A DNA stretch of 64,000 bases from Paracoccaceae bacterium. Its GTDB lineage: Bacteria > Pseudomonadota > Alphaproteobacteria > Rhodobacterales > Rhodobacteraceae. The stretch lies in NCBI GenBank assembly GCA_020832445.1, contig JAFIEO010000029.1:124001-188000 (forward strand). The letters are read 5' to 3'. Of this stretch, positions 1-64,000 are shown one piece after another; position 1 is the stretch's first letter; every line of letters starts with the position of its first letter. Both the position numbers and the translations under genes were made by a program. The notes under the pieces are model-generated. The model ran no database searches and was not told the origin of the DNA. It was given only the letters and a program-made list of their open reading frames with translations.

Positions 1-281
1 TCCGAGAGCGAGGCCTGAAAGCGCGAGCGTTTGCGAATGTTGTCGATCGCCTTGAAGCGGCCAGCGGAGACCAGCCACGCTCGGGGGTTGGAAGGAATGC
101 CGTCGCGACCCCATTGTTCAAGGGCCGCGGCGAAGGCATCATGCAGGCCTTCCTCGGCCAGCTCGAAATCCCCCAGCAGGCGAATCAGGGTTGCCAGCAC
201 GCGGCGGGACTCCCGCCGGTAGATTGCCTCCACCGCCGAGCGGACTTCAGCTGTTCTGCGGCTCCGGTCGTTACTGTTCAT
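1..281 (-). CDS. ECF-type RNA polymerase sigma factor, N-terminal part, runs off the window edge
   Basis: Read by hand from ATG at 281: MNSNDRSRRTAEVRSAVEAIYRRESRRVLATLIRLLGDFELAEEGLHDAFAAALEQWGRDGIPSNPRAWLVSAGRFKAIDNIRKRSRFQASL; sigma-70 region 2 style; next to a YCII protein, a common pairing. Confidence 0.88.
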   Translation of the reverse strand, partial: MNSNDRSRRTAEVRSAVEAIYRRESRRVLATLIRLLGDFELAEEGLHDAFAAALEQWGRDGIPSNPRAWLVSAGRFKAIDNIRKRSRFQASLS

Positions 282-325
282 GGCGCTTGTCCCGCGGCCA
301 GCCCGCTGGTGTCCCGTCCCACGCA

Positions 326-673
326 CTAGCTATCCAGCAGCGGCCGGACCTCCACACTGCCGATGCGGGCCGGCGGAATACCGGAGGCTATCCGCAGAGC
401 CTCGTTCAGATCCGACGCCTCGATCAGGTAAAAGCCACCCAGTTGTTCCTTGGTTTCGGCGAAGGGCCCGTCGGTGAGTGTCATCTTCCCATTCCTGATA
501 CGCACCGTCGTGGCGGTGCTGACGGACTCCAGCGCCTGTACCGCCAGGCACACCCCGCTGTCCATGAGCTGCTGGCAGTAGACTTCGCACTCATCTCCCA
601 GGGCCTGTAGCTCATCCGGATCCATCGTGTTCATCCGCTTCTCATCGCTGTATATCAGGCACAGGTACTTCAT
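326..673 (-). CDS. YCII-related (DGPF domain) protein
   Basis: MKYLCLIYSDEKR...DGPFAETKEQLGGFYLIEASDLNEAL; signature DGPF(A/T)ETKE motif. Confidence 0.9.
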   Translation of the reverse strand: MKYLCLIYSDEKRMNTMDPDELQALGDECEVYCQQLMDSGVCLAVQALESVSTATTVRIRNGKMTLTDGPFAETKEQLGGFYLIEASDLNEALRIASGIPPARIGSVEVRPLLDS

Positions 674-793
674 GTCCGCCTCCGTGATATCGCCGGGAAA
701 AGGCCACTGTTTGCCGGCCATCGCCGGCGACCACCCCATGACTCGTTACCTTCCCTGGTCGTTCCGGCGGTCACGGATTCGACAGACGCAGGT

Positions 794-1798
794 TCAACGA
801 CACAGCCGTTCGTGCGCATCACCTGGCGACATGGAGCGACCCGAGGGGATGGCAGAGCTGGCATCCCCCAGCCAACCCGCTATGTCCGCATGCGTGGAGG
901 CGGCCTGCGTGTAGCGGGTCAGCATATGGTAGCCCTCCGGGTAGAGAACCACCTGCATCACCGGACCGGGGTGCTGCGGCAATGCCTCCAGCATCAGACA
1001 GATCGGCTCCCGGGGAATGACCTCGTCCTGCTCACCGTAAAGTATCAGCGAAGGCCCTGGCAGGGATCCAGAGGCCTCCAGCGCCGCATCCATCATCTTC
1101 GCAAGCTGCTCCACCACTTCCACCTTCACGGAATCCTGCACCAGTGGATCGTCCCGCATGGCTGCGAGCACCTCGGGATCGTCACTGGGATCCACGCCGA
1201 TCAGGTCGCGCAGCCGTATCGCCAGCGGCATGCCAGGCACGATACGCCCCCCAACCCACAGGCTTAGTTGCTGGTACCAGGGCATGACGTCCTGCCCCCA
1301 GACCGCCGGCGCGATCAGCACACTGCCGTTGACCGGCGGCGCATCCTCGCCGGTAAGGGTGAGAATCGCCACCGCCGCCCCCATGCTCTTGCCCACCAGA
1401 TAGATCGGCGTTCCCGGATAGCGCTCACGCAGCAGCCCGGCCACGGTTCGTGCGTCGCTGGTCAACACCTCCTGTCCCGGCCATTGTCCATTATCCACCG
1501 TGGCACCGAAGCCACGCTGGTCGTAGGCATAGACCGAGACGCCCGTGGGCTGCAGTGCCCTTGCCAGGGTGTCGAAGCCGCCGCCGTAGTCGGTGAAACC
1601 ATGCAGGGCCAGCACCACCACCTCGGTGTTTCCTCCGACCGCGGGCCAGGCATGCAACGGCAGCACGTAACCGTCCCGTGTAAGCACGTGGTCATCGGCC
1701 AGTGCCGCCTCCTGGAGCGGCGGGCCTGCGTACACGACCCGGGGACTCGAGCAGCCCAGCAGCAGGGCCAGCGCGAAAACCAGCAATAAGGATTTCAT
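794..1798 (-). CDS. alpha/beta hydrolase (lysophospholipase/monoacylglycerol lipase-like lipoprotein)
   Basis: Lipobox LLLGCS; HGFTDYGGGFDTLARAL, GKSMGAA nucleophile elbow. Confidence 0.85.
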   Translation of the reverse strand: MKSLLLVFALALLLGCSSPRVVYAGPPLQEAALADDHVLTRDGYVLPLHAWPAVGGNTEVVVLALHGFTDYGGGFDTLARALQPTGVSVYAYDQRGFGATVDNGQWPGQEVLTSDARTVAGLLRERYPGTPIYLVGKSMGAAVAILTLTGEDAPPVNGSVLIAPAVWGQDVMPWYQQLSLWVGGRIVPGMPLAIRLRDLIGVDPSDDPEVLAAMRDDPLVQDSVKVEVVEQLAKMMDAALEASGSLPGPSLILYGEQDEVIPREPICLMLEALPQHPGPVMQVVLYPEGYHMLTRYTQAASTHADIAGWLGDASSAIPSGRSMSPGDAHERLCR

Positions 1799-1875
1799 GT
1801 TGTCAGTGTATCGCTTGCAGATTTATTCGAGGCAATGCCTGCCCTGGAAAGCACCGTCCGCTCCAGTGGTTACGC

Positions 1876-2637
1876 TCAGGCCTTGAGTTTGTAGCCGGTC
1901 CGGAAAATCCAGCTCACCACTGCCAGGCAAGCCACCAGGAACAGCGCGATCATGCCCACGCTCGCCGCCAGGCTGACGTCCGCAATACCGTAGAAACTCC
2001 AGCGGAAGCCGCTGATCAGATAGACCACCGGGTTGAACAGCGTCACCGTCTGCCAGAACGGTGGCAGCATGTCCACGGAATAGAACGTGCCCCCCAGAAA
2101 CGCCAGCGGCGTGATGATAAGCAGGGGCACGAACTGCAGTTTCTCGAAGCCGTCCGCCCAGATCCCGATGATGAAGCCGAGCAAGCTGAACGTGAATGCG
2201 GTCAGCACCAGGAACACCACCATCCAGACGGGGTGCGCGATCTGGAGCGGCACGAAGAAACCTGCCGTGATCAGGATGATCACACCGATCAGCAGGGATT
2301 TGGTCGCGGCCGCACCGACAAACCCGAGCACGATCTCGAAATGGGAAATCGGCGCCGACAGCAATTCGTAGATAGTACCGGTGAACTTCGGAAAATAGAT
2401 GGCAAAGGAGGCATTGGACACGCTTTGTGTCAGCAGCATCAGCATGACCAGGCCCGGCACGATGAAGGCGCCGTAACTGACGCCCTCCACTTCGGTGATA
2501 CGGGATCCGATGGCGGCACCGAACACCACGAAATACAGCGATGTGGAAAGGACCGGCGACACCACGCTCTGCAGCAGGGTTCGCCCGGTACGGGCCATTT
2601 CGGACACGTAGATCGCACGCACTCCATGGATGTTCAT
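1876..2637 (-). CDS. ABC-2 type transporter permease (YadH-like)
   Basis: Hydrophobic ABC-2 membrane protein, overlaps the upstream ATPase gene by 4 bp. Confidence 0.88.
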
Positions 2638-3647
2638 GGGCGGTTCCTGACCAGATTCACGAAGATATCCTCCAGCGAGCTCTGCTTGGTGCGCAGATCC
2701 CGGAACTCGATTCCCGCCTGATCCATGTCCCTGAGCAGCTCCGGAATGCCGGTGCCCTCGCTCTGGGTATCGTAGGTGTACACCAGCTCATAGCCCTCCG
2801 CCGCCAGTTCAAGCCCGTGATGACGCAGCGGTGCGGGCACCGCCTCCAGCGGTTCGGGGAGCTGTAATACCAGTTCCTTGCTACCCAGCTTGTCCATCAG
2901 CGCGCTCTTCTCTTCCACCAGGATGATCTCTCCATTGCTGATCACCCCTACCCTGTCGGCCATTTCCTCGGCCTCCTCAATGTAATGGGTGGTCAGAATG
3001 ATGGTCACCCCGTTTGCCCGCAATGATCGGACCACGTCCCACATTTCCCTGCGCAACTCGACGTCCACACCGGCCGTGGGCTCGTCCAGGAAAAGAATGC
3101 GCGGCTCGTGAGACAGGGCCTTGGCGATAAGCACGCGCCGCTTCATGCCACCGGAGAGCATCATCATCTGCGCCTCGCGTTTGTCCCACAGCGTCAGATC
3201 CCGGAGCACCTTCTCGATATGAGCGGGGTTCGGTGGCTTGCCGAACAGCCCGCGGCTGAAACTCACCACCGAGTGAACGGTCTCGAACGCATTGTTCGTC
3301 AACTCCTGCGGTACCAGCCCGATTATCGAGCGCGCGGTGCGGTAGTCCTTCACCACGTCGTAACCCTCGGCCAGCACCGTGCCCTCGCTCGCATTGACAA
3401 TGCCGCAGATGATACTGATCAGCGTGGTCTTGCCGGCTCCGTTGGGGCCGAGCAGAGCGAAAATCTCGCCACGCCGGATTTCCAGATCCACATTCTTCAA
3501 TGCCTGAAAACCGGATGCATAAGTCTTGGACAGACCGGAGACCGATATCGCCGGTCTGTGTAGCGCGGTAACCGAGGCCTCCCGCTGTACCGGTCCGCCA
3601 CTGCCAGTCTCGGCTCCTCTATAACGAACCGGATGATCGCTGCTCAT
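2634..3647 (-). CDS. ABC transporter ATP-binding protein (YadG-like)
   Basis: Walker [10 protein letters not shown], signature LSGGMKRR, Walker [13 protein letters not shown]. Confidence 0.93.
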
Positions 3648-3691
3648 TGGCCTCGTGCCTGTCTTGTTCGAAAACGTTTAACAGTGTAAAA

Positions 3692-3709
3692 CCTCAAGTC
3701 AACTTGAGG
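3692..3709. promoter_or_regulatory. SoxR box
   Basis: CCTCAAGTCAACTTGAGG, one base from the E. coli soxS SoxR site CCTCAAGTTAACTTGAGG; lies between the ABC ATPase gene and soxR. Confidence 0.88.
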
Positions 3710-3853
3710 AAAACCATATGGATATTCCCGCGCATCGGAGATGGCGACGCAGGGGAGTATCCACCCAGGGGCGCAATGCCGACCCAGGCTGTGCCCGGGC
3801 AAGCATACTACGCATTCATGCCGGCCCAGAGCCGGAGCGACACAGGGGCTCCG

Positions 3854-4315
3854 ATGAGCAAGCGCGATCCGGGCAGCATCAGCAAGGTGCTCACCGTTGG
3901 CCAGGTGGCGAAACGCAGCGGCGTGGCGGTGTCCGCCATCCATTTCTACGAGTCCAAGGGACTGATCAGAAGCTGGCGCAACGCGGGTAATCAGCGCCGT
4001 TACCCACGGGATGTGCTGCGACGCGTAGCGATTATCAAGGTAGCACAACGCACCGGCATTCCACTGGCGGCGATTCGCGAGGCCCTGGCCAGCCTGCCGG
4101 AGAACCGCACCCCCACAGCGGAGGACTGGTCCAGGCTTTCAACACTCTGGAAAGCTGATCTGGAGGAACGGATCGAGCGACTCTCGCGCCTGCGGGACCA
4201 GTTGGACCAGTGCATAGGCTGCGGCTGCCTGTCGCTGGAGAGTTGCCCGCTACGCAACCCCTGGGACGAGTTGTCCGGCCAGGGACCGGGGCCCCGACTG
4301 CTGGACCCGGACTGA
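3854..4315 (+). CDS. soxR: redox-sensitive transcriptional activator SoxR (MerR family)
   Basis: [26 protein letters not shown] and [2Fe-2S] motif [17 protein letters not shown]. Confidence 0.95.
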
Positions 4316-5308
4316 TCAGCCCGCCAGCTGTTCCTGAGACCGCGTGCGCGGCACGTACTCCGCGGCCTTCTGCAATACCTCGACCCCGGCGCCTGGCCGA
4401 TGCGCATTCTCGCTGATGTGGCGCCGGAACCTGCGCGCGCCGGGCAGGCCCTGGAAAAGCCCCAGCAGATGACGGCTCATCGCCGGCAAAGCCGTACCCG
4501 CCCGCAACTCGCGTTCAACGAACGGCAGATAGGCCTCCAGCGCCTGATGCCGCTCGGCAACCGGCGCCTCGGTGCCGAACAGCCTGTGGTCCACTTCCAG
4601 CAGTAGCGCGGGATTGTGATAAGCGGCCCGGCCCAGCATCACCCCGTCCACGTGCAGGAGGTGTCCGACGCAGTCATCCAGCGTCTCGATGCCGCCGTTG
4701 ATGATAATCTCCAGTTCCGGGAAATCCTGCTTCAGCCGATAGACCCTCGGATAATCCAGTGGAGGAATCTCGCGGTTCTGCCTTGGACTGAGCCCCTGCA
4801 GCCAGGCCTTGCGGGCATGAATAGTGAAGCTGCGGCAACCAGCGGCTGCCACGCGGCCGACGAAATCCACGAGTTCCTGGTACGACTCCCTGTCGTCTAT
4901 CCCGATGCGGGTTTTCACGGTCACCGGGAGCGACCCGGCGTCGATCATGGCCGCCACGCAATCCGCCACCCGTTGAGGCTCGGCCATCAGGCATGCCCCG
5001 AAACGGCCGGACTGCACTCTGTTGCTGGGGCAGCCCACGTTCAGGTTTACCTCATCGTAACCGAACCGGGTTGCTTCCCTGGCACAAAGGGCCAGTTCAG
5101 CCGCGTCGCTGCCGCCAAACTGCACCGCCACCGGATGCTCCGACTCATGGAACGGCAGGAACTGCGATGACTTGCCGTGCGCTATGGCGGCGGCGGGCAC
5201 CATCTCCGTGTACAGCAAGGCATGCCGGCTGAGCAAACGGAGAAAATAGCGGTCGAAACGATCAGTACACTCCATCATCGGAGCAACCGAAAAGCGGCGA
5301 TTCAGCAT
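4316..5308 (-). CDS. dusA: tRNA-dihydrouridine(20/20a) synthase DusA
   Basis: RFSVAPMMECTDRFDRYFLRLLSRHALLYTEM, NLNVGCPSNRVQSGRFGACLM. Confidence 0.94.
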   Translation of the reverse strand: MLNRRFSVAPMMECTDRFDRYFLRLLSRHALLYTEMVPAAAIAHGKSSQFLPFHESEHPVAVQFGGSDAAELALCAREATRFGYDEVNLNVGCPSNRVQSGRFGACLMAEPQRVADCVAAMIDAGSLPVTVKTRIGIDDRESYQELVDFVGRVAAAGCRSFTIHARKAWLQGLSPRQNREIPPLDYPRVYRLKQDFPELEIIINGGIETLDDCVGHLLHVDGVMLGRAAYHNPALLLEVDHRLFGTEAPVAERHQALEAYLPFVERELRAGTALPAMSRHLLGLFQGLPGARRFRRHISENAHRPGAGVEVLQKAAEYVPRTRSQEQLAG

Positions 5309-5410
5309 GGGAACGTTGGATATTTCGCAATTGAATGGTACAAAACGGCATCGAGTTCGGCTGCCGGAGCATCGTCCGGCCCGAGTATACCCGCTACAGA
5401 CGGAAACTGC

Positions 5411-5671
5411 ATGACTGTACACCTGCTACTCTATGGGACAGAAGGCTGCCACCTCTGCGAAGATGCCGCCCGTCTGCTGAGCGAGACGCTTTCCGCGTAT
5501 TCCGTCACAGTCGAGGAAGTGGATATCGTGGAAGATGGAGCTCTGCTGGCGCGCTACGGGAACCGTATCCCGGTTCTGAAGCGCGTCGGCGGCCTCGAAG
5601 AACTGAACTGGCCATTCGGGCATGAAGACATCATGCAACTGGCCAGACCCGAGCAGGCTGTGCAGAATTGA
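5411..5671 (+). CDS. glutaredoxin/thioredoxin-like family protein (DUF836-like)
   Basis: LLLYGTEGCHLCEDAARLL with CxxC and RIPVLKR cis-Pro motif. Confidence 0.85.
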   Translation: MTVHLLLYGTEGCHLCEDAARLLSETLSAYSVTVEEVDIVEDGALLARYGNRIPVLKRVGGLEELNWPFGHEDIMQLARPEQAVQN

Positions 5672-5693
5672 TACCAAAGATCGACGGGCACGA

Positions 5694-6284
5694 ATGAAAC
5701 ACTTCCGATTGCTGATTGCGCTGACGCTATTCTGGATTGCTCCGCTCTCCAGTGCCGACTACACCCAGCCGGCCAATTACATGCCTCCCGCCATGGCATA
5801 CAACGGCACCTGGTTGCTGGTAGATACGCAAGCCCGGAAGATTCAGGTGTTCGAGAACGACATCCCCGTCATGCAGATCTCCTCCATCGCTCTGGGTCGT
5901 GGTGGCCCATCCGAGGATCGGCTTCGCGGCGATCGTCGCACACCGCTGGGGGACTTCCGAATCGCCTGGATCAACCACGATAGTAAATTCCATATTTTTC
6001 TTGGACTGGATTACCCCACCTACCAGCATGCTCGTCGCGCGTACAATGCCGGCGATATTTCGCTGGACGAATTCCTCTCTGTTGCAGAGGCGATTCGTGC
6101 CAGGCGCGTGCCCCCGCAGACAACCGGACTCGGCGGCCATATCGGCCTGCATGGCCTTGGCCCGGCCGATCCTGATATCCATCGCATTGCCGATTGGACC
6201 CAGGGCTGTATCGCGATGACCGACGAGGAAATCGAGAAGCTGTCCCGGCTGGTTCAGGTGGGAACGCCTGTCGTTGTTCGGTGA
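5694..6284 (+). CDS. L,D-transpeptidase (YkuD) family protein, exported
   Basis: Signal peptide; RRTPLGDFRI, HIGLHGLG, WTQGCIAMTDEEI catalytic HxxG...SxGC-like motif. Confidence 0.9.
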   Translation: MKHFRLLIALTLFWIAPLSSADYTQPANYMPPAMAYNGTWLLVDTQARKIQVFENDIPVMQISSIALGRGGPSEDRLRGDRRTPLGDFRIAWINHDSKFHIFLGLDYPTYQHARRAYNAGDISLDEFLSVAEAIRARRVPPQTTGLGGHIGLHGLGPADPDIHRIADWTQGCIAMTDEEIEKLSRLVQVGTPVVVR

Positions 6285-6410
6285 CACACCCTCTTTCAGC
6301 TATTTCCCATTAGGCTGCACCTTTTCATTCCTGATTATTGTGCCTAGAATGACACGCAGTTGCCGTTCATGGAGTTCGGCACGACAACAACAGTGAAAGG
6401 AGATTGCCCA

Positions 6411-6701
6411 ATGTCCGATAGCCTGAAGAATCTGCTGAAGATTGGTGCCCTGGGTGCTTCCATGGCGTTCGTAGTCGGTTGCGCCTCCACCGCCGACGAC
6501 GACGAAATGGCTGTGATGCTGGAAGATGCCCAGGCGAAGGCTGAGGAAGCTCTTGCCGTGGCCAACGAAGCGCGTGACACCGCTCTCGACGCTGAAGGCA
6601 CCGCAAACGCCGCTCAGTACCAGGCCAACCGTAACAGCACCCGGATCGACGAACTGAACGAAAAGATCGACCGGATGTTCGAGCGCTCCATGACCAAGTA
6701 A
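6411..6701 (+). CDS. Lpp/OprI-type alanine-zipper outer membrane lipoprotein
   Basis: Lipobox FVVGC; Ala-rich heptad coiled coil; C-terminal Lys (ERSMTK). Confidence 0.87.
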   Translation: MSDSLKNLLKIGALGASMAFVVGCASTADDDEMAVMLEDAQAKAEEALAVANEARDTALDAEGTANAAQYQANRNSTRIDELNEKIDRMFERSMTK

Positions 6702-6715
6702 GGTCACTGGATATA

Positions 6716-6743
6716 AAAAGCCCCGCCAAGTGCGGGGCTTTTT
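6716..6743 (+). terminator. Rho-independent terminator of the lipoprotein gene
   Basis: AAAAGCCCCGCCAAGTGCGGGGCTTTTT: GC-rich stem followed by U tract. Confidence 0.93.
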
Positions 6744-6857
6744 ATTGGCTGCTGCTGATAGAATAGCGCCTGGAAATATCGGCTAAAAGCGACGTTTATC
6801 GGCTTTGAAACATCCGCACAGGCCCGGGTCCTTTATCCGCGTTTCCACAATGATCGC

Positions 6858-7883
6858 TCAATCCAGTTTGGCGGTTGCATTGCCAAGCCCCATGCGCGAG
6901 ACGCTGCGCGGAAGCCCGTCGGCGGTATTCACCACAGCCTTCAGCCGTTCGTAGTCGATGCGGCCGGGTCGCTCCTCGAGAATCGAGGCCACGCTCTTTA
7001 CCGCGGCGGAGTACTTGCCCGCCTCCAGGTCCTGATGCTCTTCCAGCACTGGATAGGCCTGCACGTACAACTCACCCGCGAACCAGCCCGCCTTGTAAGG
7101 CTCGTTTATGATCCGCACCTCGGTTCCGATCGGCAGCCGGAAGACCAGCGACTCGATATCCTCCGGGAACATGCGAATACACCCATGGGTGGCGCGCATG
7201 CCGACACCGTAGGGCCGATTCGTGCTGTGAATGAAATATCCGGGAACATCCAGGCCGATAGCGTACTTGCCCAGCGGGTTGTCCGGGCCGGGATCGATAC
7301 GTCGCGGCAGCGTGCGTCCCTCGGCCGCATGTCTGTCGCGGACCGATTGCGGCGGGAACCAGGCAGGGTTTTCAATACGATTGGTCACCCGGTGCGTGCC
7401 GATCGGCGTGTTCCAGTCCATGCGGCCGATGCTGACCGCATAGGTTTCCACCACGCGCTGTTGACCGCGTTCGGGCTCCGGGTAGTAGTAGATCCGCATT
7501 TCCGGCAGGTTCACCACCAGACCGCGCCGGGGGCCGGGGGGCAGTATGAAGCGCGTAGGCACCAGCACCTCCGTGCCCTCGCCCGGCATCCAGAGATCCA
7601 CGCCTGGGTTTGCCATGCGCATGGACTCGAAGCCCACACCGTAGCGCCGACCGATATCCAGCAGGGTGTCGTCGGCGGTCGCCTTGACCATCTGCAGTTC
7701 GCCGATTACATCGACGTCGGCGGGCGGCAACGGGTAGACGTTGCGCTGAATGGCCTCAGCGGATTCGTCACCGCTGACGCTGTCGCCTTCGATCTGCTCA
7801 TCCGCCGACCAGACGATGGACGGAATGGCGAGTGGCAGCAGCACACCGGTGGCCGCTCCTGTTAGAAATTTCCGCCTCTTCAT
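6858..7883 (-). CDS. L,D-transpeptidase with LysM-like N-terminal region, ErfK/YbiS type
   Basis: MKRRKFLTGAATGVLLPLA Tat-like signal; KATADDTLLDIGRRYGVGFESM; HSTNRPYGVGMRATHGCIRM catalytic motif. Confidence 0.93.
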   Translation of the reverse strand: MKRRKFLTGAATGVLLPLAIPSIVWSADEQIEGDSVSGDESAEAIQRNVYPLPPADVDVIGELQMVKATADDTLLDIGRRYGVGFESMRMANPGVDLWMPGEGTEVLVPTRFILPPGPRRGLVVNLPEMRIYYYPEPERGQQRVVETYAVSIGRMDWNTPIGTHRVTNRIENPAWFPPQSVRDRHAAEGRTLPRRIDPGPDNPLGKYAIGLDVPGYFIHSTNRPYGVGMRATHGCIRMFPEDIESLVFRLPIGTEVRIINEPYKAGWFAGELYVQAYPVLEEHQDLEAGKYSAAVKSVASILEERPGRIDYERLKAVVNTADGLPRSVSRMGLGNATAKLD

Positions 7884-7943
7884 GTGGCTTGTAGAACCTC
7901 TTGCATGTGGCAGGCGTTCGGACAGACGAACAGTCTACACCAA

Positions 7944-8543
7944 CTACTCTTCCGCGAGCAGCTTGTAGAACTCCAGCAGGATGGCGGCCGTGGCGCCCCA
8001 GATATAGTAGTCCTTGTAAGGCATGGCGTGCAGGTGGTAAGTCCGGCCATCCCGCTCGATGGTGTGCGGATGATGATTGACGGGGTCCAGGAAGAACGCC
8101 AGAGGAACCTGGAAGATCTCCTCCACTTCGGAGGGGTTCGGCCGCAAACGTATCGTTTCCTCGATCAGCCCCACGATCGGATGCACCAGGTAGCCTGTAC
8201 CGGTCTGATAGGGTCGCATCGTACCCAATACGTCCACACGTGACGGCGGCAGGCCCACCTCTTCGTTCGCCTCCCGCAGCGCCGCTGCTTGCGGATCACG
8301 ATCCGTGGGGTCTATCCGCCCACCGGGGAAACTGATCTGGCCGGCATGCTGGCGGAGGTCCGCGCTGCGTCGGGTCAGCAACACGTGCAGCCCGTCATCC
8401 CGCGCCATCAGAGGCAGGAGCACAGCCGCTGGCCTGAGATCATCCAGAGGCTTGCCGAACGGAACCACCGGGCGCGAAACATCATGCCCGGCCAGACGCT
8501 CGGTCACGCGATCGCGGAAATCCTGGGTCAGTATTAGCTCCAT
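7944..8543 (-). CDS. NUDIX hydrolase, CoA pyrophosphatase type
   Basis: GGRIDPTDRDPQAAALREANEEVGL Nudix box; LLTRRSADLRQHAGQISFPGG UPF0035 motif. Confidence 0.92.
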   Translation of the reverse strand: MELILTQDFRDRVTERLAGHDVSRPVVPFGKPLDDLRPAAVLLPLMARDDGLHVLLTRRSADLRQHAGQISFPGGRIDPTDRDPQAAALREANEEVGLPPSRVDVLGTMRPYQTGTGYLVHPIVGLIEETIRLRPNPSEVEEIFQVPLAFFLDPVNHHPHTIERDGRTYHLHAMPYKDYYIWGATAAILLEFYKLLAEE

Positions 8544-8812
8544 AAGGAGGTTCGACACCCGTATCAGGCCGATGTCTCAATATATTAACCTTTTCCGGAC
8601 TCGTTCCACGAACTGTTCACATTTCACGACAGTACCCCACCGCCAGGCGGCTGCCTGCTGCCTGGACATGCGAACCCTCGGTCAAGGAAGCACTGAAGTA
8701 TTCACCTGGCCGTGGAATGACCACGGCGCTGCGCACCGTGCCTGGCACCGCGAAAAATCTGGCCGTAACGCGGCAGCAGAGCTTCTTTAAGTCGTAACGT
8801 CCCCAGGGGCCT

Positions 8813-11542
8813 TCAGCGTCGCAGTCGCCGCCTCTGCCACCACCAGATCAGCCCCAGCAGCGCCAGCGCTGGCAGAAAAAACCAGCGGCGGTCCGGGCGA
8901 TCCGCCGGCTGCAGCACCCGGGTGATGCGCTGCCCAGAGCTGAGCGCCTGCCGGTCCGCGGGACTACCGTAGCTGACGTTGCTGATCTGGACCTGGTCAC
9001 CGAGGCGCATCACCATCAGACCGGATTCCTGCAGGCGCTCGAAGCCCTCCCCCTCCGCGCCCAGCGGCAACATGACCACCCTGGATACATCGCGTCCGTC
9101 GCTGTCCATGCCTTCCACCCGGAACCGCAGTGGCGCGCCCTCCGGCAACTCCTCGATGGTGGCCTCCGCCGCGGGGACTTCCTCGAACTCCGGCTCGATC
9201 ATGTCCATCCAGAAGCCAGGCCGGAACAGCGTGAACGCCACCAGCAGCATGGCAGCGACTTCGTACCAGCGGGTACGGGTGACGAAATACCCCTGAGTGG
9301 CTGCGGCGAAAACCAGCATTGCTATGGTGGCACTAACGAAGGTCAGAATCAGATCCCAGGCACTGTCCACTCCGATCAGCAGCAACTGCGTGTTGAAAAT
9401 GAACAGGAACGGCAGCGTCACTGTCCGCAGGCTGTAATAGAAAGCGTGCAGACCGGTCCGGATGGGTTCACTGCGGGCGATCGCCGCGGCCGCGAACGAG
9501 GCCAGCCCCACCGGCGGCGTCACATCAGCCATGATGCCAAAGTAGAAGACGAACAGGTGAACGGCGATCAGCGGCACCAGCAGCCCGGCCTGGGAACCCA
9601 GCTCAACCACCACAGGCGCCATCAGGCTGGCCACGATGATGTAGTTCGCTGTGGTCGGCAGGCCGAGACCCAGTATCAGACTGAGGGCCGCCACCAGGAT
9701 CAGCATCAGCATCAGGTTGCCGCCCGAGATCACCTCGACAAGCTGGGTCAGCACCAGCCCGACCCCGGTCATGGACACGGTGCCGACAATAATGCCCGCC
9801 GCAGCAGTGGCAACCCCGATGGCCACCATGTTGCGTGCCCCCTGGCTCAGACCGTCCAGCAGATCCAGGATCCCCTGCCAGGCCGCGGAGGCGTAGTCGT
9901 GACGACGCCGGAACAGGGCCAGCAGAGGACGCTGGGTGAGGGCCACGAAAATCAGGAACGTCACCGCCCAGAACGCAGACAACGCGGGCGACAAGCGCTC
10001 GACGACCAGCGCCCAGATCAGCACCGCGATGGGCAGCAGGAAGTGCAGACCGCTGTTGATCGTGGGCCCCGGCGCAGGCAGCCTGAGGATCGGCTTGGAG
10101 GTATCGTCCATCTTGAGCTCAGGGTAACGCGCAGCGTTCCACAGCAGCCCAAGATAGGCCCCCAGCATCGCTATGCCGACGATCACCGTCGCTGCCGGTC
10201 CGAACACGGTGCGCGTCCAACCGATACCGTAGTAGATCAGCGCCGAAAGAACGATCAACCCGACGAGCACGGTGGCAAACACGAAAAGCTTCCGGAACAA
10301 GGGAGTCTCGACTGCCGGAGGCAGACCTTTCATGTCCGCCTTGATCGCTTCCAGATGGACGATATAGAGCAGCGCGATATAGGAAATCACCGCCGGCAGC
10401 AACGCGTGGCGAATGACTTCCAGATAGGTAATACCCACGTACTCAACCATCAGAAAGGCCGCCGCTCCCATCACCGGCGGCATCAACTGGCCGTTGACGG
10501 AGCTGGCCACCTCCACGGCCCCGGCCTTTTCGGGCCGGAAACCAACGCGCTTCATCAGCGGAATCGTGAACGTGCCGGTGGTGACCGTATTGGCAATGGA
10601 AGACCCCGACACGATGCCGGTCATGCCGGAGGCCACCACCGCCGCTTTCGCCGGCCCCCCGCGCAGATGCCCCATGAGGGAAAAGGCCACCTGGATGAAG
10701 TAATTGCCCGCTCCGGCACGGTCGAGCAGCGCGCCGAACAGCACAAACAGGAACACGAAACTGGTGGAAACACCCAGCGCAATGCCGAACACACCCTCAC
10801 TGGACAGCCAGTACTGGGACGCCGCGCGGGAGAAGGATGCCCCGCGATGGGCGATCATATCCGGCATGTAGGGGCCGCCGAAGGTATAGACCAGAAAGAC
10901 AACCGCGATAATGGCCAGCGCAGGCCCCAGAGACCTCCGGGCCGCTTCCAGCAGGGTCAGCATTCCCACGCCGGTGGCCACCAGATCCATAAAGACGGGC
11001 CTTCCGGGCCGAGCCGAGAGCTCCGCGTAGAACAGGTAGAGATACAGTGCCGACAGCCCGGCGGCGGCGCCGAGCAGCCAGTCCACCCAGGGGATACGAT
11101 CATGCCGGGGCGGGAGCATGGTGCTGATGGTGATCAACACCAGCGTCGCCAGCATGACCAGCAACACAGGCAGCGACGGCGCGGGACGCGGCGCCTGCCC
11201 CGTGGCCACCACCACCGCCAGCCAGGCACAACCCAGGCTGAGAATCAGGTAAACCCAGCCGCTGACCGGCCGTCGGTGAGCACCGGAGCGACCGGCGAAC
11301 AGCAGGAAGACCAGGAAGACGGCGAAGGACAGATGGATGGCTCTGGCCTGAGTGTCGGGAAACAGGCCGAATCCCACCATGTAGGGCAACGGCGAAGCGA
11401 TCCAGAGTTGGAAGCAGGACCAGGATAGCGCAACCAGGTAGATGAATCGTGCGGTCAGGCCCGTCGGTGTCCGCCCACCGGACTCGCCCCTGAGTATGGC
11501 TTGCGCCGCCTCGTTCCCCTGCCTGTTCTGCTTGTCGGCCAA
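8813..11542 (-). CDS. TRAP transporter permease, 4TM/12TM fusion protein
   Basis: ~909 aa hydrophobic; GMTGIVSGSSIANTVTTGTFTIPLMKRVGF, LILGLGLPTTANYIIVASLMAPVV, ADVTPPVGLASFAAAAIA. Confidence 0.93.
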   Translation of the reverse strand: MADKQNRQGNEAAQAILRGESGGRTPTGLTARFIYLVALSWSCFQLWIASPLPYMVGFGLFPDTQARAIHLSFAVFLVFLLFAGRSGAHRRPVSGWVYLILSLGCAWLAVVVATGQAPRPAPSLPVLLVMLATLVLITISTMLPPRHDRIPWVDWLLGAAAGLSALYLYLFYAELSARPGRPVFMDLVATGVGMLTLLEAARRSLGPALAIIAVVFLVYTFGGPYMPDMIAHRGASFSRAASQYWLSSEGVFGIALGVSTSFVFLFVLFGALLDRAGAGNYFIQVAFSLMGHLRGGPAKAAVVASGMTGIVSGSSIANTVTTGTFTIPLMKRVGFRPEKAGAVEVASSVNGQLMPPVMGAAAFLMVEYVGITYLEVIRHALLPAVISYIALLYIVHLEAIKADMKGLPPAVETPLFRKLFVFATVLVGLIVLSALIYYGIGWTRTVFGPAATVIVGIAMLGAYLGLLWNAARYPELKMDDTSKPILRLPAPGPTINSGLHFLLPIAVLIWALVVERLSPALSAFWAVTFLIFVALTQRPLLALFRRRHDYASAAWQGILDLLDGLSQGARNMVAIGVATAAAGIIVGTVSMTGVGLVLTQLVEVISGGNLMLMLILVAALSLILGLGLPTTANYIIVASLMAPVVVELGSQAGLLVPLIAVHLFVFYFGIMADVTPPVGLASFAAAAIARSEPIRTGLHAFYYSLRTVTLPFLFIFNTQLLLIGVDSAWDLILTFVSATIAMLVFAAATQGYFVTRTRWYEVAAMLLVAFTLFRPGFWMDMIEPEFEEVPAAEATIEELPEGAPLRFRVEGMDSDGRDVSRVVMLPLGAEGEGFERLQESGLMVMRLGDQVQISNVSYGSPADRQALSSGQRITRVLQPADRPDRRWFFLPALALLGLIWWWQRRRLRR

Positions 11543-11600
11543 GAAGGATCTCCCTCACGGAAGCATGGCGAAACGCCTTCCACGCGTTCCGCGCGGGCCC

Positions 11601-11624
11601 GGGGGGGGGGGGGGGGGGGGGGGG
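11601..11624. other. 24-base poly-G tract; probable assembly misjoin between two genomes
   Basis: Uninterrupted G24; truncates a GMC oxidoreductase; gene content changes from gamma- to alphaproteobacterial across it. Confidence 0.85.
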
Positions 11625-12096
11625 CCACTTTCAGCGGCCCGCCCCGCCCGCGCAACGCGCAATCCGCCCCGCCCCGATCTTCGCCCGCCCAGTCTTCGCA
11701 GGCGCGAAAGGCAGGCAAACACTCTGCAAAGCCCCAGCCGGTGCAGCCAAGGTCGCGCCAGCGGTCATAATCGGCAGGGTGGCCGCGATACCACATCATC
11801 GCGTTCGTGGTGCCGCAGCCGCCCAGAACACGGCCCCGCGGAATGGGAATAGCCCTGTTCAACGTGGCGGGGTGGGCGGCATAATGATGGCCCCAGTCAT
11901 GGCGGCTGGCACCAACCTGCATCCAGCGGGTGGGATCTTCCAGCAAGGGGTCACCACGCCCGTCCCCGCCTGCTTCCAGCACCAACACATCATGGCCCGC
12001 ATCAACAAGCCGCCGCGCCACCACAGACCCGCCAGACCCCGATCCGACGATGATGATGTCAAACGCATCGGGGATATGGTGCGGGTCAAAACTCAT
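11625..12096 (-). CDS. GMC family oxidoreductase, N-terminal fragment truncated at the poly-G tract
   Basis: MSFDPHHIPDAFDIIIVGSGSGGSVVARRLVDAGHDVLVLEAG (FAD GxGxxG) and RGRVLGGCGTTNAMMWYRGHPADYDRW; reading frame runs into poly-Pro encoded by C24. Confidence 0.93.
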
Positions 12097-12710
12097 CAGT
12101 TGTGCTCTGACGGGCCCATGATGGTAATGCCTTCTGTCGCTTCGACATGGCGCACAAAGATATATTTGTCCTCGCGTCCGTCCGAATGCTTGCGCTTGAT
12201 CCCCGGTTGCAGGCCCGTGGCCACTTTGGCGACCACCAGATAGGGCACATCTGCGGCCAGACCTGCGGCGCAATGGGCATCGAATTCGTCCAATGTGCGG
12301 GCAGTATGGGCCTGCTCCAACCCGGCGCCGCGCGCAATCGCGGCCAGATCGACACGCCCGGCCGCCGTGTGGGTGGGGGGGCCGCCAATGGATTGGTAGC
12401 ATTCATTGTCCCACACCACGATGAACAGGTTGGCGGGCTGTTCATTGCCCAATGTGGCCAGAATGCCCAGATTGAACAATAGCCCCCCATCAGTATCCAA
12501 TGAGATGACACGCCGGTGCGGCAGCCCCGCCGCCAGCCCGAAGGCTTGCGGTGTCACACAGCCCAGTTGTTGCTGAAACAGAGAGGCCGGGCGCATATGC
12601 GGGGCGGCATTATACCATTCGTCCACACTGCCCCCCAAGGACAGGATGACAAGTTCATCTTTCAGTCGCGGCGCAAGGGCCTGCATGCAGGCGTAACGTG
12701 TCATGCTCAT
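12096..12710 (-). CDS. TPP-dependent decarboxylase, C-terminal/beta-type subunit (sulfopyruvate/phosphonopyruvate decarboxylase-like)
   Basis: VISLDTDGGLLFNLGILATLGNEQPANLFIVVWDNECYQSIGG: TPP motif GDG(S)-like ...N; ATGA overlap with the GMC gene. Confidence 0.85.
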   Translation of the reverse strand: MSMTRYACMQALAPRLKDELVILSLGGSVDEWYNAAPHMRPASLFQQQLGCVTPQAFGLAAGLPHRRVISLDTDGGLLFNLGILATLGNEQPANLFIVVWDNECYQSIGGPPTHTAAGRVDLAAIARGAGLEQAHTARTLDEFDAHCAAGLAADVPYLVVAKVATGLQPGIKRKHSDGREDKYIFVRHVEATEGITIMGPSEHN

Positions 12711-13213
12711 CGTACCACCTCGCCGCCCAGAACGACCGCGCTGTGATAATAGGCAGAATAACTCCATTCATAGGCGTCAATGATGGCCTGTTCTATGCCC
12801 GCTTCTTCGCGCACAATGCGGTAGGGCATGCGCAGCGCCTGCATGACAGGTTCCATGGTTATGCCATGGGGGATGGCCCACCAGTTATTCTCGCCCATCT
12901 CGCCACGATAACTCATCAGCATGACAACGGGGATGCCCGCGCCAAGCCCCATCCGCGCCAGCGGTTCAACAGAAGCGCGCAGGCCGGAATTTTCCATCAC
13001 CAGCACGGCACGTTTGCCCGACAGGAACACGCCCCCGCATATCGCGGCCCCTTCGCCTTCGTTTGTGACAGGGATGGTGCGCAGCCCTGTGCTGGCATCC
13101 ATCGCAGGATAAAGCGGGCGAAACAGCGAATCCGGCAGATAGCAGGCAACCGATACCCCCGCCCGCTGCATCCCGCGCAACACCGCATCCACGGCTGTCT
13201 GTTTCATCGGCAT
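12707..13213 (-). CDS. TPP-dependent decarboxylase, N-terminal/alpha-type subunit (sulfopyruvate/phosphonopyruvate decarboxylase-like)
   Basis: CYLPDSLFRPLYPAMDASTGLRTIPVTNEGEGAAICGGVFLSGKRAVLVMENSGLRASVEPLARM; catalytic Glu region of the PYR domain; 4-bp overlap with the partner subunit. Confidence 0.85.
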   Translation of the reverse strand: MPMKQTAVDAVLRGMQRAGVSVACYLPDSLFRPLYPAMDASTGLRTIPVTNEGEGAAICGGVFLSGKRAVLVMENSGLRASVEPLARMGLGAGIPVVMLMSYRGEMGENNWWAIPHGITMEPVMQALRMPYRIVREEAGIEQAIIDAYEWSYSAYYHSAVVLGGEVVR

Positions 13214-13330
13214 TGTCCCTTCATTCTGTATTCACTTTTATTCTTGCAGATTCTTGGCCCAAACTGCCAACCGGTCAGCATTATTCTGGCAGGTGGATTT
13301 CGCACCGGATAGTCCATCATTTTCGTCGTT

Positions 13331-13353
13331 AGTGTTGCGTTTTACGCAACACT
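13331..13353. promoter_or_regulatory. Perfect palindrome, candidate LysR-type operator (T-N11-A core)
   Basis: AGTGTTGCGT-TTT-ACGCAACACT; core TTGCGTTTTACGCAA matches a second site at 15962-15976. Confidence 0.6.
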
Positions 13354-14281
13354 ACTCATCTGGGGACAGCGCATCCACGGCCTGACCCAACGCGGCACTC
13401 AGCGCGGTGGCCGCTTCGGATAATTCGGCCTTCGGGCGGGCCATCAGCATCAGGCGGCGCAGCCCGATGCGGCGTTCGTGCAGGGGCAGAAACACAAGCG
13501 AGCCGGCTGCGATTTCGCGTTCTGCGCCCAGCCGTGTCTGCATCACCGTGCCAAGCCCCAGTTCCGCCAGTTCGATCATCAGGGCAATGGAATTGGTGCG
13601 CCCACGCCTTGCAAAATCGACAAAGGCATCGCCCATCGCAGCCTCGACCGAACGCCCCAGCGTCAGGCTGGAATCCGACAGGATGACCCGTTCACCCGAC
13701 AGGTCCGACAAGGCGGGGCCGGGGGTGATTTTTGTCAAACGGCTGCCGGGCGGAACCAGAACCCCCAAAGCAAGCCCGGCCATAGCGATCCGGCGCAGAT
13801 TGCGCGATGATTGCTGATCAAAACTAAGCGCCAGATCGGCGTCACCTGATGCAACCATAGAGGCCGCATCCGCCGAACTGGTCACGCGCACATCTACGGC
13901 AATTTCAGGGTTGCGCGCCCAGAAATCCGCCAGCACCCGTGGCAACAATCCCCGCGCAGCACTTTCGATGGACACAAGCGTCACAGTCCCGCGCCGCAAC
14001 CCGCGCAGATCGGCAATGCCGGTAACCGCACGGCCCAGCTCGACCGTGCTCTGGCCCAGATGATACAACAGCATTTCCCCTGCCGAAGACAGGCGCAACT
14101 GCTGCCCGCCGCGCTCGAACAGCGGCGCGCGCAGGTCATCTTCGAGGGCGCGAATGGACCGGCTGACTGAAGATGGCGTCATGTTCAGCGCACGCGCCGC
14201 AGCACGGATGGACCCCAGCCGCGCGGTCAGCTGGAAGTGCTGCACGCGGGTTGAAATAAGTCCTAGTCGATGCAGATCCAT
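13352..14281 (-). CDS. LysR family transcriptional regulator
   Basis: LTARLGSIRAAARALNMTPSSVSRSIRALEDDLRAPLFERGGQQLRLSSAGE. Confidence 0.92.
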   Translation of the reverse strand: MDLHRLGLISTRVQHFQLTARLGSIRAAARALNMTPSSVSRSIRALEDDLRAPLFERGGQQLRLSSAGEMLLYHLGQSTVELGRAVTGIADLRGLRRGTVTLVSIESAARGLLPRVLADFWARNPEIAVDVRVTSSADAASMVASGDADLALSFDQQSSRNLRRIAMAGLALGVLVPPGSRLTKITPGPALSDLSGERVILSDSSLTLGRSVEAAMGDAFVDFARRGRTNSIALMIELAELGLGTVMQTRLGAEREIAAGSLVFLPLHERRIGLRRLMLMARPKAELSEAATALSAALGQAVDALSPDE

Positions 14282-14287
14282 AATGCC

Positions 14288-14920
14288 TCAGTGATAGTCC
14301 GGTATGCCCGGCATGGTGATAAAGCCGTCAAGCTGGCGAACCCTGCGCGCCCATAGCCGCAAGGCAGGAAAAGCGTCATGATCAAGGTTGAAATCACGGC
14401 ACAACGCAAAGGCAGGAAACAGCGCGATATCCGCAACCGTCGCACGCGCCCCCGCCACGAAGCCCTGCCCCCTGAACCCCTGCGCGGTCATATGATCTTC
14501 CAGCAGGCGCAACCCGTGACGTGCAGCGTGGTTCAGCGCGCCCGCATCACCCGCAGCGCCCAGCATGGCGACCGCACGCGCCTGCGATGGCGCGGCCAGA
14601 TCACGCGCGCCAAAGAAAAGCCAGTCCCGCATACGGGCCGCACCCGCATCATCGGATGGGACAAACGCCGCCCCGCGCGGACCAATGCGCGCCAGATGCA
14701 AAAGGATGGCTTCTGTCTGGCACAGGGTCAGCGCGCCATGTTCCAGCACCGGCAACCGGCCAAGCGGGTTCAGTGCCAGCATTTCATCGCCCAGATGCTC
14801 GTTTCCGGGAAAAGCATCAACCGAACGCAGATCCAGTGTAACCCCTGAAAGCGACGCCATCAGCCGCACGCGGTAGCATGCATCGTCCAGATCGTAGTTC
14901 CAAAGTGTGGGATTGGTCAT
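14288..14920 (-). CDS. Glutathione S-transferase family protein (possible NdmE-like accessory protein)
   Basis: CYRVRLMASLSGVTLDLRSVDAF...LNPLGRLPVLEHGALTLCQTEAILLHLARI; translationally coupled to the Rieske gene. Confidence 0.85.
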   Translation of the reverse strand: MTNPTLWNYDLDDACYRVRLMASLSGVTLDLRSVDAFPGNEHLGDEMLALNPLGRLPVLEHGALTLCQTEAILLHLARIGPRGAAFVPSDDAGAARMRDWLFFGARDLAAPSQARAVAMLGAAGDAGALNHAARHGLRLLEDHMTAQGFRGQGFVAGARATVADIALFPAFALCRDFNLDHDAFPALRLWARRVRQLDGFITMPGIPDYH

Positions 14921-15609
14921 CATGCAGCCCCCGCAACGCCGGTTTCCGCCAGTCGTCGCAGCGCGGCAGTTGCGGGCACAAGCGCGGCCAGCGCCTGTTG
15001 CGTGCAGGCCCCTTCCACCGCGATATGCAGCATACTTGTCGCATCGTCCACCGGGTGCAGCCCCGCAACAAGCCGCACCGCGCCTTGTGTCAGGCGAATA
15101 ACCGCGCCATCGGCCACCACATCGCGCACAAGCCCCAGACCGGGCAGTCCGTGGGTGACAAACACTTGTGTCAGTCGCGCCAAGGGCGCATCAACCTGCA
15201 GGCTTCGCAGCGCGTTCACTTGCGTTTGATCCACGGGCGCGGGGCCAGGTTGGTCTAGCGGCGCAACCCATATCATACCAAGCGCTTCGACGGCCTTGTA
15301 TCTGGCCACACGAATGGTTGCAGGCACGTCCAGTTCGGGATGGGCAGGAATATAGCGACAGGCTGCCGCACTGTCATATTCCCATCCATGATACAGACAG
15401 GCAATCCGGTCCCCGCGCACGAACCCGAAACTTAGCTTCATGCCACGATGGGGGCAGCGATCTTCCCACGCGTGCACCCGGCCCGCACTGTCGCGCCAGA
15501 TGACGATTTCATCGCCGTTCCAGACGGTTCCGGCAGATGTTGCTGTCATAATGTCGGACGCAAGCGCAAGCGGTGCCCAGCCTGCGGTATCATTCAAGGT
15601 TTGCGGCAT
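14920..15609 (-). CDS. Stand-alone Rieske [2Fe-2S] protein
   Basis: CPHRGMKLSFGFVRGDRIACLYHGWEY (CxH...CxxH); no catalytic mononuclear-iron N..D..H..H motif and no reductase domain seen. Confidence 0.9.
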   Translation of the reverse strand: MPQTLNDTAGWAPLALASDIMTATSAGTVWNGDEIVIWRDSAGRVHAWEDRCPHRGMKLSFGFVRGDRIACLYHGWEYDSAAACRYIPAHPELDVPATIRVARYKAVEALGMIWVAPLDQPGPAPVDQTQVNALRSLQVDAPLARLTQVFVTHGLPGLGLVRDVVADGAVIRLTQGAVRLVAGLHPVDDATSMLHIAVEGACTQQALAALVPATAALRRLAETGVAGAA

Positions 15610-15868
15610 CGTCACCTCCGGGGGGTTTGCAGCAGTTTTCCTGACGGCGCACATCGCGCACAATGCAGGTATGTGGTCCAAGGCTCAGCGCCATTTCAAA
15701 TGCATCTACCAGCGCTTCGGGGCCGGACAACTGCACCAGCGCACGCCCTGAATCCTGTTCAATCATCCGGTGGCTCAGCGACAGGCGTGCAGCGCGGTGG
15801 GCCGCAAATTCGGCAAAGCTCGCCTCTGGCAGATCCCCCAGAAATTCCAGGGTAACATTGGTGTTCAT
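15590..15868 (-). CDS. Small protein with acylphosphatase-like features
   Basis: MNTNVTLEFLGDLPEASFAEFAAHRAARLSL...ALVQLSGPEALVDAFEMALSLGPHTCIVRDVRRQ; resembles the C-terminal half of acylphosphatase; overlaps the Rieske start. Confidence 0.6.
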   Translation of the reverse strand: MNTNVTLEFLGDLPEASFAEFAAHRAARLSLSHRMIEQDSGRALVQLSGPEALVDAFEMALSLGPHTCIVRDVRRQENCCKPPGGDDAANLE

Positions 15869-15961
15869 CACGGTTTCCATCACTCTGGCGGCGCGCGGGT
15901 GCGGCCACCTTCTGCGCGCTTCAGATTGTAACTTTTGGCGCGGGATTGAAACCGTCAAGTG

Positions 15962-15976
15962 TTGTGTTTTGCGCAA
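15962..15976. promoter_or_regulatory. Candidate LysR-type operator in the divergent promoter region
   Basis: TTGTGTTTTGCGCAA, same extended AGTGTTGyGTTTTrCGCAACA core as 13331-13353. Confidence 0.6.
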
Positions 15977-16165
15977 CAACACCCGAATACCGCCACATAC
16001 GAAATGCGCGAAAATTGCGCGCACTCGCATCAATTATGTGCACTGGCAGCACGGGCGCGCAGGCACATATCCGATGGCGGCTTGCATGCAGCTGCCCCAG
16101 TTGACTTTATGTGCCCGACCCGCGCAAGCTGATGTCTATGATGATCATCAACAAGGCTGATACAG

Positions 16166-17023
16166 ATGACGGACAAGGCCGCGCTGGACCAATGGTATTG
16201 TCTGGACCCAGTGGACACAATTCCACAGGGTTACAGCAGGAATATTCTTCTGGGACAGTCGCTTGACATTCATCGCACAGCGCAGAATTTCACCCTGCAC
16301 ACCCAAGGCAGGCGCGTTGACCATAAGCTGGCCTTTGGCCATCTTTGGGCAACGCTCGGCACACCGGAAAGCGGTCTGCCAGCAATTCCCGAAGCCGAAG
16401 AACCGGACCGCCGCCATGTGCCATGCGGCGGGGTAACAGTGCGGACCTCGGGGTTGCGCATTATCGAGAACTTTCTGGATATGGCACATTTTCCGTTCGT
16501 GCACACGGATATCCTTGGGTCAGAACCCCATACGGAAGTGTTGCACTACGCGTGCGAAATCCGGCGCGATGTTGACGAGGTATGGGCCACGGATTGCAGC
16601 TTCGTGCAGCCCAAGGCCGCGCTTTCAGCAACCGATGCCATTGATACGCGCTATATGTACCGCGTGGCCCGCCCGCTGGTGGTGATGCTGTATAAAACCT
16701 GCCCGTCCGACCCCGACCGCTGGGATGTGATTTGCCTGTTTGTTCAGCCCCTGGCCCCTGATTTGTGCCGCGCCCATGCGATGATGTTCCTGATTGACGA
16801 CACGTCGCATCAACGCGACCTGATCGGGTTTCAACAGGTCATATTCCTGCAAGACCGCATCATTCTGGAAAACCAGCGCCCACGGCTGTTGCCGCTGGAA
16901 CCGCGTCTGGAAACCCCCACGCGTGCCGATGCCTCGTCCATCGCATATCGACGCTGGCTGAAGGAAAAGGGGTTTGTCTATGGCACCACCCTTGGCCCTG
17001 CGACGCACCACCCTGCCCCGTGA
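16166..17023 (+). CDS. Aromatic-ring-hydroxylating-oxygenase-type catalytic subunit lacking Rieske ligands (NdmC-like)
   Basis: GLRIIENFLDMAHFPFVHTDILG = N-x2-D-x2-H-x4-H mononuclear iron motif; start (DQWYCLDPVDTIPQGYSRNILLGQSL) looks like a Rieske oxygenase but has no CxH/CxxH pair; 285 aa. Confidence 0.82.
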   Translation: MTDKAALDQWYCLDPVDTIPQGYSRNILLGQSLDIHRTAQNFTLHTQGRRVDHKLAFGHLWATLGTPESGLPAIPEAEEPDRRHVPCGGVTVRTSGLRIIENFLDMAHFPFVHTDILGSEPHTEVLHYACEIRRDVDEVWATDCSFVQPKAALSATDAIDTRYMYRVARPLVVMLYKTCPSDPDRWDVICLFVQPLAPDLCRAHAMMFLIDDTSHQRDLIGFQQVIFLQDRIILENQRPRLLPLEPRLETPTRADASSIAYRRWLKEKGFVYGTTLGPATHHPAP

Positions 17024-17187
17024 CTGCGCAGTAGCACGAACAGCTGCGAACCCAGCTGTGGGGCATGGGATGCAATCACACTGTGGCGCGCGGGCCAGAA
17101 TCCCCTGCCCGTCAGGCATGATATGCACAAACATTTTCCGCTCAGGCGCAAGCCCTGATTCCACGCCGCGAAACAACAGGAAAATCC

Positions 17188-18519
17188 ATGACCCATCCGT
17201 CCCTGACCGGTAAAGCCCTTGTCGCCAATGCCTTTCATGCGCCTGATTGTGGCGCCGTCGAATTTCTGCCCGATGTTGCGATTTTCATTGATGCCGATGG
17301 CCGTATCGAGAAGGTATCGCATGACATTCCAGAAAATGCGGTCCGGTTGCCAAAGGGGCAGTATCTGCTGCCCGGTCTTGTCGATCTGCACGTTCATGCC
17401 CCGCAATTCCCGCAACTGGGATCGGCGCTGGATGCCCCGCTGGAAGACTGGTTGCAGATCTATACCTTCCCGCTGGAAGCAAAATACAGCGACACCACCT
17501 TTGCCGCCGAAGTCTATGGCGCGCTGATCGACCATATGCTGCGCTGCGGGACCACAACGACGCTGCATTTTGCCACCATACACTTGCCCGCAACCCGCAT
17601 TCTTGCGGATATCTGCATCACGAAGGGGCAACGCGCCCTGATTGGCAAAGTTGCGATGGACCACCCCGACACCTGCCCCGATTACTACCGCGATGCCAAT
17701 GCCGACACGGCGGTCGCAGAAACCCGCGCCCTGATCGACTATATCAACACGCATCCCGAAAACGCCGCCGGACGGGTGATGCCCGTCATCACCCCGCGTT
17801 TTGTGCCCGCCTGCACGGATGCCTGCCTGCATGGTCTGGGCCAGCTTGCCGCCGAAACCGGCACCCGCATCCAGACCCATGTGTCTGAAAGCGACTGGGA
17901 GCATTCCCATGTCCGCGACCGCATGGGCATGAGCGATACCGAAGCACTGGATCATTTCGGCCTGCTGCGCGATCATACTGTGCTGGCGCATGCAAATTTC
18001 CTGTCAGGCCGCGATATGGAACTGATTGCTACGCGCAACGGCGGCATCGCGCATTGCCCATGGTCGAATATCTATTTTGCCAATGCCGTCTTTCCGTTGC
18101 GCGAAGCCTTGGCGCGCGGGGTGCAGGTGGGGCTTGGAACGGACATTTCGGGCGGGCCAATCGGCACCATATGGGAAGCTGCCCGCATGAGTGTTGCTGT
18201 ATCGCGTATGCTGGACAGTGGCACGGACCCTGCGCGCGCCCCGCAAGATCGCGGGCGGGCCGGGTCGCGCATCGACATCGCAACGGCCTTTCACCTTGCC
18301 ACGCGCGGCGGGGCAAAGGCGCTGGGGCTGGATGTGGGTACGTTCCAGCCGGGGATGCGCTTTGACGCGATTGCAATCGATCCGGCAGCGCCTGCGGGCC
18401 AGATTATAAGCCACGGCAACCCGCCACCGCTGCAAATGCTTGAAAAGATAATTTATGGTGCGACCAAGGCCAATATTGCCAGTGTCTGGTCGGACGGGGT
18501 GCAAAGGGTCCGGGCATAG
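17188..18519 (+). CDS. guaD: Guanine deaminase
   Basis: PGLVDLHVHAPQFPQLGSALDAPLEDWLQIYTFPLEAKYSD, GTTTTLHFATIH, GKVAMD, HVSESDWEH, GLGTDISGG. Confidence 0.93.
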   Translation: MTHPSLTGKALVANAFHAPDCGAVEFLPDVAIFIDADGRIEKVSHDIPENAVRLPKGQYLLPGLVDLHVHAPQFPQLGSALDAPLEDWLQIYTFPLEAKYSDTTFAAEVYGALIDHMLRCGTTTTLHFATIHLPATRILADICITKGQRALIGKVAMDHPDTCPDYYRDANADTAVAETRALIDYINTHPENAAGRVMPVITPRFVPACTDACLHGLGQLAAETGTRIQTHVSESDWEHSHVRDRMGMSDTEALDHFGLLRDHTVLAHANFLSGRDMELIATRNGGIAHCPWSNIYFANAVFPLREALARGVQVGLGTDISGGPIGTIWEAARMSVAVSRMLDSGTDPARAPQDRGRAGSRIDIATAFHLATRGGAKALGLDVGTFQPGMRFDAIAIDPAAPAGQIISHGNPPPLQMLEKIIYGATKANIASVWSDGVQRVRA

Positions 18520-18561
18520 CTTGGCAGGCACCCCTTGAACTGCGGTCATGTCGACGGGCTG

Positions 18562-18666
18562 GAGCATATCACGTTCATTCGCATTCACGAGACATGCTCT
18601 GACTTATTGATTTCGCATGTTCGAGAAGCACAAAACCGGCGCCGACTTTTAAGCAACGTGCTCTAG
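18562..18666 (+). repeat. Intergenic two-hairpin repeat, copy 1
   Basis: GAGCATATCACGTTCATTCGCATTCACGAGACATGCTCTGACTTATTGATTTCGCATGTTCGAGAAGCACAAAACCGGCGCCGACTTTTAAGCAACGTGCTCTAG; matches copies at 31174 and 46329. Confidence 0.93.
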
Positions 18667-19610
18667 ATGCGGATGCAGGCGGCCTGATGCTGCGGGTCAC
18701 CCAGCGGGCGCAGTTCGGGCACCACATTGGCACAATCAGCGGTGGCAATGGGGCAGCGCGTGCGGAATACGCACCCGCTGGGCGGCGAAATCGGGCTGGG
18801 AATGTCGCCTTGCAGCAGAATGCGCGCAGTCTTGCGCGGTTTCAACTGCGGGACGGAGGATAGCAATGCCTGCGTATAGGGATGCTGCGGGTTTTCATAA
18901 ATCTGGCGTTTGGTGCCGCTTTCCATGATGCGGCCCAGATACATCACAAGGATACGGTCGCACAAATGTTCAACCACGCCCAGATCATGGGCAATGAACA
19001 GCATGGTCAGGTCCAGATCTGTCTGCAAATCCTGAATCAAATTCAAAACCTGTGCCTGAACAGAAACATCCAGCGCTGAAACAGGCTCATCCGCGATGAT
19101 AAATTCAGGCTCCACTGCCAGCGCGCGTGCAATGCCGATGCGCTGACGCTGGCCGCCGGAAAATTCATGGGGAAACCGGCCTGCGGCTTCTGCATCCAGT
19201 CCGACCTTGCGCAGCAGCGCAGCAATCCGGTCGGGGCGGTCCCTGCGGGTGCCTATGGCATGAATGCTTAACGCTTCATTCAGGATTGCGCCCACACGTT
19301 TGCGCGGATTCAGCGAGGCGTAGGGGTCTTGAAAGATATATTGCATCTTGCGACGCCACGGCTTGAACGCCCTGTCGCCAAGCGGCGTCAGGTCGGTGCC
19401 GTCAAACCGGATTTTACCCGAAGTCGGCCGTTCCAGCCGGATCATGCTGCGCCCCACGGTGCTTTTGCCCGACCCGCTTTCACCGACCAGACCCAGAACC
19501 TCGCCCTTTTTGATTGTGAACGTGACATCATCCACTGCACGCACAATCTGGTCGCGCCGGATGGGAAAGTGCGTTTTCAGGTCTTCGACACTAAGCAGAG
19601 GAACAGCCAT
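18663..19610 (-). CDS. Oligopeptide/dipeptide ABC transporter ATP-binding protein (OppF/DppF type)
   Basis: [52 protein letters not shown]-terminal oligo_HPY CxxxCP motif. Confidence 0.94.
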   Translation of the reverse strand: MAVPLLSVEDLKTHFPIRRDQIVRAVDDVTFTIKKGEVLGLVGESGSGKSTVGRSMIRLERPTSGKIRFDGTDLTPLGDRAFKPWRRKMQYIFQDPYASLNPRKRVGAILNEALSIHAIGTRRDRPDRIAALLRKVGLDAEAAGRFPHEFSGGQRQRIGIARALAVEPEFIIADEPVSALDVSVQAQVLNLIQDLQTDLDLTMLFIAHDLGVVEHLCDRILVMYLGRIMESGTKRQIYENPQHPYTQALLSSVPQLKPRKTARILLQGDIPSPISPPSGCVFRTRCPIATADCANVVPELRPLGDPQHQAACIRI

Positions 19611-20594
19611 TCAGAATTCTCCGATGCGCAGGCAGCTACATTTGTGACCATCGGAAACCGGCACGAATGGCGGGCGTGTTTCGCGACATTTTTCCAATGC
19701 ATGCGGACAACGGGGCGCAAACAGGCAGCCCGTCGGGCGCGTGGCCGGCGATGGAACACTGCCCGGAATCGCATATAGTCGCTGGCCGTCGCCTGCGGGA
19801 ACACTGGCCAGCAGACCATGCGTATAGGGGTGCGCGGGATTGTCCAGCACGTCACGGACCGGCCCTTCCTCGATCACGGTGCCGCCATACATGACGATCA
19901 CGCGGTCCGCAATTTCCGACACCACCGCCAGGTCATGCGTGACAAACAGAATAGACATGCCCAGATCGGCCTTCAGCTTTATCAGCAAATCAAGAATCTG
20001 CGCCTGTATCGTGACGTCCAGCGCGGTGGTGGGTTCGTCTGCAATCAGCAATTGAGGGCGGCAGGCCAAGGCAATGGCGATCATGATACGCTGGCGCATT
20101 CCGCCGGATAATTGGTGCGGATACTGTCGCAGCCGATCCTGCGGCGCGGGAATGCCGACCATACGCAGCAAGTCCAACGCTTCGGCGGTGGCCTGTTTCC
20201 GGGTCAGTTTGCGATGCTGCAAAACGGCCTCGGTGATCTGTCTGCCAACTGTCAGAACGGGGTTCAACGATGTCATCGGTTCCTGAAATATCATGCCGAT
20301 TTCATTGCCGCGTATCTGGCGCATCTGCTTTTCCGGCAGGGTCAGCAAATCGATGACATGACCATTGCGCTTGCAGAATTTCAGACATGCCGCATCCGAC
20401 TGCGCATTGCGGGCAAGTAAACCCATGATTGTCAGGCTGGTCACACTTTTGCCCGACCCGCTTTCGCCCACCACTGCCACGGTTTCACCGGGATTGATGG
20501 TGAAACTGACATCCGTAACCGACGGAACCGGCCCGCGTTCGGTCACAAACGTCGTATTCAGACCTTCGACCTGTAACACCGGCGGCGCTGTCAT
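19611..20594 (-). CDS. Oligopeptide/dipeptide ABC transporter ATP-binding protein (OppD/DppD type)
   Basis: [52 protein letters not shown]. Confidence 0.94.
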
Positions 20595-22027
20595 GATTGC
20601 GCGCTTTTGAAATAAACCTGCGGGGACCAGTCGAAACCCTTGTCGAAAGGGTAGGTTGGCGCGGGTTTGTGATTGCGTGGCAGGCGTTCGATATACTGAT
20701 CCACCACCCCTGGGGACAGCAACATCATCGCGGGATTGGCCAATGGGGCCAGTTCCGGCGACAGATACCCTGATTTGACAGCAAGGATGCGCGCAGATCG
20801 GGGATCAAGGCCCAAGGCCGCGAAATCAGCTATTTTGTGATAGGGGCGGCGGCGCGCGGACAGCACCAATCGCACACCCGCGATCTGAACCACAGCCTGA
20901 CGCTGATCGTCCCTGTCGCCGGGGTGCAGGCGCAGCACTGTGCCGCTGGCTGTCACGGGTTTGGAACCGGGGTCCAGTGTGCCGCCAATATTCAGCGTGA
21001 CATCGGCGTTTTTGCCCGCAGCAAAACAGGCATCAACTGCCGGCAGATCACAGATACCGGCAAAAATGACGTCTTGCGCGTGCTGGTCCAACAATTCACG
21101 CAGCAATTCGGTCCGGTCGCCCACCCCGCCACCTGTCGGGTTGTCGCCGCTTTCGGCCAGAATGACAGGCCGCGATGTGGATGCGACTGCCCGTGTCACA
21201 CAGTCTTGCACACTGCCCGTGTCCATCCCGAATGCAAACGCGTCGCGCGCGTCCCAATATGCCTGTGCCAGATCCTGCGCCGCCGCCTGTGTTTTCGCGG
21301 GGTCGGTTCCTGTAATCACGGCGGCCGCAGTGGCACGCGGCTCATCCGCCCAGACATAACCAACCATCAGCGATGCGTCCCAGATTTCAGGCGCGGACTC
21401 CCTGTCTTGCAGGCTGGCATATAGCGATTTTGCGGGTTCATCTTCGGTCGAGGTCCGCTCTCCCGGCAGCAGCACCGGAACCGGTGCCCAGGCCAGACAG
21501 GGTTTCTGCCCGGTTTTCAGGCAGCGAAACAGCATATCCAGCGTGCGCTGCTGGGTTTGCGGAATGTCGATATGCGGGGCCGTGCGGTAGGTTGAAAACA
21601 CATCAATCGCATCAATTATACGCTGCGACAGGTTTCCGTGCAGATCATAGCTGACCGCAATGACACAGGACGGCCCGACCACGTCACGCGCGGCGCTGAT
21701 CCAGTCACCTTCGGCGTCATGCATCCCCTCGACGAAAACCGCGCCATGCATCGCCAGATACACCCCGTCCAGCGGCATGGCATCGCGCAGGCGTTGCACG
21801 AAATCCGCCTTGAAACGGTCATATGTTGCCCTTGCAACGGGTCCACCTGCGATGTTGCGCGCATAAAATGTTGGCAGATATGTCGCATCATGGCGCTTCA
21901 ACACATCGAAATAGCCCTGACGCAGCATCTCGTCACCGACCCAGATGGTGAAATCATGATCCGTCATTTTGACAGGGTTATAGCTGCTGCATTCCGTATG
22001 CAGCCCGCCGATCGCAACGCGCATCAA
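20591..22027 (-). CDS. M81 family metallopeptidase (MlrC/microcystinase C-like)
   Basis: GLHTECSSYNP, YLAMHGAVFVEGMHDAEGDW, VSYDLHGNLSQR, ESGDNPTGGGVGD. Confidence 0.92.
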   Translation of the reverse strand: MMRVAIGGLHTECSSYNPVKMTDHDFTIWVGDEMLRQGYFDVLKRHDATYLPTFYARNIAGGPVARATYDRFKADFVQRLRDAMPLDGVYLAMHGAVFVEGMHDAEGDWISAARDVVGPSCVIAVSYDLHGNLSQRIIDAIDVFSTYRTAPHIDIPQTQQRTLDMLFRCLKTGQKPCLAWAPVPVLLPGERTSTEDEPAKSLYASLQDRESAPEIWDASLMVGYVWADEPRATAAAVITGTDPAKTQAAAQDLAQAYWDARDAFAFGMDTGSVQDCVTRAVASTSRPVILAESGDNPTGGGVGDRTELLRELLDQHAQDVIFAGICDLPAVDACFAAGKNADVTLNIGGTLDPGSKPVTASGTVLRLHPGDRDDQRQAVVQIAGVRLVLSARRRPYHKIADFAALGLDPRSARILAVKSGYLSPELAPLANPAMMLLSPGVVDQYIERLPRNHKPAPTYPFDKGFDWSPQVYFKSAQS

Positions 22028-23175
22028 CTGGTCCTTTCCTGAGAGGGGGGCGCCAACAAGAACCGGTGCGTCGCGATGGACGCGGCCCCCGCCGCATGTG
22101 CCCCGAAGGGTGTTTTGGCGACATCAATCCGTGTCCTGTTGCGCATCTGGGGCAATACATTGGCATCAACAGTTTGTTGCATGACCGCCGCGAACAGCCC
22201 GTTGCAGCGTTCCGCCGACAACCGGATCAGCACGCGTTCGGGGTTCAGCATCTGGACAATCTGGGCGACAATGGACCCCAGCGCGTCACCTGCGGCATGC
22301 AGGATTTCAACGGCCGCCGGATCCCCTTGGGCGGCGGCGGCTTCCAGCGCATCAAAATCTGTTTCTTTCAGATTTGCGCGCCCGGCTGCCAGCTTCATTG
22401 CGCGCAGGCTGGAAATCGTATCAAGGCAGCCGCGTTTGCCGCATTGGCACGGAATGCCACCGGGCGTGACAGTGATATGCGCAACTTCGCCCGCGCCACC
22501 GGCAAACCCGCGAAACAGGTTGCGCCCGATAAACACCGCGCCGCCGATGCCGTCATCAATGTCGATCAGTGCAAAAGACGCCGCCTCGGACGCGGCACCA
22601 AAAAGCTTCTCGCGCATGGCCAGCGCGTTGGCGTCGTTTTCAATATGCACCGGCAGACCCAGATAATCGGCGGCCATTTTGCCCAATGGCACGTTTTCCC
22701 ACCCCATCAGGGTTGATCGCACGCAGGTATCCTGTTCGGCATTCACAACACCCGACACCGATATTCCCACACCCATGACTTTGTCAGGGTCGAACCCTGT
22801 GTCGCGTGCCAGTTTTTTGATCGCCGAATCCAATAGCGGCGGTATGCTTTCGGGGGTGCGCATGCTGGGCAAATCGGCGGTGCCCATGATGTCGCCCACC
22901 GCATCACACAACACCAGCCGCGATCGGTCGGGGCGCAGCGACAACCCTGCAAACAGGCATGACCCTGATGAAAACGCAATCAGTGTCGCTGGCCGCCCTG
23001 CCCCGCGAATGGAGTCGGTTTCGTGCAACAACCCCTGCGCAATCAGTTCCTTGACAGCGCCGGTGACGGCGGCTTTGGACACACCCGCCATTTCCGAAAT
23101 CTCTGTCCGGCTTAGGGGTCCTGCCTCTGAAATAGCCCAGAGGATGCGCCGGTGATGTGGGGCGGGCGAGTCCAT
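22024..23175 (-). CDS. ROK family transcriptional regulator (NagC/XylR type)
   Basis: N-terminal HTH LSRTEISEMAGVSKAAVTGAVKELIAQGLL; ROK domain CQCGKRGCLDTISS. Confidence 0.92.
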   Translation of the reverse strand: MDSPAPHHRRILWAISEAGPLSRTEISEMAGVSKAAVTGAVKELIAQGLLHETDSIRGAGRPATLIAFSSGSCLFAGLSLRPDRSRLVLCDAVGDIMGTADLPSMRTPESIPPLLDSAIKKLARDTGFDPDKVMGVGISVSGVVNAEQDTCVRSTLMGWENVPLGKMAADYLGLPVHIENDANALAMREKLFGAASEAASFALIDIDDGIGGAVFIGRNLFRGFAGGAGEVAHITVTPGGIPCQCGKRGCLDTISSLRAMKLAAGRANLKETDFDALEAAAAQGDPAAVEILHAAGDALGSIVAQIVQMLNPERVLIRLSAERCNGLFAAVMQQTVDANVLPQMRNRTRIDVAKTPFGAHAAGAASIATHRFLLAPPSQERTS

Positions 23176-23245
23176 GAAATCTCCGAATGGCGACCTAAAA
23201 GTGTCTTGACTTTTTTAATACACTCAAAGCAAATACGCAAGCTAG

Positions 23246-23258
23246 TTTAGTGGCTAAA
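23246..23258. promoter_or_regulatory. Candidate operator palindrome between ROK regulator and ABC operon
   Basis: TTTAGTGGCTAAA in an AT-rich divergent promoter region. Confidence 0.35.
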
Positions 23259-23312
23259 TTAAGATTCGTATCTTTCGGCCATAAATGAAAATAACTAAAC
23301 AGGGTGCTGCTC

Positions 23313-24848
23313 ATGAACAAACTTCCGATCCACGGCCTTCGCCGGATACTCCTCGCCTCTAGTGTCAGTCTTTTGGCCATTGGCGCACAAGCACAGACAC
23401 TGCGCATCATGCAATCAGAACCACCGCGGTCCATGGACCCTGCCGACCAGACCGCATCGTTTACCCAGGTAGTGCTGGCACCCATGTATGAGGGCCTGAT
23501 CGGGCGTTCATCCGACATGGAAATCGTGCCTGTTCTGGCGACCGACTGGTCCCATGACGACAGCGGACTGGTCTGGACATTCAATCTGCGCGAAGGTGTC
23601 ACCTTCCATGATGGCACCGCGCTGGATTCGGCAGCGGTGGTCAACAGCTTCCAGCGGTTGCTGGACCCTGCGCGCGGGCTGGCCGCTGCAGGACGCATGC
23701 GCGCAGTTCTGGCCGATGTGGAAGCTGATGGCGACATGCAGGTCAATTTCACCTTGCACAGCCCCTATGCCGGGTTTGTGGACCTTATGGCGACCGCCGT
23801 AGGCTGGATCGTCAGCCCCACCGCAGATGGTGCAGGCAATCTGGGCACCGCAGCCGTTGGAACCGGCCCCTTCCGGTTTCAGGAATGGGAATCGGGTGAA
23901 TATGTCAGCCAGACCGCATTTGACGGCTATTGGGGGGACCAGCCCCAACTGGAAGGACTGCATTTCACATGGTCATCAGAACCGTCAGTCCTGTCGATGG
24001 CCGTGCAGTCGGGCGAAGTCGATGTGGTAAACCCGCTGCCGCCAATCTTTGCGCAAACCATCGCCAACAATCCTGAACTGGACCTGATCGACCAGCCCGG
24101 ATCATCCATGTTCTGGGTGTCGCTGAATGTTCAATCTGACGCGCTGGAACATCAGGCAGTCCGTCAGGCGCTGAATTTCGCAACCAACAAGGACGCATTG
24201 GTGCAAGCCCTGCTGCGCGGATACGGCACCCCTGCCACATCCCCCCTGTCGCCCACAAACCCGGCATGGGATGACACGCTTAACCCTTATCCGTATGACG
24301 TTGAGAAAGCCCTCGAACTGCTGGACGCCGCCGGTTTTGCAGACGGGTTCAGCATGTCGGTCGCGGTGCAGGAACCCGAGGCATCGATTGCCGAGGCACT
24401 TCAGGCCATGTGGGGCGAAATTGGCGTAGACCTGCAAATCCGCCGACTGGAATCAGGCGTCTGGTCCGAAGCAGCGTTTAACGACCCTGACGCCAAGGCC
24501 GCAGACGGGCTGGACGCTGTCATTGCGTCCTGGTCATCGGGTTCTTTCAATTCCGATCTGCAATTCCGCCCGCTTTATGCCACATCGTCATGGGCACCGG
24601 GCGGGGCAAATCTTGGGTTCTTTTCGTCCGGGGCGCTGGATGATCTGATTGACCGTGCTGCATCGGAACTGGATGCGGATGCTCGCCGCGATCTGTATGT
24701 CGAAGCCCAGAAACTGGTGAATGAAGAAGCGCCACATGTGCTGTTGTATTCCACCCGCGATCTGGCCGCCATGCGGCAATCGGTCAATGGTGTCTGGCTT
24801 ATTCCGGGCGGTGTGGTGCAGGTTGCAGGCGCGTCGATCACAGATTGA
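23313..24848 (+). CDS. ABC transporter substrate-binding protein, family 5 (peptide/dipeptide type)
   Basis: Signal peptide; SMDPADQTASFTQVVLAPMYEGLIG, TFNLREGVTFHDGTALDSAAVV. Confidence 0.93.
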   Translation: MNKLPIHGLRRILLASSVSLLAIGAQAQTLRIMQSEPPRSMDPADQTASFTQVVLAPMYEGLIGRSSDMEIVPVLATDWSHDDSGLVWTFNLREGVTFHDGTALDSAAVVNSFQRLLDPARGLAAAGRMRAVLADVEADGDMQVNFTLHSPYAGFVDLMATAVGWIVSPTADGAGNLGTAAVGTGPFRFQEWESGEYVSQTAFDGYWGDQPQLEGLHFTWSSEPSVLSMAVQSGEVDVVNPLPPIFAQTIANNPELDLIDQPGSSMFWVSLNVQSDALEHQAVRQALNFATNKDALVQALLRGYGTPATSPLSPTNPAWDDTLNPYPYDVEKALELLDAAGFADGFSMSVAVQEPEASIAEALQAMWGEIGVDLQIRRLESGVWSEAAFNDPDAKAADGLDAVIASWSSGSFNSDLQFRPLYATSSWAPGGANLGFFSSGALDDLIDRAASELDADARRDLYVEAQKLVNEEAPHVLLYSTRDLAAMRQSVNGVWLIPGGVVQVAGASITD

Positions 24849-24859
24849 TAAACTGGTCA

Positions 24860-24879
24860 GGGGGCGGGCAACCGCCCCC
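24860..24879 (+). other. Intercistronic stem-loop with GCAA tetraloop
   Basis: GGGGGCGG-GCAA-CCGCCCCC between the binding-protein and permease genes. Confidence 0.75.
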
Positions 24880-24905
24880 GCCGACCGCTGCAAGCGAAAG
24901 CTGTC

Positions 24906-25826
24906 ATGAGAAATTATTTCCTGCGCAAACTGATGATGCTGCCCCTGATCCTGCTGGGCGTGTCGTTTATTGTCTTCATGTCTGTGCGCGCCTTGCCCGG
25001 CGACCCCGCCCGCCTGATGGCAGGACCGGAAGCCACGCAGGACGCGGTGGATGACATGCGCGTGCGGCTGGGGCTGGACCGGCCATTGATGGTGCAATAC
25101 GCAGCCTTTCTGAAGGGTGCGGCCACTGGCGATTTCGGCACATCAATCAGGTCACAACGTCCTGTATCGCAAGAACTTTCGCGCAGGTACAAAGCAACGA
25201 TGGAACTGGCGACAGTCGCCTATTTCTTTGCCACAATCATAGGCGTGCCCGCCGGCATGATTGCCGCAATCTGCAAGGGCCGTGCGCCCGACCATGTGGT
25301 AATGGTCTTTGCTATTTTGGGGGCGTCAGTGGCCAATTTCTGGCTGGCACTGGTGATGATGGATTACTTTTCTGTGCAGAAGGGCTGGCTGCCCCTTCTG
25401 GGGTCGGGCAGTGCTGCGCATTTCGTGATGCCTGCGATTGTGCTGGGATTGCTGCCCATGGCCCTGATTGCGCGCATGACACGGTCTTCCATGATTGAAA
25501 CGCTGGATCAGGACTATATCCGCACCGCGCGCGCCAAGGGCCTGGGGGCGTTTCAAGTCTATCAGCGCCATGCGCTGCGCAACGCGCTGATCCCCATTGT
25601 CACAATCATTGGCCTGAATTTCGGGGCGGTCATCGGGTCTACAGTTGTGACCGAAACCGTGTTCAATTGGCCGGGCATCGGGCGGCTGTTGGTCGATGCG
25701 GTCCGCTACCGCGATTATCCCATCATTCAGGGCGTGACATTGCTGGCCGTGGTCAGCGTTGTTCTTGTCAATTTCTTTGCGGAATTCCTGATTTCCGTGC
25801 TGGACCCGCGTGTGAGGTTTAACTGA
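24906..25826 (+). CDS. Peptide-type ABC transporter permease (DppB type)
   Basis: RALPGDPARLMAGPEAT; YIRTARAKGLGAFQVYQRHALRNALIPIVTIIGLNFG EAA loop. Confidence 0.93.
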   Translation: MRNYFLRKLMMLPLILLGVSFIVFMSVRALPGDPARLMAGPEATQDAVDDMRVRLGLDRPLMVQYAAFLKGAATGDFGTSIRSQRPVSQELSRRYKATMELATVAYFFATIIGVPAGMIAAICKGRAPDHVVMVFAILGASVANFWLALVMMDYFSVQKGWLPLLGSGSAAHFVMPAIVLGLLPMALIARMTRSSMIETLDQDYIRTARAKGLGAFQVYQRHALRNALIPIVTIIGLNFGAVIGSTVVTETVFNWPGIGRLLVDAVRYRDYPIIQGVTLLAVVSVVLVNFFAEFLISVLDPRVRFN

Positions 25827-26674
25827 TGCTTGTCGCACAAAGACGGCCATTGTCCACGGCTATGAACTGGTGCTTGCGCCGCCCGTCACTGGTGTTGGGT
25901 GGCTTCATTGTGGGTGTTCTGGTGCTGGCCGCAGCCTTCGCACCATGGCTTGCGCCCGCAGACCCCTATCAGCAAAACCTTATGCTGTCGCTGATGCCCC
26001 CATCGGCAGAACACCCTTTGGGCACCGATGCCTATGGCCGCGATGTTCTAAGCCGTATCTTGTATGGCGCGCGCCTGTCGCTGCTGGAAATCAGTCTGGG
26101 GGTCGGTGTCGCGCTGATTTTCGGGGTCCCGCTGGGATTGGTGGCAGGTATGTCGGGGGGCAATATAGATGGCGCAATCATGTGGGTGATGGATATTATC
26201 TTTGCCTTTCCCGGCATCATTCTGGCAATCCTGATTGTCTCGATCCTTGGCCCAAGCCTTTTTAACATGTTGATGGCCATCGCTTTGTTTTCGCTGCCTG
26301 TTTATGCAAGGCTGACACGCAACCTGACGCTGGGACTGAAGCGGATGGAATATGTGCAGGCCGCGCAGGCACTTGGCGCGTCCCGCCTTCGGGTGATGTT
26401 CGACCATATTCTGCTGAACGCTCTGGGGCCGATCATCGTGCAGGCAACGCTTACGGCGGGAACCGTGGTGCTGACTGCGGCCAGCCTGTCCTTTCTGGGG
26501 TTGGGCGCGCAACCGCCAATACCCGAATGGGGTGCCATGATGAGTGATGGCCGGAACTATCTGGGTGTGGCCCTTTGGGTTTCTTTCTTTCCCGGACTGG
26601 CGGTTACGATCACGGTTCTGGGGTTCAATATTCTGGGCGATGGTCTGCGTGACCTGCTTGATCCGCGCCGGTGA
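25826..26674 (+). CDS. Peptide-type ABC transporter permease (DppC type)
   Basis: HPLGTDAYGRDVLSRILYGARLSL; EYVQAAQALGASRLRVMFDHILLNALGPIIV. Confidence 0.93.
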   Translation: MLVAQRRPLSTAMNWCLRRPSLVLGGFIVGVLVLAAAFAPWLAPADPYQQNLMLSLMPPSAEHPLGTDAYGRDVLSRILYGARLSLLEISLGVGVALIFGVPLGLVAGMSGGNIDGAIMWVMDIIFAFPGIILAILIVSILGPSLFNMLMAIALFSLPVYARLTRNLTLGLKRMEYVQAAQALGASRLRVMFDHILLNALGPIIVQATLTAGTVVLTAASLSFLGLGAQPPIPEWGAMMSDGRNYLGVALWVSFFPGLAVTITVLGFNILGDGLRDLLDPRR

Positions 26675-27633
26675 TGATGCGAGTTTGTAACGTGGAAAAA
26701 ATCAACGCCCTCGCGGCGGATATAGGCGGCAGCTACATACGCATGTCGCGCGTGGATGACTGCGGCGCATTGCACGGCCCCGTCCTGCGGCGGTCGACGC
26801 CAGTTGACGATCTGGAGCAGTTTATACAAACGCTGTCGGATCTGGTTGCAGAACTGCGGCAGGACGCAGGAAACGGATCGCGGCTTGCAATTGCCACGGC
26901 CGGATTGTTGAACCCTGCAACCGGCGTGATGCGTGCGGCCAATATTCCCTGCCTCAACAACATTGCACCAGCGGCCGCGCTATCGGAAAAGCTGGGCTGT
27001 CAGGTTGTGCTGGTCAATGACGCAGACGCATTTGCCCTGGCCGAGGCCACGCGCGGCGCGGGCGTCGGACATGTCACTGTGCTGGGGGCAGTTATCGGCA
27101 CTGGTATCGGTGGCGGGCTGGTGATTGACGGGCGCGCGGTGCGCGGCTCGGGGGGGGTTGCGGGGGAATGGGGGCATGGACCAATTGCCAGCCACCACCC
27201 CCATGTGCTGAACAGGCCGCTGAAGCGGATGCAGTGCGGCTGCGGCCAGCATGGCTGCGCCGACACGTTCGGGGGCGCGCGCGGCATTGAACGTCTGCAC
27301 AAGCTTCTTGGCCACCCGCACCAGACCACAGCCCAGATCGTCACAGGCTGGAAGGGTCGCGCGGCTGCCGCGTCGCAAACCATTGATGTCTGGGCAGAAA
27401 TGCTGTCCGAACCCCTGTCGCTGGCACTAAATGTGACCGGCGCGTCCATTGTGCCTGTTGGCGGCGGTTTATCATCAGAACCCGCGTTGGTGGCCAAGCT
27501 GGATCAGGCCGTCCGCGCACGCATTCTGAATGAAACCGATCAGGCACTTCTGGTGCCCAGCCTGCTGGGCGCAGATGCCGGATTGATCGGTGCCGCGCTA
27601 TTGGCCCGCCAGATCAGCGAAGGCCGCCCATGA
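26671..27633 (+). CDS. ROK family sugar kinase-like protein
   Basis: LAADIGGSYIRMSRV, VIGTGIGGGLVIDG, GEWGHGPI, CGCGQHGCADTFGG. Confidence 0.9.
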   Translation: MMMRVCNVEKINALAADIGGSYIRMSRVDDCGALHGPVLRRSTPVDDLEQFIQTLSDLVAELRQDAGNGSRLAIATAGLLNPATGVMRAANIPCLNNIAPAAALSEKLGCQVVLVNDADAFALAEATRGAGVGHVTVLGAVIGTGIGGGLVIDGRAVRGSGGVAGEWGHGPIASHHPHVLNRPLKRMQCGCGQHGCADTFGGARGIERLHKLLGHPHQTTAQIVTGWKGRAAAASQTIDVWAEMLSEPLSLALNVTGASIVPVGGGLSSEPALVAKLDQAVRARILNETDQALLVPSLLGADAGLIGAALLARQISEGRP

Positions 27634-28367
27634 CAGCAACACTGGAAATATGTGTCGATACACTGGACGGATTGGACGCAGCAATCAAAGGCGGGGCCGA
27701 CCGGATAGAGCTGTGCGCAGCGCTGGATGTAGGCGGGCTTAGCCCTGCGCCATCCCTGCTCTATGCAGCGCAGTCTGCACCCATACCGGTTTACTGCATG
27801 ATCCGCCCCCGCGCGGGCAGCTTCATCTACACCGCGCGCGAGCTGGATTTCATGTGCGCCGAAATCACGCTGGTCCGCGAATTGGGGTTTGCAGGCGTCG
27901 TGCTGGGCTGCGGGGATGAAAGCGGGCTGGATATCGCGGGTTTGTCGCGGCTTTGCGCAGCCGCAGACGGGCTGGGCCGGACATTGCACCGTGTGGTTGA
28001 CCTGTTGCCGGACCGCCGCGATGTTCCCCGTCAGGCCGCATCGCTTGGGTTCGAGAGGATCCTGACATCGGGCGGCCAGCCGCATGCGCAACAAGGCATG
28101 GCAGATATCGCCGCAATGGTGCGTGCTGCACCGCAAGGCGTGTCCATAATGCCCGGCAGCGGGGTCAGCGCGCAAAATGCAGCCGGTATCCTGCGCGATA
28201 CCGGTGCGCGCGAAATCCATGCCTCGGCGCGGGGGCAGGATGCGCGCCACAACGGAACGCGCCTGACATCGCTGGGGTTTTGTGCAGCCCGGACCAAATA
28301 CACTGATCCATCACGGGTTGCGGGCCTAAAGGCGGCGTTGGGCGCATCAGCACAGAATTCCGGCTGA
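27630..28367 (+). CDS. cutC: CutC family protein
   Basis: LEICVDTLDGLDAAIKGGADRIELCAALDVGGLSPA; IRPRAGSFIYTARELDFM; HRVVDLLPDRR; RILTSGG. Confidence 0.92.
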   Translation: MTATLEICVDTLDGLDAAIKGGADRIELCAALDVGGLSPAPSLLYAAQSAPIPVYCMIRPRAGSFIYTARELDFMCAEITLVRELGFAGVVLGCGDESGLDIAGLSRLCAAADGLGRTLHRVVDLLPDRRDVPRQAASLGFERILTSGGQPHAQQGMADIAAMVRAAPQGVSIMPGSGVSAQNAAGILRDTGAREIHASARGQDARHNGTRLTSLGFCAARTKYTDPSRVAGLKAALGASAQNSG

Positions 28368-28562
28368 AGGGCACATGGGTGCAAACACGTTGTTGCTGGA
28401 CAAACACCCCTGATTTGTGCACCCTGCCGGGTATGAGAACCTTGTTTCAGAAAATCGGCGCGCGGCGTCACATCCGAATTACAACCCCGGCCTGACAGCC
28501 CGGGCCGGATGGTTGATTTCTGAACGTCATATGCGCAACTCGCGCCATACAAGGTTAAACTT

Positions 28563-29054
28563 ATGTCCAATACATCTGCGACATTGCACATGTTGTGCGG
28601 AAAAATCGCTGCTGGAAAATCTACACTTGCATCACGCCTCGGGCGCGCCCACGGAACAGTTCTGCTGGCCGAGGACGACTGGCTGAATACCCTTTTTTCC
28701 GATCAGATGCGGTCGGGCGCGGACTATCTGCGGTGCGCAGCGAAACTACATGCGATCATGGCCCCGCATATCATGTCGCTGTTAAAGGCCGGCGTTTCGG
28801 TTGTTCTGGACTTTCCTGCAAATACCCTTGCGCAACGGGACTGGATGCGCGGTATCATTGCTGAAAGCGGCGCTGCACACCAGCTTCATGTGCTACATGC
28901 ATCCGATGAGCTGTGTCTGAAACGACTTCGCGCCCGCAATGCAAAGGGCGATCATCCATTCGCTGTAAGTGACGCGCAGTTTCATCAGTTTTCAAAGCAT
29001 TTTGTCGCGCCATCCCCGGACGAGGGCTTCACGGTCGTGGTGCATAACGGCTAA
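28563..29054 (+). CDS. P-loop ATPase/kinase-like protein (AAA_33/zeta-like)
   Basis: LHMLCGKIAAGKSTLASRLG Walker A; VVLDFPANTLAQRDWMRGII; RLRARNAKGDHPF. Confidence 0.8.
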   Translation: MSNTSATLHMLCGKIAAGKSTLASRLGRAHGTVLLAEDDWLNTLFSDQMRSGADYLRCAAKLHAIMAPHIMSLLKAGVSVVLDFPANTLAQRDWMRGIIAESGAAHQLHVLHASDELCLKRLRARNAKGDHPFAVSDAQFHQFSKHFVAPSPDEGFTVVVHNG

Positions 29055-29089
29055 ACATGCATTGCGCGTATAATGGCGCTATTGCGGGT

Positions 29090-29109
29090 GCAGCCCCCGA
29101 TGGGGCTGC
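29090..29109. terminator. Putative terminator-type stem-loop
   Basis: GCAGCCCC-CGAT-GGGGCTGC downstream of the P-loop gene; no clear U tract. Confidence 0.45.
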
Positions 29110-29308
29110 GCCTGAGCATGGCTATGCCAGCGCGCACAGATCAGGCAGAAATATCAACGGCGCAAGCGTGCCATTTCATTTGCGTCGCGTGTCGACACTG
29201 CACACCCGTCTGACAGTTGATGGAGTGTGACGCGTTTGACTGCACATGCTTGTATTGCTTTCTGTAAACTTGTAATATTCCAACTGTTCTTACCAGCACG
29301 TGGGCATC

Positions 29309-30352
29309 ATGCGGCTACTCTTGATTTCGGACGATCTGACAGGGGCGCTTGATAGTGCGGTAGCATTTGTTCAGCGCGGCCTTTCCGTTATATGTGCGCT
29401 TGATGAAAACGCCATTCCTGCCGCTGTTGCGCAAGACCCTGATGTGCTTGCTGTATCGATAAACAGCCGTGAAATAACCGAAAAACAGATGAAAATTCGC
29501 CTGTCCGGCGTGCTAGATACCATTCAGGGCATGCCCCGGTGGCGCGATGCGGTCCTGTTCAAGAAAATTGACAGCCGCCTGAAGGGGCATCTGCGGGCTG
29601 AAATGTCCATGCTGGCCTTTGCACGCCCCGAATTGCTGGTCTGCCCTGCTGTTCCGCGGCTGGGTCGGGTTGTAAAAGACGGCTATCTGCAAGGGGCTGG
29701 TGTAAGCGCCCCGCTTGATATCGCCGGAAAACTTGGGCTGGACAGAAGCCATGTGACCGACGCGCAAAACGCGGATGATCTGAACGCCGCTTTGCGTGAT
29801 TGCAATCCAGCAACAACCTTGTTTGTCGGGGCTGCGGGTCTGGCCGATGCGTTGGCGTGCAGGATGCACCCGGATGTCAAGCCTGCCACACTGAAACCCT
29901 TTTCGGGGTCATCGGTTTTCGCAATCGGCTCGCGTGATCCGGTTACACTTGATCAGCTGGCACCACTAAATGTCACAGCTGCACCGAACGGGGCCGTACC
30001 TGCCATACCTTCCGCGCGCTTGTCGGTCATTCAAATGACCAACAAGCGGGCGGTGCCTGTTGCGCCTGAAATCGCAGGCGCGGAATTTGCGCGCGGAATT
30101 GCGCAATTCATAAAGCTGCACCAGCCTGCAAATCTGCTGGCATGTGGCGGGGAAACTGCTGCTGCCATTTTGCGCCAGCTTGGGGCACGGCTTTTGCGGG
30201 TTGATGCGGAATTGCAGGCTGGTGTGCCGGTATCACAGTTGCTGGACGGGTATCCGGGCCTACGTTTGATTTCAAAATCGGGTGGATTTGGCGGGCCGGA
30301 CACGCTTGCGGAAATCGCCGATATGTTTAGGCTGCCAGCCACAAACTCTTGA
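29309..30352 (+). CDS. Four-carbon acid sugar kinase family protein (DUF1537; OtnK/DtnK-like)
   Basis: LLISDDLTGALDSAVAFVQRG; KKIDSRLKGHLRAEMSML; ACGGETAAAILRQLG; SKSGGFGGPDTLAEI. Confidence 0.92.
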   Translation: MRLLLISDDLTGALDSAVAFVQRGLSVICALDENAIPAAVAQDPDVLAVSINSREITEKQMKIRLSGVLDTIQGMPRWRDAVLFKKIDSRLKGHLRAEMSMLAFARPELLVCPAVPRLGRVVKDGYLQGAGVSAPLDIAGKLGLDRSHVTDAQNADDLNAALRDCNPATTLFVGAAGLADALACRMHPDVKPATLKPFSGSSVFAIGSRDPVTLDQLAPLNVTAAPNGAVPAIPSARLSVIQMTNKRAVPVAPEIAGAEFARGIAQFIKLHQPANLLACGGETAAAILRQLGARLLRVDAELQAGVPVSQLLDGYPGLRLISKSGGFGGPDTLAEIADMFRLPATNS

Positions 30353-30370
30353 TGAAAGGCCACATTTCCT

Positions 30371-31123
30371 GTGTCTGTCCCTCGTACTTCCGGCGGTGTT
30401 GAGAAACCGAAAGCAACCTTGTCAGACAGGGTTTATTTCGCGCTTTATAGTCGCATATCAAACGGCGATTACGCGATAAACCAACGCTTGCCGTCGGAAA
30501 ATACGCTGTCTGGCGAATTGGGTGTCTCGCGGCCTGTTTTGCGAATTGCACTTGAGAAGCTGCGCAGTGAAGGCATCATCTATTCGCGGCAAGGTGCTGG
30601 AAATTTTGTTCGTGCGGCGGCGTCCAAACCGGTTGGGTTTGCGCGGGTCGAAACACTGGCCGATGTGCAACGCTGCTACGAATTTCGCATCACAATTGAA
30701 ACGGCTGCCGCAGAATGCGCTGCATTGCGTCAGAACAAGGCAGTACTTGATGAAATAGAACACGCGCTGGATATGATGCGCATGGCGACCGGCAGCCGGG
30801 AACACCGCGAGGATGCTGATTTTGCGTTTCATATGGCAATTACCAAAGGCGCGAATAACCAGTATTTTGAAGCATCAATGCGCGCCTTGCGCGAACATAT
30901 TTATGTTGGAATGCGCATGCATGGCGAATCCCTTATGACGGATGGGGCGGTGGCACTTCAGGAAGTGCTGGAAGAACATGCCGCCATTTTTGATGCCATA
31001 AGCGCCAGAAACGGCGCGTTGGCCGCAAATCTGATGCGCACACATCTGGAGCATTCCCGCGACCGCCTGTTTGGTGGGGGGCTGCTGGATCTAAGGATGA
31101 AAGACCACCCCCCCGCCACCTGA
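30371..31123 (+). CDS. GntR family (FadR subfamily) transcriptional regulator
   Basis: GDYAINQRLPSENTLSGELGVSRPVLRIALEKLRSEGIIYSRQGAGNFV; FCD-type C-terminal domain. Confidence 0.92.
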   Translation: MSVPRTSGGVEKPKATLSDRVYFALYSRISNGDYAINQRLPSENTLSGELGVSRPVLRIALEKLRSEGIIYSRQGAGNFVRAAASKPVGFARVETLADVQRCYEFRITIETAAAECAALRQNKAVLDEIEHALDMMRMATGSREHREDADFAFHMAITKGANNQYFEASMRALREHIYVGMRMHGESLMTDGAVALQEVLEEHAAIFDAISARNGALAANLMRTHLEHSRDRLFGGGLLDLRMKDHPPAT

Positions 31124-31173
31124 CAGTTCCGGACGCTGGCGCGCATTCAGTCATATTTGCGCGCCATATGAAC

Positions 31174-31278
31174 CAGCGCATGTTGCTCAAAACTGGGAAC
31201 CGATTTTGAGCTTCTCGAACATGCGAAATCAATAAGTTAGAGCATATCTCGTGAATGCGAATGAACGTGATATGCTCT
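31174..31278 (-). repeat. Intergenic two-hairpin repeat, copy 2 (inverted relative to copies 1 and 3)
   Basis: Reverse complement reads AGAGCATATCACGTTCATTCGCATTCACGAGATATGCTCTAACTTATTGATTTCGCATGTTCGAGAAGCTCAAAATCGGTTCCCAGTTTTGAGCAACATGCGCTG. Confidence 0.93.
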
Positions 31279-32257
31279 AGCGGCCCGACACCGCCAGCTT
31301 ACCTGCATAGTCCAGCGCGGCCAGCATGTTCACATGATTTGCGCGCCCGCTGCCTGCGATGTCGAAGGCCGTTCCGTGATCGACTGAACAGCGATCAATC
31401 GGCAAGCCCAGGGACACATTGACGGCCGTATCAAATGCAATCAGCTTGATCGGGATATGCCCCTGATCGTGGTATTGTGCAATGACAAGGTCAAACGCAC
31501 CGGTATTTGCGCGGTGAAAAACCGTATCGGCGGAAATGGGTCCGGCAACGTTGATCCCCTCGGCGCGCGCGGCGGCGACACCCGGCGCGATCTGTGCATC
31601 ATCCTCGCGCCCGAACAGACCATTTTCGCCACAATGGGGATTGATGCCTGCAACCGCGATCCGCGGGTTTTCCAGCCCCATACGCTGCAAATGACGGTGC
31701 CCCATGCGGATTGTGTCGCGGACGCGTTCGGGTGTTGCGCGACCGATTGCATCCTTTAGGGATACATGGGTCGATACATGCAACACATTCAGCGTGGGCG
31801 ATGCCAACAGCATCCAGCTGGACCCCGCATTCGTCAGGTGGGCCAGCATGCCCGTGTGCCCGTCATAGTGATGACCGGCAAGGTTAAGCGCTTCCTTATT
31901 GATCGGGGCGGTCACGATCCCCTGCGCCTGCCCCGCCATGGCCAGTTTCACAGCGGTTTCAATATAGCGAAAGGATGCTTCGCCACAGGCGGGGGACAAG
32001 ATGCCAAACTGCCCCGGCAAATCCGGCACATCCACATGAAGCACGCGCAGCGCACCCATGGCCGTGGGTTGGTCGAACGGCGACAAAGCAAGCGACAGGC
32101 CGCACACATCTACCGCACGCGACAGCGTTGGCAAATCCCCGATGACGGCATAGCGCGCGCGCTGCTGCGCGGGCAGCGCGGCCATTGCCTTGACGGTGAC
32201 TTCTGCGCCAACGCCGGATGGATCGCCCATGGTAATGACAATGGGGGTCGTGTTCAT
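31277..32257 (-). CDS. PdxA-family 4-phospho-sugar-acid dehydrogenase (PdxA2-like)
   Basis: [62 protein letters not shown]. Confidence 0.93.
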
Positions 32258-32258
32258 A

Positions 32259-33245
32259 CTATGCTCCAGTTCGTGAATCGCGTGCGTGCAGGGCGTTGGC
32301 GTTCAGGCAGCGGTCTGGCAAATGGCCTTGTTCCAGCGTGGCAATATCCTGCAACACCATCAGCCCGACATTTTCAACAGCCTCTTGGGTGTCGGCGCCC
32401 GAATGCGGGGTGAATACAGCGTTGGGGTGCGAAAAAACCGGATGGCTGACATCCGGAGGTTCGCTTACGAAGGCGTCCAGCGCAACGCCACCCAACTGGC
32501 CGGACTGAAGTGCGGCGGCAACCGCATCCAGATCGACCACTTCGCCGCGCGCAAGGTTGATCAGCCGCGCCCCCGGTTTCATCTGCGCAAGTGTCGCTGC
32601 ATTGATAAGGGCCGCAGTGTCAGGGCCACCAAATACATGCAGCGATACATAGTCCGACTGCCCCAGCAGCGCGGGCAGATCCATCAGGGTGATCATGTGG
32701 TCGCGCGCAAAATCCATGTCGGCAAATGGGTCTGTTGCCACAACACGCATACCCAGCCCGCGCGCCATCACAGCCAGCCGCTTGCCGATATTGCCCAAGC
32801 CGACAATGCCCAGAACCTTGTTTCCCAACTGGCTGCCCACGCGCCGGTTCCAGCCCCCTGATATGACTGACCCGTGGCCCTGCGGGATGAAACGCGCCAG
32901 CGAAAACATCAATCCAAGGGCCAGTTCCGCCACCGCATCGGCATTGGCGGCAGGCGTGTTGCACACTGGCAGGCCCCGCGCATTACAGGCGGAAATGTCG
33001 ATATTGTCTGTCCCCACGCCATGCTTGAGAACCGCTTTCAACCGCGATGCGCCGACAAGCGTGTCCGCAGTCACCGGCGTCAGCCCGACAACCAGATAAT
33101 CCGCATCCCCTATATATCGCGATACCCCGCCATCATGCAGGTCGGGGTCTGTGCAGCGAATAAGCGTCCAGCCTTTTTGCGCGATTATGCCCGGCACGCT
33201 GCCATGTTTGCCAAAACCCGGCGATGTGGTGACAATAACTGTCAT
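32259..33245 (-). CDS. D-2-hydroxyacid dehydrogenase family, NAD-binding
   Basis: [74 protein letters not shown]. Confidence 0.93.
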
Positions 33246-34126
33246 GGCCGCAACCCGCGTGCCTGCAATATCGCGACAATAGCCTTGTCCTGTTGCGGGT
33301 CGGGCAACAGGGCTGGTTGGCGTGACAAACCCACTGACGGATCATTCATATAAAGTGCGCGTTTGACCAGCGCAGGCGGGAACCCCAGCGCATACAGATC
33401 CTTGCGCAAACCTGCGAAATTGTCCTGCGCATGGCGTGCCGCATCCAGATCGCCGGAATTAAAGCCCGCAACGATGGCCGCCAACACATCAGGTGCAACA
33501 TTGCCCAGCCCCGACACAACCCCGGCGCAGCCCTGCTCCAACCCCCACAGAACCAGATGATCGGGGGCGCAATACACTTCACACCCCGGAACATCACGGG
33601 CGATGGCCAGATACTCCAGCACTGTTTCGGTTGATCCACCGGAATCCTTTATTCCGGCAATATTCGGGTGACCGGCCAGCCGCCGCGCAGTTTCCGGTTC
33701 AATATGGTTCTGGGTGCGGGCGGGTATGTCATACAGGTAAACAGGGGTTGTCACAGCATCCGCGATGGATGTGAAATGGCGTTCCAGCCCGTCCTGTGTG
33801 CAGGCAATGAAATAGGGGGTGATCACGGACAGCCCGTGCAGGTGCAAACCATCCACGGCCCGCGCGATTTGCAAGGTTTCATACGTGGACGGGCAGCCGA
33901 TATTGGCGATGATCTTCACACGGCCCGACACCTCATCCGCCACTTCTTCGATCAGACGAATCTTTTCAGCTTGGGTCAGGGCGCTGAAATCGCCGTTCGT
34001 CCCACAGACCATCAGGTCATTTCCTGCCGCAACCTGACGGCGTGCCTGCGCGCGTGTGGCATCATAGTTAATGGTTTCATCTTCATGAAAGCAGGTTACA
34101 AGGGCAACATGGGCGTTGCGTTTCAT
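33242..34126 (-). CDS. Dihydrodipicolinate synthase/N-acetylneuraminate lyase family protein
   Basis: NDLMVCGTNGDFSALTQAEKIRLIEEV; YLYDIPARTQNHIEPETARRLAGHPNIAGIKDSGG. Confidence 0.92.
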   Translation of the reverse strand: MKRNAHVALVTCFHEDETINYDATRAQARRQVAAGNDLMVCGTNGDFSALTQAEKIRLIEEVADEVSGRVKIIANIGCPSTYETLQIARAVDGLHLHGLSVITPYFIACTQDGLERHFTSIADAVTTPVYLYDIPARTQNHIEPETARRLAGHPNIAGIKDSGGSTETVLEYLAIARDVPGCEVYCAPDHLVLWGLEQGCAGVVSGLGNVAPDVLAAIVAGFNSGDLDAARHAQDNFAGLRKDLYALGFPPALVKRALYMNDPSVGLSRQPALLPDPQQDKAIVAILQARGLRP

Positions 34127-34138
34127 ACAGACACTCCG

Positions 34139-35626
34139 TCAGTTCGGTTTATGGATACGGGCCTGCGCCAAATGACGGGCAATCACCGGCCCGAACAGGG
34201 AAAACAGCGCAAGGCCAAGGAAAAACAGCGTTATCGGACCAGAGATGAAGGCGAGAATATTATCACCTGTCTGCAACATGCCGCGCCGCAGATTGGATTC
34301 CATCATCGGCCCAAGGATCAGTGCGATGCATAATGCAGCCTGCGAAAACCCGAATTTCTGCATGCCCCAGCCAAGCACACCGAAACCCACCATCGTATAC
34401 AGGTCAACAGGGTTAAGGTTGATGGAAAACGCCCCGATATAGCAAAAAATCACGATGGACATTGTCAGCAACCTGCGCGGCACCATCAGGATGCGCGCGA
34501 AGACAGGGATCAACGCCATCCCGAACACGAACATGAAAATCGTTGCCAGAAAGGTGCCGCCGAATATTCCCACGATGACATCAGGGTTGGTCTGAAACAG
34601 CATAGGGCCGGGGGCCAGTCCCTGTATCATCAGCCCACCCATCAGAACCGCTGTCACCACATCGCCGGGAATGCCAAGGGCCAATAGCGGGATCAGGGCC
34701 GCCGCACAAACAGCATTGTTCGCGCTTTCGGTGGCGGCGATTCCGGGGGCATAGCCGGTGCCGAACTTTTCAGGGGTTTTGGAACTGCGGCGCGCCTCGT
34801 TATAGGAAATCCATGAGGCAGTTCCAGATCCGGTGCCGGGAATAATCCCGATCAGCGTGCCAATCAGCGAACCGCGCACAAGCGCGCCTTTGCTGTCACG
34901 CATATCCTGCCGCGATGGCCAGCGCCCCTTGACCAGCACCACGGCCGGTTCCTGCTTGGCCATCCGTTCAATCTGGGTGAACACCTCTGACAGGGCGAAA
35001 AGCCCGATAAGCGCAGGCGTGAACGCAAAACCGGACGCAAAGCCCTGTATGCCGAATGTGTAACGCATGACACCCGCAATCGGATCGGCACCCACCGTCG
35101 AGATCAGTATGCCCAGCACACCGGAAATCGCGCCCTTCAGCAGATCACCTGACAGGCTGGCAATGATGGTCAGTCCAAACAAGGCCAGCGCAAAATATTC
35201 TGCGGCCCCGAATTTCAGCGCAATTCCTGCCAGTTGCGGGGCCAGCGTTGCCAGAACGACTGCTGCGATCAGCCCACCAATCGTAGACGCCACTGTCGCC
35301 ATACCAAGTGCGCGCCCTGCCTCGCCGCGCGCGGCCATCGGATAGCCGTCCAGCACTGTCGCCGCAGATGCAGGCGTGCCCGGCGTGCGCAACAGGATTG
35401 ACGATACACAGCCGCCATAAATGCCGCCGATATATATGCCGATCAGCATGTTCAGCCCCATGACCGGCGACATGCCAAATGTCAGCGGGATAAGAAGCGC
35501 CACGCCCATGGTTGCCGTCAGTCCCGGCAGGGCGCCAATCAAGATACCCCCAAGGACACCCAACGCAATGATACCAAAGACCTGAGGTTGCAGCAGCGGG
35601 GCCAGATAGGCGATCGTTTCCATCAT
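34139..35626 (-). CDS. Tripartite tricarboxylate transporter permease TctA family
   Basis: GILIGALPGLTATMGVALLIPLTFGMSPVMGLNMLIGIYIGGIYGGCVSSILLRTPGTPASAATVLDGYPMA. Confidence 0.95.
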   Translation of the reverse strand: MMETIAYLAPLLQPQVFGIIALGVLGGILIGALPGLTATMGVALLIPLTFGMSPVMGLNMLIGIYIGGIYGGCVSSILLRTPGTPASAATVLDGYPMAARGEAGRALGMATVASTIGGLIAAVVLATLAPQLAGIALKFGAAEYFALALFGLTIIASLSGDLLKGAISGVLGILISTVGADPIAGVMRYTFGIQGFASGFAFTPALIGLFALSEVFTQIERMAKQEPAVVLVKGRWPSRQDMRDSKGALVRGSLIGTLIGIIPGTGSGTASWISYNEARRSSKTPEKFGTGYAPGIAATESANNAVCAAALIPLLALGIPGDVVTAVLMGGLMIQGLAPGPMLFQTNPDVIVGIFGGTFLATIFMFVFGMALIPVFARILMVPRRLLTMSIVIFCYIGAFSINLNPVDLYTMVGFGVLGWGMQKFGFSQAALCIALILGPMMESNLRRGMLQTGDNILAFISGPITLFFLGLALFSLFGPVIARHLAQARIHKPN

Positions 35627-35658
35627 CGGACTTTCCTAGTGCAGGAAAACATAACAGT

Positions 35659-35683
35659 GGGGCGGCCGCGCACACGCCGCCCC
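35659..35683 (-). other. Intercistronic stem-loop between tctC-like and tctA-like genes
   Basis: GGGGCGGC-CGCGCACAC-GCCGCCCC. Confidence 0.65.
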
Positions 35684-35703
35684 CCGCATTGATCAGGCGC
35701 GCT

Positions 35704-36663
35704 TCAGTTATTCACGCCCAGCATATCCAACGCATCCAGCACCGAATGCGCCATGTCGCCATCGCGCCTGACGCGCGCCTCAAAGGCAGGGCCGTCTTCA
35801 TATGTGACGAATTCGCCCATCTCGGTCATAACCTCGATGAATTGCGGGTCGGCCACGACGTCTGCAATGGCGGTGCGCAGCCAGTTCAGGGTCGCATCGT
35901 CGATACCCTTGGGCGCGATGATGCCCTTGTAGGACGACCATGTGAAATCCACACCTTTTTCCACGGCGGTAGGCGTTTCGGGGAACAGGTCAATACGTTC
36001 GTCTTCCATCACGAAAAGTGGCGTCATCTGATTGGAGTCGACCGCAGAAAGGGCCTCGGCAGGGGATGCGACCATGGCGTGGATATGCCCGCCGATACAG
36101 GCAGTCCGCGCTTCGGATGATCCGCCAAAGGGGATGGATTCAACTGCGATACCTGCCGCTTGCGCGAAGGCTTCGGCGGAAATATGGTTTGCGCCGCCCG
36201 CGCCCGAATTGCCAATCTGCGGCGCGCGTTCGGCAGCCGACGCAATGAAGCTGTCATAATCGTCAAACGGCGCATTCGCACAGGCCACCATCACTTGCAG
36301 GGACCGCGCATAAAGACCTACAAACTCGACATCATCGATGCTGTAATCAGTTCCGCCAAGATGCGGAAGAATTGCAATCGGACCTTGTGCGCCTGCGCCC
36401 AGCGTATAGCCGTCACTGCGTGCATTCACTGCAGCCGACGTGCCAATCCCGCCACCGCCACCGGGCTGGTTGCGTACCACCGCAGTGGTGCCCGGATACA
36501 GCCGCTCCAACGTTTCGGCCACAATGCGCACGGTCAGGTCGGTGGACCCGCCCGCGGCATAGGGAACGATCATTTGAATGGGGCGCACAGGGAAATCAGC
36601 CAGCGCCGCCCCCGGCAGGGTTGCCGCGACCAACGCGGCAAGTGAAATCGCCTTTTTCATCAA
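35704..36663 (-). CDS. Tripartite tricarboxylate transporter substrate-binding protein (TctC/Bug family)
   Basis: Signal peptide; FPVRPIQMIVPYAAGGSTDLTVRIVAETLERLYPGTTAVVRNQPGGGGGIGTSAA. Confidence 0.94.
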   Translation of the reverse strand: MMKKAISLAALVAATLPGAALADFPVRPIQMIVPYAAGGSTDLTVRIVAETLERLYPGTTAVVRNQPGGGGGIGTSAAVNARSDGYTLGAGAQGPIAILPHLGGTDYSIDDVEFVGLYARSLQVMVACANAPFDDYDSFIASAAERAPQIGNSGAGGANHISAEAFAQAAGIAVESIPFGGSSEARTACIGGHIHAMVASPAEALSAVDSNQMTPLFVMEDERIDLFPETPTAVEKGVDFTWSSYKGIIAPKGIDDATLNWLRTAIADVVADPQFIEVMTEMGEFVTYEDGPAFEARVRRDGDMAHSVLDALDMLGVNN

Positions 36664-36690
36664 GTTTCCTCCTGTTTTGATGATACGTGC

Positions 36691-37170
36691 TTATGGAAGC
36701 CAGACAGACAGCAGCTTCGTGAATAGGAAATATATGATGGCGGTCATGGCTACCGGAAAACCTAACAGCATCATGGGCTTGCGCTCTCCGATCAGCCAAA
36801 GGCCCAACACGAATGCCGCCAGCGTTGACCACAGATAGCCCACTGGAAAAAACGCAACCGCATACCCTGCCAGCAGCACCACAAAGCCTGCCAGCCGCAA
36901 GGCCGTCGCACGGTCCGGCAATGCAATGACGGGCGCATCAGCAGATTTGCGGGCCGACAGTCCTGCGCGCACCAGCAACGCAACCGACAGCAGCACCAAC
37001 AGCGCAATCATCACCCATGGCAGGAATGAAGGCCCGGCAATAGAGCTGCCAAATCCGCGCCTGATCCCCAATGTGCGCCACGCGGCGAAGCCACTGAACG
37101 CCAGCAAACCAACAGCGATGATCATATCGCTTTTGCTTTCACGAATTGCCGCCACAGCCATGCTCCCCAC
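36691..37170 (-). CDS. Tripartite tricarboxylate transporter TctB family protein
   Basis: Small four-TM protein immediately upstream of tctC/tctA homologues. Confidence 0.88.
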   Translation of the reverse strand: MGSMAVAAIRESKSDMIIAVGLLAFSGFAAWRTLGIRRGFGSSIAGPSFLPWVMIALLVLLSVALLVRAGLSARKSADAPVIALPDRATALRLAGFVVLLAGYAVAFFPVGYLWSTLAAFVLGLWLIGERKPMMLLGFPVAMTAIIYFLFTKLLSVWLP

Positions 37171-37287
37171 GCCGCCTCTCCTGCTGGAACGTGAAATAAT
37201 GTTGATAAGTTGTTAATAGATAATGTCAGCATTGCACAGAACGCCCCCGGCCACCCTCGGCCCCACCGCGATGGCAAACACTCGCAG

Positions 37288-37328
37288 ATACATACAATAG
37301 ATACTGATTTTAATACATACAGTATACT
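37288..37328. promoter_or_regulatory. Direct repeat in divergent promoter region, candidate operator
   Basis: ATACATACAATAGATACT and ATACATACAGTATACT between tctB-like and iron-ADH genes. Confidence 0.45.
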
Positions 37329-37482
37329 CTGGTTCTTTTGATTTTCTCTTTTTGAACTTTTTTCTGACCGCAAACTGTCGTGAATTGCTGTTGACAGGTT
37401 GTAAATTATTGACCTAGTTATCGTTCCAATACGGCTTACCTATTTACAGGTTTACAGAACAGAATCAAGCTGGAGTGATCAC

Positions 37483-38610
37483 ATGCTACCCCTCGACACG
37501 GCGCTAGAACTGAACCGCCCGCATACTGTCCGATTCGGATCAGATACGCTGTCGACACTGCCTGCATGGGTTCAGGACCAAGGGTATCGGCGCCCGTTTG
37601 TCGTGGCTGATCCGGTGAACGCGGCGCGTGTCGGCCTGCTGGGCATCGATGCTGCTGCCGTTTTCGGCGAGGTGCGCGGCGAGCCTGATCTGCGCATGCT
37701 GGAAGCGGCACTTGCGCAAGTGGCGGACGCGGATGTGCTTATTGGGTTTGGCGGCGGCTCGGCGATGGATCTGGCCAAACTGGTGGCTGTTCTGGCCGCC
37801 AGTGACCTGACGCTTGACGACATCTCCGGTCCAGGACGCGCGCCAAAACGAAAGCTGGGGTTGGTGCAGGTTCCAACAACCGCCGGAACCGGTTCCGAGG
37901 TGGGAACACGGGCATTGATCACCGACCCGACAACCCATGCCAAGATTGCCACCGAAAGCCCGCATCTGCTGGCTGATCTGGCAATCATTGACCCAACCCT
38001 GACCGTATCGGTGCCCGCGCCCATCACCGCGACCACGGGGATTGATGCCCTGGCCCATTGCGTCGAGGCATTCACATCCAAAAGGGCACACCCCGTAATT
38101 GACGCATACGCTATGGAAGGGATCAAACTGGTCGGGGCATATTTGCACCGCGCCGTAGCCGATGGCACCGATCTGGAAGCGCGGGCAGGTCTTGCGCTGG
38201 CATCATTTTACGGGGGCATTTGCCTTGGTCCGGTCAATACCACCGCAGGGCATGCCGTGGCCTATCCTTTGGGCACACGCTTTGGCCTGCCGCACGGGCT
38301 GGCCAATACGCTGATATTTCCGCACACGCTGGCGGTAAATGCACCCGCGACCCCTGAAAAAACGCTTTCCATCTGCACAGCACTTGGGCAACCGGTATCA
38401 GACATTGCGCAGGTTCGCAGGGTCGCACGACACTATTGCGAATCCTTGGGCGTTGACATGACGTTATCCGCGCATGGTGTGCCTGACGACGCGTTTGGGT
38501 CGCTGGCCAAAGATGCACATGCCATCCGCAGGCTACTGGATTGGAACCCCGTCGATCTGACGCAGGACGACATTCGGAAAATCTATGAGGCCGCAGAAAA
38601 CGCCGCTTAA
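37483..38610 (+). CDS. Iron-containing alcohol dehydrogenase
   Basis: VLIGFGGGSAMDLAKLVAVL; VPTTAGTGSEVG; ALAHCVEAFTSKRAHPVIDAYAMEGI; HGLANTLIFPHTL. Confidence 0.93.
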   Translation: MLPLDTALELNRPHTVRFGSDTLSTLPAWVQDQGYRRPFVVADPVNAARVGLLGIDAAAVFGEVRGEPDLRMLEAALAQVADADVLIGFGGGSAMDLAKLVAVLAASDLTLDDISGPGRAPKRKLGLVQVPTTAGTGSEVGTRALITDPTTHAKIATESPHLLADLAIIDPTLTVSVPAPITATTGIDALAHCVEAFTSKRAHPVIDAYAMEGIKLVGAYLHRAVADGTDLEARAGLALASFYGGICLGPVNTTAGHAVAYPLGTRFGLPHGLANTLIFPHTLAVNAPATPEKTLSICTALGQPVSDIAQVRRVARHYCESLGVDMTLSAHGVPDDAFGSLAKDAHAIRRLLDWNPVDLTQDDIRKIYEAAENAA

Positions 38611-38879
38611 GGACGCCGCATTCCCACCGGAACGACCGTGCAGAACACTGCCATATTGTGACGGTGGGCGTCAGTTCGCGCGGTATCGGCCCGAACACCC
38701 CCCTTTGGGGGGCATCTTTGCGGATAGCCATGAAAACGTGCAAATGTAGTGCTAAATTAACATCGTCCTGTTCATCCTGTCCGGGACAATCTTGCCAATA
38801 GCAGCCGTCCACGATATCCAATGCGTAGCCATGTTGTTCTGACAGCCAGCTAGTTTCCTTTTTCCTGCTGGCTGGAATA

Positions 38880-39377
38880 ATGATCAAAACCTCTCAGATC
38901 GATAAGATATACATCGCCGAGCGTGGGCGCTTGCGACGACTTGTCATGCGTTTGACAGGCAACCGTGCCACCGCCGAGGAACTGGTGCAGGATGCCTTCC
39001 TGCGGTTGATCGCCGGAAATACAGATCACGACATCAGATCGTATGAAGCCTATCTGACACGGATTGCCCGCAACCTTGCCCTGAACCACATGCGTCACTT
39101 GCGTCAAGGCGTTGAACTGCCCTGCGAGAACGAGATGCTGGAGGCGATGAGCGATGAACGCCCATCGACCGAGATGACGTTGATTGCCCGCCAGACGCTT
39201 GCAAATACCCTGAAAGCAATCATGGCATTGCCACCCCGCCGCCGCGAGATATTCATTCTGCACCGATTTGAGGAACTCACCTATAATCAGATCGCGGCAC
39301 GATTGGGCATTTCACGCAATACCGTAATGGTTCAGATCGTGAACGCGCTTGCGGATTTGCGCAACGCAATGCGGTGA
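38880..39377 (+). CDS. ECF RNA polymerase sigma factor (FecI-like)
   Basis: TGNRATAEELVQDAFLRLIAG; LPPRRREIFILHRFEELTYNQIAARLGISRNTVMVQI. Confidence 0.93.
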   Translation: MIKTSQIDKIYIAERGRLRRLVMRLTGNRATAEELVQDAFLRLIAGNTDHDIRSYEAYLTRIARNLALNHMRHLRQGVELPCENEMLEAMSDERPSTEMTLIARQTLANTLKAIMALPPRRREIFILHRFEELTYNQIAARLGISRNTVMVQIVNALADLRNAMR

Positions 39378-39422
39378 ATTCTGTCGCATCTGCGCTGGCA
39401 GGGGCGCATCGCCACGCCACGC

Positions 39423-40241
39423 TTACCGCCTTGAAAACATGACCGGCACGGTGATGGTGCCTTGCACACCGGGGGGCGGCGCGGGAACAGGGGATGCGCG
39501 ACGCACAAGGTCTGTTGCGGCCTGATCGACATCGGCGCGACCGGATGAACGTGACAGCCGGATGGCCGAGACATTTCCTGCCGCATCAATCTGAAAGGTG
39601 ACATGGGCCTGCCCCTGTTCCCCGCGCGAACGGGGTTTGTGGCGTTCCAGATGGGCCAGCAACCGCGATTGCCATTGCACGGGGCTGATGCTGCGGCCCG
39701 CCCCTTGCGCAGATTGTCGGGCGGCATTGCGGGTGGAGTGTTGCGCCTGCTGGTTCTGCGCCCTGACCGAAGATTGAGAGGCCGCTGTCTGCTGCGGCAC
39801 GGGGGGCGCAGGGTCACGTTGCGGATTCTGCCGTGCGGTTTGTGTCACCGCAACCTGTTGCGGGCGCGGTCTGGGGCGCGGGGACACGGACAACACCACC
39901 TCTGCTTCATGCGTCACCTCATCGGGCTGCGGGTCTTCGGTTATTTCTTCTTCAACTTCTTCTTCTACGGGTTCTGGTTCGGGTATCGCTACGGCCTGCG
40001 CGGGCGCACTTGCCTGTGCGTCCTGTATGTCCTGGGAAAGCACTGTTTCCTGCGTCTCCGTCGCCTCGGTCATCGGGGCCAGTTCGATCATGATCGCAGG
40101 GGGCGGGCTGTCAGCGGCAACCATGGGCAGGGCACGTGTTGCCCAGATGACTGCGCCAGCATGGGCAGACATGACAGCTAGGGCCGCGCCGGTCCATAAC
40201 AGCGCGTCGCCCAGCCATCGGACCCGCCGTCGTTCATTCAC
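39423..40241 (-). CDS. tonB: TonB family energy transducer
   Basis: N-terminal TM; PEPEPVEEEVEEE Pro/Glu-rich spacer; C-terminal AHVTFQIDAAGNVSAIRLSRSSGRADVDQAATDLVRRASPVPAPP. Confidence 0.9.
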   Translation of the reverse strand: MNERRRVRWLGDALLWTGAALAVMSAHAGAVIWATRALPMVAADSPPPAIMIELAPMTEATETQETVLSQDIQDAQASAPAQAVAIPEPEPVEEEVEEEITEDPQPDEVTHEAEVVLSVSPRPRPRPQQVAVTQTARQNPQRDPAPPVPQQTAASQSSVRAQNQQAQHSTRNAARQSAQGAGRSISPVQWQSRLLAHLERHKPRSRGEQGQAHVTFQIDAAGNVSAIRLSRSSGRADVDQAATDLVRRASPVPAPPPGVQGTITVPVMFSRR

Positions 40242-40677
40242 CGGTTTCCTCCGCCGCCTGTGCCAACTGTTCCAACCCGACCAGCGCGATTTTCAGGTAA
40301 CCGGCACCGCGCAACAGGTTCATAACCTCCATGAATGCGCCGTAATCCACGCTTTTGTCTGCCCGCAAAAAAATCCGAGTGTCGCGATTGCCGTCGGTGA
40401 TGCGATCAACCTCGGCCGCAAGCGTGTCATGCGCAACCGCCGCATCGCCCAGATGCAGCGACAGATCCGCCTGCACCGTCAGGTAAAGTGGCTCGTCGGG
40501 GCGTTCGGCGGGTTGTGCCGTCGATCCCGGCAAATCCACTGCGACATCCACGGTCGACAAAGGTGCGGCCACCATGAAAATGATCAGTAGCACCAGCATC
40601 ACATCAATGAAGGGCGTGACGTTGATTTCTGCATTCTCTGCCAGATCATCGGCGCTTTCCCTGATTCCACCAGCCAC
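40234..40677 (-). CDS. exbD: Biopolymer transporter ExbD
   Basis: AEINVTPFIDVMLVLLIIFMVAAPLSTVDVAVDLP. Confidence 0.94.
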   Translation of the reverse strand: MAGGIRESADDLAENAEINVTPFIDVMLVLLIIFMVAAPLSTVDVAVDLPGSTAQPAERPDEPLYLTVQADLSLHLGDAAVAHDTLAAEVDRITDGNRDTRIFLRADKSVDYGAFMEVMNLLRGAGYLKIALVGLEQLAQAAEETGE

Positions 40678-40680
40678 GCC

Positions 40681-41802
40681 TTAGCCCCCCGCCTGCGCTA
40701 CGACCGGTTCTGGCACCAGCCGACGGTCCAGATCGCGGCTGACCAGTCGCGTGATCCGTTCCCCCGCGTCGCCAATAAGCAACCGGTAGCCCGCGATAGA
40801 ACGCGCAAACATGTTGTAAACCACCACCGCCGGGATCGCTGCAACCAACCCAAGTGCTGTGGCCAGAAGCGCCTCGGCAATCCCCGGGGCGACGACGGCT
40901 AGATTGGTGGTGTTGCTTTCGGCGATTGAGATGAAACTGTTCATAATCCCCCAGACTGTCCCGAAAAGCCCGACAAAAGGCGCGGTTGAACCGATGGTTG
41001 CCAGAACGCCGGTGCCGCGCGCCATGCGCCGCGCCGCCTGCGCCTCGCTCCGGCTTAGGGCAGCGGCAACACGCTCTTTCAGGCCCGCTCCGCCTGCATG
41101 ATGCAGGGCGGGCAGCGACTGCTCTACCTCTTGCACTGTCTCGGCCAGCATATGCCCGACAATGCCGCGCCCCGCCTTCAGCCGGTTCTGCGCCTCGTTC
41201 AGGGTGCTTGATCGTGCCAGCACCTTCAGCGCAGACCGCGCCCGTGCCCGCATCCCCCAAAGCTCCAGCGTTTTTGCCAGCCAGACGGTCCATGTCACCA
41301 GTGAAGCGAAAACCAGCCCCAGCATCACAAGCTTCACCACAATATCGGACCCGCGATACATGCCAATGGGCGACAGATCATGCGCCTCGCTTTCTGTTTG
41401 CGTCAGCAACCAGCGGACCGCACCCACAGGGTCAGACAGGGGCGCGGGAAACGGGTCTTGTGTGATCCTCTGTTCAGGCGCTGGAATGCCGGCCTGCGCG
41501 GGGTCCGGCGTCGTGCTTTCCAGTGGAAACAGAACCAAGGCAGGATCATCTTGCGGCGCCCCATCCGTAGTGGCTGAAGCGGATGGGACCACAGCACGCG
41601 GTTCATCCTGTCCTTGGGGTGTGACATTGGGCGTCCCCCCCTCCTGCGCGATGGCTGGACAGGTCAGAATCAGGCTTAGCGCACAAAGCGCCGCTGCCAC
41701 GGAAAACGAAAGCGAAAGTCTGTAGGACAAGGATATTCTCTTCGGGTTGGGCCGTCCGTCTGTGCCATGCACGCGCACGAACAGGCCGGAAGTAACATGC
41801 AT
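40681..41802 (-). CDS. exbB: MotA/TolQ/ExbB proton channel family protein
   Basis: LATIGSTAPFVGLFGTVWGIMNSFISIAESNTTNLAVVAPGIAEALLATALGLVAAIPAVVVYN. Confidence 0.94.
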   Translation of the reverse strand: MHVTSGLFVRVHGTDGRPNPKRISLSYRLSLSFSVAAALCALSLILTCPAIAQEGGTPNVTPQGQDEPRAVVPSASATTDGAPQDDPALVLFPLESTTPDPAQAGIPAPEQRITQDPFPAPLSDPVGAVRWLLTQTESEAHDLSPIGMYRGSDIVVKLVMLGLVFASLVTWTVWLAKTLELWGMRARARSALKVLARSSTLNEAQNRLKAGRGIVGHMLAETVQEVEQSLPALHHAGGAGLKERVAAALSRSEAQAARRMARGTGVLATIGSTAPFVGLFGTVWGIMNSFISIAESNTTNLAVVAPGIAEALLATALGLVAAIPAVVVYNMFARSIAGYRLLIGDAGERITRLVSRDLDRRLVPEPVVAQAGG

Positions 41803-41805
41803 TAA

Positions 41806-42426
41806 TCAGGTCAGGTGCTGTGCGACCAGTTCCCGCACATGAGCAAACGCTGCTTCAGCACCAGCGATGGCATGCTGCTCGTCCGCCCCGTACAGTGCAA
41901 TGCGGTCCAGCCCCCCCTTGAAGGCCCGCCAATACCGCGCGCGCCCCTGCGGGGGTTCCGCCAGATGCCGGGCGCCGTGGGTTTCTGACAGGCCCATTGC
42001 TTTGGCGTATTTCAGCAAAAACGCAGCGCCAAGATTGGAGCCTTCGACAACATAGAGCCAACCTAGCGCTTGTGGCAAAGCAGCCACGCCCCCATCCGGC
42101 GCGGTGCCATATGACGGCACGGCAAGCCCCAGATCAGCCAGGTCCTGTTCAACCGCATTCAGCCGAGAGTGTAAGGACATATCGGAAAACAATGCCGCCA
42201 GATCAGCGCGTGTGTATAGCGCGGACACTTCACGGTGTATCCCGTGCTGAACACACAGAAAGCCGCGATAACTCCTGACGCTCTCAAACGGGCGCGCGGC
42301 CATGATGGACCTGTCAACGCCCTCATGTGTGTTGTGCGTCGCTGCGCGAAGGCGGTCTGACAGCGGGCGGGTGGATTTCAAAACGATGGCAGGGGATGCG
42401 GACAGAACCGCTGGATCATGCGACAT
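41806..42426 (-). CDS. Biliverdin-producing heme oxygenase
   Basis: LSDRLRAATHNTHEGVDRSIMAARPFESVRSYRGFLCVQH; ALGWLYVVEGSNLGAAFLLKYAKAMGL. Confidence 0.91.
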   Translation of the reverse strand: MSHDPAVLSASPAIVLKSTRPLSDRLRAATHNTHEGVDRSIMAARPFESVRSYRGFLCVQHGIHREVSALYTRADLAALFSDMSLHSRLNAVEQDLADLGLAVPSYGTAPDGGVAALPQALGWLYVVEGSNLGAAFLLKYAKAMGLSETHGARHLAEPPQGRARYWRAFKGGLDRIALYGADEQHAIAGAEAAFAHVRELVAQHLT

Positions 42427-42479
42427 GGTATACCTTTATGAAGGGCATCGGGCAGGCCGGAACCTGCCAGAAAAGCGGT

Positions 42480-45149
42480 TCAGAATTGCATTCTCAATCC
42501 GGCGGAGAACGTGCGGCCCGGCCCCGGCTGGGTCACAAGGCTAAGCGGATCGACGTAGAACGCGTCGGTCAGGTTCTCGACCCTGAAATGTGCGTTCACT
42601 GAATCGCTGATTTTGTATTCGACAAACACATCCGCCAATGTATGGGCTTCCCAATCCACCAGCGAAATGAAGCTCGATGCACCGGCGGCGGTCACATCCC
42701 CATGCCCGATGGCGCGACGGCCCGTACGGGTGACCTGTCCGCCAAGCGTCAGACGGTCATCCATCAGCTTCTGAGTAAGTGACAGGCTAAGGCTGTATTT
42801 CGGCGGCACCTGATTTGTCGCATAGTCACCATAAAGCGACTTGCCCTCGCAGGTGGACGCCGTGCGGCAGAATTCCACCTTGGTGTAGTAGTTTGCCGCA
42901 AAATCTGCCGTGAACCCGCCGGTTTCATAGGTTGTGGCCAGTTCAAGGCCCGCAAAACGGGCTTTGTGGATATTGTTTATCTCAATCAAGAAAGGCTGCG
43001 TTGTGACGACCCGCGCCAGATAGTCATCTACAGTAGAGTTGAAATACCCCAGCTTCACGCGAATATTGTCATCTGCCGTGAACACCCCGTCATGGGTATA
43101 GTTTGCGCCAATCTCCCAGTTCCGCGAGCGTTCAGGACGGGCGTTCGCATTCACGTTGAAAGAAAACGCCGATGAGGATTCAAACAGGTTGGGCATGCGC
43201 GCCGTGTTGGAGTAGTTTGCGTAGACTTGCAGATTTGGCGTCACATCTGCCGCCACCCCCAACGAGCCGCCCCACGCGCCACCATCAAGTTTTGCGCCAT
43301 AGGTATAGCCGCGGCGAGGAAGGAAGGGATCAATATTGCGGTCCCTGGACCAGTAATGCTGATATCGCAGCCCGCCGGTCAATGTCAGCCAGTCATTCGC
43401 CTCCCATTCGGCGCGCACATATCCCAAAGCCTCGTGACGGCGGGCGTCGCGCAGATCAAGCCACGTTTCCACGTCCCGCGTTCCCGGAATTGGCCGTGTA
43501 TCTTCCATGCGCCACGATACGCCGTATTCCAGTTTGACATTGCCCATGCCGGTGAACAGGCGCGATGTGTTGGACAGTTCCGCCCCCATCATTTCTGTCT
43601 TGGAACCGGGCAGGAAATCCGCAGGCAAACCGACCGAGACCGGATCACGCCCCCCGCCCCGTGGTGCGTTCCGCTGTTCCAGCCCTGTCCAGTAGAATGA
43701 CGCCCGAAAATCGATCAGATTGCTTTCCGCAGGACGCCAGCTGTAGTGCAGGCTGACACTGTCCAGATCCGTTTCGGTCATCTGTTCGCGTTGCGTTGCG
43801 CTGCCGTCGGTCAGGGTCTGGCGGCTGGCCATGACATCGCCATTCTCGCCACGAAACCCGGTATAACTCAGCCTGAGGCTATGACCGTCCCCGAAGCTCA
43901 GGCCGCTTTTGATCAGCCAGCTTTCGGTTGCGGACTGGCTGTTCAGCACCTCTTCGCCTGCGCGGTAGGGGGCGATTCCCTCAAGTTCGACATAGTCGAG
44001 GTAATCCTCACCCGGAAAACAGGTGGTGAACCAGCAACGCTCTCGCGGGCCGGTGAACACCGGCGTTACTGCGGGGCCTTTGGTGCCTGCATGGTAGTTG
44101 CCGCGTTCCCGTCTGGCATATCCTGCAAGAAAGTCGAAATTTCTGTCCTGTATCGCACCAATCATGGACCACGAGCTGCTTGTGGGCTTCAGGGCCGAAG
44201 GTCGGTTCATGCCAGTTGGCGAACCGACGGCGGTTCCCACCTCTCGCGGCTGGTTGGTGACGGTGTAGCCGGACCTGCTGCCTGCCACAGGGTCAGACGT
44301 ATTGCCGCTTGCTTCGACATTAAAACGAAACCCTGTCTTGCGCCCAGGTCTGACAATATCTTCGGCGGAAACCGTCCGCATGGCGATGTTGCCTGCATTA
44401 CCGAACGAACTGATATTCGCGCCTTTTTCAATGTCCACGCCAGCTATGAAATCCGGATCGACATAGCTGCGGTTGGAAACCCCTTGATATCCTTGATAGA
44501 CCAGCAAGGAATTCTCTGCGCCGTCCACAGTGGTCTGCACGCGCCCCATCCCCTGCATACCGCGGATGTTTGGATCAATGGCGCCTGCACCATTGCGGGC
44601 CTCGCCAGAGGAAACCCCGGGTGTGCTTCGGAACATATCTGCCGGGCTGCTGCCACGGAAACGTTCAATCCGCTCGCCCGGAATATTGGCCACCGCGCCG
44701 GGTGTGGTATAGACGGCCGCCTGCCCCGTGCCCCCGATCACCGTGATCGGGTCCAGCAGAATCGTGCCATCGGGCGCTAAATCATCAACCGGCGTCGCGA
44801 CCGGCCCGCCCGTTATGGTGACCGTGTTTGCATTGGTGAAGCGATAATTCAGCCCACTGCCCGACAGCAATCTGGCCAATGCCACATCTGCACTGAGAGC
44901 ACCATTTACAGCGTTGCTTTGCAAACCCGCAGTGATCCGGTCATCTACGAAAACCTGTAGGTTGCTTGCCCGCGAAAACTGCACCAAAGCCGTCGAAAGC
45001 GGTTGCGGTGCGATGGCATAGCTGTGCGTCGCTGCCGCTTCTTGTGCAAAGGCGCCTGATACGCCGACAGGTCCCGTCAATGATGTGCTCAGCAGCAAAA
45101 TCGTGGCAATCTGGCGCGCAGGCGCGCATCTGGGTGTCGCGGCTCTCAT
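42480..45149 (-). CDS. TonB-dependent receptor with N-terminal STN signalling domain, probable heme/hemoprotein receptor
   Basis: PQPLSTALVQFSRASNLQVFVDDRITAGLQSNAVNGALSADVALARLLSGSGLNYRF (STN); plug and barrel; terminal AGLRMQF. Confidence 0.92.
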   Translation of the reverse strand: MRAATPRCAPARQIATILLLSTSLTGPVGVSGAFAQEAAATHSYAIAPQPLSTALVQFSRASNLQVFVDDRITAGLQSNAVNGALSADVALARLLSGSGLNYRFTNANTVTITGGPVATPVDDLAPDGTILLDPITVIGGTGQAAVYTTPGAVANIPGERIERFRGSSPADMFRSTPGVSSGEARNGAGAIDPNIRGMQGMGRVQTTVDGAENSLLVYQGYQGVSNRSYVDPDFIAGVDIEKGANISSFGNAGNIAMRTVSAEDIVRPGRKTGFRFNVEASGNTSDPVAGSRSGYTVTNQPREVGTAVGSPTGMNRPSALKPTSSSWSMIGAIQDRNFDFLAGYARRERGNYHAGTKGPAVTPVFTGPRERCWFTTCFPGEDYLDYVELEGIAPYRAGEEVLNSQSATESWLIKSGLSFGDGHSLRLSYTGFRGENGDVMASRQTLTDGSATQREQMTETDLDSVSLHYSWRPAESNLIDFRASFYWTGLEQRNAPRGGGRDPVSVGLPADFLPGSKTEMMGAELSNTSRLFTGMGNVKLEYGVSWRMEDTRPIPGTRDVETWLDLRDARRHEALGYVRAEWEANDWLTLTGGLRYQHYWSRDRNIDPFLPRRGYTYGAKLDGGAWGGSLGVAADVTPNLQVYANYSNTARMPNLFESSSAFSFNVNANARPERSRNWEIGANYTHDGVFTADDNIRVKLGYFNSTVDDYLARVVTTQPFLIEINNIHKARFAGLELATTYETGGFTADFAANYYTKVEFCRTASTCEGKSLYGDYATNQVPPKYSLSLSLTQKLMDDRLTLGGQVTRTGRRAIGHGDVTAAGASSFISLVDWEAHTLADVFVEYKISDSVNAHFRVENLTDAFYVDPLSLVTQPGPGRTFSAGLRMQF

Positions 45150-45258
45150 CCGGTTAATTCCTTCCTCGTTCTTGTCTGTCCCGGAAGGCGTTTCATGCGC
45201 CCTCATATGAACAGACCCGCGAGAGGAGGAAGGTAATTATAAAGCTTGATAAAAATTA

Positions 45259-46191
45259 TCAACTATAGAGAACGGCCACATTCGCGGGAAAATCAATCAA
45301 GGTCAGGCCAAGCGAATCCGCAATGGTTCTAAGCGCGTCATCGGGGTGATCCGCCTCGAACACGGCAGTGATGGGAATACGCGCGGTTGCTTTGCCCAAT
45401 ACCGCAATCCGCCCGCCACGATACCGTGCAAGTTCATCAACCACATCCTGCAAGGGCACAGACCGGAAGATAAGCTGTCCCCGTCGCCACGCCCCTATTT
45501 CGGTTTCATCAACTTCCGTTTTCGCAAATACCTGCCGGTGGTCAAAGCTGGCCTGCCACCCTGCATTCACGCGAACCGGCATGCCACTGGGCTGCCTGAT
45601 GGCCACCTTATGCGTTGCAACGGCAAGCTGTGCCCTGTCCGACCAGATGCGCAGGTTGAAACCCGCGCCCGCTGCATCAATCTCCGCCCCCATTGCCGAC
45701 ACTGAAAAAGGGCGGTGCGCATCGGGCGCAATGGAAAAATACGCCTCTCCGCGCAGCAGGGATAACCGGCGGTGATCCGGCGAAAAATCTAGGGCAAAGG
45801 CCGAACGACCGCCCAGATTGACCCGCGACCCGTCTGCCAGCGTTATATTGCGGGTCTCGCCTGCTGCTGTCTGTTTGTCGGCGCGAAACCCGGGACGGGT
45901 GACATGCCAACCGGCGGCTCCCGTCACCGCAGCACCTGCCAGAACGCCCAATGCATGGCGACGGTTTATCGCCTTGTCCCTTTTGCGCAAGGCAACCATT
46001 TCATGACGAACCGGATCGAAACTTGCCCAAAGGTCCTCTGCCTCTGCCCATGCGGCGCGATGCTCTGGCCCGGACTGAAGCCAGCGGTTGAATGCTGATC
46101 GGGTAGCATCTTCGCATTGCTCGTCGCGCAGCCTGACCAGCCATTCCAGCGCTTCGCGCATATGTGGTGTTTCGTCGTTCGTGTTTTGCAT
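45259..46191 (-). CDS. FecR-family anti-sigma/sensor protein
   Basis: ALEWLVRLRDEQCEDATRSAFNRWLQSGPEHRAAWAEAEDLW; TRNITLADGSRVNLGGRSAFALDF. Confidence 0.93.
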   Translation of the reverse strand: MQNTNDETPHMREALEWLVRLRDEQCEDATRSAFNRWLQSGPEHRAAWAEAEDLWASFDPVRHEMVALRKRDKAINRRHALGVLAGAAVTGAAGWHVTRPGFRADKQTAAGETRNITLADGSRVNLGGRSAFALDFSPDHRRLSLLRGEAYFSIAPDAHRPFSVSAMGAEIDAAGAGFNLRIWSDRAQLAVATHKVAIRQPSGMPVRVNAGWQASFDHRQVFAKTEVDETEIGAWRRGQLIFRSVPLQDVVDELARYRGGRIAVLGKATARIPITAVFEADHPDDALRTIADSLGLTLIDFPANVAVLYS

Positions 46192-46328
46192 CAGATTCAG
46201 GCCTGTGTTCCCTGCCTTTCTGACACCCGAGAGCGGCGATAGAATTATCGGATCGGCGAAATAAATTCCAAACGGGACAGTTTTCAGCGCAAGCGACCGG
46301 CGGGGCTGCGGATTACCAGACGGCCCCT

Positions 46329-46434
46329 AGCGCATATCACGCTCATTCGCATTCACGAGATATGCTCTAACTTATTGATTTCGCATGTTCGAGAAGCTCA
46401 AAACCGGTTCCCACTTTTGAGCAACATACTCTAA
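46329..46434 (+). repeat. Intergenic two-hairpin repeat, copy 3
   Basis: AGCGCATATCACGCTCATTCGCATTCACGAGATATGCTCTAACTTATTGATTTCGCATGTTCGAGAAGCTCAAAACCGGTTCCCACTTTTGAGCAACATACTCTAA. Confidence 0.93.
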
Positions 46435-46559
46435 ATATCGAAATTCGACGGCAAAACGATCCTATCGCGAATAGTCACATTTCGCGGGCGGGCCATCATC
46501 TTGCCGGACATGGCCAGATCACGCCTGATACGGATGTGACTCACATCCATAAAGGACAA

Positions 46560-47603
46560 TCAGCCAGCAGGCATTTCGATCTGGATTTTTACATCAGTCT
46601 CTCGTGCCTCGACCGCGCGCCCGAACGCGGCAATGCTGTCCCTGAATGCGAACGTTTCCGATATCAGCGGCTTGAGATCAACCTTGCCGGTCCCTATCAA
46701 TTCAATCGCGCGGTCATAGACATTGGCGTAGCGAAACACGGTTTCAATCCGAAGCTCTTTGGCCTGAAAACCGACGATGTCCATGGGGACCGGCTCTACC
46801 GGCATTCCCACCAGCACGACAGTTCCACCGGGCCGCGCAAGCGCTGGCAAGCCAAGAACTGCCGCGGCAGCACCACTGCATTCGAACACAACGTCAGCGC
46901 CCCAGCCACCGGTCGCCGCGGCGATCGCCTCTGCGGCAGAACACTGTCGGATGTTAATCGTATCGACCCCGTCATAGGCACCTATGATATCCAGTTTGGG
47001 CTGTGCCAGGTCGGCAACAAATACCTTCGCGCAGCCCCCGGCCAACGCGGCAAGTGCGGTCATCATCCCGATAGGCCCTGCCCCTATGACAAGGCCAACG
47101 TCGCCGGGTTGAATCCGCGCGCGCAATGCACTTTGAATACCTATTGCGAAGGGTTCAACCATTGCGCCCTCGGCAAAACTCATATTATCCGGAATGCGAT
47201 ATGTGAACGCGGCAGGGTGAATGACCTCAGGCGTTAAACAGCCATGGACTGGCGGAGTGGCCCAGAATTTTACGGACGGGTCAACATTGTAAATCCCGAG
47301 TTTGGAGGCTTTTGACGTTGCATCAGGAATGCCCGGTTCCATGCAAACGCGGTCACCAACAGTCAAATTCCGGACCTCGGTGCCTGTTTCCAGCACGACC
47401 CCCGCTGCTTCATGCCCAAGCACCATTGGCTCTTGCACAACAAACGGCCCGATCTTTCCGTGCGTATAGTAGTGAACATCTGACCCGCAGATACCGACGG
47501 TCCGGATGGCAACCCTGACATCGTGCGGCCCAACTTTTTGCTGAAACGGAATATCCCGAAGGGACAGCTTCCCTTTTCCTTCAAGCACCAATGCTTCAGC
47601 CAT
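46560..47603 (-). CDS. Zn-dependent medium-chain polyol dehydrogenase (xylitol/sorbitol dehydrogenase-like)
   Basis: [60 protein letters not shown]. Confidence 0.92.
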
Positions 47604-47990
47604 ATGCGACCCTTCTATCTTTCTTTCTACGTTCGGTTCAAAAACCGGCATGTACACCATTCCATGATGGGGCGGAGTTCGCACAGTGTAAATGCCGGCG
47701 TGGCGCGCGGGCTTTGCGCGGCACAAATGCAGCAATTTTCCTATCAGACCTGCATGAAGCAGGTATCACAGGGTGCTGCCGACAAAAAGGACCGCCAGAA
47801 ACAGCCATTATTCGCTAACTGAGAGTCTTCCTGAAGAATACACAATCTGCGGTGGTGCAAAGAAACTTTGCTGGCATGCCCCCCCCCCGTTCCCCGCGCG
47901 CAGCCTGACGGCGGGGCCGCGATAGACCCGACGGGAAGGGCTGTGCTGCGCAAAAGAGTGTCGGGGCACAGAATGATGCTTTTGCACCAA

Positions 47991-48008
47991 AACATGCACT
48001 TGCATGTT
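47991..48008. promoter_or_regulatory. Perfect inverted repeat upstream of TonB-dependent receptor gene
   Basis: AACATGCA-CT-TGCATGTT, 73 bp before the ATG at 48081. Confidence 0.55.
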
Positions 48009-48080
48009 ATGATGGCATTGCATAAAACGCCCTCAGCCAGGTCGATGCCAAGCAAGCCACCATTCCAGCAGGAGCTTGCC

Positions 48081-50081
48081 ATGACCCCCACCCTTGTTCC
48101 GGGCTACAACCGGCCACGCGCAGCATTCATCACATTGCTTTGCACCACTGCCCTAAGCATAGCCCACGGCCCTGCGGCCTATGCGCAGCAGTCCGGCGAA
48201 TTGCATTTGGGCCAGTTGGTACTGGACCCCGCATTCATGCGCGCGCAAGATACGGACGGCAACGCCGCAGACCGCGGAAACAGTCATTACGTTGCCGACG
48301 CAGAACTTGACCGCGCGCGCATGGGCAACCTGCGTGACCTGTTTTCGGGCATCGCCTCTGTGTCGGTTGGCGGTGGTATACCCGTGGCGCAAAAGATTTT
48401 TGTGAATGGCGTTGATATGCTTAACCTTGGCGTAACGCTTGACGGTGTTTCGCAAAACAACCGCATCTTTCACCACACATCCGCAAACGCCTTTGACCCC
48501 GGCCTGATGAAATCGGTCCGCGTGGATGCTGGTGCGGCAGCGGCAGATTCCGGGCCGCATGCGATGGCTGGCGCGGTTGTGATGCAAACCGTCGATGCAG
48601 CGGATATTTTGCTTGCTGGCAAATCTGTCGGTGGTAATTCGCGGCTTTCATACGCCAGCAATGGCCGCACGACAAGCGGCTCGGTCACTTTGGCCGCGCG
48701 GCATGGCGGGTTCGAGGGGGTGGGCTATCTGAAGCGCGCCGAAGGGCGAGAGTATCGCACTGGGGCAGGTGACACAGTTGCAGGCAGCGCCGCAGACATG
48801 ACATCGGGGCTGCTGAAATTCGCATATGAAACACCCGAAGGGCATCGGCTTGAACTTTCAGGCCTGCGGATGATTGATGACGCCTTGCGCCCGTTTCGCG
48901 CGAATATGATTGGTGTCGGCGCACCGAGAGAGCCGCGCCGCTATAACACGACACGCGACACATTCTCTTTTTCTTATGAAAACACCGCTGCCGACGGGTT
49001 TTGGGACCCGCGCATAGTTCTGGGGCGCTCGCGCGTGCGTGTTGGCGTGGACCAGCCATTTTCGCCTGCATTGGGCACCAGTTGGGGCGACAGTTCCACG
49101 CTGTCGGGCAAGGTAGAAAACCGCTTCCATCTGGGTGATCTGGGGTCGGTCACGGCGGGTGTGGATTACTATGACCGCAGCAGCGTCTACCGCGACAACG
49201 CCACAGCAGACCTGAAGGAATCCGCCCGAAATACCGGCGTCTATGCGCAGGCACGACTGGACCCGACGGACGCTTTGTCACTGTCATTTGGCCTGCGGTT
49301 TGATCGTCAGCACTTCACTGGGGTGAACGGATGGCAAAACAGCTTCAGCGGCTTTAGCGGCAATATATCAGCCGCTTACGCATTCACCGACGCGCTCAGC
49401 TTGCGGGCCGGGGCCTCCTCGGTGTTCGGGGGGCTGTCGCTGGAGGACAATTTCATTTTCAATCCGGCATGGGATTACAACGGCATGCGCGCCGCGCGTT
49501 CCACAAATTATACTATCGGGTTTGACTATGAGGCGGACCATCTGCGCCTTGATGGTGAACTGTTTCTGACACGGATCAATGATGCCCGCGTCAGCGTATA
49601 TGCCGGCAATGCCATCGGCGATGCCCAAAGCCGGGGTTTCAATCTGGGATTGGGCTATGGCTGGGACGGGGGATATATGCGTGCCAGCTATTCCTACAGC
49701 AAGGTCAACGTGGATGGTCAGGCAGCAAGCAGTTATGCAGCACTTGATCTGGGCGCACCACTGGGCGGGATTCTGGCAATCGAGGCACAGCACCAACCCC
49801 TTAACAGCGATTTCGCTTTCGGCGGCAGTGTGCAGGCAGCGCAATCCTATCGGACCATTGCCGCAGGGTCTGACCGTGCAATACCCGGTTATGCCGTTGC
49901 CAACCTGTTTGCGGAATATCACTCTCCTTACGTCAAGGGCCTTGTGGTTCGCGCCGAGGTCAACAACCTTTTCGACAAGTTATATGCTGATCGTGCAACC
50001 TATGGTGCAGATTATAACAGCGTAACACCATTCTATGAACCGGGCCGCAGCTTTTCGCTGACAACCGCCCTGCGGTTCTGA
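48081..50081 (+). CDS. TonB-dependent outer membrane receptor
   Basis: Signal peptide ending AAYAQQ; plug VNGVDMLNLGVTLDGVSQNNRIFHHTSANAFDPGLMKSVRVDAG; C-terminal YEPGRSFSLTTALRF. Confidence 0.92.
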   Translation: MTPTLVPGYNRPRAAFITLLCTTALSIAHGPAAYAQQSGELHLGQLVLDPAFMRAQDTDGNAADRGNSHYVADAELDRARMGNLRDLFSGIASVSVGGGIPVAQKIFVNGVDMLNLGVTLDGVSQNNRIFHHTSANAFDPGLMKSVRVDAGAAAADSGPHAMAGAVVMQTVDAADILLAGKSVGGNSRLSYASNGRTTSGSVTLAARHGGFEGVGYLKRAEGREYRTGAGDTVAGSAADMTSGLLKFAYETPEGHRLELSGLRMIDDALRPFRANMIGVGAPREPRRYNTTRDTFSFSYENTAADGFWDPRIVLGRSRVRVGVDQPFSPALGTSWGDSSTLSGKVENRFHLGDLGSVTAGVDYYDRSSVYRDNATADLKESARNTGVYAQARLDPTDALSLSFGLRFDRQHFTGVNGWQNSFSGFSGNISAAYAFTDALSLRAGASSVFGGLSLEDNFIFNPAWDYNGMRAARSTNYTIGFDYEADHLRLDGELFLTRINDARVSVYAGNAIGDAQSRGFNLGLGYGWDGGYMRASYSYSKVNVDGQAASSYAALDLGAPLGGILAIEAQHQPLNSDFAFGGSVQAAQSYRTIAAGSDRAIPGYAVANLFAEYHSPYVKGLVVRAEVNNLFDKLYADRATYGADYNSVTPFYEPGRSFSLTTALRF

Positions 50082-50151
50082 CCAAGCGGTCCACCGATGC
50101 AACAGCGCAGCCCCGCAGCGGTGGACTGAAAAACCGATCTGTCACCGCGTA

Positions 50152-50646
50152 TCACGGATACAAGCGGTTTAGCACATCAAGCAAGGCATAGGCTTCTTGT
50201 GTGTCCAGCTTTGGCGCAAGGGCCGCGCGCACCTTGTCGGAATAGGCTTTCCACACACGGTCTTGCAGCCCGCGCGCAGCATCGGTTACGAAAATAGTCT
50301 GCCCTCTCCCTTTGCCGGATGCCGCCTTACGGTGAACCAGCCCGGCATTTTGCATCCGCGCGATATGGCGCGACACGGCATATTGCGGCACGAACAAGCG
50401 GCGTTGCAGATCCAGCATCTGCACCCCCCGTTCCCCTGCTTCTTCGGCGGCCAGCAGTATTTCATACCAGATGGGGTCGGCAATGCCATGCGCACGCAGC
50501 AGCGACTCGATCGGGGGCATATGCGTACGACTGATCCGCATCAGGGCAAAATGCACGCGTAAATAAGCAATCTGTGGGTCACTGTCGCCATAGCGGGCCT
50601 GTGCGCTGGACACGCGGAACGCGGGCTGTTCATCTTGGGTGCGCAT
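50152..50646 (-). CDS. MarR family transcriptional regulator
   Basis: IWYEILLAAEEAGERGVQMLDLQRRLFVPQYAVSRHIARMQNAGLVHRKAASGKGRGQTIFVTDAAR. Confidence 0.88.
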   Translation of the reverse strand: MRTQDEQPAFRVSSAQARYGDSDPQIAYLRVHFALMRISRTHMPPIESLLRAHGIADPIWYEILLAAEEAGERGVQMLDLQRRLFVPQYAVSRHIARMQNAGLVHRKAASGKGRGQTIFVTDAARGLQDRVWKAYSDKVRAALAPKLDTQEAYALLDVLNRLYP

Positions 50647-50722
50647 GCTACCTCGCTGGTCGGTCAGATTTGTCAGGATGCGATCATGTTAATCCCTTAG
50701 GCCATGATGCGCGACAATCCTA

Positions 50723-50762
50723 CCAGATGCATCAGGTAGTCAAGCTATCCCGATGCATCTGG
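50723..50762. promoter_or_regulatory. Paired inverted repeats between MarR and LysR genes
   Basis: CCAGATGCATC (50723-50733) and GATGCATCTGG (50752-50762), exact inverted repeats 18 bp apart. Confidence 0.5.
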
Positions 50763-51011
50763 CGTATCACAAAGATCCGGCAAGCGGCAACTCTCACCAT
50801 TCCCTGGCACGGCGCGGCTGACTCGTATGATTTATCACCCGGCGGTTCAAATCGCATGATCGACATTGACGCCAAGCTCCTGCATGATCTGCGCAAGATC
50901 GCGCGATGAAACAGGGTAGCGCACACAGAAAAATACCGCGAACCAAACTGCCTGTCTTGGATACTGCATGCCCTGTAAATCGCCCCATGTACCAGATCAA
51001 GGCGCCGTTCC

Positions 51012-51998
51012 ATGAGAGACATAAATCTAAAAGCGACGGAATATTTCGAGGCCGTGGCGCGCCTTGGCACTGTGACCAAGGCGGCACAGGAACTGGGCGT
51101 TTCTCCCTCGGCGGTCAGCCAGCAACTTGGGGTATTGGAAAGCCAGTTTGGCGTGCGTCTTTTTCGTCGTGAAAAACGCCGTCTGATCCTGACACTGGAT
51201 GGCGATCGCCTTTTCCAGACCACAACGCAGGCATTCAGCGCATTGCGCAATGCCCGCAATTCCATCGCGCGCCAACGCGATGCCCGCGCCCTGACGCTGC
51301 GCGTCAGCCCCAGTTTCGGGGTGCGGTGGCTGGGACCGCGCATTGCCAGTTTTGCTGAAGCAAACCCTGACTGGAACATTCGTATCGATGCCACGCCCGA
51401 TTTTTCCGCCTTCGAGACCGAAGCCGTGGATTTCGATCTGCGTTACGGGCTGGGCGGCTGGACCGGGCTGACCGTCGAGCGGGTCATGTCCGATCTGGTA
51501 TTGCCGCTTTGCAGCCCCGGGTATCGCGAGCGCATGCGCCAGCATGGCGAAAGTGCAGCACAGATTTTGCCCCACGCCCGTCTGATCGACAGCGTGAAGA
51601 CGGTTTATCGCTGGGATGTCTGGCTTGCCGTGCACCGGATAGATCTGAAGAATATCGCCTATCCTTTCCGGTTTGACCGGTCATCCATGTCGATTGAAAT
51701 GGCCAAGCAAGGCGGGGGTGTCGCACTGGACAATGCCCTTCTGTGCCGTGGCGAGCTTGCGCGCGGCGAGTTGGTTCCGCTTTTTCTGGATTGTCCGGTG
51801 ATCGAATTTCCGTCCTATTGGTTTGTCTGCCCTCCGCGCCATCTGAACCGGCGCATCGTCAGGCGATTTCTGGACTGGATCACCGCCGAGGCCCGGAAGG
51901 ACAGCGACCACACCCGCGCGTTGCTTGCACAAGCGGGATGCGATTTTCGTCAGGGGGACATCCAGAACATGCAGGTGCTTGCGCCCAATCTTCTTTAG
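51012..51998 (+). CDS. LysR family transcriptional regulator (GcvA-like)
   Basis: YFEAVARLGTVTKAAQELGVSPSAVSQQLGVLESQFGVRLFRREKRRLILTLDGDRL. Confidence 0.93.
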   Translation: MRDINLKATEYFEAVARLGTVTKAAQELGVSPSAVSQQLGVLESQFGVRLFRREKRRLILTLDGDRLFQTTTQAFSALRNARNSIARQRDARALTLRVSPSFGVRWLGPRIASFAEANPDWNIRIDATPDFSAFETEAVDFDLRYGLGGWTGLTVERVMSDLVLPLCSPGYRERMRQHGESAAQILPHARLIDSVKTVYRWDVWLAVHRIDLKNIAYPFRFDRSSMSIEMAKQGGGVALDNALLCRGELARGELVPLFLDCPVIEFPSYWFVCPPRHLNRRIVRRFLDWITAEARKDSDHTRALLAQAGCDFRQGDIQNMQVLAPNLL

Positions 51999-53251
51999 TA
52001 GATTGTCAGTGCAGGAACATATGAAATCAGTGCCAGAACCCCCAGCGCCACCAGATAAAAGGGCAGCAATGCACGCACTGTCGCACCGATTCCCACGCGC
52101 GCAATGGCAGCAGAGATGAACAGAGTTGTGCCAACCGGCGGCGTATAAAGCCCTATCGACAGGTTCACGACCATCATCAACCCCAGCTGAACAGGGTCCA
52201 ACCCGATAGCCTGCCCGATCCCTACAAAGATCGGCCCCAGCAAAAGCACGGCAGCAGGCAAATCCAGAACTGCGCCGACCAGCAGCATGACCAGATTCAG
52301 GGCCAAAATGATCATCCACGGTTCTGACAGGGTCATGCTGACCCAGGCCGCAAGGTTTTGCGGAACACGTTCAAAAGTCAGCACCCATTGCACAGTAGAT
52401 GACGCCATAATGATGATCATCACCGCCCCAGTCATCATGGCCGTGGCCACAGCCGCCTGCCAAAGTGCCCGCCATGTAAGATCCCGGTAGATCAGCGCGC
52501 TGACAATTAGCGCATAGGCGACTGCCATAACGCTGACTTCGGTTGGTGTCGCAATTCCAAAGCGCAGCGTGCCAATAACAAAGACAGGCATCAACATCGC
52601 GGGCACTGCCACGGCCAGCTGGCCCTTGAACGCCGCAAACCCGCCTTCCAGTGGGGCGCGCGGCAAATCGCGGCGCATACCAATAATTGCAACCGTGATC
52701 ATCATGCCAACAGCCAGCATGACCCCCGGCAAGATACCTGCAATGAACAGATTGACGATCGAGACGTTTGAAATCAGCCCATACAGGATAAGCGGGATAG
52801 AGGGCGGAATCAGAACAGACACAGTGGACGATGCCGAATTGATTGCTGCGGCAAAACTTGCCGGATATCCTTCTTTCTTCTGCACCGGGATCAACGCGTT
52901 CCCCAGTGCCGATGCATCCGCCACCGCAGAGCCGGACACACCCCCGAACATAACCGATCCAAGGATCGACACCTGCCCCAGCCCGCCCTTGAACCGCCCG
53001 ACCAGCAGCCGCGCCGTATTGACCAGATAGACGCCGAACTTGCCCGACATCATCAGGTTGCCCGCCAGAATGAAAAACGGTATCGCCAGCATCGGAAAGC
53101 TTTGTGTGGGCGTGTAAAGCCGCTGTGCAAGCACCGCCATCGGCTTGCCGTCCAGCCAAAGCGCCATTGCCACCCCGCCCAGCATGGCAAAGGCCACTGG
53201 CACGGAACACAAAAGCAGCAATACGAACACCCAGATCAATGGCGCTGTCAT
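51995..53251 (-). CDS. TRAP transporter large permease (DctM)
   Basis: MLAIPFFILAGNLMMSGKFGVYLVNTARLLVGRFKGGLGQVSILGSVMFGGVSGSAVADASALG; NLSIGLYTPPVGTTLF. Confidence 0.95.
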   Translation of the reverse strand: MTAPLIWVFVLLLLCSVPVAFAMLGGVAMALWLDGKPMAVLAQRLYTPTQSFPMLAIPFFILAGNLMMSGKFGVYLVNTARLLVGRFKGGLGQVSILGSVMFGGVSGSAVADASALGNALIPVQKKEGYPASFAAAINSASSTVSVLIPPSIPLILYGLISNVSIVNLFIAGILPGVMLAVGMMITVAIIGMRRDLPRAPLEGGFAAFKGQLAVAVPAMLMPVFVIGTLRFGIATPTEVSVMAVAYALIVSALIYRDLTWRALWQAAVATAMMTGAVMIIIMASSTVQWVLTFERVPQNLAAWVSMTLSEPWMIILALNLVMLLVGAVLDLPAAVLLLGPIFVGIGQAIGLDPVQLGLMMVVNLSIGLYTPPVGTTLFISAAIARVGIGATVRALLPFYLVALGVLALISYVPALTIY

Positions 53252-53287
53252 GGCATTTATCCCCCAGAGGTTGTCGTGATGACACGA

Positions 53288-53848
53288 TCAGCTGAAACTT
53301 GCTGCCTTGTCATCCGGCAGAATTGATGGGTCGCCGGTCAGCAGACGCAGCAGATCGCACACGGCAATCAGCCCCATACCTGCAAAGGCATAGATCAGAC
53401 TGGAATAGCCCCAGACCTGCTTGACACCCAAAGTTGACAGGGTCTGAAAACTAGAGGCCCTCACAACCGGCTGGCTTGTCCAGATTACTGCCAGGGATAT
53501 GGCCAGAATGACAGCCTGAACCATTGCAAAAACCCACCGGCGTGCAGCAACCGGCAAAAGATCAGGCAGCAGGGTGACAGCAATATTGCGGTTATGCGCC
53601 GCAGCGATCACCAGCCCCCCGGCGACCAGCCACGGCAACAAAACGGCATGAATTTCATAGGCCATTGGCACACCGGTACCGAACGCATAGCGCAGGATCA
53701 CGTTCAGCAACAGCGCGCCAAACATCACCGCCATACAGGCCACGGCAATGACCCTGCCACTGTAATCAAGCCCTTTGGACATCCAGCAGGCAGCCTGAAC
53801 AAGAGGGCGCAAGCGCCCCCTTGTCTTGTCGTCACCCGAAATGCTCAT
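53288..53848 (-). CDS. TRAP transporter small permease (DctQ)
   Basis: Four-TM protein, NVILRYAFGTGVPMAYEIHAVLLPWLVAGGLVIAAAHNRNIAV. Confidence 0.92.
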   Translation of the reverse strand: MSISGDDKTRGRLRPLVQAACWMSKGLDYSGRVIAVACMAVMFGALLLNVILRYAFGTGVPMAYEIHAVLLPWLVAGGLVIAAAHNRNIAVTLLPDLLPVAARRWVFAMVQAVILAISLAVIWTSQPVVRASSFQTLSTLGVKQVWGYSSLIYAFAGMGLIAVCDLLRLLTGDPSILPDDKAASFS

Positions 53849-54807
53849 TCGGTCTGCGCGGCGTCGCGCAATGCGGCAACAATCTCAGGGAAGTTTGCCG
53901 CATATTTGTCATAGACAGCTACGGTGGCCTCGATAAAGGCGTCGCGATTGGCTTGCGCAAATTGCGCGCCCTCGGCTTCCATAACGGGCCGCAAGGCTTC
54001 GTCGGCATCCAATGACATCTGACGTTGCATTGCACCAGCTTCCGCAGTGGCATCCAGCGCACAAGCCTGCGTCGCCTCGTCCAGACCCGACCACCATGCC
54101 AGACCTGCCACCACCGGCGTGGATTCGTATTTATGGCCGCTGATCGTCACATAAGGCGTAATTTCATGCAGGCGCGCGGAATGGATATTCGTCAACGGGT
54201 TTTCCTGCCCGTCAAACGCCCCAGATTGCAACGCCGTAGGCAGTTCCGACCACGCCAAAGGTGCCGGAGATGCGCCCAGAGCCTCGAAAATATCAATCGT
54301 CATCTGGTCAGGTGGTGTACGGATCTGCATTCCGGCAAGATCTGCCGGTTCTGTTACATGCTTGGACAGATGCGTGATATTGCGAATGCCGTTATCCCAA
54401 AAGCCCAGCACCTTCAGCCCCGCCGATTGTGCGCGGGCATCCAGCATCTCGCCCAGGTCACCATCCATAACGGCCCATGCACTGGGAAGATCGGAAAACA
54501 GAAACGGCAGGCCCAACAGGCCAATTTCAGGCACGATCTGGCTCATGGCACCTTGCGAATTGGCCGTAATCTGAATGATTCCGGCAGTGGCCGACGTCAG
54601 CATTTCCACGTCATTGCCCATTGTCGCAGAAGGTGCCACATTGACTGAAGCGCCAGTGCAATCGGCATAAAGCTCTGCCCATTTTTCGGCTGCGACATAG
54701 CGTGGATTGCCCGGGTTTTCCCCATGCGCAAAGACCGCATCACTGGCCTGCGCCGCGCCTGCAATCAGGGTCGTGCCCGCCAGAATGGTTATCAGTTTCA
54801 TCTTCAT
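53845..54807 (-). CDS. TRAP transporter substrate-binding protein (DctP)
   Basis: KVLGFWDNGIRNITHLSKHVTEPADLAGMQIRTPPDQMTIDIFEALGASPAPLAWSELPTALQSGAFDGQENPLTNI. Confidence 0.95.
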   Translation of the reverse strand: MKMKLITILAGTTLIAGAAQASDAVFAHGENPGNPRYVAAEKWAELYADCTGASVNVAPSATMGNDVEMLTSATAGIIQITANSQGAMSQIVPEIGLLGLPFLFSDLPSAWAVMDGDLGEMLDARAQSAGLKVLGFWDNGIRNITHLSKHVTEPADLAGMQIRTPPDQMTIDIFEALGASPAPLAWSELPTALQSGAFDGQENPLTNIHSARLHEITPYVTISGHKYESTPVVAGLAWWSGLDEATQACALDATAEAGAMQRQMSLDADEALRPVMEAEGAQFAQANRDAFIEATVAVYDKYAANFPEIVAALRDAAQTE

Positions 54808-54869
54808 ATCGTGTTCCTCCCTTGAGTGAAGATTTTATGCTCTCGCGCCCCTCACGCAAGAGCGGGTGG

Positions 54870-55625
54870 TTAGTGAATCAGTGATCCTCCGTTCACATCG
54901 ACCTCGGTGCCCGTGCAATAAGATGACAGGTCCGACGCCAGAAAAAGCGCGCAGCCAGCAACATCATCAGCAGTGCCCGCGCGCCCCATCGGAATTCCTG
55001 CGAGCACCTGAGCGTGCATCGCGTCGGTCAGTTTTCCGGCCGTGATGTCCGTTGCAATGAAACCGGGACATATCGCATTGGCGCGCACCTGATCGGGCGC
55101 CAGTTCGCGTGCCATCGCCTTGGTCAGGCCCAGAACTCCGGCCTTGGCGGCCGAATAATGCGGTCCACCAAAAATGCCCCCGCCCCGCTGCGCCGAAACC
55201 GATGACATGTTGATGATGCTGCCACGGTTCTGCGCGCGCATGGCAGGCGTCACAGCCTGACTCATGTAAAGTGTGCCACGCAGGTTAACATCCGTCACGG
55301 CGTCGTAATTCTCGGGTGCAATCTCCATCAGTTTCAGCGGCTGGGTGATGCCTGCGTTATTCACAAGAATGTCGATCCTGCCAAAAGCCTCCAGCGTGGT
55401 CTTGGCAACCCGCGTGCAGTCGGCCATGTCGCAGACATTCCCGCCAAGGCCAAGATGCCCTGTTCCGGGCAAATCTGATGCAGCACCTTGCGCGTGCGCT
55501 TCATCAAGATCCATGATGACCACTTTCGCGCCATGCTCGGCGAAAAGCCGTGCCGTCGCCTTGCCAAGGCCGCGCGGGCTGGCCGCGCCGGTGATAATCG
55601 CGATTTGTCCGTCCAATAGGCCCAT
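54870..55625 (-). CDS. SDR family oxidoreductase
   Basis: IAIITGAASPRGLGKATARLFAEHGA; YSAAKAGVLGLTKAMARELAP. Confidence 0.94.
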   Translation of the reverse strand: MGLLDGQIAIITGAASPRGLGKATARLFAEHGAKVVIMDLDEAHAQGAASDLPGTGHLGLGGNVCDMADCTRVAKTTLEAFGRIDILVNNAGITQPLKLMEIAPENYDAVTDVNLRGTLYMSQAVTPAMRAQNRGSIINMSSVSAQRGGGIFGGPHYSAAKAGVLGLTKAMARELAPDQVRANAICPGFIATDITAGKLTDAMHAQVLAGIPMGRAGTADDVAGCALFLASDLSSYCTGTEVDVNGGSLIH

Positions 55626-55657
55626 ATGACCCCATCCTCCCTGTAGATATCTTCGGC

Positions 55658-56689
55658 TTATAGCCAGCTTTTGATTTGCGCAGCCACCCGGTCGACTGAC
55701 AGGCCATACATGTCATGCAGGGTCGGCAGGGCGCCCGCCTCCAGAAACTCATCTGGCAAGGCAATCATGCGAAACGGCACATGCACGCCTGCCAGCATCA
55801 ATTCACGCGCCACAGCTTCACCCAGGCCGCCGCATTCGGTGTGGTTTTCGGCAGTGACAACCAGACGCCCGCCTTTTGCAGCCTCGGCCAGAATGGTTGT
55901 CTTATCCAACGGCTTGATCGTCGGCACGTGCAGCACCGCCACGTCCACATTGTCTGCGGCCAGTCGCTCAACAGCGTCCAGCGCACGCATGGTCATTATG
56001 CCTGACGAGATGACCAGAACATCACGCCCCTCGCGGATCATCTGTGCGCGGCCCAACTCGAACTTGTAATCGGGCTTATGGCGGCGCAGCACATCGGGCA
56101 CCTTGCCACGCAAAAGCCTTGCATAGACCGGACCGTCATGTGCAATCATCGCAGGGACCATGCCGGCCACGTCGGCAGCATCACAGGGATCGATCAGAAC
56201 CATGTTCGGAAGGCCCCGGAAAATCGCCAGATCCTCTGTCGCCTGATGGCTGGGACCATAGCCCGTGGTCAGGCCGGGCAGCGCGCAGACGATCTTGACC
56301 GGCAGGTTTTCTTCCGCAATTGCCATTGCAATAAAATCATAGGCACGGCGGCTGGCAAAAACAGCATAGGTCGTCGCAAACGGGATAAACCCTTCACGCG
56401 CCAGACCAGCGGCTGCGGACATCAAAAGCTGTTCCGCCATGCCCATCTGGTAAAACCGCTCTGGCATGGCCTGCGCGAAGATATGCAGATCCGTGTATTT
56501 CGAAAGATCCGCGGACAGGCCAACGATGCGATCATTCTTGCGGGCCTGTTCGACCAAGGCGTGACCGAAGGGTGCCGCAACTGTTTCATACCCCTCTGCT
56601 GCCAGGGACGCGATCATCGCAGAGGTTACAACTTTGGTTTCCGGCACGTTGCGCGGTTCATATTTGCGCGCCATGGATGCAAGTGTCAT
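55658..56689 (-). CDS. Transketolase C-terminal subunit (split transketolase)
   Basis: RFYQMGMAEQLLMSAAAGLAREGFIPFATTYAVFASRRAYDFI; HQATEDLAIFRGLPNMVLIDP. Confidence 0.94.
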   Translation of the reverse strand: MTLASMARKYEPRNVPETKVVTSAMIASLAAEGYETVAAPFGHALVEQARKNDRIVGLSADLSKYTDLHIFAQAMPERFYQMGMAEQLLMSAAAGLAREGFIPFATTYAVFASRRAYDFIAMAIAEENLPVKIVCALPGLTTGYGPSHQATEDLAIFRGLPNMVLIDPCDAADVAGMVPAMIAHDGPVYARLLRGKVPDVLRRHKPDYKFELGRAQMIREGRDVLVISSGIMTMRALDAVERLAADNVDVAVLHVPTIKPLDKTTILAEAAKGGRLVVTAENHTECGGLGEAVARELMLAGVHVPFRMIALPDEFLEAGALPTLHDMYGLSVDRVAAQIKSWL

Positions 56690-57540
56690 TGCGGCTTTCC
56701 TTCTTCCAGAACGGCCAGCGCCTTGGCCCATTCATCGGCTTCAACGCGCACGAAATGGGTGATTTCACGCGCCTCCAGAAAGGGCACGCCCTTGCACATC
56801 GTCGTGTTGGCGATAATTACGCGCGGGCGCGGGTCAGTCAGGTTGCGCGCCGCATCAAAGGCCGCGACGAGCGCGTCCAGATCATTGCCATCCACTTCCT
56901 GCGCATGCCAGCCAAACGCTTCCCATTTCGGGGCTTGTGCGCCTACGGCCAGCGCATCGCGGCTGGGACCATCGGCCTGCTGGTTGTTGAAATCCACAAG
57001 GCAGATCAGGTTATCCAGCTTCCATTGCACCGCCGACATCACCGCTTCCCAGGTCGAGCCTTCGCCCAACTCGCCATCCGACATAAGGTTGTAGATGAAT
57101 GCGGGGTTGTCCTTGCGCTTCAGCCCCAAAGCCGCACCTACCGCAATGCCCAGCCCATGCCCCAGTGATCCGCCCGTGATTTCCATACCCGGCGTATAGG
57201 ATGCCATGCCTGACATCGGCATGCGGCTGTCATCCATTCCATAGGTTTCCAGCTCATTCTCGGGGATGATACCCGCTTCCATCAGCGCGGCATAAAGCGC
57301 AATCGCGTAATGGCCGATAGACAGGTAGAAACGGTCGCGCCCTTCCCATTCGGGGTCTTCCGCGCGATAGTCCATCGCATGAAAATATGATGTTGCCAGC
57401 AGGTCGGCAACACCCAGCGCCTGCCCGATATAGCCCTGTCCCTGCACTTCACCCATCAACAACGCCTTGCGCCGTATGTTCCAGGCACGCATGGCCAATG
57501 ACATGTTGGGACGCGCCGTAGCACGGGCTTGTACATTCAT
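56686..57540 (-). CDS. Transketolase N-terminal subunit (split transketolase)
   Basis: GQGYIGQALGVADLLATSYF; GSLGHGLGIAVGAALGLKRKD; LMSDGELGEGSTWEAVMSAVQWKLDNLICLVDFNNQQ. Confidence 0.94.
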   Translation of the reverse strand: MNVQARATARPNMSLAMRAWNIRRKALLMGEVQGQGYIGQALGVADLLATSYFHAMDYRAEDPEWEGRDRFYLSIGHYAIALYAALMEAGIIPENELETYGMDDSRMPMSGMASYTPGMEITGGSLGHGLGIAVGAALGLKRKDNPAFIYNLMSDGELGEGSTWEAVMSAVQWKLDNLICLVDFNNQQADGPSRDALAVGAQAPKWEAFGWHAQEVDGNDLDALVAAFDAARNLTDPRPRVIIANTTMCKGVPFLEAREITHFVRVEADEWAKALAVLEEGKPQ

Positions 57541-57617
57541 GCTATTCTCCCTTCGACGTGAGAAGACACGCCACCCTCAACAAAAGGGGTAACAGCAAAG
57601 TTGTTCAAAGAAACGTC

Positions 57618-57653
57618 GGAAAAATTTAATACCTTGTTAGGAAAACTTAATAA
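57618..57653. promoter_or_regulatory. Direct repeat/inverted repeat in divergent transketolase/aminotransferase promoter
   Basis: GGAAAAATTTAATA (57618) and GGAAAACTTAATAA (57640), starts 22 bp apart. Confidence 0.45.
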
Positions 57654-57706
57654 CTTTCCAGAACCAAACCCGTTATCAGACAGTCAGAAAGTTTGAGGGA
57701 GGAAAC

Positions 57707-58885
57707 ATGGAACTGCGATTTGCGGATAATCTGGCACGTCTGGGCACTGAATCAGCCTTCAGCGTGCTGGCCCGCGCGCAAGCGCTGGCGGCACAGGGGC
57801 GTGACATCATCAATCTGGGCATCGGCCAGCCTGATTTCCCCACACCGCCGCATATTGTCGAGGCTGGCATCAAGGCCCTGCGCGACGGTCATCACGGCTA
57901 TACCCCTGCCAATGGTCTGGTGACACTACGCGAAGCTGTCGCGGCCGATCTGCACAAGCGCCACGGCGCAACCGTCAACCCTGACAATGTGCTGATCATG
58001 CCCGGTGGCAAACCCACCATGTTCTTTGCCATTCAGATGTTCGGCCAGCCGGGTGCAGAAATCCTGTTCCCCGATCCCGGTTTTCCCATCTATGAAAGCA
58101 TGATCCGCTACAGTGGTGCCACGCCTGTGCCCATGCAGTTGCACGAAGCGGACGGCTTCGGCTTTCGGGCCGAGTCGGTGCTGTCCCTGATTACACCGCG
58201 CACATCTTTGATCATCATCAACTCACCTGCCAATCCCACCGGCGGCGTGACCCCCAAGGCCGAGATAGACAAACTGGTTCTTGGCCTAGAGGCGCATCCG
58301 CATGTCACCATCCTGTCGGATGAAATTTATTCGCAAATGCTGTATGATGGTGAAAGCCATGTTTCGCTACTGCAATACCCGCAAATACGTGATCGCCTGA
58401 TCCTGCTGGATGGATGGTCCAAAACCTATGCCATGACAGGCTGGCGTCTGGGCTTTTCAGTCTGGCCTGACGCGGCGGTTGATCACGCCACGCGGCTGGC
58501 GATCAATTGCCATTCCTGCGTAAATGCATCGGCGCAATTTGCCGGAATAGCCGCGCTGACCGGACCACAAGATGCCGTACGCGCCATGGTGGCAGAATTT
58601 GACACCCGCCGCCGGATTATCGTGGATGGGCTGAACACGCTGCCATCAATCAGCTGCACCACCCCGCGCGGGGCGTTCTATGCCTTCGCAAATATCAGCC
58701 GGACAGGTTTGACCGCAGCACAAGCGCAGGATCTGTTTCTGGACAAGGCAGGCGTCGCAACAATTGCAGGCACGTCCTTTGGCGCGATGGGGGAAGGATT
58801 CCTGCGCCTGTCCTATGCCAGTTCAGCCGACAATATCCGCATGGCACTGAAACGTATGGCCGCTGCGCTTGAGGGCCGCACATGA
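57707..58885 (+). CDS. PLP-dependent class I/II aminotransferase
   Basis: DIINLGIGQPDFPTPPHIVEAGIKAL; IIINSPANPTGGV; GWSKTYAMTGWRLGF (PLP Lys). Confidence 0.94.
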   Translation: MELRFADNLARLGTESAFSVLARAQALAAQGRDIINLGIGQPDFPTPPHIVEAGIKALRDGHHGYTPANGLVTLREAVAADLHKRHGATVNPDNVLIMPGGKPTMFFAIQMFGQPGAEILFPDPGFPIYESMIRYSGATPVPMQLHEADGFGFRAESVLSLITPRTSLIIINSPANPTGGVTPKAEIDKLVLGLEAHPHVTILSDEIYSQMLYDGESHVSLLQYPQIRDRLILLDGWSKTYAMTGWRLGFSVWPDAAVDHATRLAINCHSCVNASAQFAGIAALTGPQDAVRAMVAEFDTRRRIIVDGLNTLPSISCTTPRGAFYAFANISRTGLTAAQAQDLFLDKAGVATIAGTSFGAMGEGFLRLSYASSADNIRMALKRMAAALEGRT

Positions 58886-60873
58886 CCAATATACAGCACA
58901 TGGCGCTGTCCATCCGTGCGCTGGCCATCGATTCCATCCTGAACGCAGGCGAAGGGCATCAGGGCGTGCCCCTTGGCATGGCCGAAATCGCTGCAACCCT
59001 TTTTGCACGCCACCTGAAGGCCAATCCGGCAGACCCGCTGTGGCCCGACCGCGACCGCGTTGTGTTATCAAACGGGCATGGCTCCATGTTGCTTTATGCG
59101 TTGCTGCATCTGGCTGGCTATAAGGCAGTTTCGCTGGAAGCCCTGCGCAATTTTCGTCGCCTTGGGTCGGTCTGCGCGGGCCATCCGGAAATCGAACAAC
59201 ACGCAGGCATCGAAATCACCACCGGCCTTCTGGGTCAGGGCATAGCCTGCGCCGTTGGCATGGCCGTGGCAGAGTCACGGCTGGCCGCAGAATTCGGGGC
59301 AGAACTGGTCGATCACCGCACATGGGCCTTTGTCGGTGATGGGTGTTTGCAGGAAGGAATCGGACAGGAAGCGATTTCGCTTGCCGGGCATCTGCAACTT
59401 GGCAAACTGACATTCCTTTGGGACGACAACCAGATCACGGATGACGGCGCAACCAGTCTGTCGGTTTCCGAAGATGTGCCTGCCCGGTTCCGCGCGGCGG
59501 GATGGCAGGTGATCGAACTGGACGGGCATGATATCGCCGCGATTGATGCGGCACTGATACGAACAAAGTCTGACCCGCGCCCTGCCCTTCTTGCCTGTCG
59601 CACAGTCATTGCGCGCGGCATTCCACGGCTGCAAGGCCAGCGCGGTGGTCATAGCGCGCCGCTGATCGCACAGGACCGCACGGATTTCGCAAAGCTGACG
59701 GGCTGGACGCACCCGGCTTTCGACATTCCACCCGCCATTTACGATGACTGGGCCAAAACCGGGCTGCGCGGCGCGCAGGCGCAGGCAGGCTGGGCCGCGC
59801 GACTGGCCACCCATCCCGGGCAAGCCGCATTTCAGAATTGGCACTCAGGCCGATTGCCGCAAGAAGCCATGGCGCAACTGGCCACGCTGCGCAAATCTAT
59901 GACACGCGATCCGGTGCCACGCCCGACCATCCTTAGTTCGGGCGACATATGTGACGCCTTAACCAATGCCCTGCCCGATTTGCAGATCCTGTGCGCCGAT
60001 CTTGAAGCCCCCACAAACCACAAACGCAGCCGAAACAGTTTTACCGCACAAAATCGCTCTGGCAGCTATGTGCATTGCGGTGTGCGTGAACATCTGATGG
60101 GTGCTATGGCCGACGGAATTGCCGCCCATAAGGGCCTGCGTCCCGTGAATGTCACATATCTGGCCTTCGCCGATTATGAACGCCCCGCCATGCGCATGGC
60201 GGCGCTGATGGGGCTGCCGGTCACCTTTGTATTCAGTCACGATTCAATTGGGATGGGCAGCAACGGGCCAACCCACCAACCCGTCGAGGTTCCGGCCTCT
60301 TTTCGGGCCATGCCAAATTTCCGCGTTTTTCGTCCGGCAGATGCACTGGAAACGCTTGAGGCATGGGAACTTGCCCTTGCCCACCGTGATGGCCCCTGCT
60401 TGCTGGCGTTGTCGCGCCAACCGGCGTCGCCGTTACCAGAACGCCGCGCCGGGAACATGACTGCCAAGGGGGCCTATGTGGTATGCGGCGGGCAGCCGGA
60501 CGAAAGCCGCGATGTAACGCTGATCGCGACCGGGACCGAGGTGGCGCTTGCGGTGCAGGCGCGCGACATACTGGCACAATCCGGGATCACCGCTGCTGTC
60601 GTATCCATGCCTTGCTGGGAATTGTTCGAGGAACAACCCGCAGACTACCGCGCCAAAGTTCTGGGACACGCGCCACGGGTCGCCTGCGAAGCCGCTTTGC
60701 GCTTTGGTTGGGACAAATGGCTTCGCCCGGAAGACGGCTTCGTGGGCATGACAGGTTTCGGGGCGTCCGATAAGGCAGAAGCCCTGTATGACCATTACGG
60801 GATAACTGCGAACAGGCTGGCGAAAGTCGCACAATCACTTTTGTGCGAAATTGCGTCGTCCGAATGCGAATGA
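58882..60873 (+). CDS. Full-length transketolase
   Basis: ANPADPLWPDRDRVVLSNGHGSMLLYALLHLAGY; WAFVGDGCLQEGIGQEAISLAGHLQLGKLTFLWDDNQIT; FVFSHDSIGMGSNGPTHQPVE. Confidence 0.94.
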   Translation: MTNIQHMALSIRALAIDSILNAGEGHQGVPLGMAEIAATLFARHLKANPADPLWPDRDRVVLSNGHGSMLLYALLHLAGYKAVSLEALRNFRRLGSVCAGHPEIEQHAGIEITTGLLGQGIACAVGMAVAESRLAAEFGAELVDHRTWAFVGDGCLQEGIGQEAISLAGHLQLGKLTFLWDDNQITDDGATSLSVSEDVPARFRAAGWQVIELDGHDIAAIDAALIRTKSDPRPALLACRTVIARGIPRLQGQRGGHSAPLIAQDRTDFAKLTGWTHPAFDIPPAIYDDWAKTGLRGAQAQAGWAARLATHPGQAAFQNWHSGRLPQEAMAQLATLRKSMTRDPVPRPTILSSGDICDALTNALPDLQILCADLEAPTNHKRSRNSFTAQNRSGSYVHCGVREHLMGAMADGIAAHKGLRPVNVTYLAFADYERPAMRMAALMGLPVTFVFSHDSIGMGSNGPTHQPVEVPASFRAMPNFRVFRPADALETLEAWELALAHRDGPCLLALSRQPASPLPERRAGNMTAKGAYVVCGGQPDESRDVTLIATGTEVALAVQARDILAQSGITAAVVSMPCWELFEEQPADYRAKVLGHAPRVACEAALRFGWDKWLRPEDGFVGMTGFGASDKAEALYDHYGITANRLAKVAQSLLCEIASSECE

Positions 60874-60994
60874 ACGCGCCAGAGCGGGCGAATTGTGGCA
60901 CGCATGGATGAAACGCAGCCCCGGGTTTGGGATCGCGGCGGCTTCGTGTCATGTGACGTGGGCGGCCCGAAGCAGATAGATCGCACAGCATCTT

Positions 60995-61342
60995 TCATCC
61001 GGGGTTTCTGGACACATGCTCCAGATAGCGAAGCAGCCCCTCCGGTGTTGTTATACGCTGGGTAAACCCGATGCGGATATTCTGATCTTCCGAAGCGAAG
61101 TCCATGCCTTCAGGGTCAATAGTTGCAAGACGCCAACGCCGCCGGACCCCGCCTGCCCTGTCCAAAAAAGGTGCCAGCCTGTCAGGGTTCTGTTCCAGAA
61201 ATGAAATCAGATCTTCTTCATGGCGCGTCAGCATTTCAGCGCCCTGCAATGACACACGAATACTGTCGAGGTGCAGATCATCCCCAAAATCAGAAGAACA
61301 TGCCCTCACGGGCCCGATATACGCGCCACTGGCGGGTTGCAT
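60995..61342 (-). CDS. Hypothetical protein
   Basis: ORF with plausible composition (MLTRHEEDLISFLEQNPDRLAPFLDRAGGVRRRWRLATIDPEG); start codon uncertain. Confidence 0.4.
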   Translation of the reverse strand: MQPASGAYIGPVRACSSDFGDDLHLDSIRVSLQGAEMLTRHEEDLISFLEQNPDRLAPFLDRAGGVRRRWRLATIDPEGMDFASEDQNIRIGFTQRITTPEGLLRYLEHVSRNPG

Positions 61343-61631
61343 GAACCCAAGCAGGCAGAAAGACCAGCTGCGAACCCATCACTATCATATCCGCCCTCAA
61401 CCTCCAATCCTTTCATGGTTGTAGTTCCGTCGCGGTTTATCCACATCGCGCGCGGAAAACCGCCCCCCTTTTACAGGTTTCCGGCACCATGATTGGCACG
61501 CCGGCCAGCTTGACTTGTACGCCAACAGATGCCACTTCGGCGCTGGGTCGAGTCCGCACGCCCTCTGCCAGCTCCCTCTCCCGCAAATTTTCAATCAGGC
61601 CACAGACAGCCTGTAATGATGAGGGAAAGCC

Positions 61632-62618
61632 ATGCAAAAAACCAATGCCTATCTGGATCTGCCCGCAACCCGGTTTCTGCCGCAGCTTTGCGCCCGTGCC
61701 GAAGAGCTGGGGGCAGAAGTCGCGCGTATACATGACGGGCATGCCATCGTCATTGCCACACTTGGCACGATAGAAGCGCACACCGAACAGGACGGGTTGC
61801 GGCTGCTGGTTTGTGCCAACGATGCAGGAAGCCTCGCCTCTCTGACGGGGCATCTGGACGGTCTTGTAGCGGCGGCCACCGGCAAGACACCCGTCTGGGC
61901 CGGTCGGGCAGGCCCACGGCTGACGATGGCGCGCGTGGACAATATAGACCGGATATCCCCCTCTTTCCGCCGTCTCAGGCTGGCGGGCGATTTCTTGGCC
62001 TTCCGTGATGGCGGGGCGCATTTCCGGCTGCTTATCGGTCCAAAGGGGGCCGCATGGCCCAGCGAAACCGCCAACGGGCTGAACTGGCCCGGCGGCATTG
62101 ATGCATGGCACCGCCCCCCCTACACCATCCGCCGCATGGACCCGCATGCGCGCTGGATCGATGTTGATATCTTTTTGCATGACGGCGGGCGTGTGACAGA
62201 ATGGACAAAGATCGTCCGCCCCGGTGACGAAATCGCCCTTACAGGTCCGGGCGGGCGCAACGTTAAACAGGCGGCATGGATGGGATTGGTGGGCGATGAA
62301 ACAGCGCTGCCGGTGATCGTACGCGCGCTTGAAGCCGCACATCCCGACACGCGCGGGCAGGCCTTCCTCATGATCGCGGACCCGGCTGATGCCCAGCCCG
62401 TCGACCTGCCCGAAGGGATGCAATTAACCTGGGTGCTGCGCGAAAAACACAAAACCCTTGCAGGGCTTTTGCACCGGTTGTCCCACCCTGACGGAGAGGG
62501 GCGCCACATTTTTTTCGCGGGCGAGCGCCAGCAAGCCGCAAAAGCCCGCGTGATTTTGCATGACATGGGATTGGCAGCGGGTGAATTTCACACTGCGACC
62601 TACTGGACAGCAGGCTAA
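61632..62618 (+). CDS. DUF2218/siderophore-interacting protein fusion (FAD-binding ferric-siderophore reductase-like)
   Basis: N-terminal DUF2218-like region; RVDNIDRISPSFRRLRLAGDF, PYTIRRMDPHARWIDVDIFLHDGGRVTEWTKIVRPGDEIALTGPGGR. Confidence 0.88.
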   Translation: MQKTNAYLDLPATRFLPQLCARAEELGAEVARIHDGHAIVIATLGTIEAHTEQDGLRLLVCANDAGSLASLTGHLDGLVAAATGKTPVWAGRAGPRLTMARVDNIDRISPSFRRLRLAGDFLAFRDGGAHFRLLIGPKGAAWPSETANGLNWPGGIDAWHRPPYTIRRMDPHARWIDVDIFLHDGGRVTEWTKIVRPGDEIALTGPGGRNVKQAAWMGLVGDETALPVIVRALEAAHPDTRGQAFLMIADPADAQPVDLPEGMQLTWVLREKHKTLAGLLHRLSHPDGEGRHIFFAGERQQAAKARVILHDMGLAAGEFHTATYWTAG

Positions 62619-62849
62619 GCGCCCCCGACCCGACACCGCCAATACCCGTCGCGCAAAAGGTGAACAGTGCAACAAACTGTTTGCGCAATGCATCTGCGCC
62701 CCGCACCCTGGCGGTGTTGGGTCAAACTGAACCAAGCTTGCCCTACATCCGGTCAGCATCCGCCCTAGCAGAATGTTCCTGCGCGGACCGCTTTCGTTTG
62801 CTGATCAACAACTGACCAAGGATGCTCAAACCTTGGCATGACCCTTTGC

Positions 62850-62866
62850 GATAAAAACTTTTTATC
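62850..62866. promoter_or_regulatory. Perfect palindrome upstream of DctP gene
   Basis: GATAAAAA-C-TTTTTATC, ~80 bp before ATG at 62948. Confidence 0.5.
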
Positions 62867-62947
62867 AGCAGGACACAAAAATGACGATTTGATTCCACGA
62901 CAGCTTCCTGCCTAGGTTGAGTTATATCCCTGGAATGGAGAGATCAC

Positions 62948-63949
62948 ATGAATATGACAGTTTCGAAATACGTTGGCAGCGCGGTAACGTTGGCTATCGG
63001 TCTTAGTGCATCCAGCGCGGTGGTCGCCCAGACCTGGCGGATGTCCCACAAGATGCCACCTGAATCCATCGAAGGTAAACTGTTTCAAATGTTCGCCGAC
63101 GAGGTGGCCGAACGCACCGGCGGCGAACTGAGCATCGAGGTTTATCCCAGTGAACAGCTGGGGTCTGACGATGCCGTGCTGGAGCAGATCCAGCTGGGGA
63201 CAATCCATATCTACCCGGAAGGCATAAGCTATCTTCAGAAATGGGTCCCCGAGATGCAGTTCACCTCGGCGCCCTTTCTGTTCGATGACCGGGACCATTG
63301 GTCGCGTTTCATGTCATCGGACATGGTTCAGGGCTGGCTGGGGCGCGTCGAGGACGAGGCCGGGATCATCGTGCTGGGCGACTCCACCGCGTTTGTGCGC
63401 GGCCCCTATCGTGTAATGCTGTCTTCGCGCGAATTCGAGACGCTGGAAGAAATGGATGGCATTAGACTGCGCATGCATCCCGATGAATTGGCCGCCGAAA
63501 GCTGGCGCCATCTGGGTGCCGAAGTGCGCACCCTGGCCTGGACAGAGACTTATGAGTCTATCGGGCGCGGCATTGTCGAGGCTGTGAACAGCCCGATCGC
63601 ACTGGTTGAGTCCATGCGGTTTCACGAAGTTGCGCCCCATATCCTGCGGCATGACGAATATGAACAAGGTATGGCCTTCATGATGAGTGCCGTTTCATGG
63701 AACCAGCTGGACGAAGAAATGCAAGGCCATCTGCTGGATGCATATGACGCGGTGGCGCAGGAATCCGCGCAGGTCATGGGCGAAATCGCTGACGAAGCCA
63801 TCGAGCGCATGAAGGGCGAGGGCGCGACGTTCAGCGATCTGGATACCGCGCCATTTGTTGCGCGCATGGCAGAAATGTATGCCGCAATGGACGCGGCCGG
63901 AAACCTGCCCGAAGGCTTCCTGGATGCTGTAAACGAAACGCGCGAATAG
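62948..63949 (+). CDS. TRAP transporter substrate-binding protein (DctP)
   Basis: Signal peptide; MSHKMPPESIEGKLFQMFADEVAERTGGELSIEVYPSEQLGSDDAVLEQIQLGTIHI. Confidence 0.95.
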   Translation: MNMTVSKYVGSAVTLAIGLSASSAVVAQTWRMSHKMPPESIEGKLFQMFADEVAERTGGELSIEVYPSEQLGSDDAVLEQIQLGTIHIYPEGISYLQKWVPEMQFTSAPFLFDDRDHWSRFMSSDMVQGWLGRVEDEAGIIVLGDSTAFVRGPYRVMLSSREFETLEEMDGIRLRMHPDELAAESWRHLGAEVRTLAWTETYESIGRGIVEAVNSPIALVESMRFHEVAPHILRHDEYEQGMAFMMSAVSWNQLDEEMQGHLLDAYDAVAQESAQVMGEIADEAIERMKGEGATFSDLDTAPFVARMAEMYAAMDAAGNLPEGFLDAVNETRE

Positions 63950-63959
63950 CGGTCGCGCA

Positions 63960-64000
63960 ATGCTGAAACTGCTGGACCGCTTTTTGGGGCTGACGGAGAA
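63960..64000 (+). CDS. Start of a downstream gene, probably TRAP small permease, runs off the window
   Basis: MLKLLDRFLGLTE directly after DctP; identity inferred only from position. Confidence 0.45.
   Translation, partial: MLKLLDRFLGLTE

Follow-up and report, generated by a model that had tools for sequence, protein, structure and literature searches.

Gene Content of the Locus

The window analysed here is a 64,000-nucleotide stretch of a Paracoccaceae contig, in which positions 13352-18519 hold a compact set of genes. On the minus strand lie a LysR regulator (13352-14281; Pfam HTH_1 and LysR_substrate), which has the same place in loci L120 and L134, an NdmE-like GST-fold protein (14288-14920; Pfam GST_N/GST_C), a stand-alone Rieske protein (14920-15609; PF00355, E 4e-21) and a small acylphosphatase-like protein (15590-15868), which was detected with an HMM of its relatives and whose gene overlaps the Rieske start by 20 nt. 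The plus strand carries a Rieske-less oxygenase of the NdmC family, OXY1 (16166-17023), and a GuaD-like paralogue of guanine deaminase (17188-18519), scoring 372.4 bits against a TIGR02967 cut-off of 375.4. Pfam and TIGRFAM checks of the window found all of these genes where the initial annotation had placed them, and no reductase gene is present among the cluster genes, in line with its description of a cluster that has no flavin/ferredoxin reductase. The window holds no known RNA family at Rfam gathering thresholds, and so no known NMT1 or xanthine riboswitch.

Further syntenic partners are found on the minus strand, namely the two subunits of a TPP enzyme and part of a GMC oxidoreductase. 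The N-terminal TPP subunit (12707-13213) resembles sulfopyruvate decarboxylase alpha (TIGR03845, E 4e-25, below the cut-off) and is conserved in loci L120, L134, L037 and L094; the C-terminal subunit (12096-12719) matches PF02775 (E 2e-13). The N-terminal part of the GMC gene (11625-12096; PF00732) is cut at a run of 24 G (11601-11624, no strand). The matching C-terminal part lies at the end of contig C1 of the same genome (L119:12255-13313), an end that bears 14 G, and C1 also encodes a second Rieske-less oxygenase (OXY2), with no Rieske protein of its own, together with a molybdenum hydroxylase, an ALDH and an amidohydrolase. In genomes G046 and G117 the two oxygenases share a cluster that has a single Rieske protein and a single GST; the GMC, two-subunit TPP, ALDH and molybdenum hydroxylase genes are syntenic in G046, and all except TPP in G117. 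Because of the poly-G at both ends and this synteny, we consider the tract at 11601-11624 to be probably an assembly misjoin, or a break that passes through an artefactual poly-G run, and the window locus and the C1 end to be probably one cluster in the organism.

The synteny in G046, and without TPP in G117, would suit an enzyme that oxidatively removes a larger, non-methyl N-substituent from a purine, the side chain then being processed by the GMC, ALDH and TPP decarboxylase enzymes. However, most of the 80 relatives examined (see below) do not have these genes in the flanks examined (TPP in two, GMC in one), and the frmA neighbors of several family members indicate formaldehyde, so that we regard this alternative as improbable.

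An NdmCDE-Like System in Separate Parts

As a yardstick we used the complete ndm cluster on the P. putida plasmid NZ_CP143525.1. In the Ndm system, NdmC is without a Rieske cluster, NdmD brings an additional one, and NdmE is indispensable (PMC4408171). Measured against the real cluster, the initial mapping of the three window proteins onto NdmC, NdmD and NdmE holds at the level of homology. The oxygenase is 45% identical to NdmC over 279 columns, its full length (E 1e-66), and matches VanA_C (E 9.5e-20), whereas its matches to HpxD (30%) and to NdmA/NdmB (24%) cover the catalytic part only. No Rieske motif is present in 16166-17023, while the iron ligands H108, H113 and D230 and the bridging D105 are in place and invariant in 31 relatives, so this is indeed a Rieske-less catalytic subunit akin to NdmC. 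At the position of NdmA N282 the window protein has Gln, as do NdmC and the R. leguminosarum protein, and F168 and F286 are retained. The GST-fold protein is 33% identical to NdmE (E 1e-28), as expected of its counterpart, and is a probable scaffold.

The Rieske protein has the motif C52-x-H54 ... C71-xx-H74 (CPH...CLYH), and its ligands are invariant among the relatives compared. Its residues 7-222 align to NdmD residues 5-240 (28.6%, E 2e-24), an alignment that runs past the Rieske domain and up to, but not into, the reductase part (NdmD 298-588), which itself matches HpxE. The Rieske domain is thus a separate protein that stops before the flavin/ferredoxin reductase, as first proposed.

The structure models suggest how this division may have arisen. 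The Rieske protein (pLDDT 90.6) and the oxygenase (pLDDT 77.4, weak around residues 110-122 and 230-253) each model on the whole chain of SxtT/GxtA, the best PDB match, the former over 255-279 columns (TMq up to 0.74) and the latter over about 330 columns (TMq up to 0.79). In SxtT/GxtA one chain holds both working domains; neither window protein has both domains functional in one chain, as canonical VanA and SxtT do. In its model, the N-terminal 63 residues of the oxygenase form Rieske-domain-like strands that are without the cluster loops, and a profile comparison matches this remnant to the N-terminus of the Rieske protein (84.9% probability, E 6e-6). Conversely, the C-terminal extension of the Rieske protein is suggested by its model to be a shortened catalytic-like domain, for which a sequence profile comparison with the catalytic domain of the oxygenase gave nothing convincing. 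Together the models suggest two copies of a single Rieske oxygenase, each partly degraded, that have lost opposite functions and complement each other, the N-terminal half of this argument drawing on structure and a profile match and the C-terminal half on structure.

The acylphosphatase-like protein has no Pfam match in the window, but its R. leguminosarum orthologue passes PF00708 (24.6 bits, cut-off 22.5). In the alignment the Arg and Asn that we take to be the catalytic residues of acylphosphatases are not retained. In most split loci its gene adjoins the Rieske gene.

Reductase and Electron Donor

When the genome of the window was searched with the reductase part of NdmD, no NdmD/HpxE-like reductase was found at E ≤ 1e-10. 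The only match was a ferric-reductase-like membrane protein (E 2.5e-6), and the genome has three NAD_binding_1 genes in all. Genome G210 likewise has no NdmD-type reductase at E ≤ 1e-10, and several other genomes gave weak matches only, from which it follows that at least some split systems need another electron donor.

The system of the window is therefore not NdmCDE itself, the 7-methylxanthine N7-demethylase of Pseudomonas putida CBB5, as the defining NdmD reductase was searched for and is missing from the protein, the cluster and the genome. The two have in common a Rieske-less oxygenase, a Rieske cluster supplied in trans and a GST-like partner, but NdmD has FMN, NAD and ferredoxin reductase domains whereas the Rieske piece of the window stands alone, and the window adds the acylphosphatase-like protein.

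Distribution and Architectures

In a scan of public genomes, relatives of the oxygenase were encoded in at least 557 stretches; 80 of these stretches were examined, mostly from rhizobia, Mesorhizobium, Bradyrhizobium, Agrobacterium and Rhodobacteraceae. Within the family of the window the oxygenase is present in 23 of 298 genomes (one a weak match), within the class in 8 of 385 (the window's own genome included), and beyond the class it occurs in a handful of genomes. Forty genomes that carry an NdmC-type oxygenase were sampled. Of these, 39 encode a Rieske partner on the contig of the oxygenase (the remaining genome is 74% complete), and 38 have an NdmE-like GST. The gene set is thus not a chance assembly, given the Rieske partner in 39 of 40 and the number of stretches encoding a relative.

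By a count made after inspection of the individual loci, the same 40 genomes comprise 31 split systems, seven with a fused NdmD, one Rieske-Fer2 protein (G959) and one without a Rieske protein. A long open frame in G1008 was taken to encode a split protein some 227 aa long, and counted so because no reductase match is found there; G968, also split, has a separate NdmD-type reductase gene adjoining. A tree of the oxygenases was built with a quick method and has SH-aLRT values of 88-93 at its main forks. In it the split loci, among them that of the window, form the sister group of the loci with NdmC and all fused forms, and a few long-branched split loci fall elsewhere.

We considered whether the acylphosphatase-like protein might take the place of the reductase. 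Among the 65 tree entries whose flanks are known, 41 have it and no reductase, and none has it together with a reductase; nine further entries have neither, and G968 (L189), which is outside the tree, has both. The idea was dropped, as the pattern follows the tree and offers no informative independent pairs, and we retain the relation to reductase absence as an association only.

Rhizobial clusters of NdmCDE homologues, of unknown function, have been noted earlier (PMC4408171); the split form itself was not found in the literature searched. The Sinorhizobium meliloti pSymA cluster (L138), an NdmCDE homologue, shares with the relatives a PnrA-like ABC transporter, NdmC-type oxygenases (two in L138) and a GST, but differs in its fused NdmD of 588 aa.

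Genes in the Neighborhood and the Substrate

Hundreds of rhizobia and marine alphaproteobacteria share the gene set, often beside genes for purine uptake and deamination. In the flanks examined, a PnrA-like BMP ABC transporter is found in 57 of the 80 loci and an 8-oxoguanine-deaminase-like gene in 32, and GuaD is downstream of the oxygenase in 48 (30 of these within 200 nt). These three genes surround the oxygenase in the divergent operon of the relatives, and R. leguminosarum, Shinella and Rhizobium sp. NXC14 have the acylphosphatase-like, Rieske, oxygenase, GST, amidohydrolase and ABC transporter genes in one row. In about 20 of the 80 loci the examined flanks contain no purine marker gene, as might be expected if the substrate were another N- or O-methylated aromatic compound and the purine genes mere neighbors. 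Yet the association with genes of purine uptake and deamination is seen repeatedly, in two distinct arrangements, and the fused relatives too have genes for purine or nucleobase transport nearby; we therefore consider a non-purine substrate very improbable.

The frmA and frmB genes serve the removal of formaldehyde. frmA lies near the NdmC-type loci of P. putida, G900 and G718 and near the split loci G1008 and G968, in three cases together with frmB. No formaldehyde genes adjoin the window locus, which counts against N-demethylation, as does the lack of a downstream GuaD in 32 of the 80 relatives.

The 8-oxoguanine-deaminase-like gene, which in L092 scores above the NCBIfam cut-off, would equally suit oxidation of the purine ring. 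In that case guanine or a different purine would be oxidized by the oxygenase at C8 (or C2) in the manner of HpxD, and the deaminase-like enzyme would convert the product into urate. In many relatives this deaminase-like gene lies upstream of that for the oxygenase, which agrees with such a role, and the HpxD family carries out Moco-independent purine oxidation (annotation; PMC7373994). HpxDE, which oxidizes hypoxanthine and xanthine, also resembles our system in having a Rieske oxygenase directed at purines (here by inference) and a LysR regulator. But HpxD keeps its own Rieske domain and a VanB-type reductase, the identity to it is 30% over the catalytic part as against 45% to NdmC, several members of the family, including two split ones, have frmA/frmB nearby, and a canonical XDH is present in the genome of the window. 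Ring hydroxylation is, in our judgment, rather unlikely.

The initial annotation took GuaD to suggest that the product is guanine, which is not supported in that form. A canonical GuaD (538 bits) lies about 900 bases from a canonical XdhB on contig C17 of the same genome, and the window copy is a paralogue 29% identical to that GuaD. The GuaD-like protein could have a substituted guanine as its substrate ahead of demethylation, or guanine after it, and since the former is possible the product cannot be inferred from GuaD. Any particular substrate, such as 7-methylguanine, is a guess; our literature search found nothing linking Rieske enzymes with 7-methylguanine, cytokinin or acylphosphatase, and a search on 7-methylguanine and bacterial guanine deaminase returned only off-topic titles and abstracts.

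Proposed Function

We favor the reading that the locus encodes a split, reductase-less purine N-demethylase of the NdmCDE kind, made of three proteins and likely acting on an N-methylated guanine or xanthine, and put its probability at about 0.55. It is supported by the homology to NdmC, NdmD and NdmE, the invariant iron and Rieske ligands, the co-occurrence of the partners, and frmA and the purine genes in relatives; against it, besides the points above, the molybdenum hydroxylase, ALDH, GMC and TPP genes of the larger cluster are not needed for simple demethylation.

From the homology, the motifs, the gene set and the absence of an NdmD-type reductase we infer that the system works like NdmCDE. 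The oxygenase would hold the mononuclear iron, the separate Rieske protein would hand electrons to it in trans, and the GST-like protein would keep the complex together. N-methylated guanines or xanthines, the likely substrates, would be taken up by a PnrA-like ABC transporter of the type seen in relatives, and the products would be a less methylated purine and formaldehyde. The pathway would be completed by deaminases, a GuaD-like one here and an 8-oxoguanine-deaminase-like one in relatives, followed by xanthine dehydrogenase. Electrons probably reach the Rieske protein from a general cellular ferredoxin/ferredoxin reductase, and this protein probably also serves OXY2.

More broadly, and in a reading that we would call rather unlikely as a whole, there may be a widespread alphaproteobacterial class built from two complementary half-enzymes that derive from one ancestral enzyme, one with only the Rieske cluster and one with only the iron site, that has no dedicated reductase, draws electrons from general ferredoxin, uses an inactive acylphosphatase-like adaptor, and lets one Rieske protein serve two oxygenases that differ in their specificity for methylated guanines.

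The further separation of the parts in many plant-associated and marine bacteria lets one ask how a Rieske oxygenase with a free cluster and no reductase works. For rhizobia, such systems may be the missing pathway by which methylated purines released in RNA turnover, or plant purine alkaloids, are broken down.

The genome of the window carries a second Rieske-less NdmC-type oxygenase on contig C1, in locus L119 (C1:9500-22882), with no Rieske protein of its own. Its neighbours are an XDH-like molybdenum hydroxylase, an ALDH, a GMC oxidoreductase and an IPNS-like dioxygenase, and the locus further holds an NMT1-type ABC transporter and an 8-oxoguanine-deaminase-like gene. The GMC oxidoreductase gene in the window is interrupted by a 24-base poly-G run (11601-11624), and 14 G are found at the matching contig end (L119:13370-13383); contigs C18 and C1 were probably misjoined in assembly at this tract.

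A two-subunit TPP enzyme, resembling sulfopyruvate/phosphonopyruvate decarboxylase (12096-13213), adjoins the split oxygenase system, an adjacency conserved in several genomes. The genes at 29300-38610, encoding a four-carbon-acid-kinase-like protein (SBD_N/NBD_C), a PdxA homologue, a TctA transporter and an Fe-alcohol dehydrogenase, likely constitute a separate sugar-acid pathway.

The closest annotated oxygenase (82%) lies on a plasmid of Roseicitreum antarcticum (L132:11977-12843) and stands alone, with no Rieske or GST genes annotated within 12 kb. In genome G959, an NdmD-like protein of 418 aa (in locus L191, C1:625000-643000) keeps the Rieske and Fer2 domains and is missing the flavin/NAD domains. 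In genome G968 (L189, G968:C1), a single row of genes encodes the split Rieske protein, the oxygenase and the GST together with an NdmD-type reductase that has a gene to itself; an ABC transporter, an acylphosphatase-like gene and frmA accompany them, and this may be an intermediate arrangement.
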